A stretch of 64,000 bases of DNA from Corynebacterium fournieri (lineage in GTDB: Bacteria > Actinomycetota > Actinomycetes > Mycobacteriales > Mycobacteriaceae): positions 248,001-312,000 of the forward strand of contig NZ_CP047210.1 of the NCBI RefSeq assembly GCF_030408775.1. Direction: 5' to 3'. Shown piece by piece: positions 1 to 64,000 of this stretch. Under the pieces are notes generated by a model. The model worked only from the letters and a program-made list of their open reading frames with translations, was not told the origin of the DNA and made no database searches. The translations under genes and the position numbers were made by a program. The first letter of the stretch is position 1; the number at the start of each line of letters is the position of its first letter.

Positions 1-284
1 CCCCCTCGTCCGCGGGTCCGTTTGTGAAGCGCACGCTGACCGCGCCGGGTCTGCGTCAGCTCATCGCGTTCATTTCCCGCATGACGGCGGCGGACCGTGC
101 GGAGCTCGAGGGCATCAACTCGGACCGCTCCCACCAGATCGTCGCAGGTGCGTTGGTGGCGGAGGCTGCGATGCGCGCGTTGAATGTTGATAAGTTAGAG
201 ATCTGTCCGTGGGCCTTGCGCGAGGGCGTGATCTTGAAACGCATCGACCAGGGATCCCTGGGCACCGAAAAAACGAGCCGATAA
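1..284 (+). CDS. Ppx/GppA exopolyphosphatase-family protein, C-terminal fragment
   Basis: The frame is open from base 3 to a TAA at 282-284 and has no plausible upstream start inside the window, so the gene is cut by the window edge; the GTG at 24 is an internal Val codon. The roughly 93 visible residues end with RSHQIVAGALVAEAAM and CPWALREGVIL, the typical C-terminal end of actinobacterial Ppx/GppA phosphatases, which hydrolyse polyphosphate or pppGpp. The ASKHA nucleotide-binding motifs lie outside the window. Position just upstream of a membrane protein and proC is the usual corynebacterial order. Family assignment is firm; substrate is not determined. Confidence 0.85.
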   Translation, partial: PSSAGPFVKRTLTAPGLRQLIAFISRMTAADRAELEGINSDRSHQIVAGALVAEAAMRALNVDKLEICPWALREGVILKRIDQGSLGTEKTSR

Positions 285-299
285 AGGAGACGACAACTC

Positions 300-1295
300 A
301 TGGCCGACAAGCAGCTCACTGTTGCCGAGCTCCTCGCGCGCGCTGAGAAGGAAAACCCGTCCGGCGAGCGCCGCCCGCGCCGTCGCCGCAGCCTCGAGGA
401 CGGTGGCGTTTCTGTCGCCGAGCTGACGGACTCCTTTAAGAAGGTCGACGTCAAGCCGGCCGAGGTGAAGCACTCCAGCGTGCCTATCGACGCACCTTCG
501 GATACCTCCAAAAAGACCCCCAAGCCCGCCGCGGCTCAGCCGGCAGACGCAGCACCTGCCGCCTCGAATGCTCAGGCGGGGCAGTCCAAGCGGGTGGAAG
601 TCACGCATGTCCCGGCGAAGCCGGACAAGGCGCAACCGGCCGCGCCGAAGCGTGCCGAGGACGCCCCAGCTGAGGTGAAGCAGGTTGAGGTGAAGCAAGC
701 TGAGGCGAAGCCCGCCGCAGCCAAGCCCGCGCAGGGCGAGTCTGTGAAGCTGCGCCCGGCCGCGAAGCCGGAGGCGCCGAAACCTGCCGCGGCGCCAGCC
801 GCAGCTCCCGCCGCCCCCAAGCCCGCCGCAGCGCCAGCTGCGGCAGCTGCGGCGCCGGCCGCCGACGAGACCACGGTGCTGCGCAAGGTTGAAGCCAAGC
901 CGGAGGCGCAGCGCGCGACCGCGCAGCCGGACGACACCAACGAGATCCGTGCCGTGGACGCCCCGGAGCCGCAGCGCGCGGAGAAGGACATCTTCGACGA
1001 GCCCGCCGCCGAGCTCGATGAGGTGGGCGATTACGAGGTTGAGGAGGCATCCGTCAACCCGATCCTGCTGGTCCTGCTGGTGTTCTTCGGCGTGCTGCTG
1101 GGCGTGCTGGGGTTCCTGGCGTTTAAGTGGCTGTGGGCCAACATCATGACGATTGTGGCGGTGCTGCTGGGCATCGCCCTCATCGCTGGCGTCGTGGCAG
1201 CCGTCGGCGCGCTTGGAAGCAACCGCGACAAGATCACCATGACCATCGCTGGTCTGGCCGCCGCGGTTATCGCGTTCGGCCCGTCCCTGCTGTAA
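300..1295 (+). CDS. Ala/Pro/Lys-rich membrane protein of unknown function
   Basis: 331 residues. Residues 1-250 are highly charged and rich in Ala, Pro and Lys, with imperfect repeats of the type VKQ(V/A)E and KPAAAPAA at about 120-190, and look disordered. The C-terminus holds three hydrophobic segments (about 253-276, 281-306 and 312-331), so a long cytoplasmic or cell-wall-facing arm is anchored by a small membrane domain. An AAGGAG motif at 283-288 supports the ATG at 300. It sits between the phosphatase gene and proC, probably in one transcript. No enzymatic motif is visible and I assign no function. Confidence 0.8.
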   Translation: MADKQLTVAELLARAEKENPSGERRPRRRRSLEDGGVSVAELTDSFKKVDVKPAEVKHSSVPIDAPSDTSKKTPKPAAAQPADAAPAASNAQAGQSKRVEVTHVPAKPDKAQPAAPKRAEDAPAEVKQVEVKQAEAKPAAAKPAQGESVKLRPAAKPEAPKPAAAPAAAPAAPKPAAAPAAAAAAPAADETTVLRKVEAKPEAQRATAQPDDTNEIRAVDAPEPQRAEKDIFDEPAAELDEVGDYEVEEASVNPILLVLLVFFGVLLGVLGFLAFKWLWANIMTIVAVLLGIALIAGVVAAVGALGSNRDKITMTIAGLAAAVIAFGPSLL

Positions 1296-1332
1296 TAGCA
1301 CACACGGCTGCAGCGCCGTAAGGAGGAGCACC

Positions 1333-2142
1333 ATGGACCGCATCGCCGTCATCGGAGCGGGAAACATCGGGGAAGCGTTCATCTCCGGCCTCGTCGGCGC
1401 CGGGGTGGATCCTGCGAAGATCACCGCGACGAACAGGTCGGAATCCCGCGGTGCCGAGCTGGCGCAGCGCTACGGCGTGCGCACCACCACCAACAACCGG
1501 GAGGCGGTGCGCGATGTGGACGTGGTGCTCCTGTGCGTCAAACCCGCGCAGATCCTTGATGTCATCGCGCAGCTGGGCGAGGAGCTGACAGTCGCCGACA
1601 CGTGCCCCGTGCTCGTCTCGATGGCCGCTGGCATCACCCTCGCCTCGATGGAGGAGGCGGTCTCTGCCGCCGGCACGCCGATCGTGCGCGTGATGCCCAA
1701 CACCCCGATGCTCCAGGGCAAGGGTGTGCTGGCCGCCGCGTGCGGCAGGTTTGTTGATGAGGGGCAACGGGACGACGTCGTCAAGCTTTTGTCCACTGTG
1801 GGCCAGGTGTTCGAGATCGCCGAGTCCCAGATGGATGCCGTGACCGCCATCTCCGGCTCCGGCCCGGCCTACTTCTTCTTGGTGGCTGAGGCGCTGGTGG
1901 ACGCTGGCGTCTCCCTCGGCCTGTCGCGCGAGCTGGCGGAGCAGCTGGCGTGTGCGACGGCTGCGGGCGCCGGTGTGATGCTCGAGGGCGAGGACAGTCC
2001 GGTTCAGCTGCGGGCGAAGGTGTCTTCGCCGGCGGGGACGACGGTGCGCGCGATCCGCGAGCTGGAGGAGTCTGGCATCCGCGGCGCGTTCTACCGCGCG
2101 ACGGAGATCTGCGCGAAGCGTTCGGACGAGCTCGGCCAGTAG
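1333..2142 (+). CDS. proC: pyrroline-5-carboxylate reductase
   Basis: 269 residues, normal length for ProC, which reduces 1-pyrroline-5-carboxylate to L-proline with NAD(P)H as the last step of proline synthesis in the cytosol. The N-terminus carries the Rossmann motif GAGNIGEAFI; the C-terminal domain has SGSGPAYFF and the signature KVSSPAGTTVRAI. AGGAGG at 1321-1326 lies 6 nt before the ATG. It follows the Ala/Pro-rich membrane protein by 37 nt and is probably cotranscribed with it. Confidence 0.96.
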   Translation: MDRIAVIGAGNIGEAFISGLVGAGVDPAKITATNRSESRGAELAQRYGVRTTTNNREAVRDVDVVLLCVKPAQILDVIAQLGEELTVADTCPVLVSMAAGITLASMEEAVSAAGTPIVRVMPNTPMLQGKGVLAAACGRFVDEGQRDDVVKLLSTVGQVFEIAESQMDAVTAISGSGPAYFFLVAEALVDAGVSLGLSRELAEQLACATAAGAGVMLEGEDSPVQLRAKVSSPAGTTVRAIRELEESGIRGAFYRATEICAKRSDELGQ

Positions 2143-2333
2143 CCGCGGCCCGTCCGCCCTAATCACAACTTTCACAACCGTTTCTGTAGGTTGACTGCCT
2201 GCACTTTGAAAATTTTCTTCCACTTAAGTCGCACTCGACGCTCATTTCACGTTAGGGTGGTTCAAGCACGTGCGTGTTCGTCCTGCGGGAGGGGAAGCCT
2301 GCAGCGCGTTTGCGTGCCGAGAGGTATGAATTA

Positions 2334-2525
2334 GTGGTTAACGAAGATAAAGGAAAGTTCCTGACGGTCGCCGAGGTCGCGGAGATCATGCGCGTTTCCA
2401 AGATGACCGTTTACCGCCTCGTTCACTCCGGCGAGCTGCCCGCCGTCCGCGTGGGCCGCTCCTTCCGGGTCAACGAGTCGGCTGTAAGCGAGTACCTGGA
2501 GTCCTCCGTCTACGACGTGGGATAA
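2334..2525 (+). CDS. small helix-turn-helix DNA-binding protein (excisionase/MerR-like)
   Basis: 63 residues from the GTG at 2334, which is preceded by GAGAGG at 2319-2324; a further GTG at 2274 in the same frame lacks an RBS. The core FLTVAEVAEIMRVSKMTV and the following YRLVHSGELPAVRVG form a winged HTH of the Xis/BldC type (pfam HTH_17), ending SVYDVG. Such proteins bind direct repeats in actinobacterial promoters; BldC is the best studied. The gene is conserved next to proC in corynebacteria. Target genes are unknown. Confidence 0.85.
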   Translation: MVNEDKGKFLTVAEVAEIMRVSKMTVYRLVHSGELPAVRVGRSFRVNESAVSEYLESSVYDVG

Positions 2526-2558
2526 GCTCCGGTCCCCGTTTACAGGGCAGCAAGGAAA

Positions 2559-2596
2559 GACACCCGCCGCCGCCGGTTTCCGGCGCGGCGGGTGTC
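2559..2596 (+). terminator. intrinsic terminator after the HTH gene
   Basis: A GC-rich stem beginning GACACCCGCCG pairs with CGGCGGGTGTC around a TTTC loop, followed by TCGTTT. It lies 34 nt after the HTH stop codon and separates that transcript from the bS22 gene. Confidence 0.8.
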
Positions 2597-2616
2597 TCGT
2601 TTCCGCGGAAGGCTTT

Positions 2617-2645
2617 TTGGCCCTGAAAAGCCCTGGCGGTATGCT
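2617..2645 (+). promoter_or_regulatory. putative sigma-A promoter of the bS22 gene
   Basis: TTGGCC (2617-2622), a 17-nt spacer and TATGCT (2640-2645) form a good housekeeping promoter. Transcription would start near 2652, leaving a 5' UTR of about 105 nt before the bS22 ATG. Inferred from sequence only. Confidence 0.5.
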
Positions 2646-2756
2646 TTGCATGTTCAGGTTGGCCACCACCTGTGGGAGTGTGCACCTTCCACGTGCCGCG
2701 GAAGCGGTTGCGCCGGCCACGTACGTACGTACTTCAAGCAGAAAAGAGGTAGCCCG

Positions 2757-2858
2757 ATGGGTTCTGTCATCAAGAAGCGCCGCAAGCGCATGTCCAAGAA
2801 GAAGCACCGCAAGATGCTCCGCCGCACCCGCGTGCAGCGTCGTAAGCTCGGCAAGTAA
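2757..2858 (+). CDS. 30S ribosomal protein bS22 (AURKAIP1/COX24 domain protein)
   Basis: 33 residues, [15 protein letters not shown] followed by [17 protein letters not shown], more than half Lys and Arg. This matches the very small actinobacterial ribosomal protein bS22, known from mycobacterial ribosome structures and belonging to the COX24/AURKAIP1 family. The ATG follows AGAGG (2745-2749). Upstream in-frame ATGs would give an 88-residue protein with an implausible N-terminus, so the short form is chosen. A strong terminator follows. Confidence 0.9.
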
Positions 2859-2868
2859 GCCGAGTGTG

Positions 2869-2895
2869 GCCCGCCCCTGAGAGGGCGGGCTTTTT
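2869..2895 (+). terminator. intrinsic terminator after the bS22 gene
   Basis: GCCCGCCC pairs with GGGCGGGC around a CTGAGA loop and is followed by TTTTT: a textbook rho-independent terminator 10 nt after the bS22 stop codon. Confidence 0.92.
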
Positions 2896-2935
2896 CGTGG
2901 GCGGTGATGCCTATCGACGTCCTCCGGTCCCCAAA

Positions 2936-3020
2936 TGCTTACCCGAGGATGCTTACTTCGCAGGTGCGGAGCCGTATCGTGCCACAAGGCACTCGAGGGA
3001 TAAGCATCCAGGAGTAAGCA
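2936..3020. repeat. imperfect inverted repeat in the convergent intergenic region
   Basis: TGCTTACCCGAGGATGCTTA (from 2936) and the reverse complement of TAAGCATCCAGGAGTAAGCA (3001-3020) match at most positions, enclosing about 45 nt. Each arm itself holds two TGCTTA/TAAGCA words. It lies between the ends of the bS22 gene and the minus-strand HAD gene. Function unknown; a bidirectional stop structure or protein site are both possible. Confidence 0.5.
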
Positions 3021-3047
3021 CCCTCGCCGAGGTGGCACGTAAACCGC

Positions 3048-4058
3048 TCACCGGCGCTTGCGCAGCCACCACCACGCGCCGGCACCGGCCAGCGCCGCCG
3101 GGACGACGCTGGCGCGGAGAACCCGCCGCACCGAGCGGTAGTCCCGGACCGCCCAGCCCTGCGCCTTGGCGTGCTTGCGCAGCGCCCGGTCCGGGTTTAC
3201 GGCCACGGGGAAGCCGACCATCTCCAGCATGGGCAAGTCGTTGATGCTGTCGGAGTAGGCGGTGCACTTGGAAAGGTCGAGCTGCTGGAGCGCGGCAAGC
3301 GCCGCCACGGCGTGCTGCTTGCCGGGGCCGTGGAGGATGTCGCCGACGAGGCGGCCGGTGAACTTGCCGTCCTCCTCCTCCGCGACGGTGCCGAGCGCGC
3401 CGGTAAAGCCCAGCGTTTCCGCCAGCGCCTGGCCGATCTGGACCGGGGTGGCGGAGACCAGCCACACCTGCTGGCCGGCCGCCAAGTGCATGGAGGCCAA
3501 CTCGATGGTGTCGGCGTAGGACTTCTCCAGCATCCGGTTGTCCACGATCTCGCGGCAGGCCTCCTTCAGCTGTGCCACGCTTTTGCCCTTGACGATCGCC
3601 AGCGCCTGTTCGCGGCCCTCGGCGATGTCCGCGGCGTTTTCGGAGCCGGACAGGCGGTAGCGCAGCTGCTTGCGCAGGGCGGGGGCGAGCTCGGACAGGG
3701 TGATGAAGCGCTTTCTAAACAGCCCCTGCGCCAGCAGGATGAGCGAGGAGCCCTGGATGAGCGTGTTGTCCACGTCGAAAAAGGCCGCGGCCTCGGTGTC
3801 CTGGGGGATCTCCGGGTCGGGCTGGGTGATCTTGTGGCGCCCGGCTGTGGCGAAGGCGCCGCCGACGGAGTCCACGCCCAGGGCGAAGTCGTCGATGTTG
3901 ATGCCGAAGGTCTCTTCCACCGCGGCGGCTGCGGCGGCGCGGCCGGCGGTGCGCTGTGCGTCGTCGTCAAGCGGAGGCATCACGCGGTCCTCGAGGAAAC
4001 GGCGCAGGTTGCCTTGGGACTGGGACCACTGCGCGAGGAGTTCGCGCTGATCAGACAT
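3048..4058 (-). CDS. HAD-superfamily (subfamily IB) phosphatase, SerB-like
   Basis: 336 residues from the ATG at 4058, taken because MSDQRELLAQW is a natural start and the frame further upstream is junk. HAD motif I is FFDVDNTL (Asp95 and Asp97), motif II SATP, and motif III/IV the YSDSINDLPML segment, the pattern of HAD-IB phosphatases such as phosphoserine phosphatase. The first 90 residues are a helical, Ala-rich region; the last 25 contain a short hydrophobic segment ending WWWLRKRR, so the protein may be membrane-tethered. It is conserved beside hemA in corynebacteria. Substrate unknown; the true SerB is usually elsewhere. Confidence 0.85.
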   Translation of the reverse strand: MSDQRELLAQWSQSQGNLRRFLEDRVMPPLDDDAQRTAGRAAAAAAVEETFGINIDDFALGVDSVGGAFATAGRHKITQPDPEIPQDTEAAAFFDVDNTLIQGSSLILLAQGLFRKRFITLSELAPALRKQLRYRLSGSENAADIAEGREQALAIVKGKSVAQLKEACREIVDNRMLEKSYADTIELASMHLAAGQQVWLVSATPVQIGQALAETLGFTGALGTVAEEEDGKFTGRLVGDILHGPGKQHAVAALAALQQLDLSKCTAYSDSINDLPMLEMVGFPVAVNPDRALRKHAKAQGWAVRDYRSVRRVLRASVVPAALAGAGAWWWLRKRR

Positions 4059-4134
4059 GAGAAAAACGGCCCTTCCGGGTGGGGTATTACAGTGAGCTAA
4101 TCGTACAACGCCGGTGCTTGAAGGAGGAGCGGGG

Positions 4135-4371
4135 ATGAAAAAGGTCGAGCTGATGGTGAGGTCCACGTGCGGCTCGTGCGAACGGGTGGCGAGACAGATC
4201 GCGCCCGTGGTGGGCAACCACGGCGTGCAGCTGGCGCTCGTGGACGTGGACCAGGACGCCGACCTCGCTGCGGAATACGGCGACCGCGTGCCCGTTGTGG
4301 TCATCGACGGTGAGGAGTTTGCCTGCTGGGAAGTGGACAACGACGACCTGGACGCGGCGCTGTCCAACTAA
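4135..4371 (+). CDS. glutaredoxin-like protein (DUF836)
   Basis: 78 residues from the ATG at 4135, 6 nt after GGAGGAG (4123-4129). The N-terminal redox motif is STCGSCERV (CxxC), followed by a cis-Pro region RVPVVVIDGEEF, a compact thioredoxin fold of the glutaredoxin/DUF836 type. It sits immediately before hemA, divergent from the HAD gene; conserved linkage to heme genes suggests a thiol-redox link, but no partner is known. Confidence 0.85.
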   Translation: MKKVELMVRSTCGSCERVARQIAPVVGNHGVQLALVDVDQDADLAAEYGDRVPVVVIDGEEFACWEVDNDDLDAALSN

Positions 4372-4385
4372 AGGACTATCCTTTA
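4369..4385. repeat. perfect inverted repeat upstream of hemA
   Basis: TAAAGGA, a 3-nt CTA loop, then TCCTTTA. It overlaps the stop codon of the glutaredoxin-like gene and ends 31 nt before the hemA GTG. It could be a weak terminator stem or an operator for hemA; it does not match the DtxR iron box well. Confidence 0.55.
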
Positions 4386-4416
4386 GTTTGATTTTCAACG
4401 GACTGGAGGGTTTTGC

Positions 4417-5754
4417 GTGAGTGTTCTGCTTGTAGGGATGTCGCACAGGTCGGCGCCTGTGGCCCTGCTAGAACGGCTCAGCATGGACTCGGAGGTTCAG
4501 CACGGCGCGGCCAGCGCCCTGATTGCGCAGCCGTCGTTGTCTGAGGCGATGATCATCTCCACCTGCAACCGGCTGGAGGTCTACACCGTCACCAACGCGT
4601 TCCACTCTGGCGTGGAAGACGTGCTGCGCGTGCTGGGGGACGTATCCGGGGTGGATGTGGCTGAGCTGCGTAGCTACCTGTACGTGCGCTACGCGGATGC
4701 GGCGGCCGAGCATATCTTCACCGTCGCTTCCGGACTGGATTCGATGGTGGTGGGCGAGCAGCAGATCATCGGCCAAGTGCGCACCTCCTACGTCGATGCC
4801 GTCGAGCGCGGCACTGTCGGCCCGAACCTGCACTCGTTGGCGCAGGCGGCGCTGCACACCGGCAAGCGCGTGCACTCGGAGACGGGCATCGACGACTCCG
4901 GTGCGTCCATGGTCACCGTCGCGCTTGAGCGGGCGATGGAGCTGTTGCGTGTCGACGACCTCCGGGGCAAGCGTGCCCTCGTCCTCGGTGCCGGTGCCAT
5001 GAGCTCGCTCGCCGCGACTCACCTGGGCAAAAACGGGATTGATTCGCTGATTCTGGCCAACCGCACCCGCGACCGCGCCGAGCGCCTGGCGCAGCATTCC
5101 CGTGAAGCTGGCGTGCCGGCGGACGTGGTCGACTTCGCCGACCGCGCCACCGTGCTGGGCCAGGTGGACCTGGTGGTCTCGGCCACCGCCTCCGACGAAT
5201 TCACCATCACCGCGGACGACATCCCCGGCCCGCTCGTGCTGGCGGATCTGTCCCTGCCGCGCGACATCGACGACGCGGTGGCCGACATCGACGGCGTGGA
5301 CCTGGTCAATATCGAGTCCCTGCACGAGACGATGCGCGGCAGCGACAACGAGGACTCCAGGGCGCTGCGCCGCGCCGAGGCGATCGTGGCCGAAGAGGTG
5401 GACACGTTCGGCTCCGAGCAGCGCGTGCGCGAGGTCGCCCCGGCGGTGACCCGGCTGCGCCGCAACGCCGCCGAGATTTCCGGGCAGGAGCTGCAGCGGC
5501 TGCGCACCCGCCTGCCGGAGATGTCCGAATCAGACTTCGACCAGGTCTCCCGCATGGTCAAGCGCGTGGTGGACAAACTGCTGCACGAGCCGACGGTGAA
5601 GATCAAGGAGCTGGCGGCGACAGCGCAGACGGTGAGCGTGGAAGAGGCGGTCAGCGAACTGTTCGGGCTGGAAACCCCGTCTGTGGCGGTGCAGGCGCAG
5701 CGCCTGCCGCTGCCTGAGGAACTCAACCCGCAACTGCACGGCAAGGAGAAGTAG
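4417..5754 (+). CDS. hemA: glutamyl-tRNA reductase
   Basis: 445 residues from a GTG start with GGAGGG at 4405-4410. It reduces glutamyl-tRNA(Glu) to glutamate-1-semialdehyde with NADPH, the first committed step of the C5 heme pathway. The catalytic Cys50 lies in STCNRLEVY; VASGLDSMVVGEQQI is the family signature; a Rossmann motif GAGAMSS follows, then the C-terminal dimerisation helices. hemC starts directly after its stop codon, so the two are translationally coupled. Confidence 0.97.
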   Translation: MSVLLVGMSHRSAPVALLERLSMDSEVQHGAASALIAQPSLSEAMIISTCNRLEVYTVTNAFHSGVEDVLRVLGDVSGVDVAELRSYLYVRYADAAAEHIFTVASGLDSMVVGEQQIIGQVRTSYVDAVERGTVGPNLHSLAQAALHTGKRVHSETGIDDSGASMVTVALERAMELLRVDDLRGKRALVLGAGAMSSLAATHLGKNGIDSLILANRTRDRAERLAQHSREAGVPADVVDFADRATVLGQVDLVVSATASDEFTITADDIPGPLVLADLSLPRDIDDAVADIDGVDLVNIESLHETMRGSDNEDSRALRRAEAIVAEEVDTFGSEQRVREVAPAVTRLRRNAAEISGQELQRLRTRLPEMSESDFDQVSRMVKRVVDKLLHEPTVKIKELAATAQTVSVEEAVSELFGLETPSVAVQAQRLPLPEELNPQLHGKEK

Positions 5755-6636
5755 ATGTTCAGCATTGGCACCCGCGGATCCCACCTGGCCACCACCCAAT
5801 CCGGCCACGTGCGCGACGCGCTGGCAGCACACGGCCACCCCGCCGAGCTGCAGATTGTCACCACCCCGGGCGACCTGTCCCAGGCGCCGGTCGAGCGCAT
5901 CGGCGTAGGCGTGTTCACCTCCGCGCTGCGCGAGGCGCTGTTCAACGGCGAGGTGGACATTGCCGTGCATTCCTTCAAGGACCTGCCCACCGCGGACGAG
6001 CCGCGCGCCCACATGGTCATCCCAGTGCGCGAGGACAGCCGTGAGGCGCTCATCGCCCGCGACGGGCTCACCCTGGCCGAGCTGCCCGAAGGCGCGCGTG
6101 TGGGCACCTCCGCGCCGCGCCGGGTCTCCCAGCTCAAGGCGATGCGCCCCGACCTGGACATCCGCCCCCTGCGCGGCAACATCGAGCGCCGTATGAGCTA
6201 CGTGGAAAATGGGGAGCTGGACGCGATCATCCTCGCCTATGCCGGCCTGGTGCGCGGCGGCTACGGCGACCGCGCGACCGAGGTCTTCGCTACGGACGTG
6301 TTCATGCCCGCGCCCGCACAGGGGGCGCTGTCCGTGGAATGCCGCGCGGACGATGCTGCTGCGCGCGAGGCGGTTGACAAGATTGTGGACGTCGCCGCCA
6401 CCGCCGAATCCGCCGCTGAGCGTGCCGTGCTGGCCACCTTGGAGGCGGGCTGCACCGCGCCGGTTGCCGCCTCGGCCACCTTCGACGGACAGGGTGTGTC
6501 CCTGCGCGCCGGCGTGTTCGCCCTCGACGGCTCTCGCCAGCTGGTGGAGGAGGCCCAAGGCGCCGACCCGGTGGAGCTGGGCCGCAAGGTTGCGCAGGCG
6601 CTGCTGCAGCGCGGCGCCGCCGATCTGATGGATTAG
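5755..6636 (+). CDS. hemC: porphobilinogen deaminase (hydroxymethylbilane synthase)
   Basis: 293 residues; the ATG follows the hemA TAG with no gap. It polymerises four porphobilinogens into hydroxymethylbilane. Visible signatures: [12 protein letters not shown] at the N-terminus, [17 protein letters not shown], and [11 protein letters not shown] with Cys233 as the expected anchor of the dipyrromethane cofactor. Length is slightly short of the E. coli enzyme but normal for the family. Confidence 0.97.
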
Positions 6637-6682
6637 CGGCCCGCGTCGCCGGTGCGCAAACCCCGCCGGCAACATGATGGTT

Positions 6683-6710
6683 TTGTTCTTAGGCAGAAGC
6701 CTTTTATGGT
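6683..6710 (+). promoter_or_regulatory. possible promoter ahead of the uroporphyrinogen gene
   Basis: TTGTTC (6683-6688), a 16-nt spacer and TATGGT (6705-6710). The spacer contains the small palindrome AGGC-AGAA-GCCT. It lies in the 185-nt gap between hemC and the uroporphyrinogen-III gene. Sequence-based guess. Confidence 0.35.
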
Positions 6711-6821
6711 TGGAGATACCATACGTTCATTACCCTCCGTGCAATCGGGTAGGCAGGGCGGAATGCAGCCCTGACCCAGCCGCGCGGGGGCGGTTTATTT
6801 GTGCCTAGAAGAGATTTCTGA

Positions 6822-8582
6822 ATGACAGAGCCCACTCACACCCCCCAGCCGGGGAAGGTGATTTTCGTCGGTGCAGGACCCGGCAACCCAGAGTTGCTCA
6901 CTGTCCGCGCCCGCGAGGTGATGGAATCCAACTCTATCGCCCTTGTAGATCCGGAAGTGTCAACGGGGGTCCGCAACGTGGTTGCGGCGGCGCTGCCAGT
7001 GCCGAAAGCCAAGATGGACGCGGCCGACGCCTGTTACGAGCAAATGTGCGCGAAGGCGAAGGAAGCCGGTGCGCGGCGCAAGCCGCCCCGCCCGGAGGAC
7101 CCGACCGCTGCGGAGTTGCAGGAGGTAGGGCTGGACGGCGGAACGATCGTCGCAAAGCTTGAGCAAGCGCTGCAAGAAGCCGCGGACGCGGTCGAGCGCG
7201 GCGAGGCTGGCGACGGCGACGTGATCCGGCTTGTGTGCGGCAACCCGCTCACCCGCGACACGGTGATGGACGAAATCTCCGCCGTTGCCGCCGCAGGGAT
7301 GGAATTCCAAGTGGTACCGGGGATGTCGCTGCCGTCGACGGTGCCCTCGTTCGCCGGCATTGCGCTGGGCTCGACGTACACGGAGGCCGACCTGAACCAC
7401 GGCAACGTGGACTGGGACCAGCTGGCCGCCGCGCCGCAGCCGCTGGTGTTCCAAGCCACCCAGGACAACCTGGCCGAGATGGTGGAGCAGCTCACGCAGC
7501 GCGGCTTCCAAAGCGCAACGCCGCTGACGGTGACCACGCGCGGCACGACCCGCCTGCAGCGCACCTTCGACGCGACGCTGGGCACCGTGGGCAAGCTGGA
7601 CGCGGAACTGGAAGGGCCGCTGGTAGTCACGCTGGGCACCACGGCGGACGACCGTTCGAAGTACTCCTGGTGGGAAAACCGCCCGCTCTACGGCTGGCGC
7701 GTGCTCGTGCCCCGCGCGAAATCGCAGGCGGGGCCGATGAACGCCCGCCTGTCCCAGCACGGCGCGATCCCGCAGTCCGTGCCCACGATCTCCCTGGAGC
7801 CGCCGCGCAACCCGGCGCAGATGGACCGCGCGATCAAGGGCATTGTGGAGGGCCGCTACCAGTGGATCCTGTTCACCTCCGTCAACGCCGTCGACGCTGT
7901 GTGGTCCAAGTTCGAGCAGCTGGGTCTCGACGCGCGCTCGTTCGCGGGCGTGCACCTGGGCGCGGTGGGGCAGAAGACGGCCGACGCGTTGTTCGCCCGC
8001 GGCATGCAGGCGGAGTTGGTGCCGCACCGCACGAAGCAGAACGCGGCCGGGCTGGCGGAAGCCTTCCCGGAGTACGTCGAGGACATCGATCCGGTCTCCC
8101 GCGTACTGTTGCCGCGCGCTGACTTAGGCTCCGACGTGCTGGTCGACGGCCTGGTGGACAAGGGCTGGGAGGTCGACGATGTGGTGGCCTACCGCACGGT
8201 GCGCGCCGCCCCGCCGCCGCCGGAGACGCGCGACATGATCAAAACCGGCGGCTTCGACGCGGTGTGCTTTACCTCCCCGTCGACGGTGAAGAACCTGGTG
8301 GGCATCGCGGGCAAACCGCATTCGCGCACCATCATCGCCTGTATCGGCCCGGTCACCGCAGCCGAGGCGCGGGAGCAGGGCTTGCGTGTCGACGTCGTTC
8401 CGGAGGTCGCCGACATCCCCAACCTCGTCGACGCTCTGGCGGAGCACGTGGCTGGCCTGCGCGCCGCCGGGCAGCTGCCGCCGCCGCGCAAGAAGCGCCG
8501 CAAGTCCGCGGCTGCGAGCGCCGACAAGGCCGCCGCGAAATCGACGGGCAAGGACGAAGGTTCCGCGGCGGCAGCCGGATAG
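6822..8582 (+). CDS. hemD: bifunctional uroporphyrinogen-III C-methyltransferase / uroporphyrinogen-III synthase
   Basis: 586 residues in two domains. The N-terminal part (about 1-255) is a tetrapyrrole methylase, with [18 protein letters not shown] and VCGNPLTRD, which would methylate uroporphyrinogen III to precorrin-2 with SAM. The C-terminal part (about 280-545) is HemD-like, closing hydroxymethylbilane to uroporphyrinogen III. A Lys/Ala-rich tail of about 35 residues follows. This fusion is usual in actinobacteria and feeds both the heme and the siroheme/cobalamin branches. Divergence in the methylase domain (for example the long [16 protein letters not shown] insert) leaves its catalytic activity less certain than the synthase. 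Confidence 0.93.
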
Positions 8583-8650
8583 CTCTGGGGACAGCTGGAC
8601 AGGGGCCGGGAAAGTGCGCTGGCTGGGTCGTGTCGGAGGTGCGTTCTAAG

Positions 8651-9661
8651 ATGTGGCGCATGGCTGATTACGACTTGACTCGACGCCCCCGCCGTTTGCG
8701 GCAAACCCCCGCTATCCGCGACTTTGTCACGGAGACGCGCCTGCACCCGGCTGACTTCATCCTCCCGGTGTTCATCGCCGACGGCATCGACGCGCCGCGC
8801 GAGATCCCGTCCATGCCGGGCGTGTACCAGCACACCGAGGACTCCCTCGTGGAAATCTGCCGCGAGGCGCTCGACGCCGGGGTGAAATGCGTGGACCTGT
8901 TCGGCGTGCCGCGCGAGGAGGACAAAGACGCCACTGGCTCCGTCGCAGTGCGCGAAGACGGCGTGCTCAACCGTGCGATCGCGCTTTTGCGCAAGGAGTT
9001 CGGCGACGAACTGATCATCATGACGGACACCTGCCTGGACGAGTTCACCGACCACGGCCACTGCGGCGTCCTGGTCACCGACGCGCACGGGCGTGAGGTC
9101 GTGGACAACGACGCCACGGTGGACATCTACTGCGACATGGCCGTCGCACAGGCCCGCGCCGGCGCCCACATTGTCAGCCCCTCCGGCATGATGGACGGCC
9201 AGATCGCCGCCATCCGCGAGGCGCTGGACAACGCTGGCTACCAGGATGTGGCGATCATGGCCTACTCCGCCAAGTACGCCTCTAAGTTCTTCGGCCCGTT
9301 CCGCGACGCCGTCGGCTCCTCGCTCAAGGGCGACCGCCGCACTTACCAGCAGGACCCGGCCAACGTGCGCGAATCCCTGCTGGAGGCGGAGCTGGACGTC
9401 GCCGAAGGCGCGGACTTTGTCATGGTCAAGCCGGCGCTGCCGTACCTGGACGTGCTGGCCAAGATTGCGGAGGCGTCCCCGGTGCCGGTGGCGGCCTACC
9501 AGGTCTCCGGCGAGTACGCCATGCTGAACGCGGCCGGCCAGAACGGCTGGATCGACTACGAGGAGACGATGATGGAAGCGTTGATGTCCATCAAGCGCGC
9601 CGGCGCAGACCAGATTTTCACCTACTACGCCATCGAGGCAGCAAAGAGGCTCAATGGTTAG
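8651..9661 (+). CDS. hemB: porphobilinogen synthase (delta-aminolevulinic acid dehydratase)
   Basis: 336 residues from the ATG at 8651, 11 nt after GGAGG (8635-8639); an in-frame ATG at 8660 is the alternative. The enzyme condenses two 5-aminolevulinates into porphobilinogen. [18 protein letters not shown] holds the metal-binding cysteines, and [10 protein letters not shown] and [11 protein letters not shown] the active site, with the Schiff-base Lys in the latter. Its last 8 nt overlap the next membrane-protein gene. Confidence 0.97.
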
Positions 9662-10277
9662 CTTGCCACCAATGACACCGGGGTCGCCGAGCAGGGTGGA
9701 ACCGGAGGCCGTGGACAAGCGCAAAGGCTCCATGCCGGAAGCCGTGCGCTACATGCTCACCTGCTGGGCCGTGATGATCGGCGGCGAGGTCGTGCACCAG
9801 ATCTTTGCGGTGGTGTCAAGCATCATCGACCCGTCGGCGCTGAAAGAGGTGGCTAAAGAGCGCGCCAAAAACGGCGACGGGGAAGTCTCGGACGCGCTGA
9901 TGAACGCCAGCGTGTACGGCTCTATCTTCCTGATGGCCCTGTTGCAGCTGGGCGTGATCGTGCTGTTCGCGTTCGCGCTGCGCGCGGTGCGCAACCAGGC
10001 GAAGTGGGCGGAAAATGCCCGCCGGCTGCTGCAGATCTTCTCCGGCTTCTTCGCGCTGCGCATGCTCACGCTGTTCATGATGGCCCCGGCCTCGACGGCG
10101 GTGCCCATGGCGCTGTTCGGCGTGGACGGTGTGGTCCAAATTGTGCTCGGTGTTGCGGGCGTGATGGGCATCATCTATTCAGTGGACAAGGATGCCGTGG
10201 CGTGGACGAAGCCGAAATCAGGCAAGCCCGGCACTGGCGCCGCACATGAAGATGCGCCGGAGACAGAGGAGAAATAG
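9654..10277 (+). CDS. four-helix membrane protein of unknown function
   Basis: 207 residues from the ATG at 9654, which follows AAGAGG at 9644-9649 and overlaps hemB by 8 nt; an ATG at 9672 is possible. After a short hydrophilic N-terminus come four hydrophobic segments (for example [19 protein letters not shown]), then a charged C-terminus rich in Pro, Lys and Glu. Conserved position between hemB and hemE in corynebacteria ties it to this operon. No recognised family and no catalytic residues. Confidence 0.8.
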
Positions 10278-10279
10278 CG

Positions 10280-10801
10280 GTGGCAGGGATGTTTCCGACC
10301 ATGGTGTCGGACCCGAACGACAACAACCGGCGCTACACCGGTGAGGTCGGGCCGGACTGGCCGCGGCCGCTGAAAACCGGCTACTACCTCAGCCTGGCGG
10401 CGGCGGTGCTGATGCTGGTGATCGCGTTTGTGACCATGGCCAACGGGGTGCCGGACCGGTTGCCCGATGCATGGATGATCGAAGGTGCAGACCAGGAGCT
10501 GTTCGACCGTTTCGCATCCAACCTGCGCATCTTCACCTGGTCGAACATCGTCGTCGCGTTAGGGCTCGCGGCCGCTGCGGCGTACCTGCCGCGCGGGTCC
10601 AAAACCGCGCGCCGATTCGCGGCGTTGTTTATCGCCTGCGGGGTGTTCGTCAACGCCGCGGGCTTCTTCGTCGGCGTTGCCGGTTGGGCGTCGCTCGTCG
10701 TGGTGGTTCTTTTGGTCTTCACCCTGTTTTTCCTGTTCCGCCCCGACGCCAACGCGTTCGTGGATAAACGCAGCGGCGATGTGTGGGAAGGCGTGGAATG
10801 A
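10280..10801 (+). CDS. four-helix membrane protein of unknown function
   Basis: 173 residues from a GTG at 10280, with GGAG at 10267-10270. Four predicted transmembrane helices: SLAAAVLMLVIAFVTMA, NIVVALGLAAAAAYL, LFIACGVFVNAAGFF and VVVVLLVFTLFFLF. It starts 2 nt after the preceding membrane-protein gene, and its TGA overlaps the ATG of the ATPase homologue (ATGA). The tight coupling suggests the two small proteins and the ATPase-like protein act together, perhaps as one membrane complex; that is inference. Confidence 0.8.
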   Translation: MAGMFPTMVSDPNDNNRRYTGEVGPDWPRPLKTGYYLSLAAAVLMLVIAFVTMANGVPDRLPDAWMIEGADQELFDRFASNLRIFTWSNIVVALGLAAAAAYLPRGSKTARRFAALFIACGVFVNAAGFFVGVAGWASLVVVVLLVFTLFFLFRPDANAFVDKRSGDVWEGVE

Positions 10802-13404
10802 GCAAGTACGAAGGCGAGGACTTAGAGACGCTGAGCACGACCGGGCGCGAAGGGGCCCAGCTGGCGGAGCTCGACGGGGAGGAACTCGAAGAGTGCATCG
10901 CGGCGGCGCGCGACGCCGCCCGGCAGGTCGGCATCGACCCCGCCACCGCGCGGCGCGACCTAGACGGCGAGCTGGTACGCCCCAACGCCTCCTACGCCTT
11001 CGAGCTCAGGGGGCTGGAAGACGGCCCGCAGCTGACCGAAATCGAGGATGCGCTCGAATCCCTCGAGGGCGTCTCCGCCCGCCTGGTGTATCCCACCCGC
11101 ATGGCATGGGTGACGGCGCCGGCGGCCATGCCGCTGCCGGAGCTGATCAAAACCATCGAGGATTTCGGGGTGACAGCCGTGGTCACGGACTCCACCCTGC
11201 AGCGCCGCGCGCACGGCCGCTACTGGACGGAACACCCCATGCCGCGGCGTGCGAAGCACCACCGCAAAGAAGAGGCGGCGCACCTGCTCGCCCGCGCGCA
11301 GGGGTTCGTGCAGAACAAGACCCGCGCCCAGCGGCGCAGCGGCGACGTGCTGTTTACTGCCCGCGACCTGGTCACCCCGGCCAGGCTGTGGCTGGCGGTG
11401 CTGCTGACTATCCCGGTGCTGCTGCTGACGTACGTGCCCGCGCTGAACTTTCCCGGCTGGCAGTGGGTGGCTTTCGCGTTGACCACCCCGGTGGCGTTGT
11501 GGTGCGCCTCCCCGTTCCACCGCGCGATGGCCGGTGGCGTGCGGCGGGGCCTGTCCGCGCTGGACGGCGCGAGTTCGATTGCGATTTTGGCGTCCTACCT
11601 GTGGTCGTTCGCCACCTTGCTGTTCACGGACGCTGGCCGCATCGGCTATGAATCCACGGGCAACTGGGTGCCGTTGGATATCGGGGAGGGCCCGGAGCTC
11701 TACCTCGAGGTCGCCTGCACCGTGACCACCCTGCTGCTGCTCGGCCGCTTTTTCTCCGTGCGCGTGCGCACCAACCTGCTCGACGAGCTAGAGGCGCGCC
11801 GCCCCGGCGCGGACGCCCTCTACGAGGTCACCCACCGCAAGAAGGGCGGCGGCAGCGAGATGCTGCCGGCCACAGAGATCATGCGTGGCGACGACGTCTG
11901 CGTCCGCGCCGGCCAGGTCATCCCCGTCGACGGGGAAGTGGTGGGCGGTTCGGGCTCGACCGGCTGGGAGTTGGTGAACACCCGGGACAACCCGCAGCTG
12001 AAGGTGGGCAAACGCGTGGTGGCGGGCTCCGTGGTGCGCGAAGGCGACATCAAGGTTCGCGCCAGCCGTGTGGGGCACACCACCCTGCTCACCGCCGTGC
12101 AGCGGTGGCTGGAGGAGGCGTCGCGGCACCAGAACGCGGCGACGATGGTCTCCACCCGCTCCGCGAGCATGCTCATCCCGGCCGCGTACGCCATCGCGGT
12201 GCTGGACTTCGGTTTATGGCTGCTGTTTACCGGCAACATCAACACGGCCGCTTCCACCGCGCTGGCCATCCTGATCGTGGTGGCGCCGTTCAGTTTGGCC
12301 ATTTCGCCGGCGCTGGCGATCCGCCAGGGAATCGAGGCGGCGGTGCGCAACGGTGTGCTCGTGCGCGACGGCAATGCGTTGCGCATTTTGTCCAAGGTGG
12401 ACACGGTCGTGTTCAACCGCGTCGGCACCCTGGTGCTGCCCAAGATGAGCGTGGAAACCGTCACCGCCGCCGAGGGCGAAAGCAGCGAGCTGGTGGTGCG
12501 CATCGCCGGTGTGCTGTCCGCGGATTCGGACCACCCGGCGTCGCGGGCCATTGTCAAAGCTGCCCGCGAAGTGCGCGATGCCCGCTCCGGGGATCCGCGT
12601 CTGCCGAACTGGCTCGAGGTCAGCGAGGACGTGATCACCCCGGACGGCGAGTTCGGCGGCCGTGTGACTGCCACCTGGGGCACCGGCGATAACGCCCGCA
12701 CGCAGACCCTGGACGCCTCCCTGTGGCGCCCGACCAACCTGTCGCAGCTGAAAGGCAAACTCTCCGTGGCGGCCACCACCGGCGGCACCCCGGTCGTGGT
12801 GCGCTGGGACGGCAAGGACCGCGGCGTGATCACCCTGTTCGACCCCGCCAAGGAGGACGCGATCCAGGCGGTGGACACCCTGGAATCCATGGGCGTGGAA
12901 ACGGTGATGCTCTCCCGCGACACCTACCCGGTGGCCCGCCGGTTCGCGGACTTTTTGGGCATCTCCCAAGTGCTGGCCGGCATCCGCTCACAGCAGAAGC
13001 CCGCCGCGGTGCGCGCCCTGCACACCCAGGGCGGCATTGTGGCCATGGTGGGAGATTCCAGCGTGCTGCCGGTGCTGCGCGTGGCGGATTCCGGCATCCT
13101 CTACGCCGGGGAAGACCTCTACGGCACCAAGGCGCCAAATTGGAACAGCGTGTGCGACGTGGTGCTGGTGCGCAACGATGTCATGGCGGTGGCCCAGCTT
13201 GTAGAGCACGCCCGTCGCGTCAACGGCATCGCCGACCGCAACCTCTGGTTCGCGGGCATCTACAACGCGCTCGCCATCGTGCTCGCCGCCGCGGGAGTGC
13301 TCCCGCCGGTGGGTGCGACCCTGCTCATGCTGGGCAGTTCCCTGCTTGTGGAGTACAGCTCCCGCCGCGCCGGCAGGTTCCGGGTTCAGGGCCTTCGCCG
13401 GTAG
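10798..13404 (+). CDS. degenerate P1B-type ATPase homologue (predicted pseudoenzyme)
   Basis: 868 residues with the heavy-metal P-type ATPase layout: an HMA-like N-terminal fold (about 48-110) without CxxC, paired helices, an actuator-like domain, P/N domains and two C-terminal helices. The catalytic motifs are lost. The phosphorylation loop DKTGT reads VVFNRVGTL, with Asn540 (AAC at 12415-12417) in place of the phosphorylated Asp. The actuator TGES is replaced by VNTRDNPQ. The membrane metal site CPC is VAPFSLA. The hinge GDGxNDxPAL reads GDSSVLPVL from Asp753. The SDHP element of the N domain remains. The frame is intact and full length, so this is a maintained pseudoenzyme, not a decaying gene. 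The ATG overlaps the upstream stop; hemE follows after 11 nt. A role in heme or metal handling is inferred only from its place. Confidence 0.9.
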   Translation: MSKYEGEDLETLSTTGREGAQLAELDGEELEECIAAARDAARQVGIDPATARRDLDGELVRPNASYAFELRGLEDGPQLTEIEDALESLEGVSARLVYPTRMAWVTAPAAMPLPELIKTIEDFGVTAVVTDSTLQRRAHGRYWTEHPMPRRAKHHRKEEAAHLLARAQGFVQNKTRAQRRSGDVLFTARDLVTPARLWLAVLLTIPVLLLTYVPALNFPGWQWVAFALTTPVALWCASPFHRAMAGGVRRGLSALDGASSIAILASYLWSFATLLFTDAGRIGYESTGNWVPLDIGEGPELYLEVACTVTTLLLLGRFFSVRVRTNLLDELEARRPGADALYEVTHRKKGGGSEMLPATEIMRGDDVCVRAGQVIPVDGEVVGGSGSTGWELVNTRDNPQLKVGKRVVAGSVVREGDIKVRASRVGHTTLLTAVQRWLEEASRHQNAATMVSTRSASMLIPAAYAIAVLDFGLWLLFTGNINTAASTALAILIVVAPFSLAISPALAIRQGIEAAVRNGVLVRDGNALRILSKVDTVVFNRVGTLVLPKMSVETVTAAEGESSELVVRIAGVLSADSDHPASRAIVKAAREVRDARSGDPRLPNWLEVSEDVITPDGEFGGRVTATWGTGDNARTQTLDASLWRPTNLSQLKGKLSVAATTGGTPVVVRWDGKDRGVITLFDPAKEDAIQAVDTLESMGVETVMLSRDTYPVARRFADFLGISQVLAGIRSQQKPAAVRALHTQGGIVAMVGDSSVLPVLRVADSGILYAGEDLYGTKAPNWNSVCDVVLVRNDVMAVAQLVEHARRVNGIADRNLWFAGIYNALAIVLAAAGVLPPVGATLLMLGSSLLVEYSSRRAGRFRVQGLRR

Positions 13405-13415
13405 GCTGAGGCACC

Positions 13416-14465
13416 ATGACCAGACGCGATCTCACCAACGCACCCCTGCTCGAGGCGGCGTACGGCCGTGCCCCCTCGCGCACCCCGGTGTGGTTCATGC
13501 GCCAGGCCGGCCGCTCCCTGCCCGAGTACCGCAAAGTGCGCGAGGGCATCCCCATGCTGGATTCCTGCTTCATGCCGGAGCTGCTCGCGGAGATCACACT
13601 GCAGCCGGTGCGCCGCCACGACGTTGACGCGGCGATCCTGTTTTCGGACATCGTGGTGCCGCTCAAGGCCGCGGGCGTGGACGTGGAGATCGTCCCCGGG
13701 CGCGGGCCTGTGATGGCGGAGGCGGTGCGGACGCGAAGCGACGTCGACAAGCTGCCTCTGCTCGAGCACGAGGTGGCCGAAGTCGCCGAGGGCATCCGCA
13801 TCATCTTGGATGAGCTGAGCGACACCCAGGCGCTGATCGGCTTTGTCGGCGCGCCGTTTACGCTGGCCAGCTACCTCATCGAGGGCGGGCCGAGCAAGAA
13901 CCACGAAAAAACCAAGGCGATGATGCACGCCGAGCCGGAGACCTGGCACGCGCTGATGCGCCGGCTGGTGCCCACCATCATCGCGTTTTTGCGCACCCAG
14001 GTAGACGCCGGCATTGACGCGATGCAGCTGTTCGACTCCTGGGCGGGCTTTCTCACCGAAGCCGATTACCGCGAGTTCGTGCTGCCGTACTCCACCAAGA
14101 TCCTGGAATCCGTGGCGGGCGAGATCCCGCGCATCCACTTCGGGGTGACCACCGGCGAGCTGCTCGGCGCCATGTCCGCAGCCGGCAGCGAAGTCATGGG
14201 CGTGGACTGGCGCGTGCCGCTGGATACCGCCGCTACCCGTTTCGCCTCCCCGCGCGTGCTGCAGGGCAACCTGGACCCGGCCATGCTGTTCGCGGGGGAG
14301 GACGTGGTGCGCGGCGAGGTGGCCCGCATCAAGGCGGAAGCCGCCCGCGCCATCGCCGCGGGGGACGCCACCGGCCACATCTTCAACCTCGGCCACGGCG
14401 TGCTGCCCACCACCGACGCAGACGCGATCACTGAGGCCGTGCGCATCATCCACGAGGAGAGCTAA
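13416..14465 (+). CDS. hemE: uroporphyrinogen decarboxylase
   Basis: 349 residues. It decarboxylates the four acetate side chains of uroporphyrinogen III to give coproporphyrinogen III. The N-terminal signature PVWFMRQAGRSLPEYR and the central GFVGAPFTLASYL and FDSWAG motifs are intact. No Shine-Dalgarno is seen; TAGGCT at 13402-13407 lies 8 nt before the ATG, so part of its expression may be leaderless. The stop TAA overlaps the hemY ATG by one base. Confidence 0.97.
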   Translation: MTRRDLTNAPLLEAAYGRAPSRTPVWFMRQAGRSLPEYRKVREGIPMLDSCFMPELLAEITLQPVRRHDVDAAILFSDIVVPLKAAGVDVEIVPGRGPVMAEAVRTRSDVDKLPLLEHEVAEVAEGIRIILDELSDTQALIGFVGAPFTLASYLIEGGPSKNHEKTKAMMHAEPETWHALMRRLVPTIIAFLRTQVDAGIDAMQLFDSWAGFLTEADYREFVLPYSTKILESVAGEIPRIHFGVTTGELLGAMSAAGSEVMGVDWRVPLDTAATRFASPRVLQGNLDPAMLFAGEDVVRGEVARIKAEAARAIAAGDATGHIFNLGHGVLPTTDADAITEAVRIIHEES

Positions 14466-15883
14466 TGAATATTGCCATCATCGGTGCTGGTCTGGCGGGC
14501 CTGACCGCCGCGTTTGAGCTGCGCAAGCGCAACCCGGATGCGGACGTGAAGGTCGACGTGTACGAGGCCACCGACCGCATCGGCGGCAAACTGCACACCG
14601 TCGCCTTCGAAGCCGGCCCCACCGACATGGGCGCGGAGGCCTTCATGGCGCGCCGGAAGGACGCCGTTGACTTCTTCACCGAGCTCGGCCTGGCGGACTC
14701 CCTGGTGGAGCCGTCCGGCCTGCGCTCCCTGGTGTGGGTGGACGGCCAAGCGCGCGATCTGCCCACCGGCGGCGTGATGGGCATCCCGTCGTCCTCTGAA
14801 ACGGTCAAGCACCTGGTCAGCGCGGAAACCGCAGAGCGCATCGACACCGAAGCCGAGCGCGCCGGGTTCGACTGGGAAGTAGGCGGCGACGTCAACGTGG
14901 GCCAGCTCGTGCGCGAGCGCTACGGCGACGAGGTGGTGGACAACATCGTGTCCTCCCTGCTCGGCGGGGTGTACTCCTGCACCGCCGACGACCTGGGCGT
15001 GCGCGCCACCATCCCGCAGCTGGCCGGGGAGTTCGACCGCCTCGCCGCCGACGGGCTCGTCCACCTGTCCACCGCCGTGGCCAACCTGGAGCGCTCCCGC
15101 CGGGAGATGCCCACCGGCCAAGGCGCGGTGTTCAAGACCTTCCGCGACGGCTACCAGGAGCTCTACGAAACGCTCGCGGAGAAATCCGGCGCCGACATCT
15201 ACATCGACGCGTTCATCTCCTCCATCGAGCTCGAAGGCAGCGCCGACGCCCCCAAGTACCGGCTCAAGGGCGGCGAGGACACCGTCTACGACCACGTCAT
15301 CCTCGCCGTGCCCGCCCCCACCGCAGCCCTGCTGTTGAAGTCGGTCGCTCCCGCCGCCTCCGAGCAGCTGAAAACCGTCAAGCTGGCCAACTCCGCCGTG
15401 GTGGGCATGCGCTTCGCCACCGACGAGGGCCTGCCCGAAAACTCCGGTGTGCTCGTGGCCACCGGCGCCGAGGACGTCCACGCCAAGGCGTTCACCTTCT
15501 CCTCCCGCAAGTGGCCCCACCTGGCCGAGCGCGGCGGGGCGCTCGTGCGCGCCAGCTTCGGCCGCTTCGGCGACACCGTCGCTTTCGCCACCACAGAGGA
15601 CGACCTGGTGGATTGGGCCCTCGACGATCTGCACACCATCACCGGCTTCGACGGCCGCGCCGCCGGCCTGGAGGAAATCTACGTCCAGCGCTGGCTCGGC
15701 GGCCTGCCCCGCTTCGACGAAGGCCACCTCGCCACCGTCGCCCAGGTGCGCACTCTGCTTAACGACGAACCAAAGGCCGCCAACATCTCCATCACCGGTG
15801 CCTGGGCCGGAGGCGTCGGCGTGCCGGCAGTGATTGCGGATGCGCGGGCGGTAGCTGTAGACGTCGCAAAGCACACGCCCTAG
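14465..15883 (+). CDS. hemY: HemY-type FAD oxidase, probably coproporphyrinogen III oxidase
   Basis: 472 residues. The N-terminus has the FAD dinucleotide-binding fold IIGAGLAGLTAAFELRK, and the C-terminus ITGAWAGGVGVPAV is the second FAD-contacting motif. In actinobacteria HemY homologues (CgoX) oxidise coproporphyrinogen III to coproporphyrin III in the coproporphyrin-dependent pathway rather than acting on protoporphyrinogen IX; that reading follows from lineage. Translationally coupled to hemE. Ferrochelatase and HemQ are not in this window. Confidence 0.93.
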   Translation: MNIAIIGAGLAGLTAAFELRKRNPDADVKVDVYEATDRIGGKLHTVAFEAGPTDMGAEAFMARRKDAVDFFTELGLADSLVEPSGLRSLVWVDGQARDLPTGGVMGIPSSSETVKHLVSAETAERIDTEAERAGFDWEVGGDVNVGQLVRERYGDEVVDNIVSSLLGGVYSCTADDLGVRATIPQLAGEFDRLAADGLVHLSTAVANLERSRREMPTGQGAVFKTFRDGYQELYETLAEKSGADIYIDAFISSIELEGSADAPKYRLKGGEDTVYDHVILAVPAPTAALLLKSVAPAASEQLKTVKLANSAVVGMRFATDEGLPENSGVLVATGAEDVHAKAFTFSSRKWPHLAERGGALVRASFGRFGDTVAFATTEDDLVDWALDDLHTITGFDGRAAGLEEIYVQRWLGGLPRFDEGHLATVAQVRTLLNDEPKAANISITGAWAGGVGVPAVIADARAVAVDVAKHTP

Positions 15884-15888
15884 CCCCA

Positions 15889-15908
15889 CCCCCAACTGCC
15901 GTTGGGGG
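15889..15908 (+). terminator. hairpin after hemY
   Basis: CCCCCAAC, TGCC loop, GTTGGGGG: a perfect 8-bp stem 5 nt after the hemY stop. There is no T-run, so it may be a weak terminator or an mRNA 3'-end stabiliser. Confidence 0.6.
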
Positions 15909-15939
15909 CGGAGGTGAATGTGCACTAGGTTGATCAGCT

Positions 15940-16698
15940 ATGGACGACAACGCGGAGACACGCGAAACCACCGCCGAGAAGGAATGGTGGGAAGAAGACG
16001 GCCTGCCGTGGAACAGCAAACCCACCAAGGCCGACTACTGGTGCCTGGGCTGGTTCGGCTTCGTCGGCATCTTCGGCCTCGCCATGATCCCGCTGCGCGC
16101 GTGGCTTCTGGGCCTGGACCCGCCGATTATGCTCGCGCTGACCGGCTCCCGCCTCGGCGCGGCCTCCACGGGCGCGCTCGCCGCGGTGGGCGAGGCGCCG
16201 CACTGGCTGTTGTTCCTGCTCATCGGCTCGATCGTGAACATCAAGTTCGACTGGATCTACTGGTGGGCCGGCAAACTGTGGGGCCGCGGGATCCTGGACG
16301 TGCAAGCCGCGAACTCCCCGCGTGCGGCGAAAAACATCGCGCGGGTGGAAAGCTGGGCGGTCAAACTCGGCTGGGTGGGCATCTTCCTGGCGTATGTGCC
16401 CATCCCGCTGCCGATCGCGTTTGTGGTGTTCGTGCTCATGGGCATGACCGGCATGCCGCTGTGGAAGTTCATGGTCTTGGACTTCGTGGCGAAGACGCTG
16501 TGGTCCTTTCTCTACCTGGGCCTGGGCTGGTGGATCGGCGAGCCGGTGGTCGAGGTGCTCGACGGCTACGCCAAGGTGGCTAACTGGGTCGCCATCGCGC
16601 TGTTGGTGGTGGTGTTCTTCGGTATCTTCCGCAACCAGGGCAAGAAGAAGTCCGGGGCTGTGGAGGCCGTGGGCAACGAGATCGAGGCTGGGAAGTAG
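15940..16698 (+). CDS. DedA-like membrane protein (VTT domain)
   Basis: 252 residues with an acidic N-terminus and about five hydrophobic segments. The stretch KLGWVGIFLAYVPIPLPIAF with the following GLGWWIGEP resembles the VTT/DedA fold (SNARE-associated Golgi protein family), which scrambles or flips lipids. No Shine-Dalgarno is seen; TAGGTT at 15926-15931 lies 8 nt before the ATG, consistent with a leaderless transcript. Substrate unknown. Confidence 0.7.
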   Translation: MDDNAETRETTAEKEWWEEDGLPWNSKPTKADYWCLGWFGFVGIFGLAMIPLRAWLLGLDPPIMLALTGSRLGAASTGALAAVGEAPHWLLFLLIGSIVNIKFDWIYWWAGKLWGRGILDVQAANSPRAAKNIARVESWAVKLGWVGIFLAYVPIPLPIAFVVFVLMGMTGMPLWKFMVLDFVAKTLWSFLYLGLGWWIGEPVVEVLDGYAKVANWVAIALLVVVFFGIFRNQGKKKSGAVEAVGNEIEAGK

Positions 16699-16772
16699 GT
16701 AGACCTCCCGGACTCGACTTCGGCGGGGCCTACTGCTTGCCGACGTCTACAGACCGCCGACGGGACCAGGCC

Positions 16773-17609
16773 CTAGCGGTTGACCACCACGGTGGAGAAG
16801 TCCTCGTCGCCGCGTCCGGCGTCCTGCTGGGTCTCCAGGGACGCCAGCGCTGCGGCGACGGCGGGCAGGTCCGCATCGGCGCTGTCCAGCATCAACCGCG
16901 CGTCCTTGGCAATGGCGTCGGCGGTGAAGTCGCCTGGAGACACCGAGCGCTCGCCGAGCAGGAACGGCTTTTTCATGTTCACGATGAACTCCAGGCCGGT
17001 GGAGCCGAGCATGTCCACCACCTGCTGCTCCGAAAGCCCCTGGGATTCGCCGAGCAGGAGGGCCTCTTTGAACCCTTCGATGGTCACGGCCAGGGCGAGG
17101 TTGGCCAGCAGCTTGCCGGTGGCGGCGCCGGCGGCGGTGTCGACCTCCTTGAGGCGCTCCGGGTTGGCCGCGGCCCAGGGGGAGACGACGGTGGCGACAG
17201 TATGACGTCGAGAAGCATTGGCGCTTCCCACGTACACGCCGAGCTTGCCCTCGCGCGCCGGCGGGAGCGAACCGACGACCGGGGTGTGCACGTAGCCGGG
17301 CACGGCCTGCGCGAAGTCGGCGGCGTCGGCGGGGGAGATGGTGGTGGCGTCGGCCCAGGTGACACCCTCGGGGATCAAGGCGGGCTCGATAACCACTTCG
17401 CGCACCGTGTCCGGGCCGAACAGGGAAGTGATCACGAGCTCGGCGCCCTCGACACACTCCGCCGGCGAGGAAGCGGCGCGAGCCCCGCGCTCTACCAGCG
17501 GTGTCGTCTTGGATGCGGTGCGGTTCCATACGGTCAGTTCATGGTCGTCGACGAGCTTGAGCGCGAGCTCCGTGCCCATGCGACCGAGGCCTAAAAACGC
17601 GATTTTCAT
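16773..17609 (-). CDS. NAD(P)-dependent oxidoreductase of the beta-hydroxyacid dehydrogenase family
   Basis: 278 residues from the ATG at 17609, chosen because MKIAFLGLGRMGTELA is the canonical N-terminus; an in-frame ATG at 17627 would add six residues and nearly abut hemL. GLGRMG is the dinucleotide-binding motif. The C-terminal helical domain has NLALAVTIEGFKEALLLGE, carrying the family catalytic Lys region. Relatives include 3-hydroxyisobutyrate, tartronate-semialdehyde and 6-phosphogluconate dehydrogenases; the substrate cannot be read from sequence. Divergent from hemL across about 20 nt, so the two promoters overlap. Confidence 0.85.
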   Translation of the reverse strand: MKIAFLGLGRMGTELALKLVDDHELTVWNRTASKTTPLVERGARAASSPAECVEGAELVITSLFGPDTVREVVIEPALIPEGVTWADATTISPADAADFAQAVPGYVHTPVVGSLPPAREGKLGVYVGSANASRRHTVATVVSPWAAANPERLKEVDTAAGAATGKLLANLALAVTIEGFKEALLLGESQGLSEQQVVDMLGSTGLEFIVNMKKPFLLGERSVSPGDFTADAIAKDARLMLDSADADLPAVAAALASLETQQDAGRGDEDFSTVVVNR

Positions 17610-17629
17610 ATGGCCTAGGATAGACAACC

Positions 17630-18949
17630 ATGACTGCGGAAAAGCCGACTTCAGCTAATACCCAGCGCTCCCGCGAGCTGTTCGAGCGGGCGCAGAAAAC
17701 CACCCCTGGCGGCGTGAACTCGCCGGTGCGCGGCTTCGGCTCTGTGGGCGGGCAGACCCGCTTCATCCAGAGCGCGCACGGTTCCCAGCTCATCGACGTC
17801 GACGGCAACTCCTACGTCGACCTGGTTTGCTCCTGGGGCCCGATGGTGCACGGCAACGCGCACCCGAAGATTGTGGAGGCCGTGCAGAACGCGCTGCACA
17901 ACGGTTTGAGCTTCGGCGCGCCGACGGAGGCGGAGATCGCCATCGCCGAGCACATCGTGGAGCGCACCTCGGTGGAGGAGGTGCGCATGGTCAACTCCGG
18001 CACGGAGGCCACCATGTCGGCCGTGCGCCTGGCGCGCGGGTTTACGGGCCGGCCGAAGATTCTCAAGTTCGAGGGCTGCTACCACGGGCACGTGGACGCG
18101 CTGCTGGCCAGCGCGGGTTCGGGTCTTGCCACGTTCTCCCTGCCGGATTCCCCGGGCGTGACCGGCGCGCAGGCGAAGGACACGATCGTGGTGCCGTACA
18201 ACGACCTGCAGGCGGTGGAGCGCGCCTTCCGTGAAAACGAGGGCGAGATCGCGGCGGTTATCACCGAGGCGGCGGCGGGCAACATGGGCACCGTCGCCCC
18301 GCAGAACGACTTCAACGCGCGCCTGAAGGAGCTGGCGCACATGAACGGCGCGCTGCTGATCCTCGACGAGGTGATGACGGGCTTCCGCACTTCCTACGCC
18401 GGCTGGTACGGCGTGGACCACGTCGCGGGCGATCTGACCACGTTTGGCAAGGTCGTCTCGGGCGGTTTGCCGGCTGCGGCGTTCGGCGGCCACCGCGACA
18501 TCATGGAGTACCTCGCGCCCAACGGCCCCGTCTACCAGGCGGGCACCCTGTCCGGTAACCCGGTGGCGATGGCGTCGGGCCTGGCCTCGCTGGAGTTGGC
18601 CACCGAGAGCATCTACCCCACGCTCAACCGCAATGCGGACACGCTCGAGCGTTTGCTAAGCGACGCCCTGACGGCCGAAGGCGTCGCCCACCACATCCAG
18701 CGCGCCGCGACGATGCTTTCTATCCGGTTCGCCGAGGGCGAGGGCCACAACTTCGCGGACATGCAGGCCGCCGAGACGTTCCGCTACGCCCCGTTCTTCC
18801 ACGCCCTGCTGGACGCGGGCGTCTACGCCCCGCCGAGCGCGTTTGAGACCTGGTTCGTCTCCACCGCGTTGACGGAGGAGGACTTCGGCCGCATCGAGGA
18901 TGCGTTGCGCGGCGCAGCGAAGGCCGCTGCGGCGGCGCAGCCCGAGTAG
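17630..18949 (+). CDS. hemL: glutamate-1-semialdehyde 2,1-aminomutase
   Basis: 439 residues. A PLP enzyme that converts glutamate-1-semialdehyde to 5-aminolevulinate, the second step of the C5 pathway. Signatures: [39 protein letters not shown], and [10 protein letters not shown] with the PLP-binding Lys. No Shine-Dalgarno is seen; TAGGAT at 17616-17621 is 8 nt from the ATG, so the mRNA is probably leaderless. With hemA it supplies all aminolevulinate; no ALA synthase is seen. Confidence 0.97.
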
Positions 18950-18964
18950 GGGAGGCGGGCACGC

Positions 18965-19567
18965 ATGACTCGCACGACGGTCCACCTCGTGCGCCACGGT
19001 GAGGTGTACAACCCGAAGAAGATCCTCTACGGGCGCATGCCGGGCTACCACTTGTCGTCCCGCGGCAACTCCATGGCGGTGGCCACCTCGAAGTTTTTCC
19101 GTGGTAAGGACGTGACGTACCTGGCGGCGAGTCCGCTGGTGCGCGCGCAGGAGACGGCGCGTCCGATTGCGGAGGTGACCGGCTGCGAGGTCGATACCCG
19201 CGACGACATCCTGGAGGCCGGCAACACCTTCGAGGGCCTGCGCACGAAGGGGTGGCGCTCCCAGTTGGTTAACCCGATCCGGTGGCGGCACATGACCAAC
19301 CCGCTGGAGCCGAGCTGGGGCGAGCCCTACCAGGAGATCTTCGAGCGGATGTGGTCCGCGGTGGCCGACGCGCGCGGCAAGGCGGAGAGCCACGAAGCGG
19401 TGCTGGTGAGCCACCAGCTGCCGATTGTCATGGTGCAGCGCCACCTGCAGGGCAAACGCTTGGCGCACGCGAGCCGCAACTGCGACTTGGCCAGCGTGAC
19501 CTCACTTGTGTTTGACGGCGACAGTGTTGTTGACTGGGCCTACAACACCCCAGCCCAGCACATTTGA
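18965..19567 (+). CDS. histidine phosphatase family protein (phosphoglycerate mutase-like)
   Basis: 200 residues. The N-terminal VHLVRHGEVYNP contains the RHG catalytic His motif and ASPLVRAQETARPI the second phosphate pocket; LVSHQLPIVM supplies the second His. It lies 15 nt after hemL and just before the thioredoxin-like lipoprotein, a conserved corynebacterial order. Often annotated GpmB, but whether it acts on phosphoglycerate or another phosphoester is not known. Confidence 0.88.
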   Translation: MTRTTVHLVRHGEVYNPKKILYGRMPGYHLSSRGNSMAVATSKFFRGKDVTYLAASPLVRAQETARPIAEVTGCEVDTRDDILEAGNTFEGLRTKGWRSQLVNPIRWRHMTNPLEPSWGEPYQEIFERMWSAVADARGKAESHEAVLVSHQLPIVMVQRHLQGKRLAHASRNCDLASVTSLVFDGDSVVDWAYNTPAQHI

Positions 19568-19580
19568 GAGGCGACACTGC

Positions 19581-20153
19581 ATGCGAAAGCTCATTGCCGC
19601 GCCGCTTTTAGCGGTCGCGCTTACGTTGGCTGCCTGCTCCGGTCCCGATACCGGCGGCAACTTCGCCTTCCACTCGCCGGGCGGGCAGACGGAGATCTTT
19701 TACGACGAAGCGGACCGCAAGCCGCTGGCCGGTTTCGAGGGCGAGTCCCTGATGGACGACGGCGAGACCATCCGCCTGAGCGATTTCGACGGCGAGATCG
19801 TGGTGCTCAACGCGTGGGGGCAGTGGTGCGCGCCGTGCCGCGCTGAGGTGGACGACTTGCAGCAGACCCACGAGCACCTGCAGGCGAAAAACGCCGGCAC
19901 CGTGCTGGGCATCAACGTGCGCGACCCGAACCCGCAGATCGCCCGCGACTTCCTCACGGACAACGGCGTGACCTACCCGTCCATCTACGACCCGCCGTTT
20001 AAGACCGCGGCCAGCCTGGGCGGCGTGCCCAGCTCCGTGATTCCCACCACGATCGTGCTGGACAAGCAGCACCGCCCGGCGGCGGTGTTCCTCCGTGAGA
20101 TCACCGCGGACGATCTGTTGGAGGTCGTCGACCGTCTCGCTGAGGAGGCCTAG
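19581..20153 (+). CDS. TlpA/ResA-like thioredoxin lipoprotein
   Basis: 190 residues from the ATG at 19581, with GAGAGG at 19565-19570. A lipoprotein signal peptide ends in LTLAAC, so the mature protein is lipid-anchored outside the membrane. The thioredoxin fold has the active site WGQWCAPCRAE (CxxC) and a cis-Pro at SVIPTTIVL. With CcdA next door it probably keeps apocytochrome c haem-site cysteines reduced. Its stop is directly followed by the ccdA GTG. Confidence 0.92.
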   Translation: MRKLIAAPLLAVALTLAACSGPDTGGNFAFHSPGGQTEIFYDEADRKPLAGFEGESLMDDGETIRLSDFDGEIVVLNAWGQWCAPCRAEVDDLQQTHEHLQAKNAGTVLGINVRDPNPQIARDFLTDNGVTYPSIYDPPFKTAASLGGVPSSVIPTTIVLDKQHRPAAVFLREITADDLLEVVDRLAEEA

Positions 20154-20927
20154 GTGGGCTTTGCCGATCTTGTCGCCGACGGGCCGCTGCTGCTCGGCCT
20201 GCTCGCCGCCGCGGTTGCCGGGTTAGTCTCCTTCGCCTCGCCGTGCGTGATCCCGCTCGTGCCGGGCTACATCTCGTATCTCACCGGTGTGGTCGGGGGC
20301 GAGATGACGCTTGACCAGGACGGGCCCCGCGTGTCCCGCAAACACTGGGCAGTTGCCGGAGCCGCCTTGCTGTTCATCGCCGGTTTTACCGTCGTGTTCC
20401 TGCTTGCCACCGTCACCGTGTTCGGCGCGGTCAGCGCCATCGCACTGAATGCGCAAACGCTCACCCGCATAGGCGGGGTGGTCACCATCCTTATGGGCCT
20501 GGTGTTCATGGGTGCCGTGCCCGCGCTGCAAAAAGACACCCGCATGAGCCCGAAGAAGTGGACGACCATTGTGGGCGCGCCGCTGCTCGGCGGGATCTTT
20601 GCGCTCGGCTGGACACCGTGCCTGGGGCCCACGCTGGCCGCCATCATGTCGGTGTCCGTGGGCACCCAGGGCTTCACCGCGGCGCGCGGCGTGCTGCTGG
20701 TCGTCGCGTACTGCGTCGGGCTGGGCTTGCCGTTTCTGCTTGTCGCGTTCGGCTCTTCGAAGGCCGTGCGCAGCATCGACGTTTTGCGGCGACACTCCCG
20801 CGCCATCCAGATCGCCGGCGGTGTCGCCATGATCGTCGTCGGCATCATGCTGCTCACCGGCGCCTGGGAAGTGTTTATCGGTTGGTCGCGCCAACTCGTT
20901 TTTGGATTCGGAGGGACGATCATCTAA
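20154..20927 (+). CDS. ccdA: cytochrome c biogenesis protein CcdA
   Basis: 257 residues from a GTG that abuts the upstream TAG. About six transmembrane helices; the redox cysteines lie in FASPCVIPLVPGY and LGWTPCLGPTLA, the CcdA/DsbD signatures. It carries electrons from cytoplasmic thioredoxin across the membrane to the lipoprotein thioredoxin encoded just before. The resB ATG follows its TAA directly. Confidence 0.95.
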   Translation: MGFADLVADGPLLLGLLAAAVAGLVSFASPCVIPLVPGYISYLTGVVGGEMTLDQDGPRVSRKHWAVAGAALLFIAGFTVVFLLATVTVFGAVSAIALNAQTLTRIGGVVTILMGLVFMGAVPALQKDTRMSPKKWTTIVGAPLLGGIFALGWTPCLGPTLAAIMSVSVGTQGFTAARGVLLVVAYCVGLGLPFLLVAFGSSKAVRSIDVLRRHSRAIQIAGGVAMIVVGIMLLTGAWEVFIGWSRQLVFGFGGTII

Positions 20928-22589
20928 ATGCGCACCGCTTCGACTTGGCTGAAAAAGGCGTGGCACTGGCTCACCAGCATGCGCACCGCCTTGATGCTGC
21001 TGTTCGTGCTGGCCGTGGCGTCCATCCCGGGCGCATTGTTGCCGCAGCGCACCGTGTCGTCCTCGCTGGTGGACGACTACCTCAAGGCCAACCCCACCAC
21101 CGGCCCGATCTACGACAAGCTGCAGCTTTTCGACGTCTTCCAGTCCACGTGGTTCCTCGCCATCATCGTGCTTCTGACCATCTCCCTGGTCGGCTGCATC
21201 ATCCCGCGCTCCATCGACCACTGGCGCGCCTACACCGCCAAGCCGACCCGTGCGCCGAAGTACTTAGGCCGCATGCCGCACCACGTGGAAGGCACGGTGG
21301 AGGGTGCGCCGGAGGACGTCGAGAAGCGGCTGCGCGCGCAGCTGAAGCGCTGGCATGTGGCCACCTACGAGCCGGACGAGGACCGCGCCGGGGCGTACTC
21401 CATTTCGGCGGAGCGCGGATACACGCGCGAGCTGATGAACCTGATCTTCCACATCGGCATCGTCGCGATGATCCTGACGTTCATCGCCGGCCGCATGGTC
21501 TTTTACGAAGGTCAAGCCATCGTGGTGACCAACTCCAAGGCTGAATCGGCGGTGCCGGTGGAGCAGTCCCGCGTGTTCTGCAACACCTCCCCGGCCAACT
21601 TCGATGTCTTCCGCGCCGGACCGCTTTTCGACGGCACCGGCCTGACCCCCTTCTGCTTCGAGGCACAGAACTTCCAGGCCACCTACCTCAACAACGGCCA
21701 GGCCAGCGAGTTCTCCTCCGACATCACCTACACCGACGACATTTCCACCCCGCAAGATCAGTGGAAGCCGACGAGCCTGTCGGTCAACCATCCGCTGCGC
21801 ATCAACGGCGACCGCGTCTACCTGCAAGGCCACGGTTTCGCCCCGCAGGTGACCATCACCTGGCCGAACGGGGAAACCCGCACGCAGATGGTGCAGTTTC
21901 GCCCCACCGACGTGTTTTCCTTCCTCTCTTCCGGCGTGATGCGCTTCGACCCGCCAGCCGGCATGTACCCGGACTTGGCGGAGCGGCGCAAGCACCAGAT
22001 CGCCGTGGAGGGCAACTTCGCGCCCACCGCCCGCTGGACCGGTCTTAACGGCGACCAGCTGCAGTCCGACTTCCCCGCCATGGATGACCCGGCGATCTCC
22101 GCGGATGTCTACGTCGGCGACGCCGGCCTGGACACCGGCCGCCCGCAAAACATCTTCGTGCTGGACCAGTCCCTGGTGGCGGACGGGCGGCTGCAAAAGG
22201 TCAGCCGCGTGGGGCTCACCCCCGGCTCCGAAGCGACCGTGGACACCGGCGACGGCGAGGTCAAGGTGCGCTTCGATGGCGCCGCCGAGTACGCCAACTA
22301 CCAGATCTCCCGTGATCCGACGCAGGTGGCCGCGCTGCTGTCGTCTGTGGTGATGCTGCTCGCGCTCGCCGGATCGCTGGCGATTAAGCGCCGCCGCATC
22401 TGGGTGCGCCTACGTCCTCGTTCCTCGGACGTAGGGGAAGAAGTCACCCAAGTGGAGATCGCGGGGTTGGCGCGCACCGACCGCGCCGGATGGGGCCGCG
22501 AATTCGACAACATCGCCGCCGCGATCCTCGGCGCCGAACACTCCGACGAGGACGGCGAAGAGGGGGAGTTCGACCCCTATGACCTTTGA
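20928..22589 (+). CDS. resB: cytochrome c biogenesis protein ResB
   Basis: 553 residues. Three N-terminal helices (such as RTALMLLFVLAVASIPGALL), a large extracytoplasmic domain of about 300 residues, and a C-terminal helix near VAALLSSVVMLLALAGSLAI match ResB/Ccs1, one half of the System II heme-handling synthase. The C-terminal cytoplasmic tail is acidic. Translationally coupled to ccdA. Confidence 0.95.
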   Translation: MRTASTWLKKAWHWLTSMRTALMLLFVLAVASIPGALLPQRTVSSSLVDDYLKANPTTGPIYDKLQLFDVFQSTWFLAIIVLLTISLVGCIIPRSIDHWRAYTAKPTRAPKYLGRMPHHVEGTVEGAPEDVEKRLRAQLKRWHVATYEPDEDRAGAYSISAERGYTRELMNLIFHIGIVAMILTFIAGRMVFYEGQAIVVTNSKAESAVPVEQSRVFCNTSPANFDVFRAGPLFDGTGLTPFCFEAQNFQATYLNNGQASEFSSDITYTDDISTPQDQWKPTSLSVNHPLRINGDRVYLQGHGFAPQVTITWPNGETRTQMVQFRPTDVFSFLSSGVMRFDPPAGMYPDLAERRKHQIAVEGNFAPTARWTGLNGDQLQSDFPAMDDPAISADVYVGDAGLDTGRPQNIFVLDQSLVADGRLQKVSRVGLTPGSEATVDTGDGEVKVRFDGAAEYANYQISRDPTQVAALLSSVVMLLALAGSLAIKRRRIWVRLRPRSSDVGEEVTQVEIAGLARTDRAGWGREFDNIAAAILGAEHSDEDGEEGEFDPYDL

Positions 22590-22620
22590 TAACGCCTGCT
22601 AGTGGAGTAGGTTAAGGGCC

Positions 22621-23625
22621 ATGCTTGTGAACACCACCATGGCGGAGATGTCTGACCTGACATTCCGCACCGCTTTCATCGTCTACATCGTGGCGCTGAT
22701 CATGGCGTTCATCTACTACGGCCGCGTCAACAGCGTCATCGAGGCGCGACGCGAAGCCCTGGCCGCGCAGAAGGCCAATGCCGAGCAGAAGGTGCTGGTT
22801 GGCGCGGGCGGGCCGGAGGTCGTGGAGAAGCAGCCGCTCGACAACGACACCGAGGCGCGCATCGCCAACGCCCGCAAATGGGCCGGTATGACTCAGGCGC
22901 TGATCTGGGTCGGCGTGGCGCTGCACCTGGTGGCGTTTGTCACCCGCGGCCTGGCCGCGAACCGCTTCCCGCTGGGCAACCTGTACGAATACATCCTGTT
23001 CATGACCGCCGTGATCATGGTCGTCGCCGCCGTGGTGGTGCAGCGCAAAGGCTGGCACACCGTGTGGCCGTGGCTGCTGTTTCCCATGGTCATCGCCATG
23101 TTCTTGAACTCCACGGTGTTCCACATGCAGGCCGCGCCCGTCGTGCCGGCGCTGCAGTCCTACTGGCTGCCGGTGCACGTCTCCTCCGTGTCCATCGGTG
23201 CGTCCATCGGCCTGGTTTCCGGCGCGTTCACCCTGCTGTACCTGCTGCGCATGCGGCAGCCGCGCGGCAGCGAACACGGCTTCTTCGGCGCCATCGCGCG
23301 CCCCTTGCCGGACGCGAAGACGCTGGACCAGATTGCGTACAAAACCGCTGTGGTGACGCTGCCGCTGTTCGGCATCGGCATTGTCTTCGGCGCCATCTGG
23401 GCCGAGGTGGCCTGGGGCCGCTTCTGGGGCTGGGATGCCAAGGAGACCGTCTCCATGATCACCTGGATCCTCTACGCCGCCTACCTCCACGCCCGCGCCA
23501 CCGCCGGCTGGAAGTCCACCGCGGCGGCCTGGATCAACGTCTTCGCCATGGCCATGACCGTGTTCAACATGACTTTCGTGAACACCGTGATCGCCGGCCT
23601 CCACTCCTACGCGGGGCTGAACTAG
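22621..23625 (+). CDS. ccsB: cytochrome c biogenesis protein CcsB (CcsA family)
   Basis: 334 residues, eight or so helices. The heme-binding WWD region reads WGRFWGWDAKETVSMITW, and flanking conserved His residues are present (for example VFHMQAAP and PVHVSS). With ResB it exports heme and ligates it to apocytochrome c. Start could be ATG 22621 or GTG 22627, both behind GGAG (22604-22607) or AAGGG (22614-22618). Its TAG shares a base with the galE GTG. Confidence 0.93.
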   Translation: MLVNTTMAEMSDLTFRTAFIVYIVALIMAFIYYGRVNSVIEARREALAAQKANAEQKVLVGAGGPEVVEKQPLDNDTEARIANARKWAGMTQALIWVGVALHLVAFVTRGLAANRFPLGNLYEYILFMTAVIMVVAAVVVQRKGWHTVWPWLLFPMVIAMFLNSTVFHMQAAPVVPALQSYWLPVHVSSVSIGASIGLVSGAFTLLYLLRMRQPRGSEHGFFGAIARPLPDAKTLDQIAYKTAVVTLPLFGIGIVFGAIWAEVAWGRFWGWDAKETVSMITWILYAAYLHARATAGWKSTAAAWINVFAMAMTVFNMTFVNTVIAGLHSYAGLN

Positions 23626-24626
23626 TGAAAGTACTGATCACCGGCGGCGCCGGATACATCGGGTCCACCATCGCCTCCTGCTGCGCCGACGCGGGCATCA
23701 CGCCTGTGATTCTGGACGATTTCTCCACCGGGCTGCGCACCTTCGGCCGCCGCTTCGACTGCTACGAAGGTGACATCGCCGACGTGGCGCTGCTCGAGCG
23801 GGTACTCACCGAGCACCCCGACATCGACGCCGTCATCCACTGCGCAGCCAAAATCGTCGTGCCCGAGTCGGTGGCGCAGCCGCTGGCCTACTACGACAAC
23901 AACGTGGGCAAAGCGATCACGCTGCTGCAAACGCTGGAGCGCTTCGGCGTGCGCCGCTTCGTGCTGTCCTCCACCGCCTCCGTGTACGAGCCGGGGCCGG
24001 ACTACATGGTCGACGAAACCAGCGCGGTGAACCCCCAGAGTCCTTACGCGGCGTCGAAGTGGCTGCTCGAGCGCGTCCTGGCGGACGAAGCCGCCACGGG
24101 CCGCATGAGCGCTGTCGCGCTGCGCTACTTCAACCCCATCGGGGCGGACCCGCAGCTGCGCACCGGGCTGCAAAACCCGGCGCCCTCCCACGCGCTGGGC
24201 AAGATGATCTCCGCCCACGAGGCAGGTCAAGCGTTCACCGTCACCGGCGTGGACTGGCCCACTCGCGACGGCTCCGGCTTGCGCGACTACATCCACGTCT
24301 GGGACCTCGCCCGCGCCCACGTGGCAGTGCTGGAGCGCTTCGACGCGGCGGCGTCCGGCGGCTACGGGGTGATCAACCTCGGCACCGGCCAGGGCACGAC
24401 CGTCTTCGAGCTCGCCGAGGCGTTCGGGGAAGCCAGTGGCACGCCGCTTGAGGTTGTCACCGGCCCCGCCCGCCCCGGCGACGTGGTGGGCAGCGCCTCG
24501 CGCACCGACAAGGCCCGCGAAGTGCTGGGGTGGTCCCCGCAGCGCTCACTTGTCGAGGGGGTGCGCGACTCCCTCGCCTGGTCCCGCAAGCTGCCAGACG
24601 TCCTGGCCCAGGAGGCACGCCGATGA
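23625..24626 (+). CDS. galE: UDP-glucose 4-epimerase
   Basis: 333 residues from the GTG at 23625, chosen because VKVLITGGAGYIGSTIA is the true N-terminus; the frame is also open upstream but only as an antisense shadow of ccsB. Extended SDR family: GGAGYIG NAD motif, SSTASVYE, and SPYAASKW with the catalytic Tyr and Lys. Interconverts UDP-glucose and UDP-galactose, which corynebacteria need for arabinogalactan. One-base overlap with ccsB, 4-base overlap with the regulator that follows. Confidence 0.93.
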   Translation: MKVLITGGAGYIGSTIASCCADAGITPVILDDFSTGLRTFGRRFDCYEGDIADVALLERVLTEHPDIDAVIHCAAKIVVPESVAQPLAYYDNNVGKAITLLQTLERFGVRRFVLSSTASVYEPGPDYMVDETSAVNPQSPYAASKWLLERVLADEAATGRMSAVALRYFNPIGADPQLRTGLQNPAPSHALGKMISAHEAGQAFTVTGVDWPTRDGSGLRDYIHVWDLARAHVAVLERFDAAASGGYGVINLGTGQGTTVFELAEAFGEASGTPLEVVTGPARPGDVVGSASRTDKAREVLGWSPQRSLVEGVRDSLAWSRKLPDVLAQEARR

Positions 24627-24880
24627 GCGACGCCCACCACAAGCCCCGCAACAAGCAGGGCAAACCCGCCAGCGACGACCCGGTGCTCATCGCGCTGGGG
24701 GAGCAGATTGCCTCTCGACGCCGCACCTCCGGCCGCCTCCAACAAGACGTCGCCGACGCCGCTGGAGTCTCCCGCTCCACCCTGCACACCATCGAGCACG
24801 GCGGTGCCGGGGTGCGCTGGGAGAAGGTCATCGCCGTCGCCGAGGCCCTGGGGCTGCGGATGGTGTTCACCGAGAAGTAG
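24623..24880 (+). CDS. XRE-family helix-turn-helix regulator (HipB-like)
   Basis: 85 residues from the ATG at 24623, with AGGAGG at 24610-24615; ATGA overlap with galE. The HTH is RTSGRLQQDVADAAGVSRST followed by LHTIEHGGAGVRWEKVIAVA, then EALGLRMVF, very like HipB antitoxins. No HipA gene follows; the 150 nt to the IS element hold no recognisable coding sequence. It may be an orphan antitoxin-type regulator or a galE-operon regulator. Confidence 0.8.
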   Translation: MSDAHHKPRNKQGKPASDDPVLIALGEQIASRRRTSGRLQQDVADAAGVSRSTLHTIEHGGAGVRWEKVIAVAEALGLRMVFTEK

Positions 24881-25029
24881 GCGGCGCAGGTGTTGCAGCG
24901 CGCCCCGCGCGGGGTGCCGCTGCCGGATCGCGGCGGAATCTGTTGGCGGTCCGGCAAAACCCCAGGACGGCACAAACGTCCGCCGCAGCCAGTCCGGGCC
25001 CGCGCAGAATTGTTCACCCGCAGGGACGC

Positions 25030-25033
25030 TTGC
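25030..25033. repeat. target-site duplication, left copy
   Basis: TTGC immediately outside the left terminal repeat is repeated at 26813-26816 outside the right one. A 4-bp duplication fits the 3-5 bp usual for IS3-family elements. Confidence 0.7.
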
Positions 25034-25058
25034 GGGTCTGCGGACTTCCTGTGAACCA
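25034..25058. repeat. left terminal inverted repeat of the IS element
   Basis: Begins GGGTCTGCGGACTTCC and ends TGAACCA; all 25 bases are the reverse complement of 26788-26812. Confidence 0.92.
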
Positions 25059-25082
25059 CACTGGTGGCCGTTGTGTTGTTGG

Positions 25083-26126
25083 CTAGGTGGTTTTGGCTAT
25101 GTTTCGTTGTTTAGCCAGGGTTGTGTATTGCCCGTCTGGTCCGGTGGTGAGTCTGCCAAAGACGAACCAGTCCAGATAATCGTCAAGATACTTCATAAAC
25201 TCCTCGGTTGTGTGCTTTTCGGGGCGAATTCCACTGGCGTGAAGTTCGCGCTTGATGGTGCCGAAGAACCCTTCTACTCGGGCGTTGTCGCCGCTGTTGC
25301 CGAGCCGGGATAGGGACGGCACCATCAACCAGGCGTTATCGCACGGGTTCTCCTCTGTGCAATGTGTGCATTGTTGCCTGTCGTGACTGATATCAGTCAG
25401 TCGGTCAACCCAATCGATGTGGCGGTAGTGCCAGCCACGGTCGGTGTGCAGTTCGGGGCGTTGTCCTGGTTGTATTTGCTCGAGCCCAGCTTCAAGCATC
25501 GTGTTGGTCAGCAACGCCGCTGGTCGCGTTGCGCAGGTGTACGCGATGGGCATGTTGTCGTGGAAGTCGATCAGCGGGCTAAAAAAGACTTTGCCGTCAG
25601 CGCATTGAAACGCGGTGATGTCGGTGCCGAGTCTTTGATTTGGCGCATCGGCATAGAAATCGTGTACCAGATCCTTCCTGCCCGCCTGCCTGCGACGATG
25701 CGCCTGCGAACGATATCTTTGCGAGACGTGGGTGCCATTTTTGGTGACAGTGTCGATGTCTCCAACCAGACATCGATTTGCTGGGCGATGCGCAGTTTCG
25801 CCCTTGTACGAGCTGTAGCGCTTCGTGCGTTTCATCTTCGGCTGCAGGTGTTCTTCGCGCATGATCGTGCGAATCGATTTTTCCCCCAGCGACAGACCGT
25901 TCGCTTTGCACACTTCACTCACGCGGCGGTAGCCGTAGACCATGCGGTTGCCCTCACAGGCGGCGGTAACCATTGCCTTGGCCTGGCCTTTTCGGTCGAC
26001 TAGAGGGTGTTTTAACCGCTTGCATGCCGACTTGTAGGTGTTGTACTTCAATCCGTAGTAGGCGCAGCAACGCGTTACTTGGTATCCGACGTCCCGGAGT
26101 CGTCTGACAGCCGTAGCGACGACCAC
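25083..26126 (-). CDS. IS3-family transposase OrfB (DDE integrase domain)
   Basis: 347 residues from the first GTG, but translation most likely enters this frame by -1 frameshift from orfA at 26153-26159. It has the HTH_21 segment (VYGYRRVSEVCKANGLSLG) and an rve integrase core: Asp in LGTDITAF, Asp in LHTDRGWHY, Glu in DNARVEGFFGTIK. Compared with a typical IS3 OrfB there are inserts: a basic stretch around RYRSQAHRRRQAGRK and a Cys-rich CTHCTEENPC just before the catalytic Glu. Frame intact. Confidence 0.9.
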   Translation of the reverse strand: MVVATAVRRLRDVGYQVTRCCAYYGLKYNTYKSACKRLKHPLVDRKGQAKAMVTAACEGNRMVYGYRRVSEVCKANGLSLGEKSIRTIMREEHLQPKMKRTKRYSSYKGETAHRPANRCLVGDIDTVTKNGTHVSQRYRSQAHRRRQAGRKDLVHDFYADAPNQRLGTDITAFQCADGKVFFSPLIDFHDNMPIAYTCATRPAALLTNTMLEAGLEQIQPGQRPELHTDRGWHYRHIDWVDRLTDISHDRQQCTHCTEENPCDNAWLMVPSLSRLGNSGDNARVEGFFGTIKRELHASGIRPEKHTTEEFMKYLDDYLDWFVFGRLTTGPDGQYTTLAKQRNIAKTT

Positions 26127-26761
26127 GCTGTCGAGCGTCTCCGGGTTTGCGCTTTTCCCTCAGATTCCATCACCGCCTCAAACAGCGCTTTATCCGCCAG
26201 ACGCATAAACCGCTCTTGACGCAACAGGTCTTTGAGGGTCTCAACGTCATCCGGCAACGCTGCCTCATCAAACGGAGCTGTTGGCTGCTCATGGTTGCGT
26301 GAATATGCACTCTCATCGCGCGGGGCGCGTTGTGATTGACGTTGTGTTTCGGCCTTCTTGCGCTTGCGTTTTTGGGCTTCGTGGTGTTCTTTCACACGCG
26401 CCAGTGTCGCCTGTTCTATCTCCTGCGGTGTCATCCCACGCCGCGAACCCGCATCCGGAGCGAACTTGTGCGTCCACGCCGCCACGGAACTCGCAGCGAC
26501 CCGAAAACGCCATCCAATCTCGCGGGTGGATGCCGACGTTGTCACATTCGCCCGAACGACCTCAGCAATCAACTCGGCAGAACGCCAACCTTTATCGACC
26601 CCGCTGCCATGACGGGCGTTGCGTGCCCATCCCGAAATTGAAGCGGTAGAAGGAACAGACCTACATTCCTCCCGAATCAACTGCGCACGAACCTGCGAAG
26701 CAGCAAGCCCCTGCCCCGAAAGCTCAACGGCACGCTGCCGTACCTCCGGCGGATAACTCAT
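26075..26761 (-). CDS. IS3-family OrfA (helix-turn-helix protein)
   Basis: 228 residues from the ATG at 26761, long for an OrfA. It begins MSYPPEVRQRAVELSGQG, the usual IS3 HTH start, followed by a second HTH-like block (WRFRVAASSVAAWTHKF) and a Lys/Arg/Gln-rich coiled region. It overlaps orfB by about 50 nt. The ribosome would slip at the heptamer to make the OrfAB transposase, while unslipped OrfA ends at 26075 and usually acts as repressor. Confidence 0.88.
   Translation of the reverse strand: MSYPPEVRQRAVELSGQGLAASQVRAQLIREECRSVPSTASISGWARNARHGSGVDKGWRSAELIAEVVRANVTTSASTREIGWRFRVAASSVAAWTHKFAPDAGSRRGMTPQEIEQATLARVKEHHEAQKRKRKKAETQRQSQRAPRDESAYSRNHEQPTAPFDEAALPDDVETLKDLLRQERFMRLADKALFEAVMESEGKAQTRRRSTAWSSLRLSDDSGTSDTK
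26153..26159 (-). other. programmed -1 frameshift heptamer (G GGA AAA)
   Basis: On the minus strand the orfA codons GAG GGA AAA GCG contain the X XXY YYZ heptamer GGGAAAA. Slipping back one base continues GGG AAA AGC GCA AAC and joins the orfB frame, which is open from exactly this point because a TGA in that frame lies immediately upstream. Confidence 0.82.
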
Positions 26762-26787
26762 CCTCGAACTCCGATCCCGACGACCGA

Positions 26788-26812
26788 TGGTTCACAGGAA
26801 GTCCGCAGACCC
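26788..26812. repeat. right terminal inverted repeat of the IS element
   Basis: Perfect 25-bp partner of 25034-25058, flanked outside by TTGC at 26813-26816. Confidence 0.92.
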
Positions 26813-26958
26813 TTGCGATGAACTATTTTGCAGCCGGGTTTCCTCGACCTGGGGAAATGCAGCCTATGCGTCCGTCCAACTGTAAGAAAATTCACGAGCA
26901 GGGTCGGGTCTGTGAACTTTTCCGCACTCGGCCGCTCAAACCGCCGAGCCGGGCGATC

Positions 26959-27243
26959 CTAGCCCTCGCCGCGGCGGCGCCGGCGCTCCTCTTCCTCGCG
27001 GCGCTTGCGCTCCGCCTCTTCGCGGGCGCGGCGCTCTTTGAACCGGTTTTTCTCGATGTTCCAGAGGAACTCTTCGTCGTCGTCGGGGCCCTTGATAGCG
27101 GGCTTGCCGCCGGGCTGCGCCTGCTTGCCGGGTCGCAAGGACCCATAGCGCTCGGCGGAGCCGGGGCCGAACGCGCGCCACAGCAGCACGGCGGCCAGGA
27201 CAACCAATGCGAAAAGAAGCAACCTTCCCATGGTTTTAAACAT
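26959..27243 (-). CDS. single-pass membrane protein with charged helical tail
   Basis: 94 residues from the ATG at 27243 (MFKTMGRLLLFALVVLAAVL). One N-terminal hydrophobic helix (about 5-22) is followed by a short linker and a C-terminal tail very rich in Arg and Glu (EEAERKRREEEERRRRR), probably a single long helix. Divergent from the DUF4229 gene. No known function. Confidence 0.75.
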   Translation of the reverse strand: MFKTMGRLLLFALVVLAAVLLWRAFGPGSAERYGSLRPGKQAQPGGKPAIKGPDDDEEFLWNIEKNRFKERRAREEAERKRREEEERRRRRGEG

Positions 27244-27271
27244 ACTTGGCTGCCGGTTAGGGTAAATAACC

Positions 27272-27583
27272 GTGACTGACCAAGTTTCTCCGCAGGTGGA
27301 TCCGGAGGCGAAATCCCGGGCCACCAAGGCCGTGGCGCTGTACGGTTTGGACCGCCTGCTGTTGTTTCTCGCGCTGACTGTGGCGATTCAGCTGCTGGCG
27401 GTGCTCGTGGGCGCGCCGGTGCCGGTGATTATGTCGGCGCTGCTGGCGCTGATTGTGGCTTTTCCGCTGTCCATGCTCGTGTTCAAGCGGCACCGCATCC
27501 GTGCGAATGAGGCGGTGGCGGAGCTGAAGCGGCAGCGCGCGGCGCGCAAGGACTGGATTCAAACGGAGCTGGCTGAGCGCTAG
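27272..27583 (+). CDS. DUF4229 domain membrane protein
   Basis: 103 residues from the GTG at 27272. Two hydrophobic segments (RLLLFLALTVAIQLLAVL and PVIMSALLALIVAFPLSML) followed by a basic C-terminal helix FKRHRIRANEAVAELKRQR are the DUF4229 layout, a family commonly found near menaquinone genes in actinobacteria. TAGGGT at 27258-27263 lies 8 nt before the GTG and there is no Shine-Dalgarno, so the transcript is probably leaderless. Confidence 0.85.
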   Translation: MTDQVSPQVDPEAKSRATKAVALYGLDRLLLFLALTVAIQLLAVLVGAPVPVIMSALLALIVAFPLSMLVFKRHRIRANEAVAELKRQRAARKDWIQTELAER

Positions 27584-27606
27584 TTTGCTTGGCCGCGGAC
27601 CACAGG

Positions 27607-28368
27607 TCAGCCCCGGCCCAGCTCGTGGCTGAGCGCTTCGAGTTCGCCGCCGCCGGCCATCTGGTGGGTCAGCTCTTCGAGCGTCACGTCCGCGCGGGGT
27701 GCGTCGAGCTCCTGGCGGCCCAGCTTCAAGATGGTGAAGTGGTCGCCGACGAGGTAGGCGTGGTGGGGGTTGTGGGTGACAAGCACGACGGCGATGCCGC
27801 GGTCGCGGGCGGCGGCGACCATGCGCAGGACCATGCCGGATTGTTTGACGCCGAGGGCGGCGGTGGGCTCGTCGAGGATGAGCATCCGGGCGCCGAAGTA
27901 GACGGCGCGGGCGATGGCGACGACTTGGCGCTGGCCGCCGGAGAGGTTGCCGGCTTCGACGTCGACGTCGGGGATGTCAATGCCCATCTCCAGCAGTTGC
28001 TCGGAGCAGATCCGCTTCATCTCGGCTTGGCGCAGGACGCCGAGCGGGCCGGTGAGTTCTTGGCCGAGGAAGAAGTTGCGCCAGACGCTGAGCTCGTCCA
28101 CGATCGCGAGCGTTTGGTGCACGGTGGCGATGCCGGCGTCGATGGCGTCGCGGGGGGAGGTGAGGGTGGAGGCGGAGCCGTCGATAAGCATGGTGCCCGA
28201 GGTGGGTTGATGCAGGCCCGACAGGATTTTGATCAGGGTGGATTTGCCGGCGCCATTGTCGCCGAGCACGCAGGTGACTTCGCCTTCGCGCACGGCGAGG
28301 TTGACGCCGCGCAGCGCCTCGAAGCTGCCGTAGGACTTGGTGATGTTTTCCAGTTCGATGACAGCCAC
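27607..28368 (-). CDS. sugar ABC transporter ATP-binding protein
   Basis: 253 residues, a single ABC domain: Walker A GDNGAGKST, signature LSGGQRQ, Walker B LILDEPTAAL, H-loop LVTHN. One domain instead of the double domain of RbsA points to the FrcA-type sugar importers. The GTG start at 28368 directly follows the permease stop. Third gene of a binding protein-permease-ATPase operon. Confidence 0.93.
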   Translation of the reverse strand: MAVIELENITKSYGSFEALRGVNLAVREGEVTCVLGDNGAGKSTLIKILSGLHQPTSGTMLIDGSASTLTSPRDAIDAGIATVHQTLAIVDELSVWRNFFLGQELTGPLGVLRQAEMKRICSEQLLEMGIDIPDVDVEAGNLSGGQRQVVAIARAVYFGARMLILDEPTAALGVKQSGMVLRMVAAARDRGIAVVLVTHNPHHAYLVGDHFTILKLGRQELDAPRADVTLEELTHQMAGGGELEALSHELGRG

Positions 28369-29385
28369 TTAGCGCCCCTTGGTGTATTTAGCGAAGGAGG
28401 TGTTGGCGAGCACCGCCACCAGCAGTGTCGCGCCGAGGAAGAACTTGAACCAGTCCGGGTTCCAGCCGGCGTAGACGATGCCCTGGTTGGTCATGCCGAA
28501 GATCAGCGCGCCGATGGCGGTGCCGACGGCGGTGCCGCGCCCGCCCGTCATGGCGCAGCCGCCGATGACCGCGGCGATGATGTAGAGAAATTCGTTGCCC
28601 ACGCCCTGGCCGGCCTGGATGGAGTCGAAGGCGAACAGGGTGTGCATGCCGACGAACCACGCGGCGAAGCCGATGCCCATGAACAGCAGAATCTTCACGC
28701 GGCGCACCGGCACGCCGACGGCGCGGGCGGCGTCGGCGTTGCCGCCGACCGCGGTGATCCAGCCGCCGAGCTTGGTGCGGAACAGCACGAACGATGCCAC
28801 GGCGACGAAGAAGATCCACCACAGGACGGTCACCGAGATGCGCACGTTGCCGATGTGGAACTCGCCGGCGAACACGGCGTGGGCGGACGGGAAGCCCTCC
28901 ATGTCCGCGATGGTGGGGGTGGCCACCTGGCCGGTGACCAGCTTCGTCACCGCCAGGTTCAAGCCTTGGAGCATGAGGAAGGCCGCCAGGGTGATCAGGA
29001 AGGAATCGATGCCGGTGCGCGTGACCAAAAAGCCGTTGAGCGCGCCGATGGCCAGCGAGATCCCCAGCGCGAGGAACGCGCCCACCCACGAGTTCAGGTG
29101 CAGGTTGTAGTTCAGCATCGTCGCGGCCAGCGCGGCGGTGGTCACGGCGACACCGGAGGAGAGGTCGAACTCCCCGCCGATCATGAGCATGCCCACCGCA
29201 AGCGCCACGATGCCCAGGGTGGAGCTGGCGTACAGCGTGGTGGCCAGCGCCTCAAAGGAGCGAAACGCCGGCGCCACGGAGAGGAAGAAGACAAAGATAG
29301 CGATGAAGCCGAGGAGGCTGGCAAACTCCGGGCGGCGGATCAGGCGCGCGAACCCGGTGCGGGTTTTCAGGCGGTCGTCCCTCAT
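28369..29385 (-). CDS. sugar ABC transporter permease (RbsC-like)
   Basis: 338 residues from the ATG at 29385, whose ATGA overlaps the stop of the binding-protein gene; the frame stays open upstream but only as an antisense shadow. About ten helices of the BPD_transp_2 family, with motifs such as IGGEFDLSSG, TRTGIDSFLITLA and AVIGGCAMTGGRGT characteristic of ribose/fructose/xylose permeases. Confidence 0.93.
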   Translation of the reverse strand: MRDDRLKTRTGFARLIRRPEFASLLGFIAIFVFFLSVAPAFRSFEALATTLYASSTLGIVALAVGMLMIGGEFDLSSGVAVTTAALAATMLNYNLHLNSWVGAFLALGISLAIGALNGFLVTRTGIDSFLITLAAFLMLQGLNLAVTKLVTGQVATPTIADMEGFPSAHAVFAGEFHIGNVRISVTVLWWIFFVAVASFVLFRTKLGGWITAVGGNADAARAVGVPVRRVKILLFMGIGFAAWFVGMHTLFAFDSIQAGQGVGNEFLYIIAAVIGGCAMTGGRGTAVGTAIGALIFGMTNQGIVYAGWNPDWFKFFLGATLLVAVLANTSFAKYTKGR

Positions 29386-30380
29386 CGCATGCCCGCCTTC
29401 GCGGCCTCTTCGACCTTGTCCACGTTGCTTGCGTCCACGAAGCTCGGGCCCGTGTAGACGGGGCGCCCGCCGCCGAGGGTGCCGCCGTTGCGTTTTGCAA
29501 TCCACAGCGAGTCCACCGCCAGGTAGCCCTGCAGGTACGGCTGCTGGTCCACGGCCCACGCCACGCGCCCGTCCGCGATGGCGCCAACGAGCTCCGCGTT
29601 GGTGTCGAAGGTGGACACCTGTGCCTTCGCGCCGGACTGGTTCACGGATTCCACGGCGCGCATCGCCACCGGCGCCTGCAGCGCAAACACGGTGTCGAAG
29701 GAGCGGTCCTGGGAAAGCTTCGAGGTGATGGTGGACTGCACGGCGGTGAGGTCCTGGCCGTTGACGTACAGCAGCTCCACCGCGTTTGAGTCGCCGCCGA
29801 GGCCGTCGCGCACACCGGCGCAGCGCGCCTCCTGCGAGGAGTTGCCCTGCTCGTGGATCACGCACAGCACCTTCTTCTTGCCTTCCTCCTTGAGGCGCTC
29901 GCCGGCGGCGCGGCCGGCCACGGTCTCGTCCTGGCCGAAGAAGCCGGTCAACCCGTAGTCCTGGTACGCGGTCATGCCGGCGTTCAGGCCGACCACGGGG
30001 ATGCCGTGGTCCACGGCGTCGCGCGCCGCTGGGCCGATCGCCTCCGCATTCGGCATGGTCACGGCGATGCCGTCCACGCCCGCGTCCACCGCGGAGCGCA
30101 CGAGGTTCGCCTGGTTGGGCGCCTGCGGGTCGGATGAGTAGCGCAGCTCGATGTTGTCCTTCTTCGCGGCGTCCTCGGCGCCCTTGCGCACGAGGTCCCA
30201 GTAGGTGTCGCCGGGCGCGCCGTGGGTGACCATCGCCACCACGTACCGCGGGGTGTCCACGCCGCCCGCCGTGCCGCCGCCGTCTTCGTTGCGGGGGGCT
30301 CCGCCTGTCGACGAGCATCCGCCCAACACCGCTGCCACCGTCAGTAGCGCGGCTGCCACAGTTTTCCGTGCCTTCCTCAT
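29382..30380 (-). CDS. sugar ABC transporter substrate-binding lipoprotein
   Basis: 332 residues from the ATG at 30380. A lipoprotein signal peptide MRKARKTVAAALLTVAAV ends in the lipobox LGGC. The mature part is a type I periplasmic-binding fold (Peripla_BP_4): VAMVTHGAPGDTYWDLVRKG, SAVDAGVDGIAVTMPNAEA and GIPVVGLNAG. The substrate is probably a pentose, hexose or inositol-like compound; the sequence does not decide. First gene of the importer operon; no regulator is adjacent. Confidence 0.92.
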   Translation of the reverse strand: MRKARKTVAAALLTVAAVLGGCSSTGGAPRNEDGGGTAGGVDTPRYVVAMVTHGAPGDTYWDLVRKGAEDAAKKDNIELRYSSDPQAPNQANLVRSAVDAGVDGIAVTMPNAEAIGPAARDAVDHGIPVVGLNAGMTAYQDYGLTGFFGQDETVAGRAAGERLKEEGKKKVLCVIHEQGNSSQEARCAGVRDGLGGDSNAVELLYVNGQDLTAVQSTITSKLSQDRSFDTVFALQAPVAMRAVESVNQSGAKAQVSTFDTNAELVGAIADGRVAWAVDQQPYLQGYLAVDSLWIAKRNGGTLGGGRPVYTGPSFVDASNVDKVEEAAKAGMR

Positions 30381-30451
30381 TGCCAAAGTGTGAACCACTG
30401 CACTCGGGTGCGTCAAGCGGACTAGACGTATTGACCGGAGACGTCAATTAA

Positions 30452-30481
30452 TTGGCTGAGATCCGCCACGCTGGGTAAACT
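30452..30481 (+). promoter_or_regulatory. putative promoter of the leader peptide-ABC-F-MFS operon
   Basis: TTGGCT (30452-30457), 18-nt spacer, TAAACT (30476-30481). An AT-rich block CAATTAA lies directly upstream of the -35, where WhiB7 sites are found in actinobacterial antibiotic-response promoters. The leader ATG is 7 nt after the -10, so the leader peptide would be translated from a leaderless mRNA. Confidence 0.5.
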
Positions 30482-30488
30482 CTGCCTC

Positions 30489-30533
30489 ATGTACTCAGGC
30501 ATCGCTTCCATGAAGCTGCGTTCCGCCCGCTGA
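30489..30533 (+). CDS. leader peptide MYSGIASMKLRSAR, macrolide-arrest type
   Basis: 14 codons then TGA. The core ASMKLR has the basic-x-basic pattern (K-L-R) of the MRLR class of macrolide-dependent arrest peptides, exemplified by the leaders of ermD and mef(A), in which erythromycin-bound ribosomes stall. It starts at the predicted transcription start and precedes alternative hairpins and the ABC-F gene. Expected role: drug-bound ribosomes stall here and reshape the downstream RNA to turn on the operon. The peptide is read directly; its function is inferred from resemblance. Confidence 0.6.
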   Translation: MYSGIASMKLRSAR

Positions 30534-30608
30534 CGGCGGCGGGACCCCTTCTGATCTCTCGTCTGCCGTCCTGGCCATCTGCCGGGCGGTCATTTAGTGC
30601 TGCCCGGC
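30523..30608 (+). promoter_or_regulatory. putative attenuator: competing hairpins before the ABC-F gene
   Basis: Hairpin 1 covers the end of the leader: CCGCC (30523-30527) with GGCGG (30535-30539), or CCCGC with GCGGG (30539-30543). Hairpin 2 is GCCGGGC (30581-30587) with GCCCGGC (30602-30608). The segment around 30567-30590 can alternatively fold on itself (CCGTCCTGGC with GCCGGGCGG). There is no T-run, so control may be at the ribosome-binding site or through Rho. Folding not computed. Confidence 0.45.
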
Positions 30609-30632
30609 TCCATGACGAGCTGAAAGTACGAA

Positions 30633-32285
30633 ATGCCAATCACACCAACCTTGCGGTCATGTGTGTGGAACGGAACGCCCCGCGGGCCAGTCGCACACAT
30701 CCGTGCCGAATCAATCCACATCACCTTGGGAGACAGGCACCTCCTGAACGGGCTGGATGTCACCGTCTCCGCCGGCTCACGCCTGGCGATCGTCGGCGAC
30801 AACGGCCGTGGTAAGACCACCTTGCTCCATATCTTGGCGGGGCTCCTGACCCCTGACTCGGGAGTAGTGACCCAGATGGGTTCCCTCGTCCTGGTCAAGC
30901 AGGACATGCCCACCGAAGGCAACCGCACCGTCGGCGATCTCATCGCCGAAGCGACAGCTCCCTCCAGGGCTGCACTTGAGGCACTCGACGTGGCGAGCGC
31001 AGCACTCGCCGCAGGAAACGACGCGGCCGATGCCTATTCCGCAGCGCTCGAGACCGCCACGCTATTGGATGCCTGGGATGCAGAAAGGCGCGTGGACATC
31101 GCACTTGCAGGCCTTGACGCTTGCAGCGACCGCGCTCGCATACTGTCGACCTTGTCGGTCGGGCAACGGTACCGGGTCCGGCTTGCCGTCGCACTTGGAT
31201 CGACCCCTGACCTGCTCCTGCTGGACGAGCCCACGAACCACCTCGACGCTGCAGGACTGTCCTTCCTAACCGAACGACTGCGTGATCACCCCGGTGGCCT
31301 GGCTCTGGTCAGTCACGACCGCGCTCTGCTGCGTGATGTGGCGACTACCTTCCTGGATCTCGACCCGACCCGAGATGGCGTGCCGCGAACCTACTCGGGC
31401 GGCTACCAAGGCTGGATTGAAGGCCGCCGACGAGAACGCCTCGTGTGGGAACAGGACCACGCCGCCCAGGTCGCCCGGCACAATGAACTGACACGCGCTG
31501 CAGCCGAGGCACGCTCCCGCCTGTCTCAGGGGGGATGGAGACCTGACAAGGGCACAGGCAAGCACCAACGCGCCACACGCGCTGCTGGAGTGGTCCAAGC
31601 CTTCAACCGACGTATAGAAGACCTGAAACGTCATGAGATCGACGTGCCGGCACCGCCACTGCGTCTAGCGTGGCCCGCCTCGACAACTCGTGCCGGGCAG
31701 AGCATCATGAACGCCACCGAAGTTACTGTGAAGGACCGGTTGGACACTCCGGTGTCGGTTGACGTGAACGGCGGTGACCGGTTGGTGGTCACCGGACCAA
31801 ACGGCGCGGGAAAGTCCACCTTGTTGGCAGTTCTTGCACAGCGTCTGGCCCCCACCACGGGACATGTGCGAGTGAACCCGAGAGCACGCATCACTCTGCT
31901 GTCTCAAGAGGTCTCCGACTGGGATCACTCCAGCCCCGCACACGAGGTCTACGAGGCGTACCTAACAAAGCTGGGCCGCCGATCTCAGGCGCCTACTCTC
32001 GGCTCGCTCGGGCTGCTCGAGGCCTCTGCAACCAACACGCCCGTGGGGCGCCTGTCGCAAGGACAGCAACGCCGACTCCACCTGGCCATGTGTCTGGCAC
32101 AGGACCCAGACCTGCTGCTCCTGGACGAACCCACCAATCATCTGTCATCGAACCTCGTCGACGACATCACCACCGAGCTCCAACAGGCCTCCTGCGCGGT
32201 GATCGTCGCCACCCATGACCGGCAGATGCTCCACGACTTTTCCGACTGGCCCCACCTGAACCTTGACTTGAAGGACATGCCATGA
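30633..32285 (+). CDS. ABC-F family ATPase, probable ribosome-protection protein
   Basis: 550 residues with two ABC domains and no transmembrane helices, the ABC-F hallmark. Domain 1: Walker [10 protein letters not shown] (55-63), signature LSVGQRYR, Walker [13 protein letters not shown]. Domain 2: [30 protein letters not shown] charged interdomain linker (about 260-330) includes [14 protein letters not shown]. Antibiotic-resistance ABC-Fs (MsrD, VmlR, LmrC types) enter the ribosome to displace macrolides, lincosamides or related drugs. The pairing with an MFS exporter and a +x+ leader peptide supports that role. The ATG at 30633 lacks a strong RBS; a GTG at 30663 is an alternative. Stop overlaps the MFS ATG. 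Confidence 0.9.
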
Positions 32286-33523
32286 ACCCGCTTCACCCCT
32301 TGACCATCCCCACGTACCGCCAGTTGTTCGCAGCGATGGTGCTGACCATCTTCGCCCAGGGCGCCTGGGCCCTCTACCTGACCATGCAGACCCTCGACCT
32401 GGGCGCCACGCCAGCCACCTTGTCGGGTGTCGTGGCCTGGAGCGGCATCGGCCTGCTTGCGGGATCCCTCCCAGCTGGCGTAATTGCCGACCGGATCCCC
32501 AACAAATCCGTCATCGTGGGTGTGCTCGCCCTGAATCTCGCCATCGCGACCGCGATGTCCACAGCAGCAATCCTCGACTTTGTCACCTTCTGGATGCTCG
32601 CGGTCTCCGCGTTCATCAGTGGCGCTTCAACCGCCTTCTTCTTCCCCGCCTACACGGCACTGGTGCCAGTCCTGGTGGATAGCGACGACCTCATGGCCGT
32701 CAACGGCCTCGAAGGCGCCACCCGTCCCTTGGTCGGGCAGGCACTTGCGCCCGCTGTCGTCGGAGCGCTCATCGGCGCAAGCATGCCCGCCGCTGGCGGG
32801 TACCTCATCGCAGCAGCAATCGGACTTGGCCTGCTCGCGGCCCTGCGGCTTCCCACCCCCACCCGCGCCGAAACGGAGGCCAATGCCGACGCTGCGGCAG
32901 ACTCACCGATCACCGATCTGCTCGATGGCTTCCGCTACGTTTCCCGCACACGCTGGGTTCGCTCCAGTGTCCTGTTCGCGGCCGTCATGGGACTGGTCGT
33001 GACCGGACCACTCGAAGTCCTCCTACCCGCTCTTATGCGCTCCTCGCATGACAATGGACCTGCCCTCTACGGGGCCGTCCTGGCTGCCCTCGGCGCGGGC
33101 GGGTTGGTGGGCTCCCTGCTGGCGGGGTCGTGGCGCACACCGGAACGCTTCCTGCCCGCAATGGTCGGCGTCTGGGCGCTCGGATGTCTGCCCTTGTCCA
33201 TCCCGGCGCTCACCAGCAATCCGTGGGCCATCGGTGCAGGACTCGCGTTCTACGGGGCGCTGATCGGGATCGGGATGGTCATCTGGGGAACAGTGCTTCA
33301 AGAGCACGTCCCCTTGGAGATGCTCGGCAGGGTCGCCAGCCTCGACTTCTTCATTTCCATCGCCTTCATGCCTCTGTCCATCGCCCTCACCGGACTCTTC
33401 AGCCGCTTCATCGACTCCAGAACTCTGTTCATCACCGCCGGCCTGGTGCCACTGGCCACGGCAGCACTGCTCCTAGCCCTGGGTCAACTCAAGATGCCAC
33501 AGAAGACGCTGGCCGAGGCATGA
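32282..33523 (+). CDS. MFS transporter, Mef-like drug exporter
   Basis: 413 residues, twelve hydrophobic segments, ATGA overlap with the ABC-F gene. The loop 2-3 region [17 protein letters not shown] matches the MFS signature, and the overall layout fits the MFS_3 group that includes macrolide exporters Mef(A)/Mef(E). The pair recalls the mef-mel (msrD) operon of streptococci, here with the order reversed. Predicted to export the same drug from which the ABC-F protects the ribosome; substrate not proven. Confidence 0.85.
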
Positions 33524-33641
33524 GAGACCTAAGACACGCCAACATCATCCTCACACCTCTCCACCGCTTTGCTACCGCGGCGAGCTCGACGGCTGGTTGC
33601 ACTGGGTTTTCACGATTGACCAACGTTTGAGGTCAGTACAG

Positions 33642-34544
33642 CTAGAACACTCCGGCGATCAGCAGCATGGCCGGCAGGGCCAGGAAGGTAGTCAGGAACA
33701 CGGTGTCGCGGCAGATCACTTCACCCGAGCGGTACGTCGCCGCGTAGTTGTACACGTTCTGCGCCGTGGGCAGCGCGCAGAGGATCAGCGCGGCGTACAT
33801 CTCCTGGCCATCCAAGCCCAGCAGCGTGGCGACGACCCACGCCACCGCCGGCATACCCACCAGCTTCAACGCGGTGGCGGTGATGGTGGGGCCGCGGTGG
33901 CTCTGCAGCACCTTCTCGCCGGTGAGTGACGCGCCGAAGCTCATGAGGATCAGCGGGATGGACGCCCCGCCGAGGATCTCCAGCGGCGCGAGCACCGGCT
34001 CCGGCACCGTCCAGGACGACGCGGAGACGGCGAAGCCTGCGAACGCCGCGACCACCACGGGTGCGGTCAGGCCGGCCACCACGGACTTGCCTACACCCTT
34101 TGCGCCACGGTCCAACCCCGCGATGACGATGGGGGAGAGCACCGCCATTTGGAGGACGAGGGCGGGCACGACGAAGGTGGCGTCGCCAAGCACATAGGTC
34201 GCGATGGGCAGGCCGATGTTGACGGAGTTGTAGTAGCTCGCCGATGCCGCGCCCGCCATCGTCTCCGCGGCGTCCTGGCGGAAGAAGACCGCGCTGATCG
34301 CCCAGTAGATGAGCATGGTCACCACCGTGGCGACGGCGATGACCAGGATGACCGGGGAGAAGAACGCGTCCGTGTCCGAGACCGCCACCGAGGAGAAGAT
34401 CAGCGACGGGGTGGCCACGTAGAACGCTATGCGGTTGAGCTGCAGGCGCTCCTCGCCCGGCCCGATGACGCGCTTGTGCGCGAGCCACCACCCCGCCGCG
34501 ATGACGGTGAAGATGATGGCAAAACCGGTGAGGACGTCAAGCAT
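33642..34544 (-). CDS. AEC-family (auxin efflux carrier) transporter
   Basis: 300 residues from the ATG at 34544 (MLDVLTGFAIIFTVIAAGWW), about ten helices in two five-helix halves. QLNRIAFYVATPSLIFSSV and SYYNSVNIGLPIATYVLG are typical of bacterial AEC (Mem_trans) proteins, which move malate, malonate or other carboxylates. A longer start at 34619 would run through the palindrome and is rejected. Confidence 0.88.
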   Translation of the reverse strand: MLDVLTGFAIIFTVIAAGWWLAHKRVIGPGEERLQLNRIAFYVATPSLIFSSVAVSDTDAFFSPVILVIAVATVVTMLIYWAISAVFFRQDAAETMAGAASASYYNSVNIGLPIATYVLGDATFVVPALVLQMAVLSPIVIAGLDRGAKGVGKSVVAGLTAPVVVAAFAGFAVSASSWTVPEPVLAPLEILGGASIPLILMSFGASLTGEKVLQSHRGPTITATALKLVGMPAVAWVVATLLGLDGQEMYAALILCALPTAQNVYNYAATYRSGEVICRDTVFLTTFLALPAMLLIAGVF

Positions 34545-34572
34545 GCGGCTGAGTGTATCGCTGGGGGTGGTC

Positions 34573-34614
34573 GCGTTTGGGAATGCGGCAAATATTTGCC
34601 ACATTCCCAAACGC
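34573..34614. repeat. 42-bp near-perfect palindrome between menA and the AEC gene
   Basis: Two 21-nt arms, GCGTTTGGGAATG then C then GGCAAAT, meet without a loop; the only mismatch is C34586 against A34601. It begins 5 nt after the menA stop on the minus strand and ends 28 nt before the AEC start. There is no T-run on either side. It may be a menA 3'-end structure, a large dimeric protein site or a small mobile repeat. Confidence 0.85.
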
Positions 34615-34619
34615 AACAC

Positions 34620-35585
34620 TTAGGACAACGGCGCGTACGGCACGGCCTCGCCGATGCCGCTGAACCCGCCCCAGAACGACCAGCCGAACCATGCGAACGC
34701 CACCGCGGTGACCACGGCCCACAAAAGCATCGTCTTGCCGTTGAGCCCCAGCACCGGGATCAGCTCCGCACCAGAAGCGCCGCCGCGCACCTTCTGCACG
34801 CTCGCCACCGCCAGTGGCAGCGCCACCAGTGCCGCAAGCGCAGACACGGTGGTCATCGACAGCACCACGGAAATGAAGAACGGGAACAAAGTCAGGACGG
34901 TGAAGAGGGTGCGCGCTTTATCGTCGCCAAGCCTTACTGCGAGTGTGCGCTTGCCGGCGGCCGCATCGGTGGGGATGTCGCGGATGTTGTTGGCCAGGTT
35001 CACCGACGCGGAGATCGCGCCGATGGCCAGCGCGCACAGGAAGCCTTCCCACGACACCATCCCGGACTGGGTGTACTCGGTGCCCATCACGGCGACGAGG
35101 CCGAAGAACACGAACACCGAGACCTCGCCGAAGCCGGAGTAGCCGTACGGGCTGTCGCCGCCGGTGTAGAACCACGCCGCGGCGATGCACAGCGCGCCCA
35201 CCAGCACGAGCCACATCGCGCCCGCCACCGCGGACAGGATCACGCCGAACACAGCGGCGGCGCCGAACGCGATAAACGCCGCCAGCTTTACCTGCTCCGG
35301 CGCGGCCAGCCCGGAGCCGGTCAGGCGCGTCGGCCCGGTGCGGTCGTCGTCGGTGCCGCGGATGCCGTCGGAGTAGTCGTTGGCGTAGTTGACGCCGATG
35401 ATCAGCGCCCACGCCACCAGAAGCGCCAGCACGGCGCGGCCGGGGTGGGCCTGCAAGGTCAGGGCCGCCACGCCGGTACCGGCGATGACGGGGGCGAATG
35501 CGTTGGGCCAGGTGTGGGGGCGGGCGGCGTCCCACCAGTCGCGGGGCGTGGCAGTGTGAGTCCCAGTGTCAGTCATGCCCTCCAT
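34620..35585 (-). CDS. menA: 1,4-dihydroxy-2-naphthoate polyprenyltransferase
   Basis: About 321 residues. Attaches the isoprenoid tail to DHNA, giving demethylmenaquinone, in the membrane. UbiA family, eight to nine helices: the first Asp motif is NYANDYSDGIRGTDDD, and the second lies near NLANNIRDIPTDAAAGK. GGGAGGG at 35592-35598 favours the ATG at 35585 (6-nt spacing); ATGs at 35588 and 35576 are alternatives. Far from the men cluster at 46-64 kb. Confidence 0.95.
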   Translation of the reverse strand: MEGMTDTGTHTATPRDWWDAARPHTWPNAFAPVIAGTGVAALTLQAHPGRAVLALLVAWALIIGVNYANDYSDGIRGTDDDRTGPTRLTGSGLAAPEQVKLAAFIAFGAAAVFGVILSAVAGAMWLVLVGALCIAAAWFYTGGDSPYGYSGFGEVSVFVFFGLVAVMGTEYTQSGMVSWEGFLCALAIGAISASVNLANNIRDIPTDAAAGKRTLAVRLGDDKARTLFTVLTLFPFFISVVLSMTTVSALAALVALPLAVASVQKVRGGASGAELIPVLGLNGKTMLLWAVVTAVAFAWFGWSFWGGFSGIGEAVPYAPLS

Positions 35586-35624
35586 CATGCACCCTCCCTC
35601 GCCGGTCGGCTAGGGTAATGCGCC

Positions 35625-36464
35625 ATGTGGATTGACTACGCCGTGCGCCAAGGGTTCGTGGCCACCGGCGCATTCGTTCGTCTCCCGTTGCTGCTCAACG
35701 CGGCGCACAACTCGGACAAGCGCTTCCCGGCAGACGGCGAGACCGTCATTTCCTTAACCACCCACGGCACCCGTTTGCGCTCGGCTGCCGCGGCGATTGC
35801 GTCGCTGCTGGTGGGCACGGTGCGCCTGCCGGTGCACCTGTGGCTGGACCCGGTGGATTTCCACGCCCGGTGGCCGGACGCGCTGCAGTCGCTTGCGAAT
35901 CGCGGCCTGCAGGTGCACGAATCCACCGGCGGCTTGGGCCCGCACACCAAGTACTACGGCACGTTCCAGCAGTATCCGGGCTGCAACGTAATCACCGTCG
36001 ACGACGATGTGCTTTACCCGCGCACGTTTGCGCAGAAGCTTATCGACGCCCCTTCGGCCTCCACCATCACCGCCTACCGCGCCCACAGAGTCGTGCTGGA
36101 CGATAACGGCATTGCCCCGTATAAGAAGTGGAAGCCGGTGCGCAGCGCCGAGCCGTCGATTTTGCACTTCGCCACCGGCGTGGACGGCGTGCGCTACCCG
36201 AAGGAGATGGTGCGCTACGTCGCCGAGCGCGGCACGGAGTTTTTGGACCTCGCCCCACGCGCCGACGATGTGTGGCTGAACCACTGCGCCCTGCGCGCCG
36301 GGTTCCCGGTGAAGCAAGTTTCGGAGCGCTCGGCGAACTTCCCGCTGGTGCCGGGTTCGCAGCGTGTGCGCCTGTCGCGGGTGAACCTCTCCGGTGGCAA
36401 CGACGTCCAAATCGCGGCGACGTATTCGGCGGAAGATGTAGCCAAGCTGCGCGCCGCGGAGTAG
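35625..36464 (+). CDS. glycosyltransferase-like protein
   Basis: 279 residues. VISLTTHGTRL near the start, VITVDDDVLYP in the middle (a DDD motif like the metal-binding DxD of GT-A glycosyltransferases), and LAPRADDVWLNHCALRAG towards the end are the recognisable elements. No transmembrane segment is obvious. TAGGGT at 35611-35616 lies 8 nt before the ATG and there is no Shine-Dalgarno: probably leaderless. Donor and acceptor are unknown. Confidence 0.65.
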   Translation: MWIDYAVRQGFVATGAFVRLPLLLNAAHNSDKRFPADGETVISLTTHGTRLRSAAAAIASLLVGTVRLPVHLWLDPVDFHARWPDALQSLANRGLQVHESTGGLGPHTKYYGTFQQYPGCNVITVDDDVLYPRTFAQKLIDAPSASTITAYRAHRVVLDDNGIAPYKKWKPVRSAEPSILHFATGVDGVRYPKEMVRYVAERGTEFLDLAPRADDVWLNHCALRAGFPVKQVSERSANFPLVPGSQRVRLSRVNLSGGNDVQIAATYSAEDVAKLRAAE

Positions 36465-36474
36465 CGTTTGGCCG

Positions 36475-37851
36475 GTGAATGACACAGCCTCCACGAGGTG
36501 GCTCGGCCCCGCGCAACTAACTGCGCTGGGCTTTCTAGCTCTGATCCTCACCGGCACAGCGCTGCTTTCCATGCCGTTCGCCTCCGCTGACGGCGCGCCG
36601 ACGGCGCTGGTGAGCGCGCTGTTTACCGCCACGTCCGCGACCACTTTGACCGGCCTGGTTACCGAGGACACTGGCAGCCACTGGAGCCTGGCCGGACAGC
36701 TCATTGTGCTTGCCCTGATCCAGGTGGGCGGCCTAGGCATCATGAGCATCACTTCGCTGACCGGCATGCTGCTCACCGGCAGGGTGAAGCTGCGCTCGCG
36801 GTATTCCACGGCCGCTGAGGGGCGGCCGATTTTGGATGGTGGGGTGAGGCGGACGCTCGTGGCAACGCTGCTGCTCACCTTCTTCTTTGAGGGGGCGGTG
36901 GCGGTGATCTTGGGCATTCGCTTCGCCACCGTCTACGGCATGGCGCCGGGGCGTGCCGCATACGAGGGCGTGTTCCACGCGATTTCCGGGTTCAACAACG
37001 CCGGCTTTGGTCTGCGTTCGGACAGCCTGGTCTCCTACAACACGGATGGGTGGATCCTCATCCCGTTGGCGGGTGCGTTGATGATTGGCGGGCTGGGCTA
37101 CCCGGTGCTCTCCGAGCTGGTGCGCCGCGGCCGCGAGCGGGTGCGCGGTCTGGTCCACGGCGCGCCGGTGAGCTCGCGGCGGTTGTCAATCACCACCCGC
37201 ATGACGCTGAAGGCGACCGCGTTTCTGGTGGTCAGCGCCACGCTTATCATCGCGCTGCTGGAGTGGCGCGGCTTCCTCGCCGGTATGCCAGCCAGCGTCA
37301 AGTGCCTCAACGCGTTCTTCTCCGGGGTGACACCGCGCACCGCGGGGTTCAACTCTGTCGACTACGCCGAGGCGCACCCGATCACACTGATGGTCACGGA
37401 CATATACATGTTCATCGGCGGCGGGTCCGCGGGCACGGCCGGCGGCATCAAGATCACCACCGCGACCGTGCTGCTAGCGGCCATGCTCGCGGAATTCAAA
37501 GGCCGCGACGCCACCACCGTGGGCCACCGCACCGTGCCAAAAAGTGTGGTGCGACAGGCGATGACGGTGGCCGCGGCGGGACTGGTAGCGGTGACCGCAG
37601 GCGTAGCTACGCTGCGTATTTGCGACCCCCAGTTCACCGCCGACCAGGTCAACTTCGAGGTCATTTCGGCGTTTGCCACCACGGGGCTTTCCACCGGCAT
37701 CACCGCGGATTTGTCCACCCCGTCCCAGCTCGCGCTGTGCCTGCTGATGTACCTCGGGCGCATCGGCCCGTTCACACTCGTCGCAGCGCTGGCGCTGCGC
37801 ACCGTTTCCCGCAGGTTCGACTACCCCACAGAAAGGCCGTTCATTGGTTAA
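36475..37851 (+). CDS. TrkH/KtrB-type potassium transporter membrane subunit
   Basis: 458 residues, four repeated M1-P-M2 units. P-loop segments include TATSATTLTGL, ISGFNNAGFGL, TPRTAGFN and TTGLSTGI, each with the conserved filter Gly. GTG start at 36475 with TAGCGT 7 nt before it and no Shine-Dalgarno. Its end overlaps the TrkA-like gene by 8 nt, so the two make one potassium uptake system. Confidence 0.93.
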   Translation: MNDTASTRWLGPAQLTALGFLALILTGTALLSMPFASADGAPTALVSALFTATSATTLTGLVTEDTGSHWSLAGQLIVLALIQVGGLGIMSITSLTGMLLTGRVKLRSRYSTAAEGRPILDGGVRRTLVATLLLTFFFEGAVAVILGIRFATVYGMAPGRAAYEGVFHAISGFNNAGFGLRSDSLVSYNTDGWILIPLAGALMIGGLGYPVLSELVRRGRERVRGLVHGAPVSSRRLSITTRMTLKATAFLVVSATLIIALLEWRGFLAGMPASVKCLNAFFSGVTPRTAGFNSVDYAEAHPITLMVTDIYMFIGGGSAGTAGGIKITTATVLLAAMLAEFKGRDATTVGHRTVPKSVVRQAMTVAAAGLVAVTAGVATLRICDPQFTADQVNFEVISAFATTGLSTGITADLSTPSQLALCLLMYLGRIGPFTLVAALALRTVSRRFDYPTERPFIG

Positions 37852-38530
37852 CTTCCCCCGTTTCACGTCCACGCAGCGTTTGAATATCCCGCCCGTGGTG
37901 GTCATTGGCCTGGGCCGTTTCGGCGGTGCGATCGCCCAGGAGCTCACCCGCTACGGCGTGGAGGTCCTAGGCGTCGACGCGGATGAGCGGCTGGTACGCG
38001 AGCATGCGCCTTTGCTTACCGACGCCACCGTCGCCGACACCACCGACCCCGAAGCCTTACGCCAGCTCGGTGTTCACGACTTCAAACGCGCTGTACTCGG
38101 CATCGGCTCCGCGCTGGAGGCGTCCATCCTGACCGCCTCCAACCTGGTGGATCTAGGGGTGCCCGACATTTGGGCGAAGGCTGATTCGGAGTCCCACGCC
38201 CGCATTTTGCAACGCCTCGGCGTGCACCACGTGGTGCGCCCGGAGCACGACACCGGCCGCCGGGTGGCGCATCTGCTCGGCGGGAGGTTCCAGGATTTCG
38301 CAGAGCTGGCGGAGAACTACGGCGTGATCAAGATGGCCCCGCCGCGTGCGCTGCTGTCCGGCCCCTGCGACGCGGAAAAGCTGTGGGACAAGCACCGCGT
38401 GCAGGTGGTCTCCGTGCGCAACAGCAACGGCGAGTGGCAGCCGTTTGTGCCGGGCCAGGAGCTCTCCCCGTCGAACCTGATTGTGATGGCGGGTGCGCCG
38501 GACGACTTAGAGCGTTTCTCCCAGCAGTAG
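37844..38530 (+). CDS. TrkA/KtrA potassium channel regulatory subunit (RCK)
   Basis: 228 residues from a TTG at 37844, supported by GAAAGG at 37831-37836. RCK_N Rossmann domain VVVIGLGRFGGAIAQEL with GVDADE as the ribose-binding acidic end, then an RCK_C domain (about 145-228). Gates the membrane subunit in response to NAD(H) or ATP/ADP. Confidence 0.92.
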   Translation: MVNFPRFTSTQRLNIPPVVVIGLGRFGGAIAQELTRYGVEVLGVDADERLVREHAPLLTDATVADTTDPEALRQLGVHDFKRAVLGIGSALEASILTASNLVDLGVPDIWAKADSESHARILQRLGVHHVVRPEHDTGRRVAHLLGGRFQDFAELAENYGVIKMAPPRALLSGPCDAEKLWDKHRVQVVSVRNSNGEWQPFVPGQELSPSNLIVMAGAPDDLERFSQQ

Positions 38531-38591
38531 GGGCATGTGGCAGTCTTTGGACCAGTTCTGCTGGGAGTGGTTCTGTCTCAGCTGGTAAGTC

Positions 38592-38939
38592 TCAGTCCAT
38601 CTGCAGCACGGTGCGAAGTTCCGCGAACAGCTCCGGGCGCAGCCGGTGGAGGACCGACCTGCCCAGGCGGCTCTTTTCTAGGAGCCCGGCCTCGGTAAGT
38701 TTTTTGAGGTGGTGGGAAACCGTCGGTTGGCTTAGCCCAGAGCGTCGCGTCAGTTCGCTCACGGTCATCGGCTCGCAGCCCTCTTCGGCGAGCCAGGAGA
38801 GTAGTTGCAGCCGGCCGGGGTCCGCCAAAACTTTGAACAGGGCCGCGTAACGCGTCGCGTCGTCTGCGGAGAGCAAGCCGGAGCCCAGCGAGCAGCAGTC
38901 GAGGCCAGTGACTGCTGTCGTGGCGACAGAATCTTTCAT
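38592..38939 (-). CDS. arsR: arsenite-responsive ArsR-family repressor
   Basis: 115 residues from the ATG at 38939. Winged HTH: MTVSELTRRSGLSQPTVSHH followed by LKKLTEAGLLEKSRLG. Cysteines lie at 15, 16 (GLDCCSLG) and 55 (EEGCEP), the same positions as the As(III) site described for C. glutamicum ArsR, which differs from the E. coli-type CxC site. Divergent from acr3-arsC across 82 nt containing a palindrome; expected to repress both directions until As(III) binds. Confidence 0.93.
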   Translation of the reverse strand: MKDSVATTAVTGLDCCSLGSGLLSADDATRYAALFKVLADPGRLQLLSWLAEEGCEPMTVSELTRRSGLSQPTVSHHLKKLTEAGLLEKSRLGRSVLHRLRPELFAELRTVLQMD

Positions 38940-38990
38940 GCTTCCTACCTTTTCATATTGACAGCGATAAATGTGGCTTTTAGTGTTCGT

Positions 38991-39006
38991 ATTGATAATC
39001 GTCAAT
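38991..39006. promoter_or_regulatory. putative ArsR operator
   Basis: ATTGATAATCGTCAAT: 5-bp inverted arms around 6 nt, resembling the TTGA/TCAA operators of ArsR proteins. It lies 15 nt before the acr3 start and 51 nt from the arsR start, where it could control both. Confidence 0.55.
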
Positions 39007-39021
39007 AGATAAGGATTCCAG

Positions 39022-40110
39022 ATGGAAGACACAACCTCTCAGCCAGTAGAGCGCATGTCATTTCTTGACCGCTTCCTGCCGGTGTGGATCATGCTCGCCA
39101 TGGCGGCGGGCCTCGCCATCGGCCGCGCAGTGCCGGGGCTTTCGGGCGTACTCGAGCGCCTGGAGGTCGGCGGGATCTCGCTGCCGATCGCGCTCGGCCT
39201 GCTGGTGATGATGTACCCGCCGTTGGCCAAGGTGCGCTACGACAAGACCCGCGAGATCGCCACCGACAAACGGCTCATGACCGTGTCCATCATCTTGAAC
39301 TGGATTGTCGGCCCCGCGTTCATGTTCGCGCTCGCCTGGATCTTCCTGCCCAACGAGCCTGAGCTGCGCACCGGCCTGATCATCGTCGGTCTGGCGCGCT
39401 GCATCGCCATGGTGCTGGTGTGGTCCGACCTCGCCTGCGCCGACCGGGAAGCCACCGCCGTGCTTGTGGCCATCAACTCGGTGTTCCAGGTGCTCATGTT
39501 CGGCGTGCTCGGCTGGTTCTACCTGCAGGTCCTTCCGTCTTGGCTGGGCCTGGAGACCACCTCGGTGGAGTTCTCCTTCTGGGCGATCGTCTCCTCCGTG
39601 CTCGTCTTTTTGGGCATCCCGCTGCTGGCCGGGCTGCTGTCCCGCATCATCGGCGAGCGCACCAAGGGCCGCGACTGGTACGAAAACACCTTCCTGCCCC
39701 GGATCTCCCCGCTGGCGCTGGTCGGCCTGCTGTACACGATCGTGCTGCTGTTTTCGCTGCAGGGCGACCAGATTCTGTCCAGGCCGTTGACCGTGGCCAC
39801 GGTGGCGCTGCCGCTGCTGTGCTACTTCGTGGGCATGTTCGCTGTGGCTCTTGTAGTGGCAAAGCTGTCCGGCATGGACTACGCCCAGTCCGCCTCGGTG
39901 GCATTCACGGCCGCCGGCAACAACTTCGAGCTCGCCATCGCGGTGGCCATCGGCACCTTCGGCGCCACCTCCGCCCAGGCGCTGGCGGGCACAATCGGCC
40001 CGCTCATCGAGATCCCGGTGCTCGTCGGCTTGGTCTACCTCATGCGCGCCATCGGCCCGAAACTGTTCCCCGGTGACCCAACCCTGCCTAACCAAAGGAG
40101 CCTTACATGA
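39022..40110 (+). CDS. acr3: Acr3 arsenite efflux permease
   Basis: 362 residues, ten helices. The family signature segment [15 protein letters not shown] holds the conserved Cys. Extrudes As(III) using the proton motive force. AAGGA at 39011-39015 precedes the ATG; its stop overlaps the arsC ATG. Acr3 rather than ArsB is normal for corynebacteria. Confidence 0.95.
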
Positions 40111-40526
40111 AGCCCTCAGTCCTGTTCGTCTGCGTCGGCAACGGCGGCAAGTCCCAGATGGCGGCGGCGCTCGCCGAGAAGCACGCTGGTAGCAAGCTCG
40201 GCATCCACTCCGCGGGTACCAAACCCGGCACGAAGCTGAACCAGGAATCGGTCGAAGCGATCGCAGAGGCTGGCGCCGACATGTCGCACGGAACGCCCAA
40301 ACCCATCGATCCGGAACTGCTGCGCAACGTCGATCGCGTCGTGGTGCTCGGCGAAGACGCGCAGGTGGAGATGCCTGACGGCGCCCGCGGCACGCTGGAG
40401 CGCTGGCACACCGACGAACCCTCGCACCGCGGCATCGAGGGCATGGAGCGCATGCGCCTGGTGCGCGACGACATTGACGCCCGTGTGCGTTCGCTTATCG
40501 ACGAGCTAGTAGGAGCCGTACATTAG
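40107..40526 (+). CDS. arsC: arsenate reductase of the low-molecular-weight phosphatase fold (mycothiol-linked type)
   Basis: 139 residues. [17 protein letters not shown] is the anion-binding loop with a single nucleophilic Cys and Lys in place of the usual Arg, as in C. glutamicum arsenate-mycothiol transferases; GEDAQVEMP and [10 protein letters not shown] follow. It would form an arsenate-mycothiol adduct that mycoredoxin then reduces. ATGA overlap with acr3; its 3' end overlaps the convergent TetR gene by 4 nt. Confidence 0.92.
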
Positions 40527-41092
40527 CTCGCTTGCTGGGTGCGCAATCCATCAATGAACACGTCGACGAGCCAGGCGCGCCTGCCCGCGAACGCTTCCTC
40601 CGCGGGCTCGGGCAGCGGGCGTGAGAGCGCGATGATGGCGAAGTGGAACGACAGGTAGTCGAGGTCCGGGGGGCACAGTTCGTGCTGTTTGGCTTGCGCA
40701 AGTAGCGGGTCGTAGATGGCTTGCAGCTGCGCGGTGGCGACAGCCCTGTCTTCGTGCGACAACGTGGGTAGCAGTTTGGGCAGGATTTCCTGGCCGACGG
40801 CGGGGAAGTTCAAGTTCACCATCTCGCCGATCGCGGAACGCCAGGTGTCTTCGGGTGCGTCGGGGAAACGCAGGAGGTGCTTGTCCACCACGTCGCGCAT
40901 GCTGTTCATGATGTGTTCGAGCACCGCGCGGAAGAGCTCGTCCCTGTCGGGGAAGTGGCGGCTCGCGGTGGCCACGCCCACGCCTGCCTCCTTAGCGATG
41001 TTGCGCAGCGACACGCCAGGCCCCATCTGGGCGATGAGCGTGGAGGCGACCTCCACAATCGCTTGACGGTTTTCGGCAGCATCTTTTCGCAT
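40523..41092 (-). CDS. TetR-family transcriptional regulator
   Basis: 189 residues from the ATG at 41092. N-terminal [22 protein letters not shown] followed by [20 protein letters not shown]. The C-terminal ligand domain (about 60-189) is unclassified. Divergent from the membrane protein at 41181, whose start region contains a 9-bp inverted repeat likely bound by this regulator. Confidence 0.9.
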
Positions 41093-41123
41093 GACCCGCA
41101 GCTTACCGTTGACGCGCCAGAAG

Positions 41124-41167
41124 TGGAACAGTATGATCCATTTGTGTAATTGAAACACACTGTTCCA
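41124..41167. promoter_or_regulatory. putative TetR operator in the divergent promoter region
   Basis: TGGAACAGT (41124-41132) and ACTGTTCCA (41159-41167) are perfect inverted arms 26 nt apart; GTGT and ACAC form a smaller inner palindrome. The right arm abuts the RBS GGAGGA of the membrane-protein gene. Confidence 0.6.
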
Positions 41168-41180
41168 TTTGGAGGAGATT

Positions 41181-42176
41181 ATGTCCACAACCGTGGCGCG
41201 CCCCGCACCCACGCAGGGCGCAACAAAGAAGGCACTCGCCATGATCCTTGGCATCCCCGTCGTCATCGGACTGATGCTCTGGGCGTTTTTGGCCCCGACA
41301 TTCGCGTCCGGGCCGGACGGGGTGCCGGTTGCGGTGGCCGGTCCGGGGCCTGTCGTCGAGAAGCTCATTGCTCAAGCTGAACAGCAAGAGGAGCACCCGG
41401 ACTTCATCACCGTGAGCTCGCCGGAGGAGGCGGAGACGATGGTGCGCGACCGCGAGGCGGTTGGCGCGATCGCGATCGGTGAAGGCGGCGCGACCGTGTA
41501 TACCGCCTCCGGCAATGGCGCACCGTACGTGCAAATGCTGAGCGGTGTCGCTCAAAACATGGAGGCCAGCGGCATGCCTGTGGAAACGAAGGATCTCGCC
41601 CCCACCACCAAAGATGACCCGCAGGCCCAAGGCCTCGCGCTGCTCGGACTGCCGCTCGCGTTCGGCGGCGTGATCTCGGGCATCTTGCCGACGCTGCTGC
41701 TTCGCGGGAAGAAGTGGTCGAAGGCTGCCGTGATTGCTGGTGTTGCAATGATTGGCGCCGGTGTCGCGGTCTGGATGCTGCACGGCGTATACGGCACCCT
41801 CTCCGGCAGCGTGTTCATGGAATGGTTGGCTGTGACGCTCGGCATCGCCGCGACGTCGTCGGTGACCGCGGGCCTCGGCGCGCTTATGGGTATGCCGGGT
41901 GCGGGCCTGGGCGCGGTGCTGACAATCTTCGTTGCCAACCCCTTGTCCGGCCTGGCCACGGGCCCGTGGTTGCTGCCGGCGGGTTGGTCCACGCTCGGCC
42001 AGCTGATGCCGATTGGCGCGACGGGCTTCCTCGTTCGCTCGCTAAGCTTTTTCGATGGTGCCGGGTCCACGCAGCCCTGGATAGTGTTGTGCTGCTGGAT
42101 TCTCCTCGGCCTACTCCTGCTGGCCTTCGATCGCTCGAAGGCACCGACTGCTGAAACAACAACTGAAACTGCCTAA
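41181..42176 (+). CDS. membrane protein with extracytoplasmic domain (YhgE/ABC-2-like)
   Basis: 331 residues from the ATG at 41181, 4 nt after GGAGGA (41171-41176). One N-terminal helix (about 18-38), an extracytoplasmic domain of about 110 residues (ITVSSPEEAETMVRDREAVG), then about five helices. The layout resembles short YhgE/Pip or ABC-2-type efflux permeases, though no ATPase gene is adjacent. The divergent TetR gene suggests an inducible export or stress function. Confidence 0.75.
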   Translation: MSTTVARPAPTQGATKKALAMILGIPVVIGLMLWAFLAPTFASGPDGVPVAVAGPGPVVEKLIAQAEQQEEHPDFITVSSPEEAETMVRDREAVGAIAIGEGGATVYTASGNGAPYVQMLSGVAQNMEASGMPVETKDLAPTTKDDPQAQGLALLGLPLAFGGVISGILPTLLLRGKKWSKAAVIAGVAMIGAGVAVWMLHGVYGTLSGSVFMEWLAVTLGIAATSSVTAGLGALMGMPGAGLGAVLTIFVANPLSGLATGPWLLPAGWSTLGQLMPIGATGFLVRSLSFFDGAGSTQPWIVLCCWILLGLLLLAFDRSKAPTAETTTETA

Positions 42177-42437
42177 CCCCTACGCCCGGCCCAAACGTGC
42201 ACTATCACCTGGCCGGGATCATCGGGATTCGCTGTTTGTTGCGGAACCTCGACGCCTGCATGCGCGCCGGCGAGGTGCCGCGGTAGTGGGTGGTGGAGGG
42301 GGAGGTTGCGTACTTCGGATTTGTGGACGGTTTGCGGGAGCGTAGCTTCTCGTGCCTCACACCACCGCATTGTGGCACGAATTACACGATTGTGCTTTGC
42401 GAGCAATTGCTTTGCGACGATCCTCCGGTAGCAGTCC
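42177..42437. other. non-coding gap at the edge of an AT-richer island
   Basis: No gene is called. An open plus-strand stretch at 42197-42286 encodes YHLAGIIGIRCLLRNLDACM and ends at TAG; it reads like the C-terminal scrap of a larger protein, possibly a transposase, but I cannot place it. Base composition falls after about 42340. Confidence 0.4.
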
Positions 42438-43112
42438 TTATTCTGGTCCTTCGACCCTGTACCCGCTCTCTTCCAGAAGGGCCACCGCCCGGGAAAGATT
42501 TCCGTGGATCACCCGATCCACCTCCGCGTCGTGGTAGAGGGTGCGGTGAAAATCGAGCCACTCTTCCCATCCTGTCTCGGGCGCAGCGCCGAACTCTCGG
42601 ATAAGCAGTTCGACGACATCCGTGAGTTGCAAACGGAATTGAGGTCCGCCCATCGGGAAATGGATGTCCTGCTGCTGGGCTGCGGTGTCATACCTTCCCG
42701 CACGGGCAAGCAGTAGTCCTAGTGGCACCGAGTCAGCGTGGAACTGGAAATGCGAAGCGGGTTTGTTCCTGGCTTGCGATTCGTACTCGAACCGGACGAC
42801 CGGGACGGGCTTCTTTCTCGCCCTGAACTCGATTTTGAAGGTGCTTTTCTCTATTTCGACATCGTCGTTGACATCGTCATATCTGAGTAGATACTCATAG
42901 CGGAGGACTAGGCGGTCGCTCCCAGAGTGGGCAATAATGACCGGATGAGTACCCTCGACGAATGCTCGTTGTCCGTCAGCCAGAATCTCCGCGTCGATCG
43001 GCGATGAGCCCTCAAGGGTCCTCTCGAGCAATTGCACCGTCAGCAGCATGAAGGCGCGCACTGCGTTTTCGAGGCCCCGTGATGAAGTCACGCCACTCCG
43101 TATCGGAGCCAC
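42438..43112 (-). CDS. hypothetical protein
   Basis: 224 residues from a GTG at 43112 (GAGG 7 nt upstream). Cytosolic-looking, alternating beta-rich and helical; contains acidic YDDVNDDVEIEKSTFKIEF and ends with a helical VDRVIHGNLSRAVALLEESG. No family recognised. GC content is visibly lower than the surrounding chromosome. It overlaps the small gene upstream, so the two probably form an operon. Confidence 0.65.
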   Translation of the reverse strand: MAPIRSGVTSSRGLENAVRAFMLLTVQLLERTLEGSSPIDAEILADGQRAFVEGTHPVIIAHSGSDRLVLRYEYLLRYDDVNDDVEIEKSTFKIEFRARKKPVPVVRFEYESQARNKPASHFQFHADSVPLGLLLARAGRYDTAAQQQDIHFPMGGPQFRLQLTDVVELLIREFGAAPETGWEEWLDFHRTLYHDAEVDRVIHGNLSRAVALLEESGYRVEGPE

Positions 43113-43285
43113 ATACAGGCCTCGTACCGCTCTAAGAGTCGCTCTTCCGCATACTCAATCGCACCAGCATCCCGTAAGCGACGAAGGTGCTCGACGGTGA
43201 GAGGTGCCATTTGGGCTTTCAAACTGGCGAGTTCTTCATCCAATTCCTCCACAGTTCTCCGAACTGGGGTCAGAGACTTTCTCAT
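43088..43285 (-). CDS. small hypothetical protein
   Basis: 65 residues; GGAGG 4 nt before the ATG at 43285. Almost wholly helical and charged (RTVEELDEELASLKAQ, YAEERLLERYEACMWL). Overlaps the 224-residue gene by 25 nt. Small-plus-larger overlapping genes in an AT-rich patch resemble a toxin-antitoxin or defence pair, but no motif confirms this. Confidence 0.6.
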   Translation of the reverse strand: MRKSLTPVRRTVEELDEELASLKAQMAPLTVEHLRRLRDAGAIEYAEERLLERYEACMWLRYGVA

Positions 43286-43454
43286 GGCACCTCCGTTCTT
43301 AGTTTTTAGGATGGGGAAGATAATTACGCATTTTAGACAGCTAAATGGGTAGGTTTCTACTCTCGCGCAAGCTAGTCTCGCCAGCGGGTGATAAAAATGC
43401 CGACCAAGTGTGCGAGGCCCAAGAAATCAGGCAATTCCGGAGGAAGGAGCAACG

Positions 43455-43763
43455 ATGAACGAGCAGCAGTCGGAAAAACTACGTTCCTATTACGACAACA
43501 CCGACACCTCCGATCTCATGGAAGATGCTCAACCAGGAGACCTGGGCAATGTCGCAGACCCCGAAGCTAGCGTTGCGTTTACTGTCACCATGCCTAATCG
43601 GGTTCTCCGCACCGCGCGGGGAATGGCCGCAGCCGAGGGAGTTTCTACCAACGATGTGCTCCGGCGGTTCATTGAAGCCGGAGTGGATGACCGGGCTGGG
43701 GCCGAGGCCTCAATTCCAGTGAGTAAGCTCCTTCGCCTCATCGACGAAGCCCGCGGCGCGTAA
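43455..43763 (+). CDS. ribbon-helix-helix-like protein, antitoxin type
   Basis: 102 residues from the ATG at 43455, with GGAAGGAG at 43442-43449. The N-terminus LRSYYDNTDTSDLMEDA and the C-terminal VTMPNRVLRTARGMAAAEG followed by VSTNDVLRRFIEAGVDD resemble actinobacterial CopG/RHH antitoxins. No toxin gene is recognisable on either side, so it may be an orphan. Confidence 0.65.
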   Translation: MNEQQSEKLRSYYDNTDTSDLMEDAQPGDLGNVADPEASVAFTVTMPNRVLRTARGMAAAEGVSTNDVLRRFIEAGVDDRAGAEASIPVSKLLRLIDEARGA

Positions 43764-43774
43764 CATCTGCCACC

Positions 43775-44635
43775 ATGAGCGACGAGCAGACCAACGCACC
43801 GCAGTCCGAAACAGCATCCTGGTTCGCGGACAACCAAGCCAACTGGGATTCACGGGCCCACGCCCACATGTTCGGCAACTACGGCGGCAAGGACGAGCTG
43901 ATCGCGGACAAGACCGCAATCAGCAGCGTCCTCGCGGTGGACATCGACCGCTTCGGCGACCTCACCGGAAAGTCCGTGTGCCACCTGCAGTGCCACGTGG
44001 GCACGGACACCATCGGGTTCGCCCGCCGCGGGGCGTCCCGAGTCGTTGGCGTGGATCTGTCCGCCGAGTCGATCAACTACGCCCGCGACTTCGCTGCCCA
44101 GGCCGACGCGGACGTCGAGTTCATCCAGAGCAACGTCTACGACGCTCGCGAAGCTGTCGACGGCGAATTCGACCTCGTCTACACCTCCGCCGGCGTGCTG
44201 TGCTGGCTGCCGCAGGTGCGGGGGTGGGCGGAGGTCGTCGCAAAGCTACTTGCTCCCGGCGGTACCTTCTTCATCCGCGACGACCACCCAATGTTCATGG
44301 CCATCGGCGAGGACGTGTCCCACGGCCTGCGTATCGAGCAGCCGTATTTCGAAATGCCCGACCCGCTGACCTGGGAGGACGAGGACAGCTACGTCACCAC
44401 CCCGGGCGCGCCGAAGCTGGCTAGCCCGCGCAACCACCAGTGGAACCACTCACTCGGCGAGATTGTCACCGCGCTCATCGACGCCGGCCTGACCATCACC
44501 GCCCTCGAAGAAACCCCCTACTCCGCGTGGCGCCCCTGGCCCGAGCTGATGGTGGCAGACTCCCGCGGATTCATCCTCCGCGACAACCCCGAGCGCCTGC
44601 CGCTCCAATTCGCCATTACCGCGACGAAGTCTTAG
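43775..44635 (+). CDS. SAM-dependent methyltransferase (class I)
   Basis: 286 residues. SAM-binding motif I region VCHLQCHVGTDTIGFAR, then GVDLSAESINYARDFA, and FDLVYTSAGVLCWLP as motif II; ends in a beta-rich C-terminal part. TAACAT at 43761-43766 lies 8 nt before the ATG: likely leaderless. Substrate unknown. Confidence 0.85.
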   Translation: MSDEQTNAPQSETASWFADNQANWDSRAHAHMFGNYGGKDELIADKTAISSVLAVDIDRFGDLTGKSVCHLQCHVGTDTIGFARRGASRVVGVDLSAESINYARDFAAQADADVEFIQSNVYDAREAVDGEFDLVYTSAGVLCWLPQVRGWAEVVAKLLAPGGTFFIRDDHPMFMAIGEDVSHGLRIEQPYFEMPDPLTWEDEDSYVTTPGAPKLASPRNHQWNHSLGEIVTALIDAGLTITALEETPYSAWRPWPELMVADSRGFILRDNPERLPLQFAITATKS

Positions 44636-44949
44636 GGGCCTTTGCCTATGGACGGGCCTTCGGTGGGCCACGCAAAGCGCAAGGTCCGGAACGCGATGGT
44701 CCAGATCGGGATCCGAGCCTTAGGCGGGCTACTGAGCTGGCCAGATAGCTAGTCTCGTCAAGCCCTCGCCCTGCCTCTGAAGCGGTGCGGAGGCCTAACG
44801 ATTTGTGCCAGCGTAACCGTCAAATTGGCATATCGCAGAACGATATATAATCGTTGGCGGCCCCTAGGTCATATTCCTTTCTCCTTGGGGTCAAGCCTCC
44901 GCAAATGGCATTGCAGTGTCGCGGGGGCATTCTCTTTTTGCTTACCCGG
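44636..44949. other. non-coding region with operator-like repeats
   Basis: 314 nt between the methyltransferase and the convergent membrane-protein gene. No protein-coding gene is supported. It contains a promoter-like block with two overlapping inverted repeats at 44825-44855. Confidence 0.5.
44825..44855 (+). promoter_or_regulatory. promoter-like block with two overlapping palindromes
   Basis: TTGGCA (44825-44830), 15-nt spacer, TATAAT (44846-44851). ATATCG-CAGAA-CGATAT (44830-44846) and AACGAT-ATATA-ATCGTT (44839-44855) overlap it, so a repressor could cover the -10. No gene is seen downstream on the plus strand, so an RNA running antisense to the 44950-45441 gene is possible. Confidence 0.4.
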
Positions 44950-45441
44950 CTACTTTCCTCGGAACAAGTTAAACAGCGCCATCACTCCAGAAATCGCTGC
45001 GGTGAGGCCTCCGAAGAAGAAGCCGATTGCGAACACCCCGGCGATGAACGACTCGGCGTCTGGGTCGAAGGTCTCGATGCACAGGCCGAAAAGAAAGAAG
45101 CACAACACGCCGAGGCCCGCGGACCACTTGAACACCTTGGCGGCCTTCGGGCGCTTGACCGGCGCGGGAGTGGGTTCCGTCGGAGCTGGGGCGTTCCAAG
45201 ACGAGGGCACCGGCGCAGGGGTGTAGTGCGGAGTGTTCGCAGCGGTGAGGAGCTCTTCGGGGGTCGGGTCGGAAGGCGCGGGTTGCTGGGGTTCGGCGAC
45301 GGGGCGGCTGGTTGCCGACTGGAGAGGCTGTGTAGTCAGATCCAGCTGAGCACCGTGGGGAGGCAAGGGCTCCGGAACTCGGCTGAATACGTTGCTCTGC
45401 GGATCGCCTGGCTGTCCCGTGCGGGTTGTCTTCTGGTCCAT
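44950..45441 (-). CDS. Pro-rich membrane protein of unknown function
   Basis: 163 residues from the ATG at 45441 with GGAGG upstream. Residues 1-95 are Pro/Ala/Thr-rich and disordered; two C-terminal helices follow (WSAGLGVLCFFLFGLC and FIAGVFAIGFFFGGLTAAIS). No family recognised. Confidence 0.7.
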   Translation of the reverse strand: MDQKTTRTGQPGDPQSNVFSRVPEPLPPHGAQLDLTTQPLQSATSRPVAEPQQPAPSDPTPEELLTAANTPHYTPAPVPSSWNAPAPTEPTPAPVKRPKAAKVFKWSAGLGVLCFFLFGLCIETFDPDAESFIAGVFAIGFFFGGLTAAISGVMALFNLFRGK

Positions 45442-45634
45442 CGCTTCTCCCTCCGGCGTTGCGGTGCGTCTCGTCTCCGAGAGTAGAGCAGGAAACGGTC
45501 CACTGCGCTGCTTCTTTGGGTATCGGCAGGGTTGGCGTGGTTGGGCTGTCAGCTGACTGTCAATCTGCGGTTGACAGATATATGCCGGGGCAGGTTGAAC
45601 TATTAATCGTTATGCAGTAATCAGGAGGTTGGAG

Positions 45635-45662
45635 CGGAAGCGCGTGACTCGGAAGCGCGTGA
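45635..45662. repeat. tandem 15-bp repeat upstream of the HicB-like gene
   Basis: CGGAAGCGCGTGA occurs at 45635-45647 and 45650-45662, one and a half DNA turns apart, ending 22 nt before the start of the next gene. Suits binding of a regulator to adjacent sites; autoregulation by the gene product is a guess. Confidence 0.6.
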
Positions 45663-45683
45663 ATTAGGAAAAGGGTGGTGGCG

Positions 45684-46061
45684 ATGAAGGCGTTCACGGT
45701 GACTGCAGAGCGTGGGCCGAGTGGCGCATGGGTGCTGGAATGTGACGAACTGGGAGTGGTCTCGCAGACTCGAAGGCTCGACCGCGCGGAGGATGAGGCC
45801 GCGGAGGCGATCGCGTTTCAGTCCGGGTTGCAGCCGGGCGAGTTTAAGATCGAGGTCGTGCCTATCCTGCCTGCTGAGGTTGAGACGCTGCGGCAGCGTG
45901 CCGACGACCTCGGTGTGAAGGCGAAAGCCGCGTCGGAAAAAGCTGCGGCCGCGAGGTTTGCGTTGGCGCGCAAGATGAAAGACGAGGGGTTCACGCTCCG
46001 CGAGATGGGGCAGGTGCTGGGGGTGTCGTACCAGCGGGCGTCGGAGTTGACGGCGGGGTAG
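45684..46061 (+). CDS. HicB-like/HTH protein, antitoxin type
   Basis: 125 residues from the ATG at 45684, 8 nt after AAGGG (45671-45675). N-terminal half resembles the partial RNase-H-like fold of HicB (MKAFTVTAERGPSGAWVLEC, then AEDEAAEAIAFQSG); a helical linker leads to a C-terminal HTH (KDEGFTLREMGQVLGVSYQR). No HicA-type toxin gene is seen beside it. Confidence 0.65.
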   Translation: MKAFTVTAERGPSGAWVLECDELGVVSQTRRLDRAEDEAAEAIAFQSGLQPGEFKIEVVPILPAEVETLRQRADDLGVKAKAASEKAAAARFALARKMKDEGFTLREMGQVLGVSYQRASELTAG

Positions 46062-46261
46062 GGGGCTCGTGCCCCGTGACTTCGAGTCGATTCCCCTTAG
46101 TTTCCGAGCAACTTCGCTTAGAGCACTACCAATACGGGTGATAGGTTGGCCCGGCGCCTCGTTCCCAACGCAAGGACTACTGATGAGTAAAGGCGTTGCA
46201 ATGTACGTTAGTTGGGGTTCACGCCGGTTAAACCGAAGATTGAATGAGAAGGATGTGCGCT

Positions 46262-46627
46262 ATGCAAAAGATGCTGGGATTGCGGTTTTGGAGTCCGCCG
46301 CTAGTAGGCGGCGTTGCTCTTGCGCTACACCACAACCTCGATGATGGCACCTATGCAGATGCACCTGTGGTTATCGGTGTGTTGTTTGCAGTCATGGCCG
46401 TTGCGGCACTGTGCTTCGTTGCTGTGGCCGCGTTGAAAGCGGACGGGACCCAGCAATCAGCTCAATCACTTCTTATTCGAGACTCGATAGCGGCGCTTGC
46501 GATATTCGGTATGGCACTCATCGAGTGGTCAGGCACTGTGCTGGTGATTCTTTTCTGTGTTGCTGTTTGGGGTGTTGCCGCTTACATGCAGGCCCCCGAA
46601 AAACCGTCCCTCCATTCCAACCGGTAA
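46262..46627 (+). CDS. small four-helix membrane protein
   Basis: 121 residues from the ATG at 46262, with GAAGGA at 46248-46253. Four hydrophobic segments, for example VVIGVLFAVMAVAALCFVAV and SGTVLVILFCVAVWGVAAY. No family recognised. Lower GC than average, as in the preceding accessory stretch. Confidence 0.6.
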   Translation: MQKMLGLRFWSPPLVGGVALALHHNLDDGTYADAPVVIGVLFAVMAVAALCFVAVAALKADGTQQSAQSLLIRDSIAALAIFGMALIEWSGTVLVILFCVAVWGVAAYMQAPEKPSLHSNR

Positions 46628-46668
46628 GTCGGCGGTGACCGCATCTCATACGTCGACGGGCGGCTAAA

Positions 46669-47811
46669 TTAGTCGAATAACTCCAGCACGGCCGTGCGGT
46701 TCACTTTGCCCGGCCCGAGCTGCGGCAGCGCCGCCACCGACTTGAGCTCCTTCGGGATCTGCCAGTGCGCGATGCGGCCGGCATCTTCCGCATCAGCCAG
46801 CGCGTCCAGGATGTCCGGCACTGCCGCGGAGCCGGTGTAGGCGGCGCAGATGCGCTGGCCAAAGCGGGCATCTTGCTTGCCGACGACGCAAGCGGCGGTC
46901 ACGCCGTCGATACGCAAAAGCTCCTCTTCCAGCACCTCGGGGTGAAGCTTGAGGCCGCCCGAGGAGATGACGTTGTCCGTGCGGCCGAGGACGGTGAGCA
47001 CACCGTTTTCCAGGGAGCCGGCGTCGGAGGTGCGGAACCAGCCGTCTTGGAGGTCGGGGGAGTCGAGATGGTGGTAGCCGCGGGCGACCATGGGGCCGCC
47101 GAGGTGGATGCGCCCGTCGACGATTTTCACGTGCGCGCCCGCGATGGGGCGGCCGTTGTAGACACAGCCGCCGGAGGTTTCGCTGGAGCCGTAGGTGGTG
47201 ACCACGTTGATGCGCAGCTTCTTAGCCGAGTCGAGCAGGCGCGGGTTGGTTGCTGCGCCACCGACGAGGACTGCGGAGAACGTGCGCAGGGCGTCGATGC
47301 CCTTGAGTGTGGACGTGGCCTTGGCCAGCTGCATCGGGGTCAGGGCGGTGTAAGTGCGCTCGCCAGTTTGCGCGAGCTCGTGGGCGCGGGCAGCGAACTC
47401 GGCGACGTTGAAGCCGCGGGAAAGGTCGACGTATGCGGGTTCGACGCCGGCGACCATGCTGCGGACGAGGACTTGCAGGCCAGCGATGTACGCGGCGGGC
47501 ATGGCCAGCAGCCACTGGCCCTCGCCGCCGAGCGCCTGGTGGGTGGCGTCTGCGCTGGAAATCAGGTTCGCGGTGGTGAGCATCGCGCCTTTCGGTTTTC
47601 CTGTGGAGCCGGAGGTGGACACGACCAGGGCGATGTTGTCGTCGATGGGCGCGCCGGGGTTGAGCGTGTTGCGCAGCAGGTTCGTGCGCGCCGGGTCGTT
47701 AGCAGGCACGGGCAACAGCGTGCGCTGGCCGGTCAGGGCCTCCTCGAGCGCGGGCATGATGGCCAGCGGGTTGGCGGGGTCGACGGGGAGAAGTTCCAGC
47801 AGGTGGGTCAC
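46669..47811 (-). CDS. menE: o-succinylbenzoate-CoA ligase
   Basis: 380 residues from the GTG at 47811, which overlaps the TGA of the upstream gene (GTGA). ANL superfamily: P-loop STSGSTGKPKGA, TTYGSSETSGG, SDAGSL, GRTDNVISSGGLKLHPEV. Activates o-succinylbenzoate with ATP and CoA in menaquinone synthesis. It is shorter than many MenE enzymes, as usual in corynebacteria. Confidence 0.94.
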   Translation of the reverse strand: MTHLLELLPVDPANPLAIMPALEEALTGQRTLLPVPANDPARTNLLRNTLNPGAPIDDNIALVVSTSGSTGKPKGAMLTTANLISSADATHQALGGEGQWLLAMPAAYIAGLQVLVRSMVAGVEPAYVDLSRGFNVAEFAARAHELAQTGERTYTALTPMQLAKATSTLKGIDALRTFSAVLVGGAATNPRLLDSAKKLRINVVTTYGSSETSGGCVYNGRPIAGAHVKIVDGRIHLGGPMVARGYHHLDSPDLQDGWFRTSDAGSLENGVLTVLGRTDNVISSGGLKLHPEVLEEELLRIDGVTAACVVGKQDARFGQRICAAYTGSAAVPDILDALADAEDAGRIAHWQIPKELKSVAALPQLGPGKVNRTAVLELFD

Positions 47812-48617
47812 TTGGCGGGCGTTTCGTTCTCGAGAGGGTTCGTAGGGGCGGTGCGGGCGAAGGCATTGCGCGACAACGGGCCGTCGATAGTCGCCCACAG
47901 CCCCGCGACTGTGAGTGCGGTGAGCAGCACGTACATCACCGGCACACTGTGGGGTGCGATGAGCACGGCAACGGCGTTGAATCCGATGTGGCACACCACA
48001 GCCAGCGCCCAGAGCTGCCAGCGGCGCTCGCGCACCGCGCGCAGCACGATCAGTGTGAACACGACGTGTGCGGCGATCGCGAGCGCGCGCTCGTACCAGC
48101 TTGTGGCGATCATGCCGATGCCGATGTTCTGCAGCGCCTCAATCTGTTCGGTAATGGCTTGCGCGGTGGCAGGGTCGTCGTTCCCAGTGGCCTGCGCTGT
48201 GATCGCGTCGCCGGTGGTCAGCAGCATGATGTTGCCAGCAAACAGGTTGGTGAAGAGTAGCAGCGCTTCTATGCCGCCGTGGCCCAGGCCGAAGCCGACG
48301 CCGTCGTTCCACTCGCGGGTGTTTTTGTCCCAGAAACGCAGCACGATCCAGCGGACGGTCTCCTCGAACAGGCCGGAGGTGACCAGGAACAGCGCAGCGG
48401 TCAGGGCGGTGGCCGTCGCTGGATCGAATGTCTTGCTGAACAGGAACTGCAGCGGAATAACCAGCGCGAACCTGGCCACCTGGGACAGTGGGAACGCCAG
48501 TGTGCCCCAGCCGAGCGACGCCCACCTGAAGCCGAGCCTGCGCCTCCCCACGAACCACGCGGCCAGCACGAGAGCGGCCAAGCCGACGAATTGCAGAATG
48601 AGAAGGCCCATCGTCAT
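47808..48617 (-). CDS. YhfC-family intramembrane metalloprotease-like protein
   Basis: 269 residues, about seven helices. LFEETVRWIVLRF and GFGLGHGGIEALL, with AAHVVFTLIVLRA further on, match the Glu and His motifs of the YhfC family, relatives of CPBP/Abi intramembrane proteases. Translationally coupled to menE; target unknown. Confidence 0.78.
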   Translation of the reverse strand: MTMGLLILQFVGLAALVLAAWFVGRRRLGFRWASLGWGTLAFPLSQVARFALVIPLQFLFSKTFDPATATALTAALFLVTSGLFEETVRWIVLRFWDKNTREWNDGVGFGLGHGGIEALLLFTNLFAGNIMLLTTGDAITAQATGNDDPATAQAITEQIEALQNIGIGMIATSWYERALAIAAHVVFTLIVLRAVRERRWQLWALAVVCHIGFNAVAVLIAPHSVPVMYVLLTALTVAGLWATIDGPLSRNAFARTAPTNPLENETPAK

Positions 48618-48710
48618 GGCAGAAACGATACCGGTGCGGTCGTGGCGGGTCGCGGTGGGCGGTGGAGCGGGCGGTGCGACGGGGCGGATAAACGGGCGTT
48701 TGCGGCGAGG

Positions 48711-48821
48711 TCGATATCTCGATGTCGATAGTTGCTGGTCACAGCGTTTCGTCGAATTTTGGCCGAAATCACCCCCGACGCGCTGACCTGGAACTATCGA
48801 CCTGGAAGTATCGACATCGAG
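48711..48821. repeat. cluster of TCGATA/TATCGA words with 13-bp inverted repeat
   Basis: CTCGATGTCGATA (48718-48730) is the exact inverse of TATCGACATCGAG (48809-48821). The right side also has a tandem CTGGAACTATCGAC and CTGGAAGTATCGAC. The core word occurs four times. It lies in the 274-nt gap upstream of the secreted-protein gene at 48892; no other gene is seen in that gap. Confidence 0.7.
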
Positions 48822-48891
48822 CCATCGACCCGGCTAGGCCCGCTCCTGGTCACCTGTAACGCAGGTCTCACTCCCCACCGATTACATAGAC

Positions 48892-49881
48892 ATGAGGAAG
48901 ATCATCGCACCGGCCGTCGCTGCGGCGACCGCCCTTTCACTCACCGTCCCTGTCACTGCGACCGCCGCCACCTTGACCCCGTTTACCAAGGACGGCACCA
49001 ACTACTGCCGCGTCACGCTCAACGACGTCGAGCGCGGCCCCGCCAACCAAGCCGAGCGCGCCGCGAAAACGCTCACGCACGGCATGTACGCCACCTCGGT
49101 CACCGAGGCATTCGAGGCAATGTTCCCAGAGCTGAAGAAGCTTGGCGACGAATACGTGGCCGAGCCGGACGTCGTCAAGCATTTGCGCCTGCTGCGGGAC
49201 GACAAAACGCCCGAGGGCGACGTCCGCGCCGACGTCCGCGCCGCCGCGAAGGAGAAGCTGGCGCCGCTGGGCCTGCACACCACCGACGCCGACTTCTACC
49301 TGGACATGAAGGAAAGCGCCCAGATCCCGCTGGGTCCGGCCGGCCGCGCGCTGAAGGGCAACGCCGACTGGTTCGTGGGCATTGACGGCGGAGTGCCGAA
49401 GGTGCAGCCGCTTGGCGACGATTACGTGTTCGGCCGCACCGGTCAGAACACCGCGCAGTGGCTGCGACACGTGGAGGGTTGGCAGCGCGACGCGTTCGCC
49501 GCGAACATGAAGAAGACCTACTTTGGCCAGGTACAGGACACGTTGGAAAGCTCGTATTACTACGCGCTCGAGGAGGCCAAGACCTGCCACGACGGCACCA
49601 GCCACGTCATCTTCCCCACGCAGGACCTGAAGCTGCCGGAGACGCCGAAGCTGGAAAACGCCGACCTGGGCGACACCGCGCCTGAGCCGGGCCCCGCACC
49701 GAAGGACCCGGTGGAGACACCGGACGAAAAGGCACCGGAGACCTTCGACGCCAAGCTGGCGCAGATCATCGGCATCGTCGCCGCAGTGCTCGCCGCCCTG
49801 GGCGCGCTGTTCGCGCTGCTGCAGAACGCGGGCGTCAAGGGCCTGCCCACCATTCCGCAGATCCCGGGGTTGACCAAGTAG
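48892..49881 (+). CDS. secreted, C-terminally membrane-anchored protein
   Basis: 329 residues. Signal peptide MRKIIAPAVAAATALSLTVP, cleaved near TATAA. The mature domain (about 27-245) has two Cys and resembles CAP-like or other corynebacterial exported proteins only loosely. A Pro/Glu-rich stretch (PEPGPAPKDPVETPDE) leads to a C-terminal helix ([19 protein letters not shown]). No LPXTG motif. Function unknown. Confidence 0.78.
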   Translation: MRKIIAPAVAAATALSLTVPVTATAATLTPFTKDGTNYCRVTLNDVERGPANQAERAAKTLTHGMYATSVTEAFEAMFPELKKLGDEYVAEPDVVKHLRLLRDDKTPEGDVRADVRAAAKEKLAPLGLHTTDADFYLDMKESAQIPLGPAGRALKGNADWFVGIDGGVPKVQPLGDDYVFGRTGQNTAQWLRHVEGWQRDAFAANMKKTYFGQVQDTLESSYYYALEEAKTCHDGTSHVIFPTQDLKLPETPKLENADLGDTAPEPGPAPKDPVETPDEKAPETFDAKLAQIIGIVAAVLAALGALFALLQNAGVKGLPTIPQIPGLTK

Positions 49882-49883
49882 GT

Positions 49884-49901
49884 CTCCTCCTTGGGGAGGA
49901 G
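49884..49901 (+). terminator. hairpin after the secreted-protein gene
   Basis: CTCCTCC, TTGG loop, GGAGGAG, starting 3 nt after the stop codon; no T-run. Confidence 0.6.
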
Positions 49902-49936
49902 GTGGGTGCGCGGAGCCGTCGATAAGCTAGACACCC

Positions 49937-51046
49937 GTGCATGTGAAAACGGGTGACGCAGTGCTTGCGGTGGCGGCGGCGGTACTTGCCGCCGTCTACA
50001 CCGTGAGTGCGATCAGCGGCCCGGGCGCCGCCGCCTGGGCGCAGGCGCTGCTGTCGTGGGGGTTCGTCGCTGCGTTCGCGGTGCTCACCGGCAAGCCGCG
50101 GGCGGCGTCGGCTGCGTTAGTGGTGCTCAACACCGCCTGGGCGCTGGTGTGGCTGGCTGCGCCGGTGAATCTGGGGTATTCGCTGTGGGTGCTGGCAGTG
50201 CCGGTGGCGGTGTTCGTCGCCGGCAGGTACGCCGGCAAACGCTTCGCACTTGGGGTGCTGGCGGCGGCGTGCGGGTGGGCGTTGCTCTCCCCGTTTATGT
50301 GGACGTGGGACGAGCAACTCGTGTTGTTCTACCGCCGTGGCGCAGACGGCGCGCTCACGCTGGCGCTGCATTGGGCAGCGTTCGCAGTGGCGTACCTTCT
50401 GGGTGCGAATCTGGCAGGGGAGGAGGCCGCCCGCCGCAGGGCCGCGGAAGCGAAGGAGCAACGCCTGGCGGCGGCGCGGGTGGACGAGCGCCAGGCCATC
50501 GCGCGGGACATCCACGACGTGCTCGGGCACTCGTTGACCCTGATCAAGGCGCAGGCCAACGCGGGGCTCGCGTCCGGGCGCGAGCGGGAGGCGCTGCAGC
50601 GAATCAACGCTGCCGCGGGTGAGTCGCTGGCGGAGATCCGCCTGCTCGTGCGCGGCCTGCGCGAAAGTGATCGCGGGTTCGCGCCGGTGGCGGGGATCGC
50701 GGAGCTGCCCGCGCTGGTGCAGCGCTTCCGCGACGCCGGCATGCAGGTCACACTCGACGCCCCGCCTATCGACGTCCCACCGGTGACCTCCCTTGCCATC
50801 CACCGCATCGTGACTGAAGCGCTGACCAACGCGGCCCGCCACCAAGTGGACCCGGTCGTCTCTGTAAAAGTGACACCGGGGCAGACTGTTGTGGTGGAGG
50901 TGGTCTCCACCGGGCGGGTGTGCCCGCAGCCCGGCACCGGCGTCGGTTTGGAAGGCCTGCGCGAGCGCGCCGCGAGCGCCGGCGGCACGCTCGAAGCATG
51001 GCAGGCAGGAGAGGAATTCACCGTGCGGGCGGAGTTGGCGGCATGA
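49937..51046 (+). CDS. two-component sensor histidine kinase (NarL/DesK class)
   Basis: 369 residues. Five or so N-terminal helices with little outside loop, then a HisKA_3 dimerisation domain ARDIHDVLGHSLTLIKAQ with phospho-acceptor His193, and a HATPase with IVTEALTNAARH. The few outside residues suggest sensing within the membrane, as in cell-envelope stress kinases. TAAGCT at 49923-49928 lies 8 nt before the GTG: leaderless. Overlaps the response regulator (ATGA). Confidence 0.92.
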   Translation: MHVKTGDAVLAVAAAVLAAVYTVSAISGPGAAAWAQALLSWGFVAAFAVLTGKPRAASAALVVLNTAWALVWLAAPVNLGYSLWVLAVPVAVFVAGRYAGKRFALGVLAAACGWALLSPFMWTWDEQLVLFYRRGADGALTLALHWAAFAVAYLLGANLAGEEAARRRAAEAKEQRLAAARVDERQAIARDIHDVLGHSLTLIKAQANAGLASGREREALQRINAAAGESLAEIRLLVRGLRESDRGFAPVAGIAELPALVQRFRDAGMQVTLDAPPIDVPPVTSLAIHRIVTEALTNAARHQVDPVVSVKVTPGQTVVVEVVSTGRVCPQPGTGVGLEGLRERAASAGGTLEAWQAGEEFTVRAELAA

Positions 51047-51681
51047 TCCGGATTTTGCTTGCGGACGACCAACCGTTGCTGCTCAGCGCACTCGAGACCA
51101 TCCTGGGCGCGCAAGACGACATCACCGTCGCGGCGACAGCCGCCGACGGGGCGGAGGCTGTGGAGAAGGCGCGGGCGCACCGCATCGACGTCGCCGTGCT
51201 CGACATCCGCATGCCGGTGCTCGATGGCATCGGCGCCGCCCGCACAATCATGGAGCTGGGCCCGCGGGTGATCATGCTGACCACGTTCGACGACGACGCG
51301 CTCATCCACGCAGCCATCGCCGCTGGCGTCCACGGATTTTTGCTCAAGGACGCAGAGCCGGACGTGCTCGCGGGAGCGGTGCGCGCGGTAGCCAGCGGCG
51401 AATCCGTCCTCGCGCCCGGCGTGACCGGCAGGGTGATGGAGTGGGTGCGCGAAGGTCCAGGTAGCCCGGCGTCGGCCACTGCGCTGGAGGGGCTGACCAC
51501 CCGCGAGCGTGACGTGCTCGCCGAGATCGGCCGCGGAGCGACCAACGCAGAGATCGCCGCCGCGCTGTACATCGCGGAAACCACAGTGAAAACGCACGTA
51601 TCCAGCCTGCTAGCCAAACTCGGCGCGCGCGACCGGGTGGCGCTGGCGCTGATCGCGCAACGCGCCGGCATCTCCTCCTAG
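51043..51681 (+). CDS. LuxR/NarL-family response regulator
   Basis: 212 residues from the ATG at 51043. Receiver domain with Asp8/Asp9 (LLADDQ) and phospho-acceptor Asp54 (VAVLDIRMP), then a LuxR HTH: LTTRERDVLAEIGRGATNAE and IAAALYIAETTVKTHVSSLL. Partner of the kinase; probable targets are the ABC genes just downstream. Confidence 0.94.
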   Translation: MIRILLADDQPLLLSALETILGAQDDITVAATAADGAEAVEKARAHRIDVAVLDIRMPVLDGIGAARTIMELGPRVIMLTTFDDDALIHAAIAAGVHGFLLKDAEPDVLAGAVRAVASGESVLAPGVTGRVMEWVREGPGSPASATALEGLTTRERDVLAEIGRGATNAEIAAALYIAETTVKTHVSSLLAKLGARDRVALALIAQRAGISS

Positions 51682-51689
51682 AGGAGGAG
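51672..51689 (+). terminator. hairpin after the response regulator
   Basis: CTCCTCC, TAGA loop (containing the stop codon), GGAGGAG: the same 7-bp stem as at 49884-49901. Confidence 0.55.
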
Positions 51690-51745
51690 GGATAGTGGTC
51701 CCGCCGACCGATGTGTAAGGCTTGCTCACCGCGGACGATAGGGGC

Positions 51746-52447
51746 ATGACCGATACACAACTCGCCTGCCGCGGTGTCGCAGTTTCGTTCAGCGGGCACC
51801 AGGTGCTGCGCGATATTTCACTGACAACCACCCCGGGCCGCGTCCACGCGTTGTTGGGGCCCAACGGCGCGGGGAAATCGACGCTGATGTCAGTGCTGCT
51901 TGGCCTGATCCAGCCGGACGGGGGCGAGGTGACACTAATGGGCCAGCCGTTCACCCGCGAGGCGCTGCGGCACGTGGGCGCCTCGATCAATGACCCCGCC
52001 TTCTACAGCCACCTGAGCGCGCGCAACAATCTGCGCGTGCACACGACGCTGCTCGGCCTGCCCGACTCGGAGGCTGACCGGGTGCTCCAACTCGTCGGCC
52101 TGCAGGGCGCAGGCAAGAAGAAGGCGGGCACCTTCTCCACCGGAATGAAGGGCAGGTTGGCGCTGGCGCAGGCGCTCATCGGTGAGCCGGAGGTGCTCAT
52201 TTTGGACGAGCCCCAAAACGGCCTCGACCCCGAGGGCATCGCCCACCTGCGCGCCTACCTGAGGGACTACGCCCGCGCCGGGCGCACTGTGCTGGTCAGC
52301 TCGCACCAGTTGGGCGAGGTGTTGCACATGGCGGACGATGCCACCGTCATTGCCGGCGGCGACGTCCGCTTCGCCGGGGAACTTGCGGAGCTGGGCCCGA
52401 ACCTGGAGGAATCCTTCTTCCGCTTGACCGCAGGGGGCAGGAAATGA
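51746..52447 (+). CDS. ABC transporter ATP-binding protein (BcrA-like)
   Basis: 233 residues from the ATG at 51746. Walker [12 protein letters not shown], signature FSTGMKGRLALAQAL, Walker B VLILDEPQNGLDPEG, H-loop LVSSHQ. Single-domain exporter ATPase of the bacitracin/lantibiotic resistance type. Overlaps its permease by 4 nt. Confidence 0.93.
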   Translation: MTDTQLACRGVAVSFSGHQVLRDISLTTTPGRVHALLGPNGAGKSTLMSVLLGLIQPDGGEVTLMGQPFTREALRHVGASINDPAFYSHLSARNNLRVHTTLLGLPDSEADRVLQLVGLQGAGKKKAGTFSTGMKGRLALAQALIGEPEVLILDEPQNGLDPEGIAHLRAYLRDYARAGRTVLVSSHQLGEVLHMADDATVIAGGDVRFAGELAELGPNLEESFFRLTAGGRK

Positions 52448-53859
52448 GTCTGCTTCGCGCCGAATGGATCCGCGCCAAAGGCTCAACGCTGTGGTGGCTC
52501 GCAGGAGCGGGGCTGCTTCTTGGCCTGCTGCTGACTGCTTTTTCGCTGGTCGGTGATGTTGGCTCCGCGAAGTCCCTGCTGTATCCCCAGGGGCTTTTGG
52601 TCACCGGCATGGCCGCACCCGTAGCGGCGCTGTTTGCGGGGCTGGCTGAAAACCGCGAGCGCGACACCCGCGCCGGGGGCACACTCTGGCGGCCCGGCTC
52701 TTACACGGGCACCCGCGCCGCCCGCATCACAGTGGTGTGGCTGGCCCTGGCCGTGTTCGTCATTTTGGACTTCGTGGTGCCCGTTGCGGCGGCGCTAGTG
52801 TTCGGCCTGGACGGCGCTGCGCAAGTCGCGCTCGTCGGTGCGTTTGTGTGGCTCGGCATGCTGGGCCCCGCGGGCCTGGCAGCCGCGGCCACCCGCCGTG
52901 TTGGGCTGTTGCCGACGCTCGTAGCCGCATTCGTGTTCACCATCGAGCTCGGGTACTTCGTGGAGCGAAGCTGGTGGTGGTGCAACCCCGGTGCCTGGCC
53001 CGCGCGCTTGGCGTTGCCCACGATGGGACTGCACTTCAACCTGTTGCCGCTGGAGGAGACCTCGCCCATGGCCGGCGAGTCGCCGTTTCCTGCGCTCGCG
53101 CTCACCTTGCTTCTAGCCGCGGCCGGATTCGTCGCTGCCGTGCTCACCCCGCGCCGCACGCGACCCATTTTTAGGCGCCGCACCACCCACGAAGTCGTTG
53201 CGCCCGCGCCTGCTGGGCCAGCCATTCCGAGGCCCGCGCGCACCGGGTTTGTGTCCGCGTGGAAGGGGGTTGCGAGGGCGGGGCGGATGCCGTCGTTAAG
53301 CATGGTGCTTGTGCTCACCGCACTGGTACTTTTGCTCGCCACACGTTATCCGGCGGACGTGCGCCAGGCGCTGTTCGCGTACGCGATCCTCCCGGTCGGC
53401 GCAGGCGTATTGCCCACGCTTGTGTGGCCGCGGATCCGCCCGGCATGGGCGCTGATGCAAGTCGAGCACCCGCGAGTCGGCGTCGCGTTGATGAGCTGGT
53501 TTACCAGCATTGTTGCGCTTGTGTGCCTGCTCGCGGGTGTGGTGGCTGGGAGCGCGCGTTTTGGTGTGCTCGCCGTGATTGCCGGCACCGTCCTCACCCT
53601 CGCCGCGCTCGCCGTGACTGTGCGCTTCGGCGTGATGTGGACGCTGGCGGCGACAATCCTGGTCACGATCGTTTCTGCCACCATCGGCGGTGACGTGCTG
53701 GCGGAGTCCTTCCTGTGGATCGCCGCGGTGCCCGCCTGGCCCGTGACCGCGACTGGCCTGCGGGGGTGGGTTGCGCTCGCGGTTGGCGCCATTCTGCTGG
53801 CCGCGGTGGTGGTTGTGCTGCTCCGGGTACTGCGCGGGATGCGCCCGGTTCGGCGCTGA
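52444..53859 (+). CDS. ABC transporter permease
   Basis: 471 residues with about twelve hydrophobic segments in two similar halves (for example LWWLAGAGLLLGLLLTAFS and WVALAVGAILLAAVVVVLL) and no large outside domain, so it looks like a fusion of two six-helix ABC-2-like units. With the ATPase it probably exports an antimicrobial peptide, drug or lipid under control of the adjacent two-component system. Confidence 0.85.
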   Translation: MSLLRAEWIRAKGSTLWWLAGAGLLLGLLLTAFSLVGDVGSAKSLLYPQGLLVTGMAAPVAALFAGLAENRERDTRAGGTLWRPGSYTGTRAARITVVWLALAVFVILDFVVPVAAALVFGLDGAAQVALVGAFVWLGMLGPAGLAAAATRRVGLLPTLVAAFVFTIELGYFVERSWWWCNPGAWPARLALPTMGLHFNLLPLEETSPMAGESPFPALALTLLLAAAGFVAAVLTPRRTRPIFRRRTTHEVVAPAPAGPAIPRPARTGFVSAWKGVARAGRMPSLSMVLVLTALVLLLATRYPADVRQALFAYAILPVGAGVLPTLVWPRIRPAWALMQVEHPRVGVALMSWFTSIVALVCLLAGVVAGSARFGVLAVIAGTVLTLAALAVTVRFGVMWTLAATILVTIVSATIGGDVLAESFLWIAAVPAWPVTATGLRGWVALAVGAILLAAVVVVLLRVLRGMRPVRR

Positions 53860-53866
53860 GCCGCGC

Positions 53867-54904
53867 TCAGCCGGCGCGGTTGAGCGGGCCTTCCGCGTGG
53901 TAGCGCCCGGTGGGGGCGTTGTAGGTGGCGCGCTCGCGGGAGTCGTTGATGGAGAAGTGCCAGGTGCCGCCGTTGTCGCAGGTGCCTTCCGTGATGTTCT
54001 CGCGGAAACCGTCCTGGATCTCTGCGCCGGCGGAGGCGTGCACCGGCTCGAGGAGACCTGCGCAGCCGAGGTCCGGGTAGGTCACCGGGATGCGGCCGCC
54101 GCGGTCGCGGGTGCCGAACTGCACGCGGTAGGACTGGTCGTTGAGCTCCGAGATGTCCGAGACCTGCTTCATGGTGCCTTCGCGCGGCACGTTCAGAGGG
54201 TCGGGCTGGTCCATCTCCGCCAGCTGCGCGGTGTCGGTGGTGGGGGTCCAGTGGATCAGGGTCACGTCGTCCAGCGGGTTGCCCACGACGGTCTCCTCCG
54301 GGCCGAACGCCTTGACCAGGCGGTTGCCGTGCAGTTCGAACTGGGTCGCGGTCAGCGTTGTGCCGTCCGTTTCGTATTGCGTCAGTCCCGGCTGCACGCC
54401 GGCGGTGAACACGGTGGGGTAGGTGCCGGCGGCGTCAACCAGGTAGTCGGCGGTGGCCGTGAGGGTGCCGTCGAAAAGCTGCAGCACGCGCACCGGTGCC
54501 GGGCCTTCCTTACCGGCGCGCAGGAGCAGCTCGAGCTCGGTGTCGCCGTCGACATCGATGAGGTCGTAGGTGAACGTGCCGTCGAGGCCGTCCTGGTCGG
54601 CGAAGTATTGCGCCGGGTCCGCAAGTGCTGCGGCGTACGCGTCGCGCTTGTTGGGTACCGCCGACGATGGCGGGGGCGCGGGGAGGTTGTCTTCGTCCGC
54701 AACCGGCGCGACAGGGTCGGCAGCGGGATCGTCGGCGGGCGGGGTCGCAGGCTCAGCAGGGGCGGGGGCATCAGCAGGCGGTGCCGCCTCCGCGGAGGTA
54801 TCGGCGGCATCAGCGGCGGTCGGGGTGTCTGGAATGTTTCCGTCGCACGCGGCCAGAGTCAGCGAGGCGGCGACGATTGTGGCTGTCATCGTTCGTCTCA
54901 ACAT
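53867..54904 (-). CDS. exported lipoprotein of unknown function
   Basis: 345 residues. Lipoprotein signal MLRRTMTATIVAASLTLAAC, then a long Ala/Pro/Asp-rich linker (about 25-85) spanning the cell wall, then a folded domain. TYDLIDVDGDTELELLLRAG resembles the calcium-loop or FG-GAP-like DVDGDxxxEL motif seen in exported beta-propeller and VCBS proteins. Its 3' end converges on the ABC permease. Confidence 0.8.
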   Translation of the reverse strand: MLRRTMTATIVAASLTLAACDGNIPDTPTAADAADTSAEAAPPADAPAPAEPATPPADDPAADPVAPVADEDNLPAPPPSSAVPNKRDAYAAALADPAQYFADQDGLDGTFTYDLIDVDGDTELELLLRAGKEGPAPVRVLQLFDGTLTATADYLVDAAGTYPTVFTAGVQPGLTQYETDGTTLTATQFELHGNRLVKAFGPEETVVGNPLDDVTLIHWTPTTDTAQLAEMDQPDPLNVPREGTMKQVSDISELNDQSYRVQFGTRDRGGRIPVTYPDLGCAGLLEPVHASAGAEIQDGFRENITEGTCDNGGTWHFSINDSRERATYNAPTGRYHAEGPLNRAG

Positions 54905-55055
54905 GCCCGGAGCGTAACCCGCGGACCTTGAAGCGCCCTGAAATACCCGTACAGGTGTCTAATAGTAGCGGGGGAATTGGCTCCGACGTGGTGCGCGGGC
55001 TTTTTGTTACCGTCGGCCGAAATGTCCTTTTCGACAAGATCACTGCTGAGCACCA

Positions 55056-56420
55056 ATGTCTACTTTCGACCCACCCGCCCGACCGACCGCCCCCTCCAGC
55101 GCGTTCTTGGAGCGCATGGATGAAGCCGTCCAGGACCGGCTCGCGGAGGCGGAGCCGGACTTTAACCTTGGGACCAGAAGCCCTGAGCACCTGCAGTCCT
55201 GGGAGGACGCGGAGGCGCGGGTGGAAAAGGTCCGCGCGGACCTCGACCACATCGTTCGCGACCTGCACGCCCACCCGGAAGAGGCGTTTGAAGAGCACCA
55301 CGCGCAAGCGGTGATCGCCGGGGTTCTTGAACGCCACGGGTTCCAGGTGGAACGCGGTGCACATGGCGTATCGACGTCAGTGCGGGCCGAATGGTCCAGC
55401 GCCGATTACGACTCGACGGTGCATCCCACGGTCGCCGTGCTGGCCGAGTACGATGCGCTTCCCGGCATCGGCCACGCCTGCGGGCACAACGTCATTGCGG
55501 CCGCTGGGGTGGGGGCCTTCCTCGGTGCCGTGGGAAGCGGCAGCGGCCGGATCGTGTTCCTGGGCACCCCCGCGGAGGAGGGGCACACCGGCAAGGAGTA
55601 CATGATCCGCGGCGGGATGCTGGACGGCGTCGATTGCGCGGTGATGGTCCACCCGTTTTCCTACGACCTTGTCTCCCACGTGTGGGTGGGGCGCCGCACC
55701 CTGACCGCGACGTTTACCGGCGTGCCCGCGCACGCCTCGATGCAGCCGTACATGGGGCGAAACGCCCTCGACGCGGCCACGCTCGCCTATCAAGCGTGCG
55801 GGTTGCTGCGCCAGCAGATGCCGCCTTCGGACAGGTTGCATGCAGTGCTTTCCGACGGCGGAGCCCGCGCCTCGATCATCCCCGAGACCGCCACCCTGCA
55901 GATGTACGTCCGCTCGCTCTACACCGAGACGCTGATGGACTTAAGCCAGCGCGTGGAGGACATCCTCAAAGGCGCGGCCCTGATGACGGGCACGACCGTA
56001 GATGCGCAGTGGGACGAACATCCGATGTCGCTGCCTGTCCGCAACAACGCGACGCTTGCTCGGCGGTGGGGTGCGACGCAAGCGTCACGCGGAAGAGACG
56101 TGCTTCCGGCGGGCACCCTGCCGGATTCGCAGGCCGCGTCGACCGATTTCGGCAACGTGTCCCATCTGGTTCCGGGCATCCATCCGCTGGTGAAGATCGC
56201 GCCGGAGGGCACCGCGCTGCACACCACTGATTTCGCCGCGGCGGCGATCTCGGACCAGGCGTTTGAGGGCGCGTTCGACGCCGCGGTCGGGCTGGCGCAA
56301 ACCATCGCGGACATCCTCAACGACCCCCAGCTGCTCGCTGACGCGCAGGAGGAGTTCCGCCTCGCCGGCGGCGCGATCTCCGTCGAGAAGCTGCTCGCCG
56401 GCGCGGCCGAGCAGCCCTAG
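55056..56420 (+). CDS. M20-family amidohydrolase (AbgB/HipO-like)
   Basis: 454 residues. AEYDALPGIGHACGHN is the metal-binding motif with its conserved Cys and His; LGTPAEEGHTGK holds the catalytic Glu pair and HPFSYD a further ligand. A dimerisation domain lies at about 230-350. Hydrolyses N-acyl amino acids or aminobenzoyl-glutamate-type amides; substrate not determinable. Converges on menB with a 4-nt overlap. Confidence 0.9.
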   Translation: MSTFDPPARPTAPSSAFLERMDEAVQDRLAEAEPDFNLGTRSPEHLQSWEDAEARVEKVRADLDHIVRDLHAHPEEAFEEHHAQAVIAGVLERHGFQVERGAHGVSTSVRAEWSSADYDSTVHPTVAVLAEYDALPGIGHACGHNVIAAAGVGAFLGAVGSGSGRIVFLGTPAEEGHTGKEYMIRGGMLDGVDCAVMVHPFSYDLVSHVWVGRRTLTATFTGVPAHASMQPYMGRNALDAATLAYQACGLLRQQMPPSDRLHAVLSDGGARASIIPETATLQMYVRSLYTETLMDLSQRVEDILKGAALMTGTTVDAQWDEHPMSLPVRNNATLARRWGATQASRGRDVLPAGTLPDSQAASTDFGNVSHLVPGIHPLVKIAPEGTALHTTDFAAAAISDQAFEGAFDAAVGLAQTIADILNDPQLLADAQEEFRLAGGAISVEKLLAGAAEQP

Positions 56421-57349
56421 TAGTAGAAGGGGAATTCCTCCCAGTTCGGCGGGCGCTTCTCTAGGAAAGAGTCGCGGCCCTCGACGGCCTCGTCGGTCAT
56501 GTACGCCAGGCGGGTGGCCTCGCCGGCGAAGACTTGCTGGCCCATCAGGCCGTCGTCGACCAAGTTGAACGCGAATTTCAGCATGCGCTGCGCGGTGGGG
56601 GACTTGCCGTTGATCTCGCGGGCGACCTGGATCGCCTCGTCCTCAAGCGAGGCATGCGGCGCGACGATGTTCACCGCGCCCATGCGCTGCATCTCCTCCG
56701 CAGAGTAGGTCCGGCCCAGGAAGAAGATCTCGCGGGCGAACTTCTGGCCCACCATCTTGGCCAGGTACGCCGAGCCGTAGCCGGCGTCGAAGGAGCCCAC
56801 GTCCGCGTCGGTCTGCTTGAACCTGGCCTCCTCCTTCGAAGCGATGGTCATGTCGCACACCACGTGTAGCGAGTGCCCGCCGCCGGCCGCCCAGCCGTTG
56901 ACCACGGCGATGACCACCTTCGGCATCGTGCGGATCAAACGCTGGACCTCCAGGATGTGCAGGCGCCCGCCCTCGGCCTTCACGCGCGCTTCATCGACGG
57001 TCTCCGCCGTCTCGCCGCCCGCGTACTGGTAGCCGGAGCGGCCGCGGATGCGCTGGTCGCCGCCGGAGCAAAACGCCCAGCCGCCGTCCTTCTCGCTCGG
57101 TCCGTTGCCGGTGAGCAACACCACGCCCACCGACGGGTCGCACCGGGCGTGGTCGAGCGCCTGGTACAGCTCGTCCACGGTGTGGGGGCGAAACGCGTTG
57201 CGCACCTCGGGGCGGTCGAACGCGATGCGCACGGTGCCGTCGGCACGCGTGTCGCCCACGTGGCGGTGGTAGGTGATGTCGGTGAAATCGAAGCCCTCGA
57301 CCTCGCGCCACTGGCTGGGGTCGAAGGGCTGGGCGGTGGAGTAGCTCAT
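56417..57349 (-). CDS. menB: 1,4-dihydroxy-2-naphthoyl-CoA synthase
   Basis: 310 residues from the ATG at 57349 (AGGA 8 nt upstream); an ATG at 57358 is also possible. Crotonase fold: WAFCSGGDQRIRG is the oxyanion and active-site loop, VVIAVVNGWAAGGGHSLHVV the second, and SFDAGYGSAYLAKM carries the catalytic Asp. Cyclises o-succinylbenzoyl-CoA. The first codons (MSYSTAQPFDPSQ) are duplicated 1.7 kb away at 59070-59098. Confidence 0.96.
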   Translation of the reverse strand: MSYSTAQPFDPSQWREVEGFDFTDITYHRHVGDTRADGTVRIAFDRPEVRNAFRPHTVDELYQALDHARCDPSVGVVLLTGNGPSEKDGGWAFCSGGDQRIRGRSGYQYAGGETAETVDEARVKAEGGRLHILEVQRLIRTMPKVVIAVVNGWAAGGGHSLHVVCDMTIASKEEARFKQTDADVGSFDAGYGSAYLAKMVGQKFAREIFFLGRTYSAEEMQRMGAVNIVAPHASLEDEAIQVAREINGKSPTAQRMLKFAFNLVDDGLMGQQVFAGEATRLAYMTDEAVEGRDSFLEKRPPNWEEFPFYY

Positions 57350-57404
57350 GCGGCTCATCCTACGTGTCGCCAATTTCACAACAGAAGTGTGGAGAAATCC
57401 GAAG

Positions 57405-57423
57405 TTAGGTATTGCTTACCTCA
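57405..57423. promoter_or_regulatory. DtxR/IdeR-like iron box
   Basis: TTAGGTATTGCTTACCTCA matches the 19-bp DtxR consensus TWAGGTWAGSCTWACCTWA at 16 of 19 positions, including both outer AGGT/ACCT arms. It lies 55 nt upstream of the menB start and 324 nt before the cassette's signal-peptide ATG. Confidence 0.6.
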
Positions 57424-57455
57424 GGCGGGGGGTAATCGTGAAAACCACGGCCTTT

Positions 57456-57479
57456 CCGACATCGCTCGCGTCGGTTTTT
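57456..57479 (+). terminator. terminator-like hairpin with T-run
   Basis: CCGAC, 9-nt loop, GTCGG, TTTTT. On the plus strand no gene precedes it within reach; it could end a short RNA or shield the cassette from upstream transcription. Confidence 0.5.
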
Positions 57480-57747
57480 GCTTACGGCGTCACCACTGTC
57501 GTGTAAAGGGTGCGGACGATACCTTCCATCATTCTCACCCGTGCGCAAACTCACGCAATTCTTATCTACTTTAGTGCCGACTTTCAAAATCGGGTTGCGC
57601 CCGCGGGATGTGGGTTCTAGCCTCTTGGCTGGAGAACCTAAGTCGAGTGGCCGACTCTTCGGAGAGGGAGCTCGCAGTCCCTGGTTTTGGGGACAGCCCT
57701 AATTCAATGCGTGAGTATTGGATTCGCGTCGACACAAGGAGTAGTCC

Positions 57748-58538
57748 ATGAAGAAATTGCTCGCAAGTCTCAGTGTTTCGGTGATCCTTTCCGGCGGATT
57801 TGTGACCGAAAGGCGAATGCTAAAGACGTCACCGACTCAGATCAGATTGTAACCGTGAACAACAACAGTGACGCTGCGCGTAGCGTCTCTCCATCCGCAA
57901 AGAGCATTACAATTCGGAATGCCTCGGGAGGTGGGATCGGGGAGAAGATCGATACTCCTTCGGGGGTGCAACTCGAGTGGAGTATTGAGTCGCCCGTAGA
58001 GGAACATCAAAAGTCGTTCAGGGTAGAGGCGGATGGTCAGGTTGACCTGCATGTCGATCGGAACAGTGGCGCTCTACTCGTCCGAGTTGACGGATCTGAT
58101 GTGGCGCTCATTGACGCTCCGTGGGCGCGCGACGCTGCCGGAAAGGCGCTCCCCACCCACTACGAAGTCGCTGGCGATACGTTCACCCAAGTTGTCGAGG
58201 TGAATCAACCCGACGTGGCCTATCCCATTGAAGCCGATCCCCGCGTGAATTGGGGGATTGTCAGCGGTCATATTTACTTCAGCAAGGAAGAAACTCGGCG
58301 AATGGCTGCCTCATCGGCAGCGGGGGCAGCAATTTCACCTTTCTGGGTTCTGGTTCCGCCCCCGTTCGGCGAGGTATTAGGGGCGTGGTGGGCAGACAAT
58401 AGTGTTAACGTGACCGTCTGGGCAACAGCGGCGGTGGCGCAGGACAAATGTCTCGCGCTCAAAGTTGGCGCTACGGGCAGCGTTTCTCCTCCATCGTTAG
58501 GAGTAACTCCGGAACACTACACGCAGGGATGTGCTTAG
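57748..58538 (+). pseudogene. secreted protein with signal peptide and body in different frames
   Basis: AAGGAG (57737-57742) precedes ATG 57748, which encodes a convincing signal peptide MKKLLASLSVSVILSGGFV, but this frame stops at 57849. The mature part is in another frame: RKANAKDVTDSDQ onward to the TAG at 58536-58538, about 240 residues. A one-base loss near 57805-57820 (GACCGAAAGGCGAA) explains it. The body contains IDAPWARDAAGKALPTHYEV and QPDVAYPIEADPRV, a pattern I associate with exported actinobacterial proteins, then a Gly/Ala-hydrophobic stretch and a C-terminal Cys pair. It could be a recent null allele, a sequencing error or a phase-variable gene. Function unknown; the small membrane gene after it suggests a secreted effector with immunity protein. 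Confidence 0.6.
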
Positions 58539-58541
58539 CTG

Positions 58542-58940
58542 ATGCCGATCTCTGGAGCAAATCTTCACTCTGCCAGGCTCACTAGGCGGGAGAGGGGCCT
58601 CAATCTCTCGTGGCTGGTCGCGCTGACGGTGCCCGCGTTGGGCTTGGCTTATTCGTGCATTACCAATGCACAGTCTGCAGCTGAATATTGTTGGGGCATC
58701 TCCGCAGCCGTAATTGTGTTTGGAGCCCTCTTCTATTTGGTTCCCAGGTATTCCCGCACGAAGCCCAGGCGATTTCTGCCCAGTTCCTTTGCTCCATTGT
58801 TTGCGGCGTACATCCCCGGTGTCATCGGGTTTTGGCAGGGGGGACTTTCTGCGGCTTCCTTGCTCTATCCGATTCTTCTCTACGCATTCGTTGCAGGCAG
58901 CGGGCGTCTCTATAAATGGGCTGAGGATGCCGCGCCGTAA
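58542..58940 (+). CDS. small four-helix membrane protein, candidate immunity protein
   Basis: 132 residues. Four hydrophobic segments: SWLVALTVPALGLAYSCI, WGISAAVIVFGALFYLVP, FAPLFAAYIPGVIGFW and AASLLYPILLYAFVAGSG. It starts 3 nt after the secreted-protein gene. Size, topology and coupling are like bacteriocin immunity proteins, but there is no sequence signature to prove it. Confidence 0.65.
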   Translation: MPISGANLHSARLTRRERGLNLSWLVALTVPALGLAYSCITNAQSAAEYCWGISAAVIVFGALFYLVPRYSRTKPRRFLPSSFAPLFAAYIPGVIGFWQGGLSAASLLYPILLYAFVAGSGRLYKWAEDAAP

Positions 58941-59069
58941 TCAATTGTTATGGGGCGTGTACGCGAGGGCCTTCACGATGTCGCAGGTTATTCCAACTGT
59001 GCTGACCTCGACGGAATCACTGAAAGGACCCATAGTGTTATGTTGCCTGCCGTTGGTCCCTGCGCGAGA

Positions 59070-59098
59070 TCGAAGGGCTGGGCGGTGGAGTACAGCAT
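59070..59098 (-). pseudogene. duplicated menB 5' end (remnant)
   Basis: On the minus strand from ATG 59098 it reads MLYSTAQPFDLAQ, against MSYSTAQPFDPSQ for the intact menB; 23 consecutive bases (59070-59092) equal 57321-57343. The reading then leaves menB. TACGAT at 59105-59110 lies 6 nt before this ATG, as in a leaderless promoter, so this may be the ancestral menB start. Confidence 0.75.
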
Positions 59099-59180
59099 GG
59101 GGTAATCGTACTCACGGACATTTCTAGTCAGGCGGCTTTGCTTTGATGGGCAGTGTCCTGCGAACTGGCCGATGCGCCTG

Positions 59181-59226
59181 CTTTATAACTCTTTATAACT
59201 ACCCCAACCTATAAAGAGGTATAAAG
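59181..59226. promoter_or_regulatory. 17-bp inverted repeat overlapping the menC start region
   Basis: CTTTATAACTCTTTATA (59181-59197) and TATAAAGAGGTATAAAG (59210-59226) are inverse with one mismatch, 12 nt apart. The right arm contains TATAAA at 59220-59225, a -10 sequence 6 nt before the menC ATG. A repressor bound here would shut off a leaderless menC mRNA. Confidence 0.65.
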
Positions 59227-59231
59227 CACCC

Positions 59232-60194
59232 ATGCTGCCTTCTGCCGACGAAATCCTCGAGCGCGCCCACGTCGTCGCCCTGCCCATGGCCGTGAAATTC
59301 CGCGGCGTGACCACCCGCGAGGCCCTGCTCATCGACGGCCCCGCCGGCTGGGGCGAATTTTCCCCGTTTACCGAATACGGGCCCGAAGAATCCGCCGCGT
59401 GGCTGCGCGCCGGGCTCGAAGCGGCGTTCACTGGGCTGCCCGAGGCTCACGGCGAAGTCGAGGTCAACGGCACTATCCCCGCCGTCGCGGACGTCCAGCC
59501 AGTGCTCGCGCGCTACCCCGGCGTTTCCACCTTCAAAATCAAGGTGGCGGAGAAGGGGCAGTCGCTTGACGACGACCTCCGGCGCGTCGCCGCCGTCCGC
59601 CAGCTGCGCCCCGACGCGAAGCTGCGCGTGGACGCCAACCGCGGCTGGAGCGTCGACCAGGCCATCGAGGCCGCCGAGAAGCTCGGGGAGCTGGAGTACA
59701 TCGAGCAGCCCTGCGCCACCGTGGAGGAACTCGCGGAGGTCCGACGGCGCACCAGCACGGCGATCGCGGCGGACGAGTCCATCCGCCGCGCCGCCGACCC
59801 GTACCGTGTGGCCGAACTCGGGGCGGCTGATGTGGCGGTGTGCAAGGTGGCGCCGTTAGGTGGCGTCGATAAGCTTCTGCGTATTGCCCGCGACTTGGAC
59901 CTCGATGTGACCGTGGCCAGCGCGTTGGATACCGCCGTCGGGATGGACGCGGGTCTGGTGGCGGCGAAGCTGACCGGCTCGCGCGCGGCGGGGCTGGCCA
60001 CGCAGCGGCTGTTCGTAGAAGATGTCGCCGCGCCGCGCGAGCTCGCGAACGGCCGGCTGGAGATCACCCGCACCACCCCCGATCCGGACAGGCTTCACGG
60101 GCTGCGCGCGCCGGCGAAGCGCCGCGACTGGTGGTTCGACCGCGTCCGCGCCTGCGTAGAGGTGCTATCAGTAGATCCCCAATTCCGGGTGTAA
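59232..60194 (+). CDS. menC: o-succinylbenzoate synthase
   Basis: 320 residues, enolase superfamily. TFKIKVAEKG contains the catalytic KxK pair, LRVDANRGWS the first metal Asp, EYIEQPCATVEEL the second metal Glu, and IAADESIRR the third. The C-terminal Lys is in VAVCKVAPLGG. Dehydrates SHCHC to o-succinylbenzoate. No Shine-Dalgarno; likely leaderless. Confidence 0.94.
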   Translation: MLPSADEILERAHVVALPMAVKFRGVTTREALLIDGPAGWGEFSPFTEYGPEESAAWLRAGLEAAFTGLPEAHGEVEVNGTIPAVADVQPVLARYPGVSTFKIKVAEKGQSLDDDLRRVAAVRQLRPDAKLRVDANRGWSVDQAIEAAEKLGELEYIEQPCATVEELAEVRRRTSTAIAADESIRRAADPYRVAELGAADVAVCKVAPLGGVDKLLRIARDLDLDVTVASALDTAVGMDAGLVAAKLTGSRAAGLATQRLFVEDVAAPRELANGRLEITRTTPDPDRLHGLRAPAKRRDWWFDRVRACVEVLSVDPQFRV

Positions 60195-60209
60195 AATCGG
60201 ACAATCGTG

Positions 60210-60237
60210 TTGGAATCGGGGGCGCGCCCGCTAACCT
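60210..60237 (+). promoter_or_regulatory. putative promoter of the DASS transporter
   Basis: TTGGAA (60210-60215), 16-nt spacer, TAACCT (60232-60237), 7 nt before the ATG. Confidence 0.45.
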
Positions 60238-60244
60238 TTGCGCC

Positions 60245-61825
60245 ATGTCGACTCCCGTGATCCACGATTCCGCCGCACTTTCAGACGGCGACCTGGCCAA
60301 AGCGCCCGAACCCGGCGAGTGGCGCCGCCAGCTCATCGGCCTGATCACCGGTGTGGTGCTGGCCGTGCTCGTCTACATCTTCTTCCCCTCTGGCGCGGCG
60401 GAGACCGTCGCGCAGTCCTCCGGCGCGAAGGAGGGCGTGGAGTACTCCGCGGACACCATGCGCATCGTCGCCGCCACCACCGTGCTCATGGGCGCGTGGT
60501 GGATGACCGAGGCGATCCCGCTGGCTGCGACCGCTTTGATCCCGATCGCGGTGTTCCCGCTGGCAGGCGTGGCGCCGTTCAAGGACGTCTCCTCGCCGTA
60601 CGCGTCCGCGACAATCTTCCTCTTCATGGGCGGCTTCCTCATGGCGCTGGGCCTGCAGCGCTGGAACCTACACCGCCGCCTGGCGCTGATGGTGGTCAAG
60701 GTGGTGGGCACCAGCCCGAAGCGCATCATCTTGGGCTTCATGCTTGCTACCGGCTTTATGTCCATGTGGGTGTCCAACACCGCAACCGCCGTGGTGATGC
60801 TGCCCATCGGCACCTCGGTGCTCATGCTCACCGCGGACACCGTCGGCGGGATGAAAAACCAGAAGCGCTTCGCCACCGCGCTGATGCTGGCGATCGCGTA
60901 TTCGGCGTCCATCGGCTCGCTGGCAACGCTCATCGGCACCCCGCCGAACGCGCTGCTGAAGGGGTACATGGAGGAGGCTCACGGCATCGTCATCGGCTTC
61001 GGCGAGTGGATGCTGGTGGGCCTGCCGGTGGCCGTGGTGTTCACCTTCATCGCGTGGTGGGTGCTCATCACCGTGTTCAAGCCCGAAGTGGACACCATCC
61101 CGGGCGGGCGCGAGCTCATCGACGAGGAGCTGAAAAAGCTTGGCCCCTGGACCTTCCCGCAGGTCGCCGTCGGGCTGATCTTCCTGGTGGCGGCGCTGGC
61201 GTGGATCTTCATCCCGCTGGGCATCAACCAGTTCGGCTGGGACTTCCCGTACGACGACGCCATCGTGGGCATCATCGCCGGCCTGCTCATGTTCATCGTG
61301 CCCGGCACCTCCAACGGCAAGCGCCTGCTGGACTGGGAGACGGCCAACGAGATGCCGTGGGACGTGCTCCTGCTGTTCGGCGGCGGGCTTTCCCTGTCCG
61401 CCATGTTCACCGCCACCGGCCTGTCCCTGTGGATCGGCGAGAAGGCGAAGGGCCTGTCGTCGCTGCCGATGTCCCTGCTCATCCTCGCCGTCGCCGCACT
61501 CGTGCTGATTTTGACGGAGCTGACCTCCAACACCGCCACCGCCGCAACCTTCCTGCCGATCATGGGCGGCGTCGCAGTGGGCATCGGGCTTACCGACGCC
61601 ACGGAGATGAACGTCATGCTGCTCGCTATCCCAGTGGCACTTTCCGCCACCTGTGCGTTCATGCTGCCGGTGGCCACCCCGCCGAACGCGATCGCGTACT
61701 CGTCGGGTTACGTCACCATGGGCGAGATGATCAAGGGCGGCGTCTGGCTCAACGTGATCGCCATGGTGCTGATCACCCTGGCCACCTACTTCATCGCGGT
61801 GCCGGTGTTCGGGCTCGTGCTGTAA
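60245..61825 (+). CDS. DASS (SLC13) family sodium/dicarboxylate symporter
   Basis: 526 residues from the ATG at 60245; upstream in-frame codons run into menC and lack an RBS. About eleven helices, with the two SNT motifs of the family: WVSNTATAVVMLPI and LTSNTATAATFLPI. Probably imports succinate, malate or fumarate with sodium, like DccT/SdcS of other corynebacteria. Sandwiched between menC and menD. Confidence 0.93.
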   Translation: MSTPVIHDSAALSDGDLAKAPEPGEWRRQLIGLITGVVLAVLVYIFFPSGAAETVAQSSGAKEGVEYSADTMRIVAATTVLMGAWWMTEAIPLAATALIPIAVFPLAGVAPFKDVSSPYASATIFLFMGGFLMALGLQRWNLHRRLALMVVKVVGTSPKRIILGFMLATGFMSMWVSNTATAVVMLPIGTSVLMLTADTVGGMKNQKRFATALMLAIAYSASIGSLATLIGTPPNALLKGYMEEAHGIVIGFGEWMLVGLPVAVVFTFIAWWVLITVFKPEVDTIPGGRELIDEELKKLGPWTFPQVAVGLIFLVAALAWIFIPLGINQFGWDFPYDDAIVGIIAGLLMFIVPGTSNGKRLLDWETANEMPWDVLLLFGGGLSLSAMFTATGLSLWIGEKAKGLSSLPMSLLILAVAALVLILTELTSNTATAATFLPIMGGVAVGIGLTDATEMNVMLLAIPVALSATCAFMLPVATPPNAIAYSSGYVTMGEMIKGGVWLNVIAMVLITLATYFIAVPVFGLVL

Positions 61826-61895
61826 GCCCCGAATCTGCTGCGACACTTCCGCGCCCCGTCAAGAGCTTTTGGCGGGGCGCGCTAGTGTATTTCGC

Positions 61896-62462
61896 ATGGA
61901 TAACGAGACGAGACAGTACGGCCCCCAGGGTGGCGAGCCGCGCCGCGAGCGACCCCGGCAGTACTTCCCGGACCAGTCCCAAAACCAGTACCAGCAACCA
62001 CAACCGCAGCCGCGCTACGAGGAGCGCTACGCCCAGCCCGCCTACGAGCAGCAGCAATACCAGCAGCCCTACCAGGACCCGTACTACGACAACGGGTATG
62101 AGCCGGAGCCGGAGAAGGGCACGTCGGCAGGCGCGATTGCGCTCGGCGTGTTCGCGGCGCTGAGCTTCATCGCCGCGGTGGTGCTGGCCGTGCTGTGGCG
62201 CGGCGCGGCGGCGGAGGCGAACAAGCCGCCGGTGACGGAGACCAGCACCATCGTGCAAACCACCACCGAGCGCGAGACGAAGACGGAGACCACCACCAAG
62301 TTCCCGTCCATTTTCCGCGACCGGGACAACCCCACCGCCACGCTGGAGCCGACGGAACCGACGCCGGATCCGAACGAGATTGAGCGCGAGATCCGCGACG
62401 GCGCCCGCGACATTCTGGACCAGCTGCGCGGCGGCGCGGACGAGTACCTACAGGAGCAGTAG
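61896..62462 (+). CDS. Gln/Tyr-rich single-pass membrane protein
   Basis: 188 residues from the ATG at 61896. The N-terminus is rich in Gln, Tyr, Pro and Arg (QNQYQQPQPQPRYEERYAQP) and presumably disordered; one helix (about 74-97, GAIALGVFAALSFIAAVVLAV) and an acidic Thr-rich tail follow. TAGTGT 7 nt before the ATG and no RBS: leaderless. menD begins right after its stop, so it is cotranscribed. Function unknown. Confidence 0.75.
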   Translation: MDNETRQYGPQGGEPRRERPRQYFPDQSQNQYQQPQPQPRYEERYAQPAYEQQQYQQPYQDPYYDNGYEPEPEKGTSAGAIALGVFAALSFIAAVVLAVLWRGAAAEANKPPVTETSTIVQTTTERETKTETTTKFPSIFRDRDNPTATLEPTEPTPDPNEIEREIRDGARDILDQLRGGADEYLQEQ

Positions 62463-64000
62463 ATGGCAGCTATGGAGATTGCGGCGGCGGTGGCGGAGCT
62501 CGTCGCCAAGCATTGCACCGATGTGGTCATGAGCCCGGGCTCGCGCAACTCGCCGCTGGCATACGCGCTGCTCGCGCGCCGCGACGTGCGGGTGCACATG
62601 CGTATCGACGAGCGCTCCGCCGCCTTCACCGCCCTCGGTTTGGCGCGCGTGCAGCGCCGCCACGTCGGCGTGGTGATGACCTCCGGCACCGCCGTGGCGA
62701 ATGCGTACCCGGCGGTGATCGAGGCGCACATGTCCCACACCCCGCTCGCGGTGATCAGCGCGGACCGCCCGGAGCGCCTCGTCGGCACCGGGGCGAGCCA
62801 AACCATCTGGCAGCAGGGCATCTTCGGCCGCTACGCCGAAACGCAGCAGGTGCAATCGCTTGACGACGTCCACGCGGCCTCCTTTACCGCCACCCAGGTC
62901 CACATCAACGTGGCCCTGGACACCCCGCTCGTGCCGGAGCAGCTGCCGGAGCCGGTGGGGCAGCCGCGCCGGGTTGGGCCGGGAGCGCTCGAAGGGTCGC
63001 GCGACTGGGTCGACCACGGCGCCGTCGACGTGGACCTGACCCGAAACACCCTGGTCATCGCCGGCGACGAAGCCTGGGAGGTGCCGGGACTGGAGCACGT
63101 GCCCACCATCGCTGAGCCGACCGCGCCCACGCCGTTCCACCAGGTGCACCCGCTGGCCGCGCGCTTTTTCGCCCAGTCCGAGGTGGCCATCTCCCACGAC
63201 GGGGGCGACTTCGCTGCCGACACCAAGCCGGAGCAGGTCATCGTGGTGGGCCACCCGACGCTGCACCGCGACGTGATGGCGTTGTTGGCGGACCCGGACA
63301 TCGAGGTCGTCGGCATCTCGCGCACCGAGACGTTCACCGGGCAGCCGGATAAGCGCGGCTCGCGGGTCAACGCCACCGGCCAGCCCACGGACACGTGGCT
63401 GAAGATCTGCGAGGCCGCCGGCGATGTCGGCGCCGAAACCGTGCGCCAAGCGCTCACCGAAGACGAGTTCGGGTTCACCGGCCTGCACGTCGCCGCCGCG
63501 GTGTGCGACACCCTAGGCGTGGGCGACACGCTGGTGCTCGGCTCGTCCAACCCGGTGCGCGACGCGTCGTTCGTGGGCATGCCCTTCGACGGGGTGGACA
63601 CCTATTCCGCCCGGGGTGCCGCGGGCATCGACGGCACCGTCTCCCAGGCCGTCGGCGTGGCCCTTGCCACCCAGGCGCTGCGCCCGGACGAGATCCGCGC
63701 CCCGCGCACCGTCGCGCTCATGGGGGATTTGACCTTCCTCCACGACGCCAACGGCCTGCTCATCGGGCCCGACGAGCCGCGCCCGGGCAACCTCACCATC
63801 GTGGTGGCCAACGACGACGGCGGAGGCATCTTCGAGGCCCTCGAACCGGGCGCGGACAATCTCCGCGGCGCGTTCGAGCGGGTCTTCGGCACGCCGCACG
63901 GCGTGGACGTCGAGAAGCTTGCGGAAGCGTACGGGGCCGACTACCGGCGCGCCGACACCCTCGCCGAGCTCAACGAGGTGCTGCTGGAGCTCGAAGCGCA
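62463..64000 (+). CDS. menD: SEPHCHC synthase (MenD), 3' end beyond the window
   Basis: 512 codons are visible without a stop to the window edge. ThDP enzyme: [15 protein letters not shown] at the N-terminus, [17 protein letters not shown], and the ThDP-binding [13 protein letters not shown] with [11 protein letters not shown]. Joins isochorismate and 2-oxoglutarate, the first committed step of menaquinone synthesis. Only about 30 residues are expected to be missing. Confidence 0.95.

Follow-up and report, generated by a model that had tools for sequence, protein, structure and literature searches.

Introduction

Erythromycin arrest motifs take the forms +X(+), XP(X), +X(W) and XP(W) (PMC6238534), and leaders with an ASM[KR]LR or SMRLR core precede the macrolide-resistance genes mef(A)/mef(E) (MTASMRLR), msr(C) (MTASMKLRFELLNNN) and erm(D)/erm(K) (MTHSMRLR-type). 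For the leader of erm(X) translational attenuation has been suggested (PMC3350403), and the same paper cites Rosato 2001 for inducible resistance in C. jeikeium. In C. glutamicum about 33% of mRNAs are leaderless, and the promoter hexamer TAnnnT is placed at a distance of 3-11 nt from the start site (PMC3890552).

A core of this kind is also found in a 14-codon frame within the stretch of Corynebacterium fournieri DNA that is analyzed here (GCF_030408775.1, NZ_CP047210.1, positions 248,001-312,000, forward strand, 64,000 nt, referred to as the window in what follows), where a first-pass annotation had proposed a drug-sensing leader peptide. That reading of function is probably right, judging from the comparisons described below, and the element to which the leader belongs is most likely a macrolide-sensing attenuator that is distributed more widely than Corynebacterium and is kin to the erm(X) leader. 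The assignment draws on the conservation of the element, a -10 box at 7 nt, the arrest triplet, the mef/msr core, the Erm, Mph and Mef-like contexts of similar leaders and the layout shared with erm(X).

Materials and Methods

ABC-F loci were collected with the ABC-F protein as query, blind to the leader. The genus search covered 151 genomes, 74 with an ABC-F match, from which the 30 best places were taken as loci, and the class search covered 394 genomes, 25 with a match (the genome of the window included), giving 24 new loci and a set of 54 in all. L001 is the window's own copy of the locus. Leader start codons were called from the frame ending at the hairpin stop, and in all 24 loci that carry the RNA element this frame has a single start with TANNNT 5-9 nt before it. 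A covariance model, R1, was built from 25 rows including one erm(X) row (L189), and its E-values are rough; its training rows include L001, L005, L007 and L163-L166, the element in L162 is that of another such row (L092), and L002-L004 and L006 closely duplicate rows used in training. R1 matches on the other strand or off the leader (lowest E 0.014) were discarded. Folding was carried out for 12 loci, comparing the pairing with and without the leader masked. Further literature drawn on comprises PMC10201436, PMC11264731, PMC12421871 and PMC8546547.

Results and Discussion

Leader, Promoter and Operon in the Window

The leader peptide gene (30489..30533, + strand) opens with ATG at 30489 and encodes MYSGIASMKLRSAR in 14 codons followed by TGA (30531-30533). 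The box TAAACT at 30476..30481 lies 7 nt before this ATG, a geometry that predicts transcription to start at the A of the ATG itself (30489), and inspection by eye gives TTGGCT (30452..30457) as a possible, weak -35 hexamer with an 18-nt spacer, all on the + strand. An AT-rich tract is seen 5' of the possible -35. A strict sigma-70 scan of 29900-31200 returned no promoter, missing that of the leader, and no T-tailed terminator. Downstream, open reading frames and an NCBIfam scan identify an ABC-F ribosomal-protection-like ATPase of 550 aa (30633..32285, +) and an MFS transporter of 413 aa (32282..33523, +) that overlap by 4 nt, so that the arrangement described in the first-pass annotation, a short frame 7 nt 3' of a -10 sequence and ahead of an ABC-F/MFS operon, is present in the sequence. 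On the - strand, the region 27607-30416 diverges from the leader promoter and resembles, by eye, an ABC transporter operon of the sugar type, with genes for a substrate-binding protein, a permease and an ATPase.

The best NCBIfam model for the ABC-F protein is NF000355 ribo_prot_ABC_F and the second is the TlrC/CarA/OleB/SrmB model, both scoring below their cut-offs; from this we infer that the protein may confer macrolide resistance. For the MFS protein the best model is Tet(V), also below cut-off, with the Mef models far weaker. A plasmid search with the entire ABC-F/MFS operon as query gave no match.

The frame is more than a chance occurrence: GIASMRLR scores 34 at its best match near the L001 ABC-F start, and none of 100 Markov-shuffled copies exceeds 18.

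Conservation before ABC-F Genes

The same leader-plus-RNA element was found in 24 of the 54 blind-fetched loci, bearing out the expectation that the leader should be conserved 5' of ABC-F genes in other actinobacteria. On the leader strand R1 matches 23 of them at E<=0.055 (L001-L018 and L162-L166), the remaining one, L167, being recognized only at E=0.57; for L008-L018, which are independent of the training, all 11 match at E<=0.055. In L001-L007, whose ABC-F genes are nearly identical (L001-L003) or 93-72% identical (L004-L007), the leader is positioned at -144 relative to the ABC-F start, and that of the 72%-identical relative reads MFIGVGSLKLRSAR. In L015, with an ABC-F protein that is 54% identical, the leader is MYKGTNSGIASMRLRTRR, at -232. 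By peptide similarity, GIASMRLR matches beat all 100 shuffles in 10 of the 54 loci (L001-L007, L015, L162 and L166), those of L164 and L163 are reached by 1 and 2 shuffles, respectively, and the remaining 42 are unremarkable.

A basic-x-basic macrolide-arrest core had been proposed for the leader and is borne out, at the level of sequence, by the predicted arrest triplet K-L-R at codons 9-11 (+ strand), which places an Arg/Lys-x-Arg/Lys signature (K9-L10-R11) in a short upstream frame before a macrolide-resistance-like gene; the surrounding ASMKLR occurs unchanged as the core of msr(C)L (MTASMKLR...) and differs by one residue from mef(A)L (MTASMRLR) in the published leaders (PMC4335068 Table 3; PMC10314930). 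All 24 element-bearing leaders contain [KR]x[KRW], in 23 of them at residues -6 to -4, that is, ending three codons before the stop, the exception being L018 with the triplet one codon before the stop. When the count is restricted to distinct leaders the figure is 16 of 17, and at nine control offsets it is 0 for eight and 4/17 for the other, at -4. In the diverged leaders the position of the triplet is constant and its residues differ (KLR, RPW, RIW, KLW).

Promoter Geometry and Predicted Leaderless Initiation

TANNNT is located exactly 7 nt 5' of the leader start in all 24 element-bearing loci, as expected of a leaderless mRNA and as had been anticipated for the window copy, with -10 letters that vary from locus to locus (taaact, tagtgt, tatcct, taccgt, tagggt, tacagt and others). 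A count over the 740 ATG/GTG triplets that lie 5' of the 54 ABC-F genes gives TANNNT at 7 nt in 38 cases, at 6 nt in 14 and at each of the other spacings from 3 to 12 nt in 1-3. Because the -10 box is 7 nt from the start codon, the transcript is predicted to begin at the leader ATG, with leaderless initiation. In a set of 40 hand-picked leaders, TANNNT was seen by eye 6-7 nt 5' of the start codon in 37; in L092 and L162, which are copies of one element, it precedes the first of two ATGs. A Shine-Dalgarno-like start takes the place of this geometry in two Brevibacillus leaders and in L154.

Occurrence in Other Genera and with Other Resistance Genes

The exact pattern GIASM[KR]LR occurs in 108 stretches of the genome contigs, of which 24 are short leader frames that precede ABC-F (17), Erm (2), Mph (2) and Mef-like MFS (1) genes or are cut by the end of the locus (2); the other 84, which show no sign of a resistance-gene leader, are probably mostly chance. 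Behind the GIASMRLR leaders, the two Erm proteins score above the general Erm cut-off and the two Mph and one Mef-like proteins below their family cut-offs. Hosts of the ABC-F cases include Janibacter, Austwickia, Frankia, Nocardioides, Rothia, Dactylosporangium and Micrococcus, as well as Brevibacterium, Kribbia and Microbacterium, so that the leader, which had been called corynebacterial, is indeed found in Corynebacterium but also in many genera besides. In Brevibacillus (L056, L123) a nine-residue peptide, MGIASMRLR, with a Shine-Dalgarno-like start lies ahead of a macrolide 2'-phosphotransferase-like gene, and R1 does not match these mph loci.

Searched across 100 of the 108 pattern loci (L054-L153), R1 gives 20 matches at E<=0.016, many of them to training rows; L061 is matched over its first third only, where the locus is cut. 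At E<=0.001 R1 recognizes 17 of 394 class genomes and 72 of 242 genus genomes. The 29 further genus loci found in this manner lie before ABC-F (11) or Erm(X)-like (18) genes, and of the 22 whose leaders were read, 21 have both TANNNT at 7 or 6 nt and a [KR]x[KRW] triplet, L239 (RPL) lacking the latter. The L239 leader, MLISGSVFMRPLTSR, is an erm(X) leader variant without a +x(+) triplet, and its methylase is 96% identical to Erm(X). Among 11 weak class hits (L202-L212), a scan of five downstream proteins identified Erm in L203, L204 and L210 and MFS in L202 and L207. The leader of L207 is uncertain, and the hits in L206, L209 and L212 appear to be chance matches. More distantly related elements (L202, L203, L205, L208, L210 and L211) have long alanine- or cysteine-rich leaders, or leaders ending in RIRRS, RMRRF or RPRRA, and in the three for which a downstream gene was scanned it is an Lmr(A)-like MFS gene (L202) or Erm (L203, L210).

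A BLAST search of plasmids with the region returned a Micrococcus luteus plasmid with ABC-F and MFS genes, erm(X) of Trueperella pyogenes pAP2, and two Prescottella equi plasmids on which erm(46) is preceded by an ABC-F gene whose leader is MYASTGFMKPWSLR (TANNNT at 8 nt).

A Second Kind of Leaderless-Looking Leader

Thirty of the ABC-F loci are without the R1 element, and in 28 of these (L019-L028, L030, L168-L179 and L181-L185) a scan restricted to start codons 6-7 nt after TANNNT revealed one other leaderless-looking leader. It reads MHLYFL in 13 loci and is a variant such as MQYLYFL, MHLPLYL or MHYYFL in 15. No such leader was found in L029, and the sole fit in L180 is the start of the ABC-F gene itself. 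Taken together, 52 of the 54 ABC-F loci fit one of the two leader kinds. The leaderless MHLYFL pattern was found in 3 of 394 class genomes, each time just 5' of an ABC-F gene that had already been found, and the reversed MHLYFL control is absent among the matches listed. MHLYFL was not found in the open-access literature searched.

The RNA Element and Its Pairing

Between leader and gene about one hundred bases align in blocks that are common to these genera, for erm and ABC-F genes alike. The element matched by R1 in the window (30519..30634, + strand, 104.9 bits) matches nothing in Rfam 15, which gave no family in the window at gathering score and none up to E=10 at 30400-30720. It contains six arms, all on the + strand and successively complementary (1:2, 2:3, 3:4, 4:5, 5:6). 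Arm 1, UUCCGCCCGC (30521..30530), consists of the last leader bases, is read from the sequence and could pair with arm 2. The next four are as follows: arm 2, GACGGCGGCGGGA (30532..30544), could pair with arm 1 or arm 3; arm 3, GCCGUCCUGGC (30565..30575), with arm 2 or arm 4; arm 4, GCCGGGCGGU (30581..30590), with arm 3 or arm 5; and arm 5, GCCCGGCUC (30602..30610), with arm 4 or with a putative arm 6. The latter, proposed from the sequence at 30617..30626, combines GAGCU with the weak Shine-Dalgarno-like GAAAG of the ABC-F gene.

In the 25 rows, 2:3 plus 4:5 are paired in 96.6% of cells and 3:4 in 94.0%, and partners slid by 1-3 columns pair in 28-54%. Covariation support for the arm pairings is weak. 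In 3:4, two pairs are changed on both sides, a count reached by 42 of 500 shuffles, and the covariation score is reached by 15 of 500; the compensatory changes are found in two Nocardioides rows, where C-G becomes U-A, and in erm(X), where G-C becomes A-U. One pair of 2:3 is changed on both sides and none of 4:5, where 5 of 7 pairs are invariant, and the covariation score of 2:3 plus 4:5 is reached by 353 of 500 shuffles. RNAalifold picks 2:3 plus 4:5, and its covariation term is -0.01.

The window RNA folded alone has a z-score of -1.78 and presents no clear switch. Masking the leader forms 2:3 in 11 of the 12 loci (not L163); 4:5, which a switch scheme predicts to rise, rose in 3 and fell in 9 (0.92 to 0.00 in the window). 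Without masking, 3:4 is below 0.4 in 11 of 12 loci and 4:5 is favored (>=0.85) in 9 of 12. The ribosome-binding site became less paired upon masking in 10 of 12 loci yet was still more than half paired in 11, and in the window its pairing rose from 0.54 to 0.59. In unmasked erm(X) 3:4 and 5:6 fold, with arms 1 and 2 taken up by pairing to earlier bases of the leader. The folding energies, as modeled, thus largely disagree with a six-arm switch, which is proposed on the basis of complementarity across relatives and not of energies, so that the evidence for the sensor is much stronger than that for the output step.

Proposed Mechanism and Alternatives

We consider it likely, from the sequence comparisons, that the leader is a macrolide sensor and that a stalled ribosome changes the RNA fold so as to turn on the ABC-F and MFS genes. 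Transcription would start at the A of the leader ATG, and ribosomes would consequently bind directly at the 5' end, with no Shine-Dalgarno site involved. A ribosome with a macrolide in its exit tunnel would stall at K-L-R, a +x(+) triplet, holding L10 in the P site and R11 in the A site if the published motif applies. Because this triplet ends three codons before the stop, a stalled ribosome with the usual footprint would have its leading edge at about the stop codon, covering arm 1 and leaving arm 2 free for arm 3. Without drug, 1:2, 3:4 and 5:6 would pair, hiding the ABC-F ribosome-binding site, and with a stalled ribosome 2:3 and 4:5 would pair, freeing it; the change in fold would then switch on both genes, at the level of translation or of transcription.

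The choice between these two levels is where the strongest competing scheme enters, in which the sensor is the same and the stable 4:5 hairpin ends transcription unless a stalled ribosome refolds the RNA. It is a tentative and less likely alternative: the ABC-F attenuators that have been studied are often transcriptional (msrD, vmlR and the actinobacterial lmrC), 4:5 is the most conserved pairing, and, as noted above, folding favors it in nine loci when the leader is unmasked and reduces it in nine upon masking. However, no U run follows the 4:5 hairpin, and a scan limited to U-tailed intrinsic terminators found none. In the window, bases next to the ribosome-binding site are complementary to arm 5 (GGCUC:GAGCU), and in erm(X) GCUCCUU faces AAGGAGC, both as in translational attenuators. 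It is unlikely that the leader senses another ribosome drug (a lincosamide, streptogramin, ketolide or pleuromutilin) more than macrolides, even though lmrC and the Streptomyces ARE5 genes answer to lincosamides, streptogramin A and pleuromutilins and the specificity of the window ABC-F protein is predicted from sequence. The triplet is a published erythromycin motif (PMC6238534), GIASMRLR leaders precede Mph, Mef-like and Erm genes, the TlrC/CarA/OleB/SrmB model is second best for the ABC-F protein, and the ARE5 leaders (MLV, MVGDDDISG) are dissimilar.

The end of the leader lies in arm 1 and its codons may be held by RNA pairing, from which one could argue that only promoter and RNA structure are conserved in the stretch, with a frame that is translated and amino acids that are irrelevant. 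We regard this as extremely improbable, since diverged leaders keep [KR]x[KRW] at one position with different residues and since GIASMRLR recurs before mph in Brevibacillus, with a Shine-Dalgarno-like start and no R1 match. WhiB7-like factors control resistance genes in actinobacteria, and the AT-rich tract before the possible -35 would suit induction by a factor of that kind with the leader incidental; this is very unlikely, because the four WhiB-family proteins of the genome have, by eye, no obvious WhiB7-type tail and because the fixed leader geometry would be left unexplained.

If a macrolide-sensing attenuator is indeed what the element represents, a single antibiotic-sensing RNA switch with exchangeable leader peptides would serve ABC-F, Erm and efflux genes across many actinobacterial genera, and it would do so on a leaderless mRNA, making the role of bare-5'-end initiation in drug sensing testable. 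It would also provide a sequence rule for inducible resistance genes, namely a -10 box, 7 nt, a start codon and an arrest triplet three codons before the stop.

Comparison with Known Systems

The first-pass annotation had called the leader possibly undescribed. This holds for its use before ABC-F genes and for the leaderless design, neither of which was found in the open-access literature searched, where GIASMRLR and IASMRLR are likewise absent and ASMRLR occurs only in mef/msrD work; older work on erm(X) or Streptomyces erm genes may hold more. The kind of element is known, however, since the erm(X) leader (MLISGTAFLRLRTNR; ...RSNR in Trueperella pyogenes pAP2) has the same layout, starting 7 nt after a -10 box (TATAAT) and carrying RLR three codons before the stop. 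In the annotated erm(X) leader of pAP2, MLISGTAFLRLRSNR, TATAAT lies 7 nt before the ATG and window-type RNA blocks continue up to the gene. The window thus has the leader and the downstream RNA blocks of an erm(X)-type attenuator, and R1 finds both kinds in Corynebacterium, although it was trained with one erm(X) row. Unlike the window element, that of erm(X) controls a 23S rRNA methylase, has AU-richer arms 1-3 and places a strong Shine-Dalgarno site in arm 6. On pRErm46, erm(46) has its own leader, VGNTNIAVTEFRRF (L188:5780-6100), 6 nt after TAGGGT, which has no triplet at -6 to -4 and a similar arm arrangement in different letters; its IAVTE core resembles the IAVVE leader of erm(A).

Like the window, mef/msr(D) is an operon of MFS and ABC-F genes, but mef(E)L differs from the window leader in having a Shine-Dalgarno site and a start 34 bases into the mRNA, and in that its RLR ends at the stop and is followed by a Rho-independent terminator. 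The Streptomyces genes lmrC and ARE5 (are5sc, tiaA) are actinobacterial ABC-F genes under a drug-sensing upstream frame, as proposed here, whereas their upstream frames have other sequences and answer to other drugs (LSAP); lmrC has a mapped premature terminator and the frames of are5sc and tiaA lie within 5' UTRs of 194-232 nt, both unlike the window.

MsrDL (MYLIFM) resembles the second leader kind of the relatives, MHLYFL, and not the window leader. It stalls at its own stop codon; L3 and I4 are critical residues, and F5 clashes with release factors (PMC10314930). We somewhat favor the view that drug-sensing upstream frames of this actinobacterial ABC-F group are leaderless as a rule, the ribosome on the bare 5' end being the sensor, and that they come in two kinds, a +x(+) or +x(W) peptide on a switch shared with erm and an MsrDL-like hexapeptide, mirroring the two leaders of streptococcal mefA-msrD.
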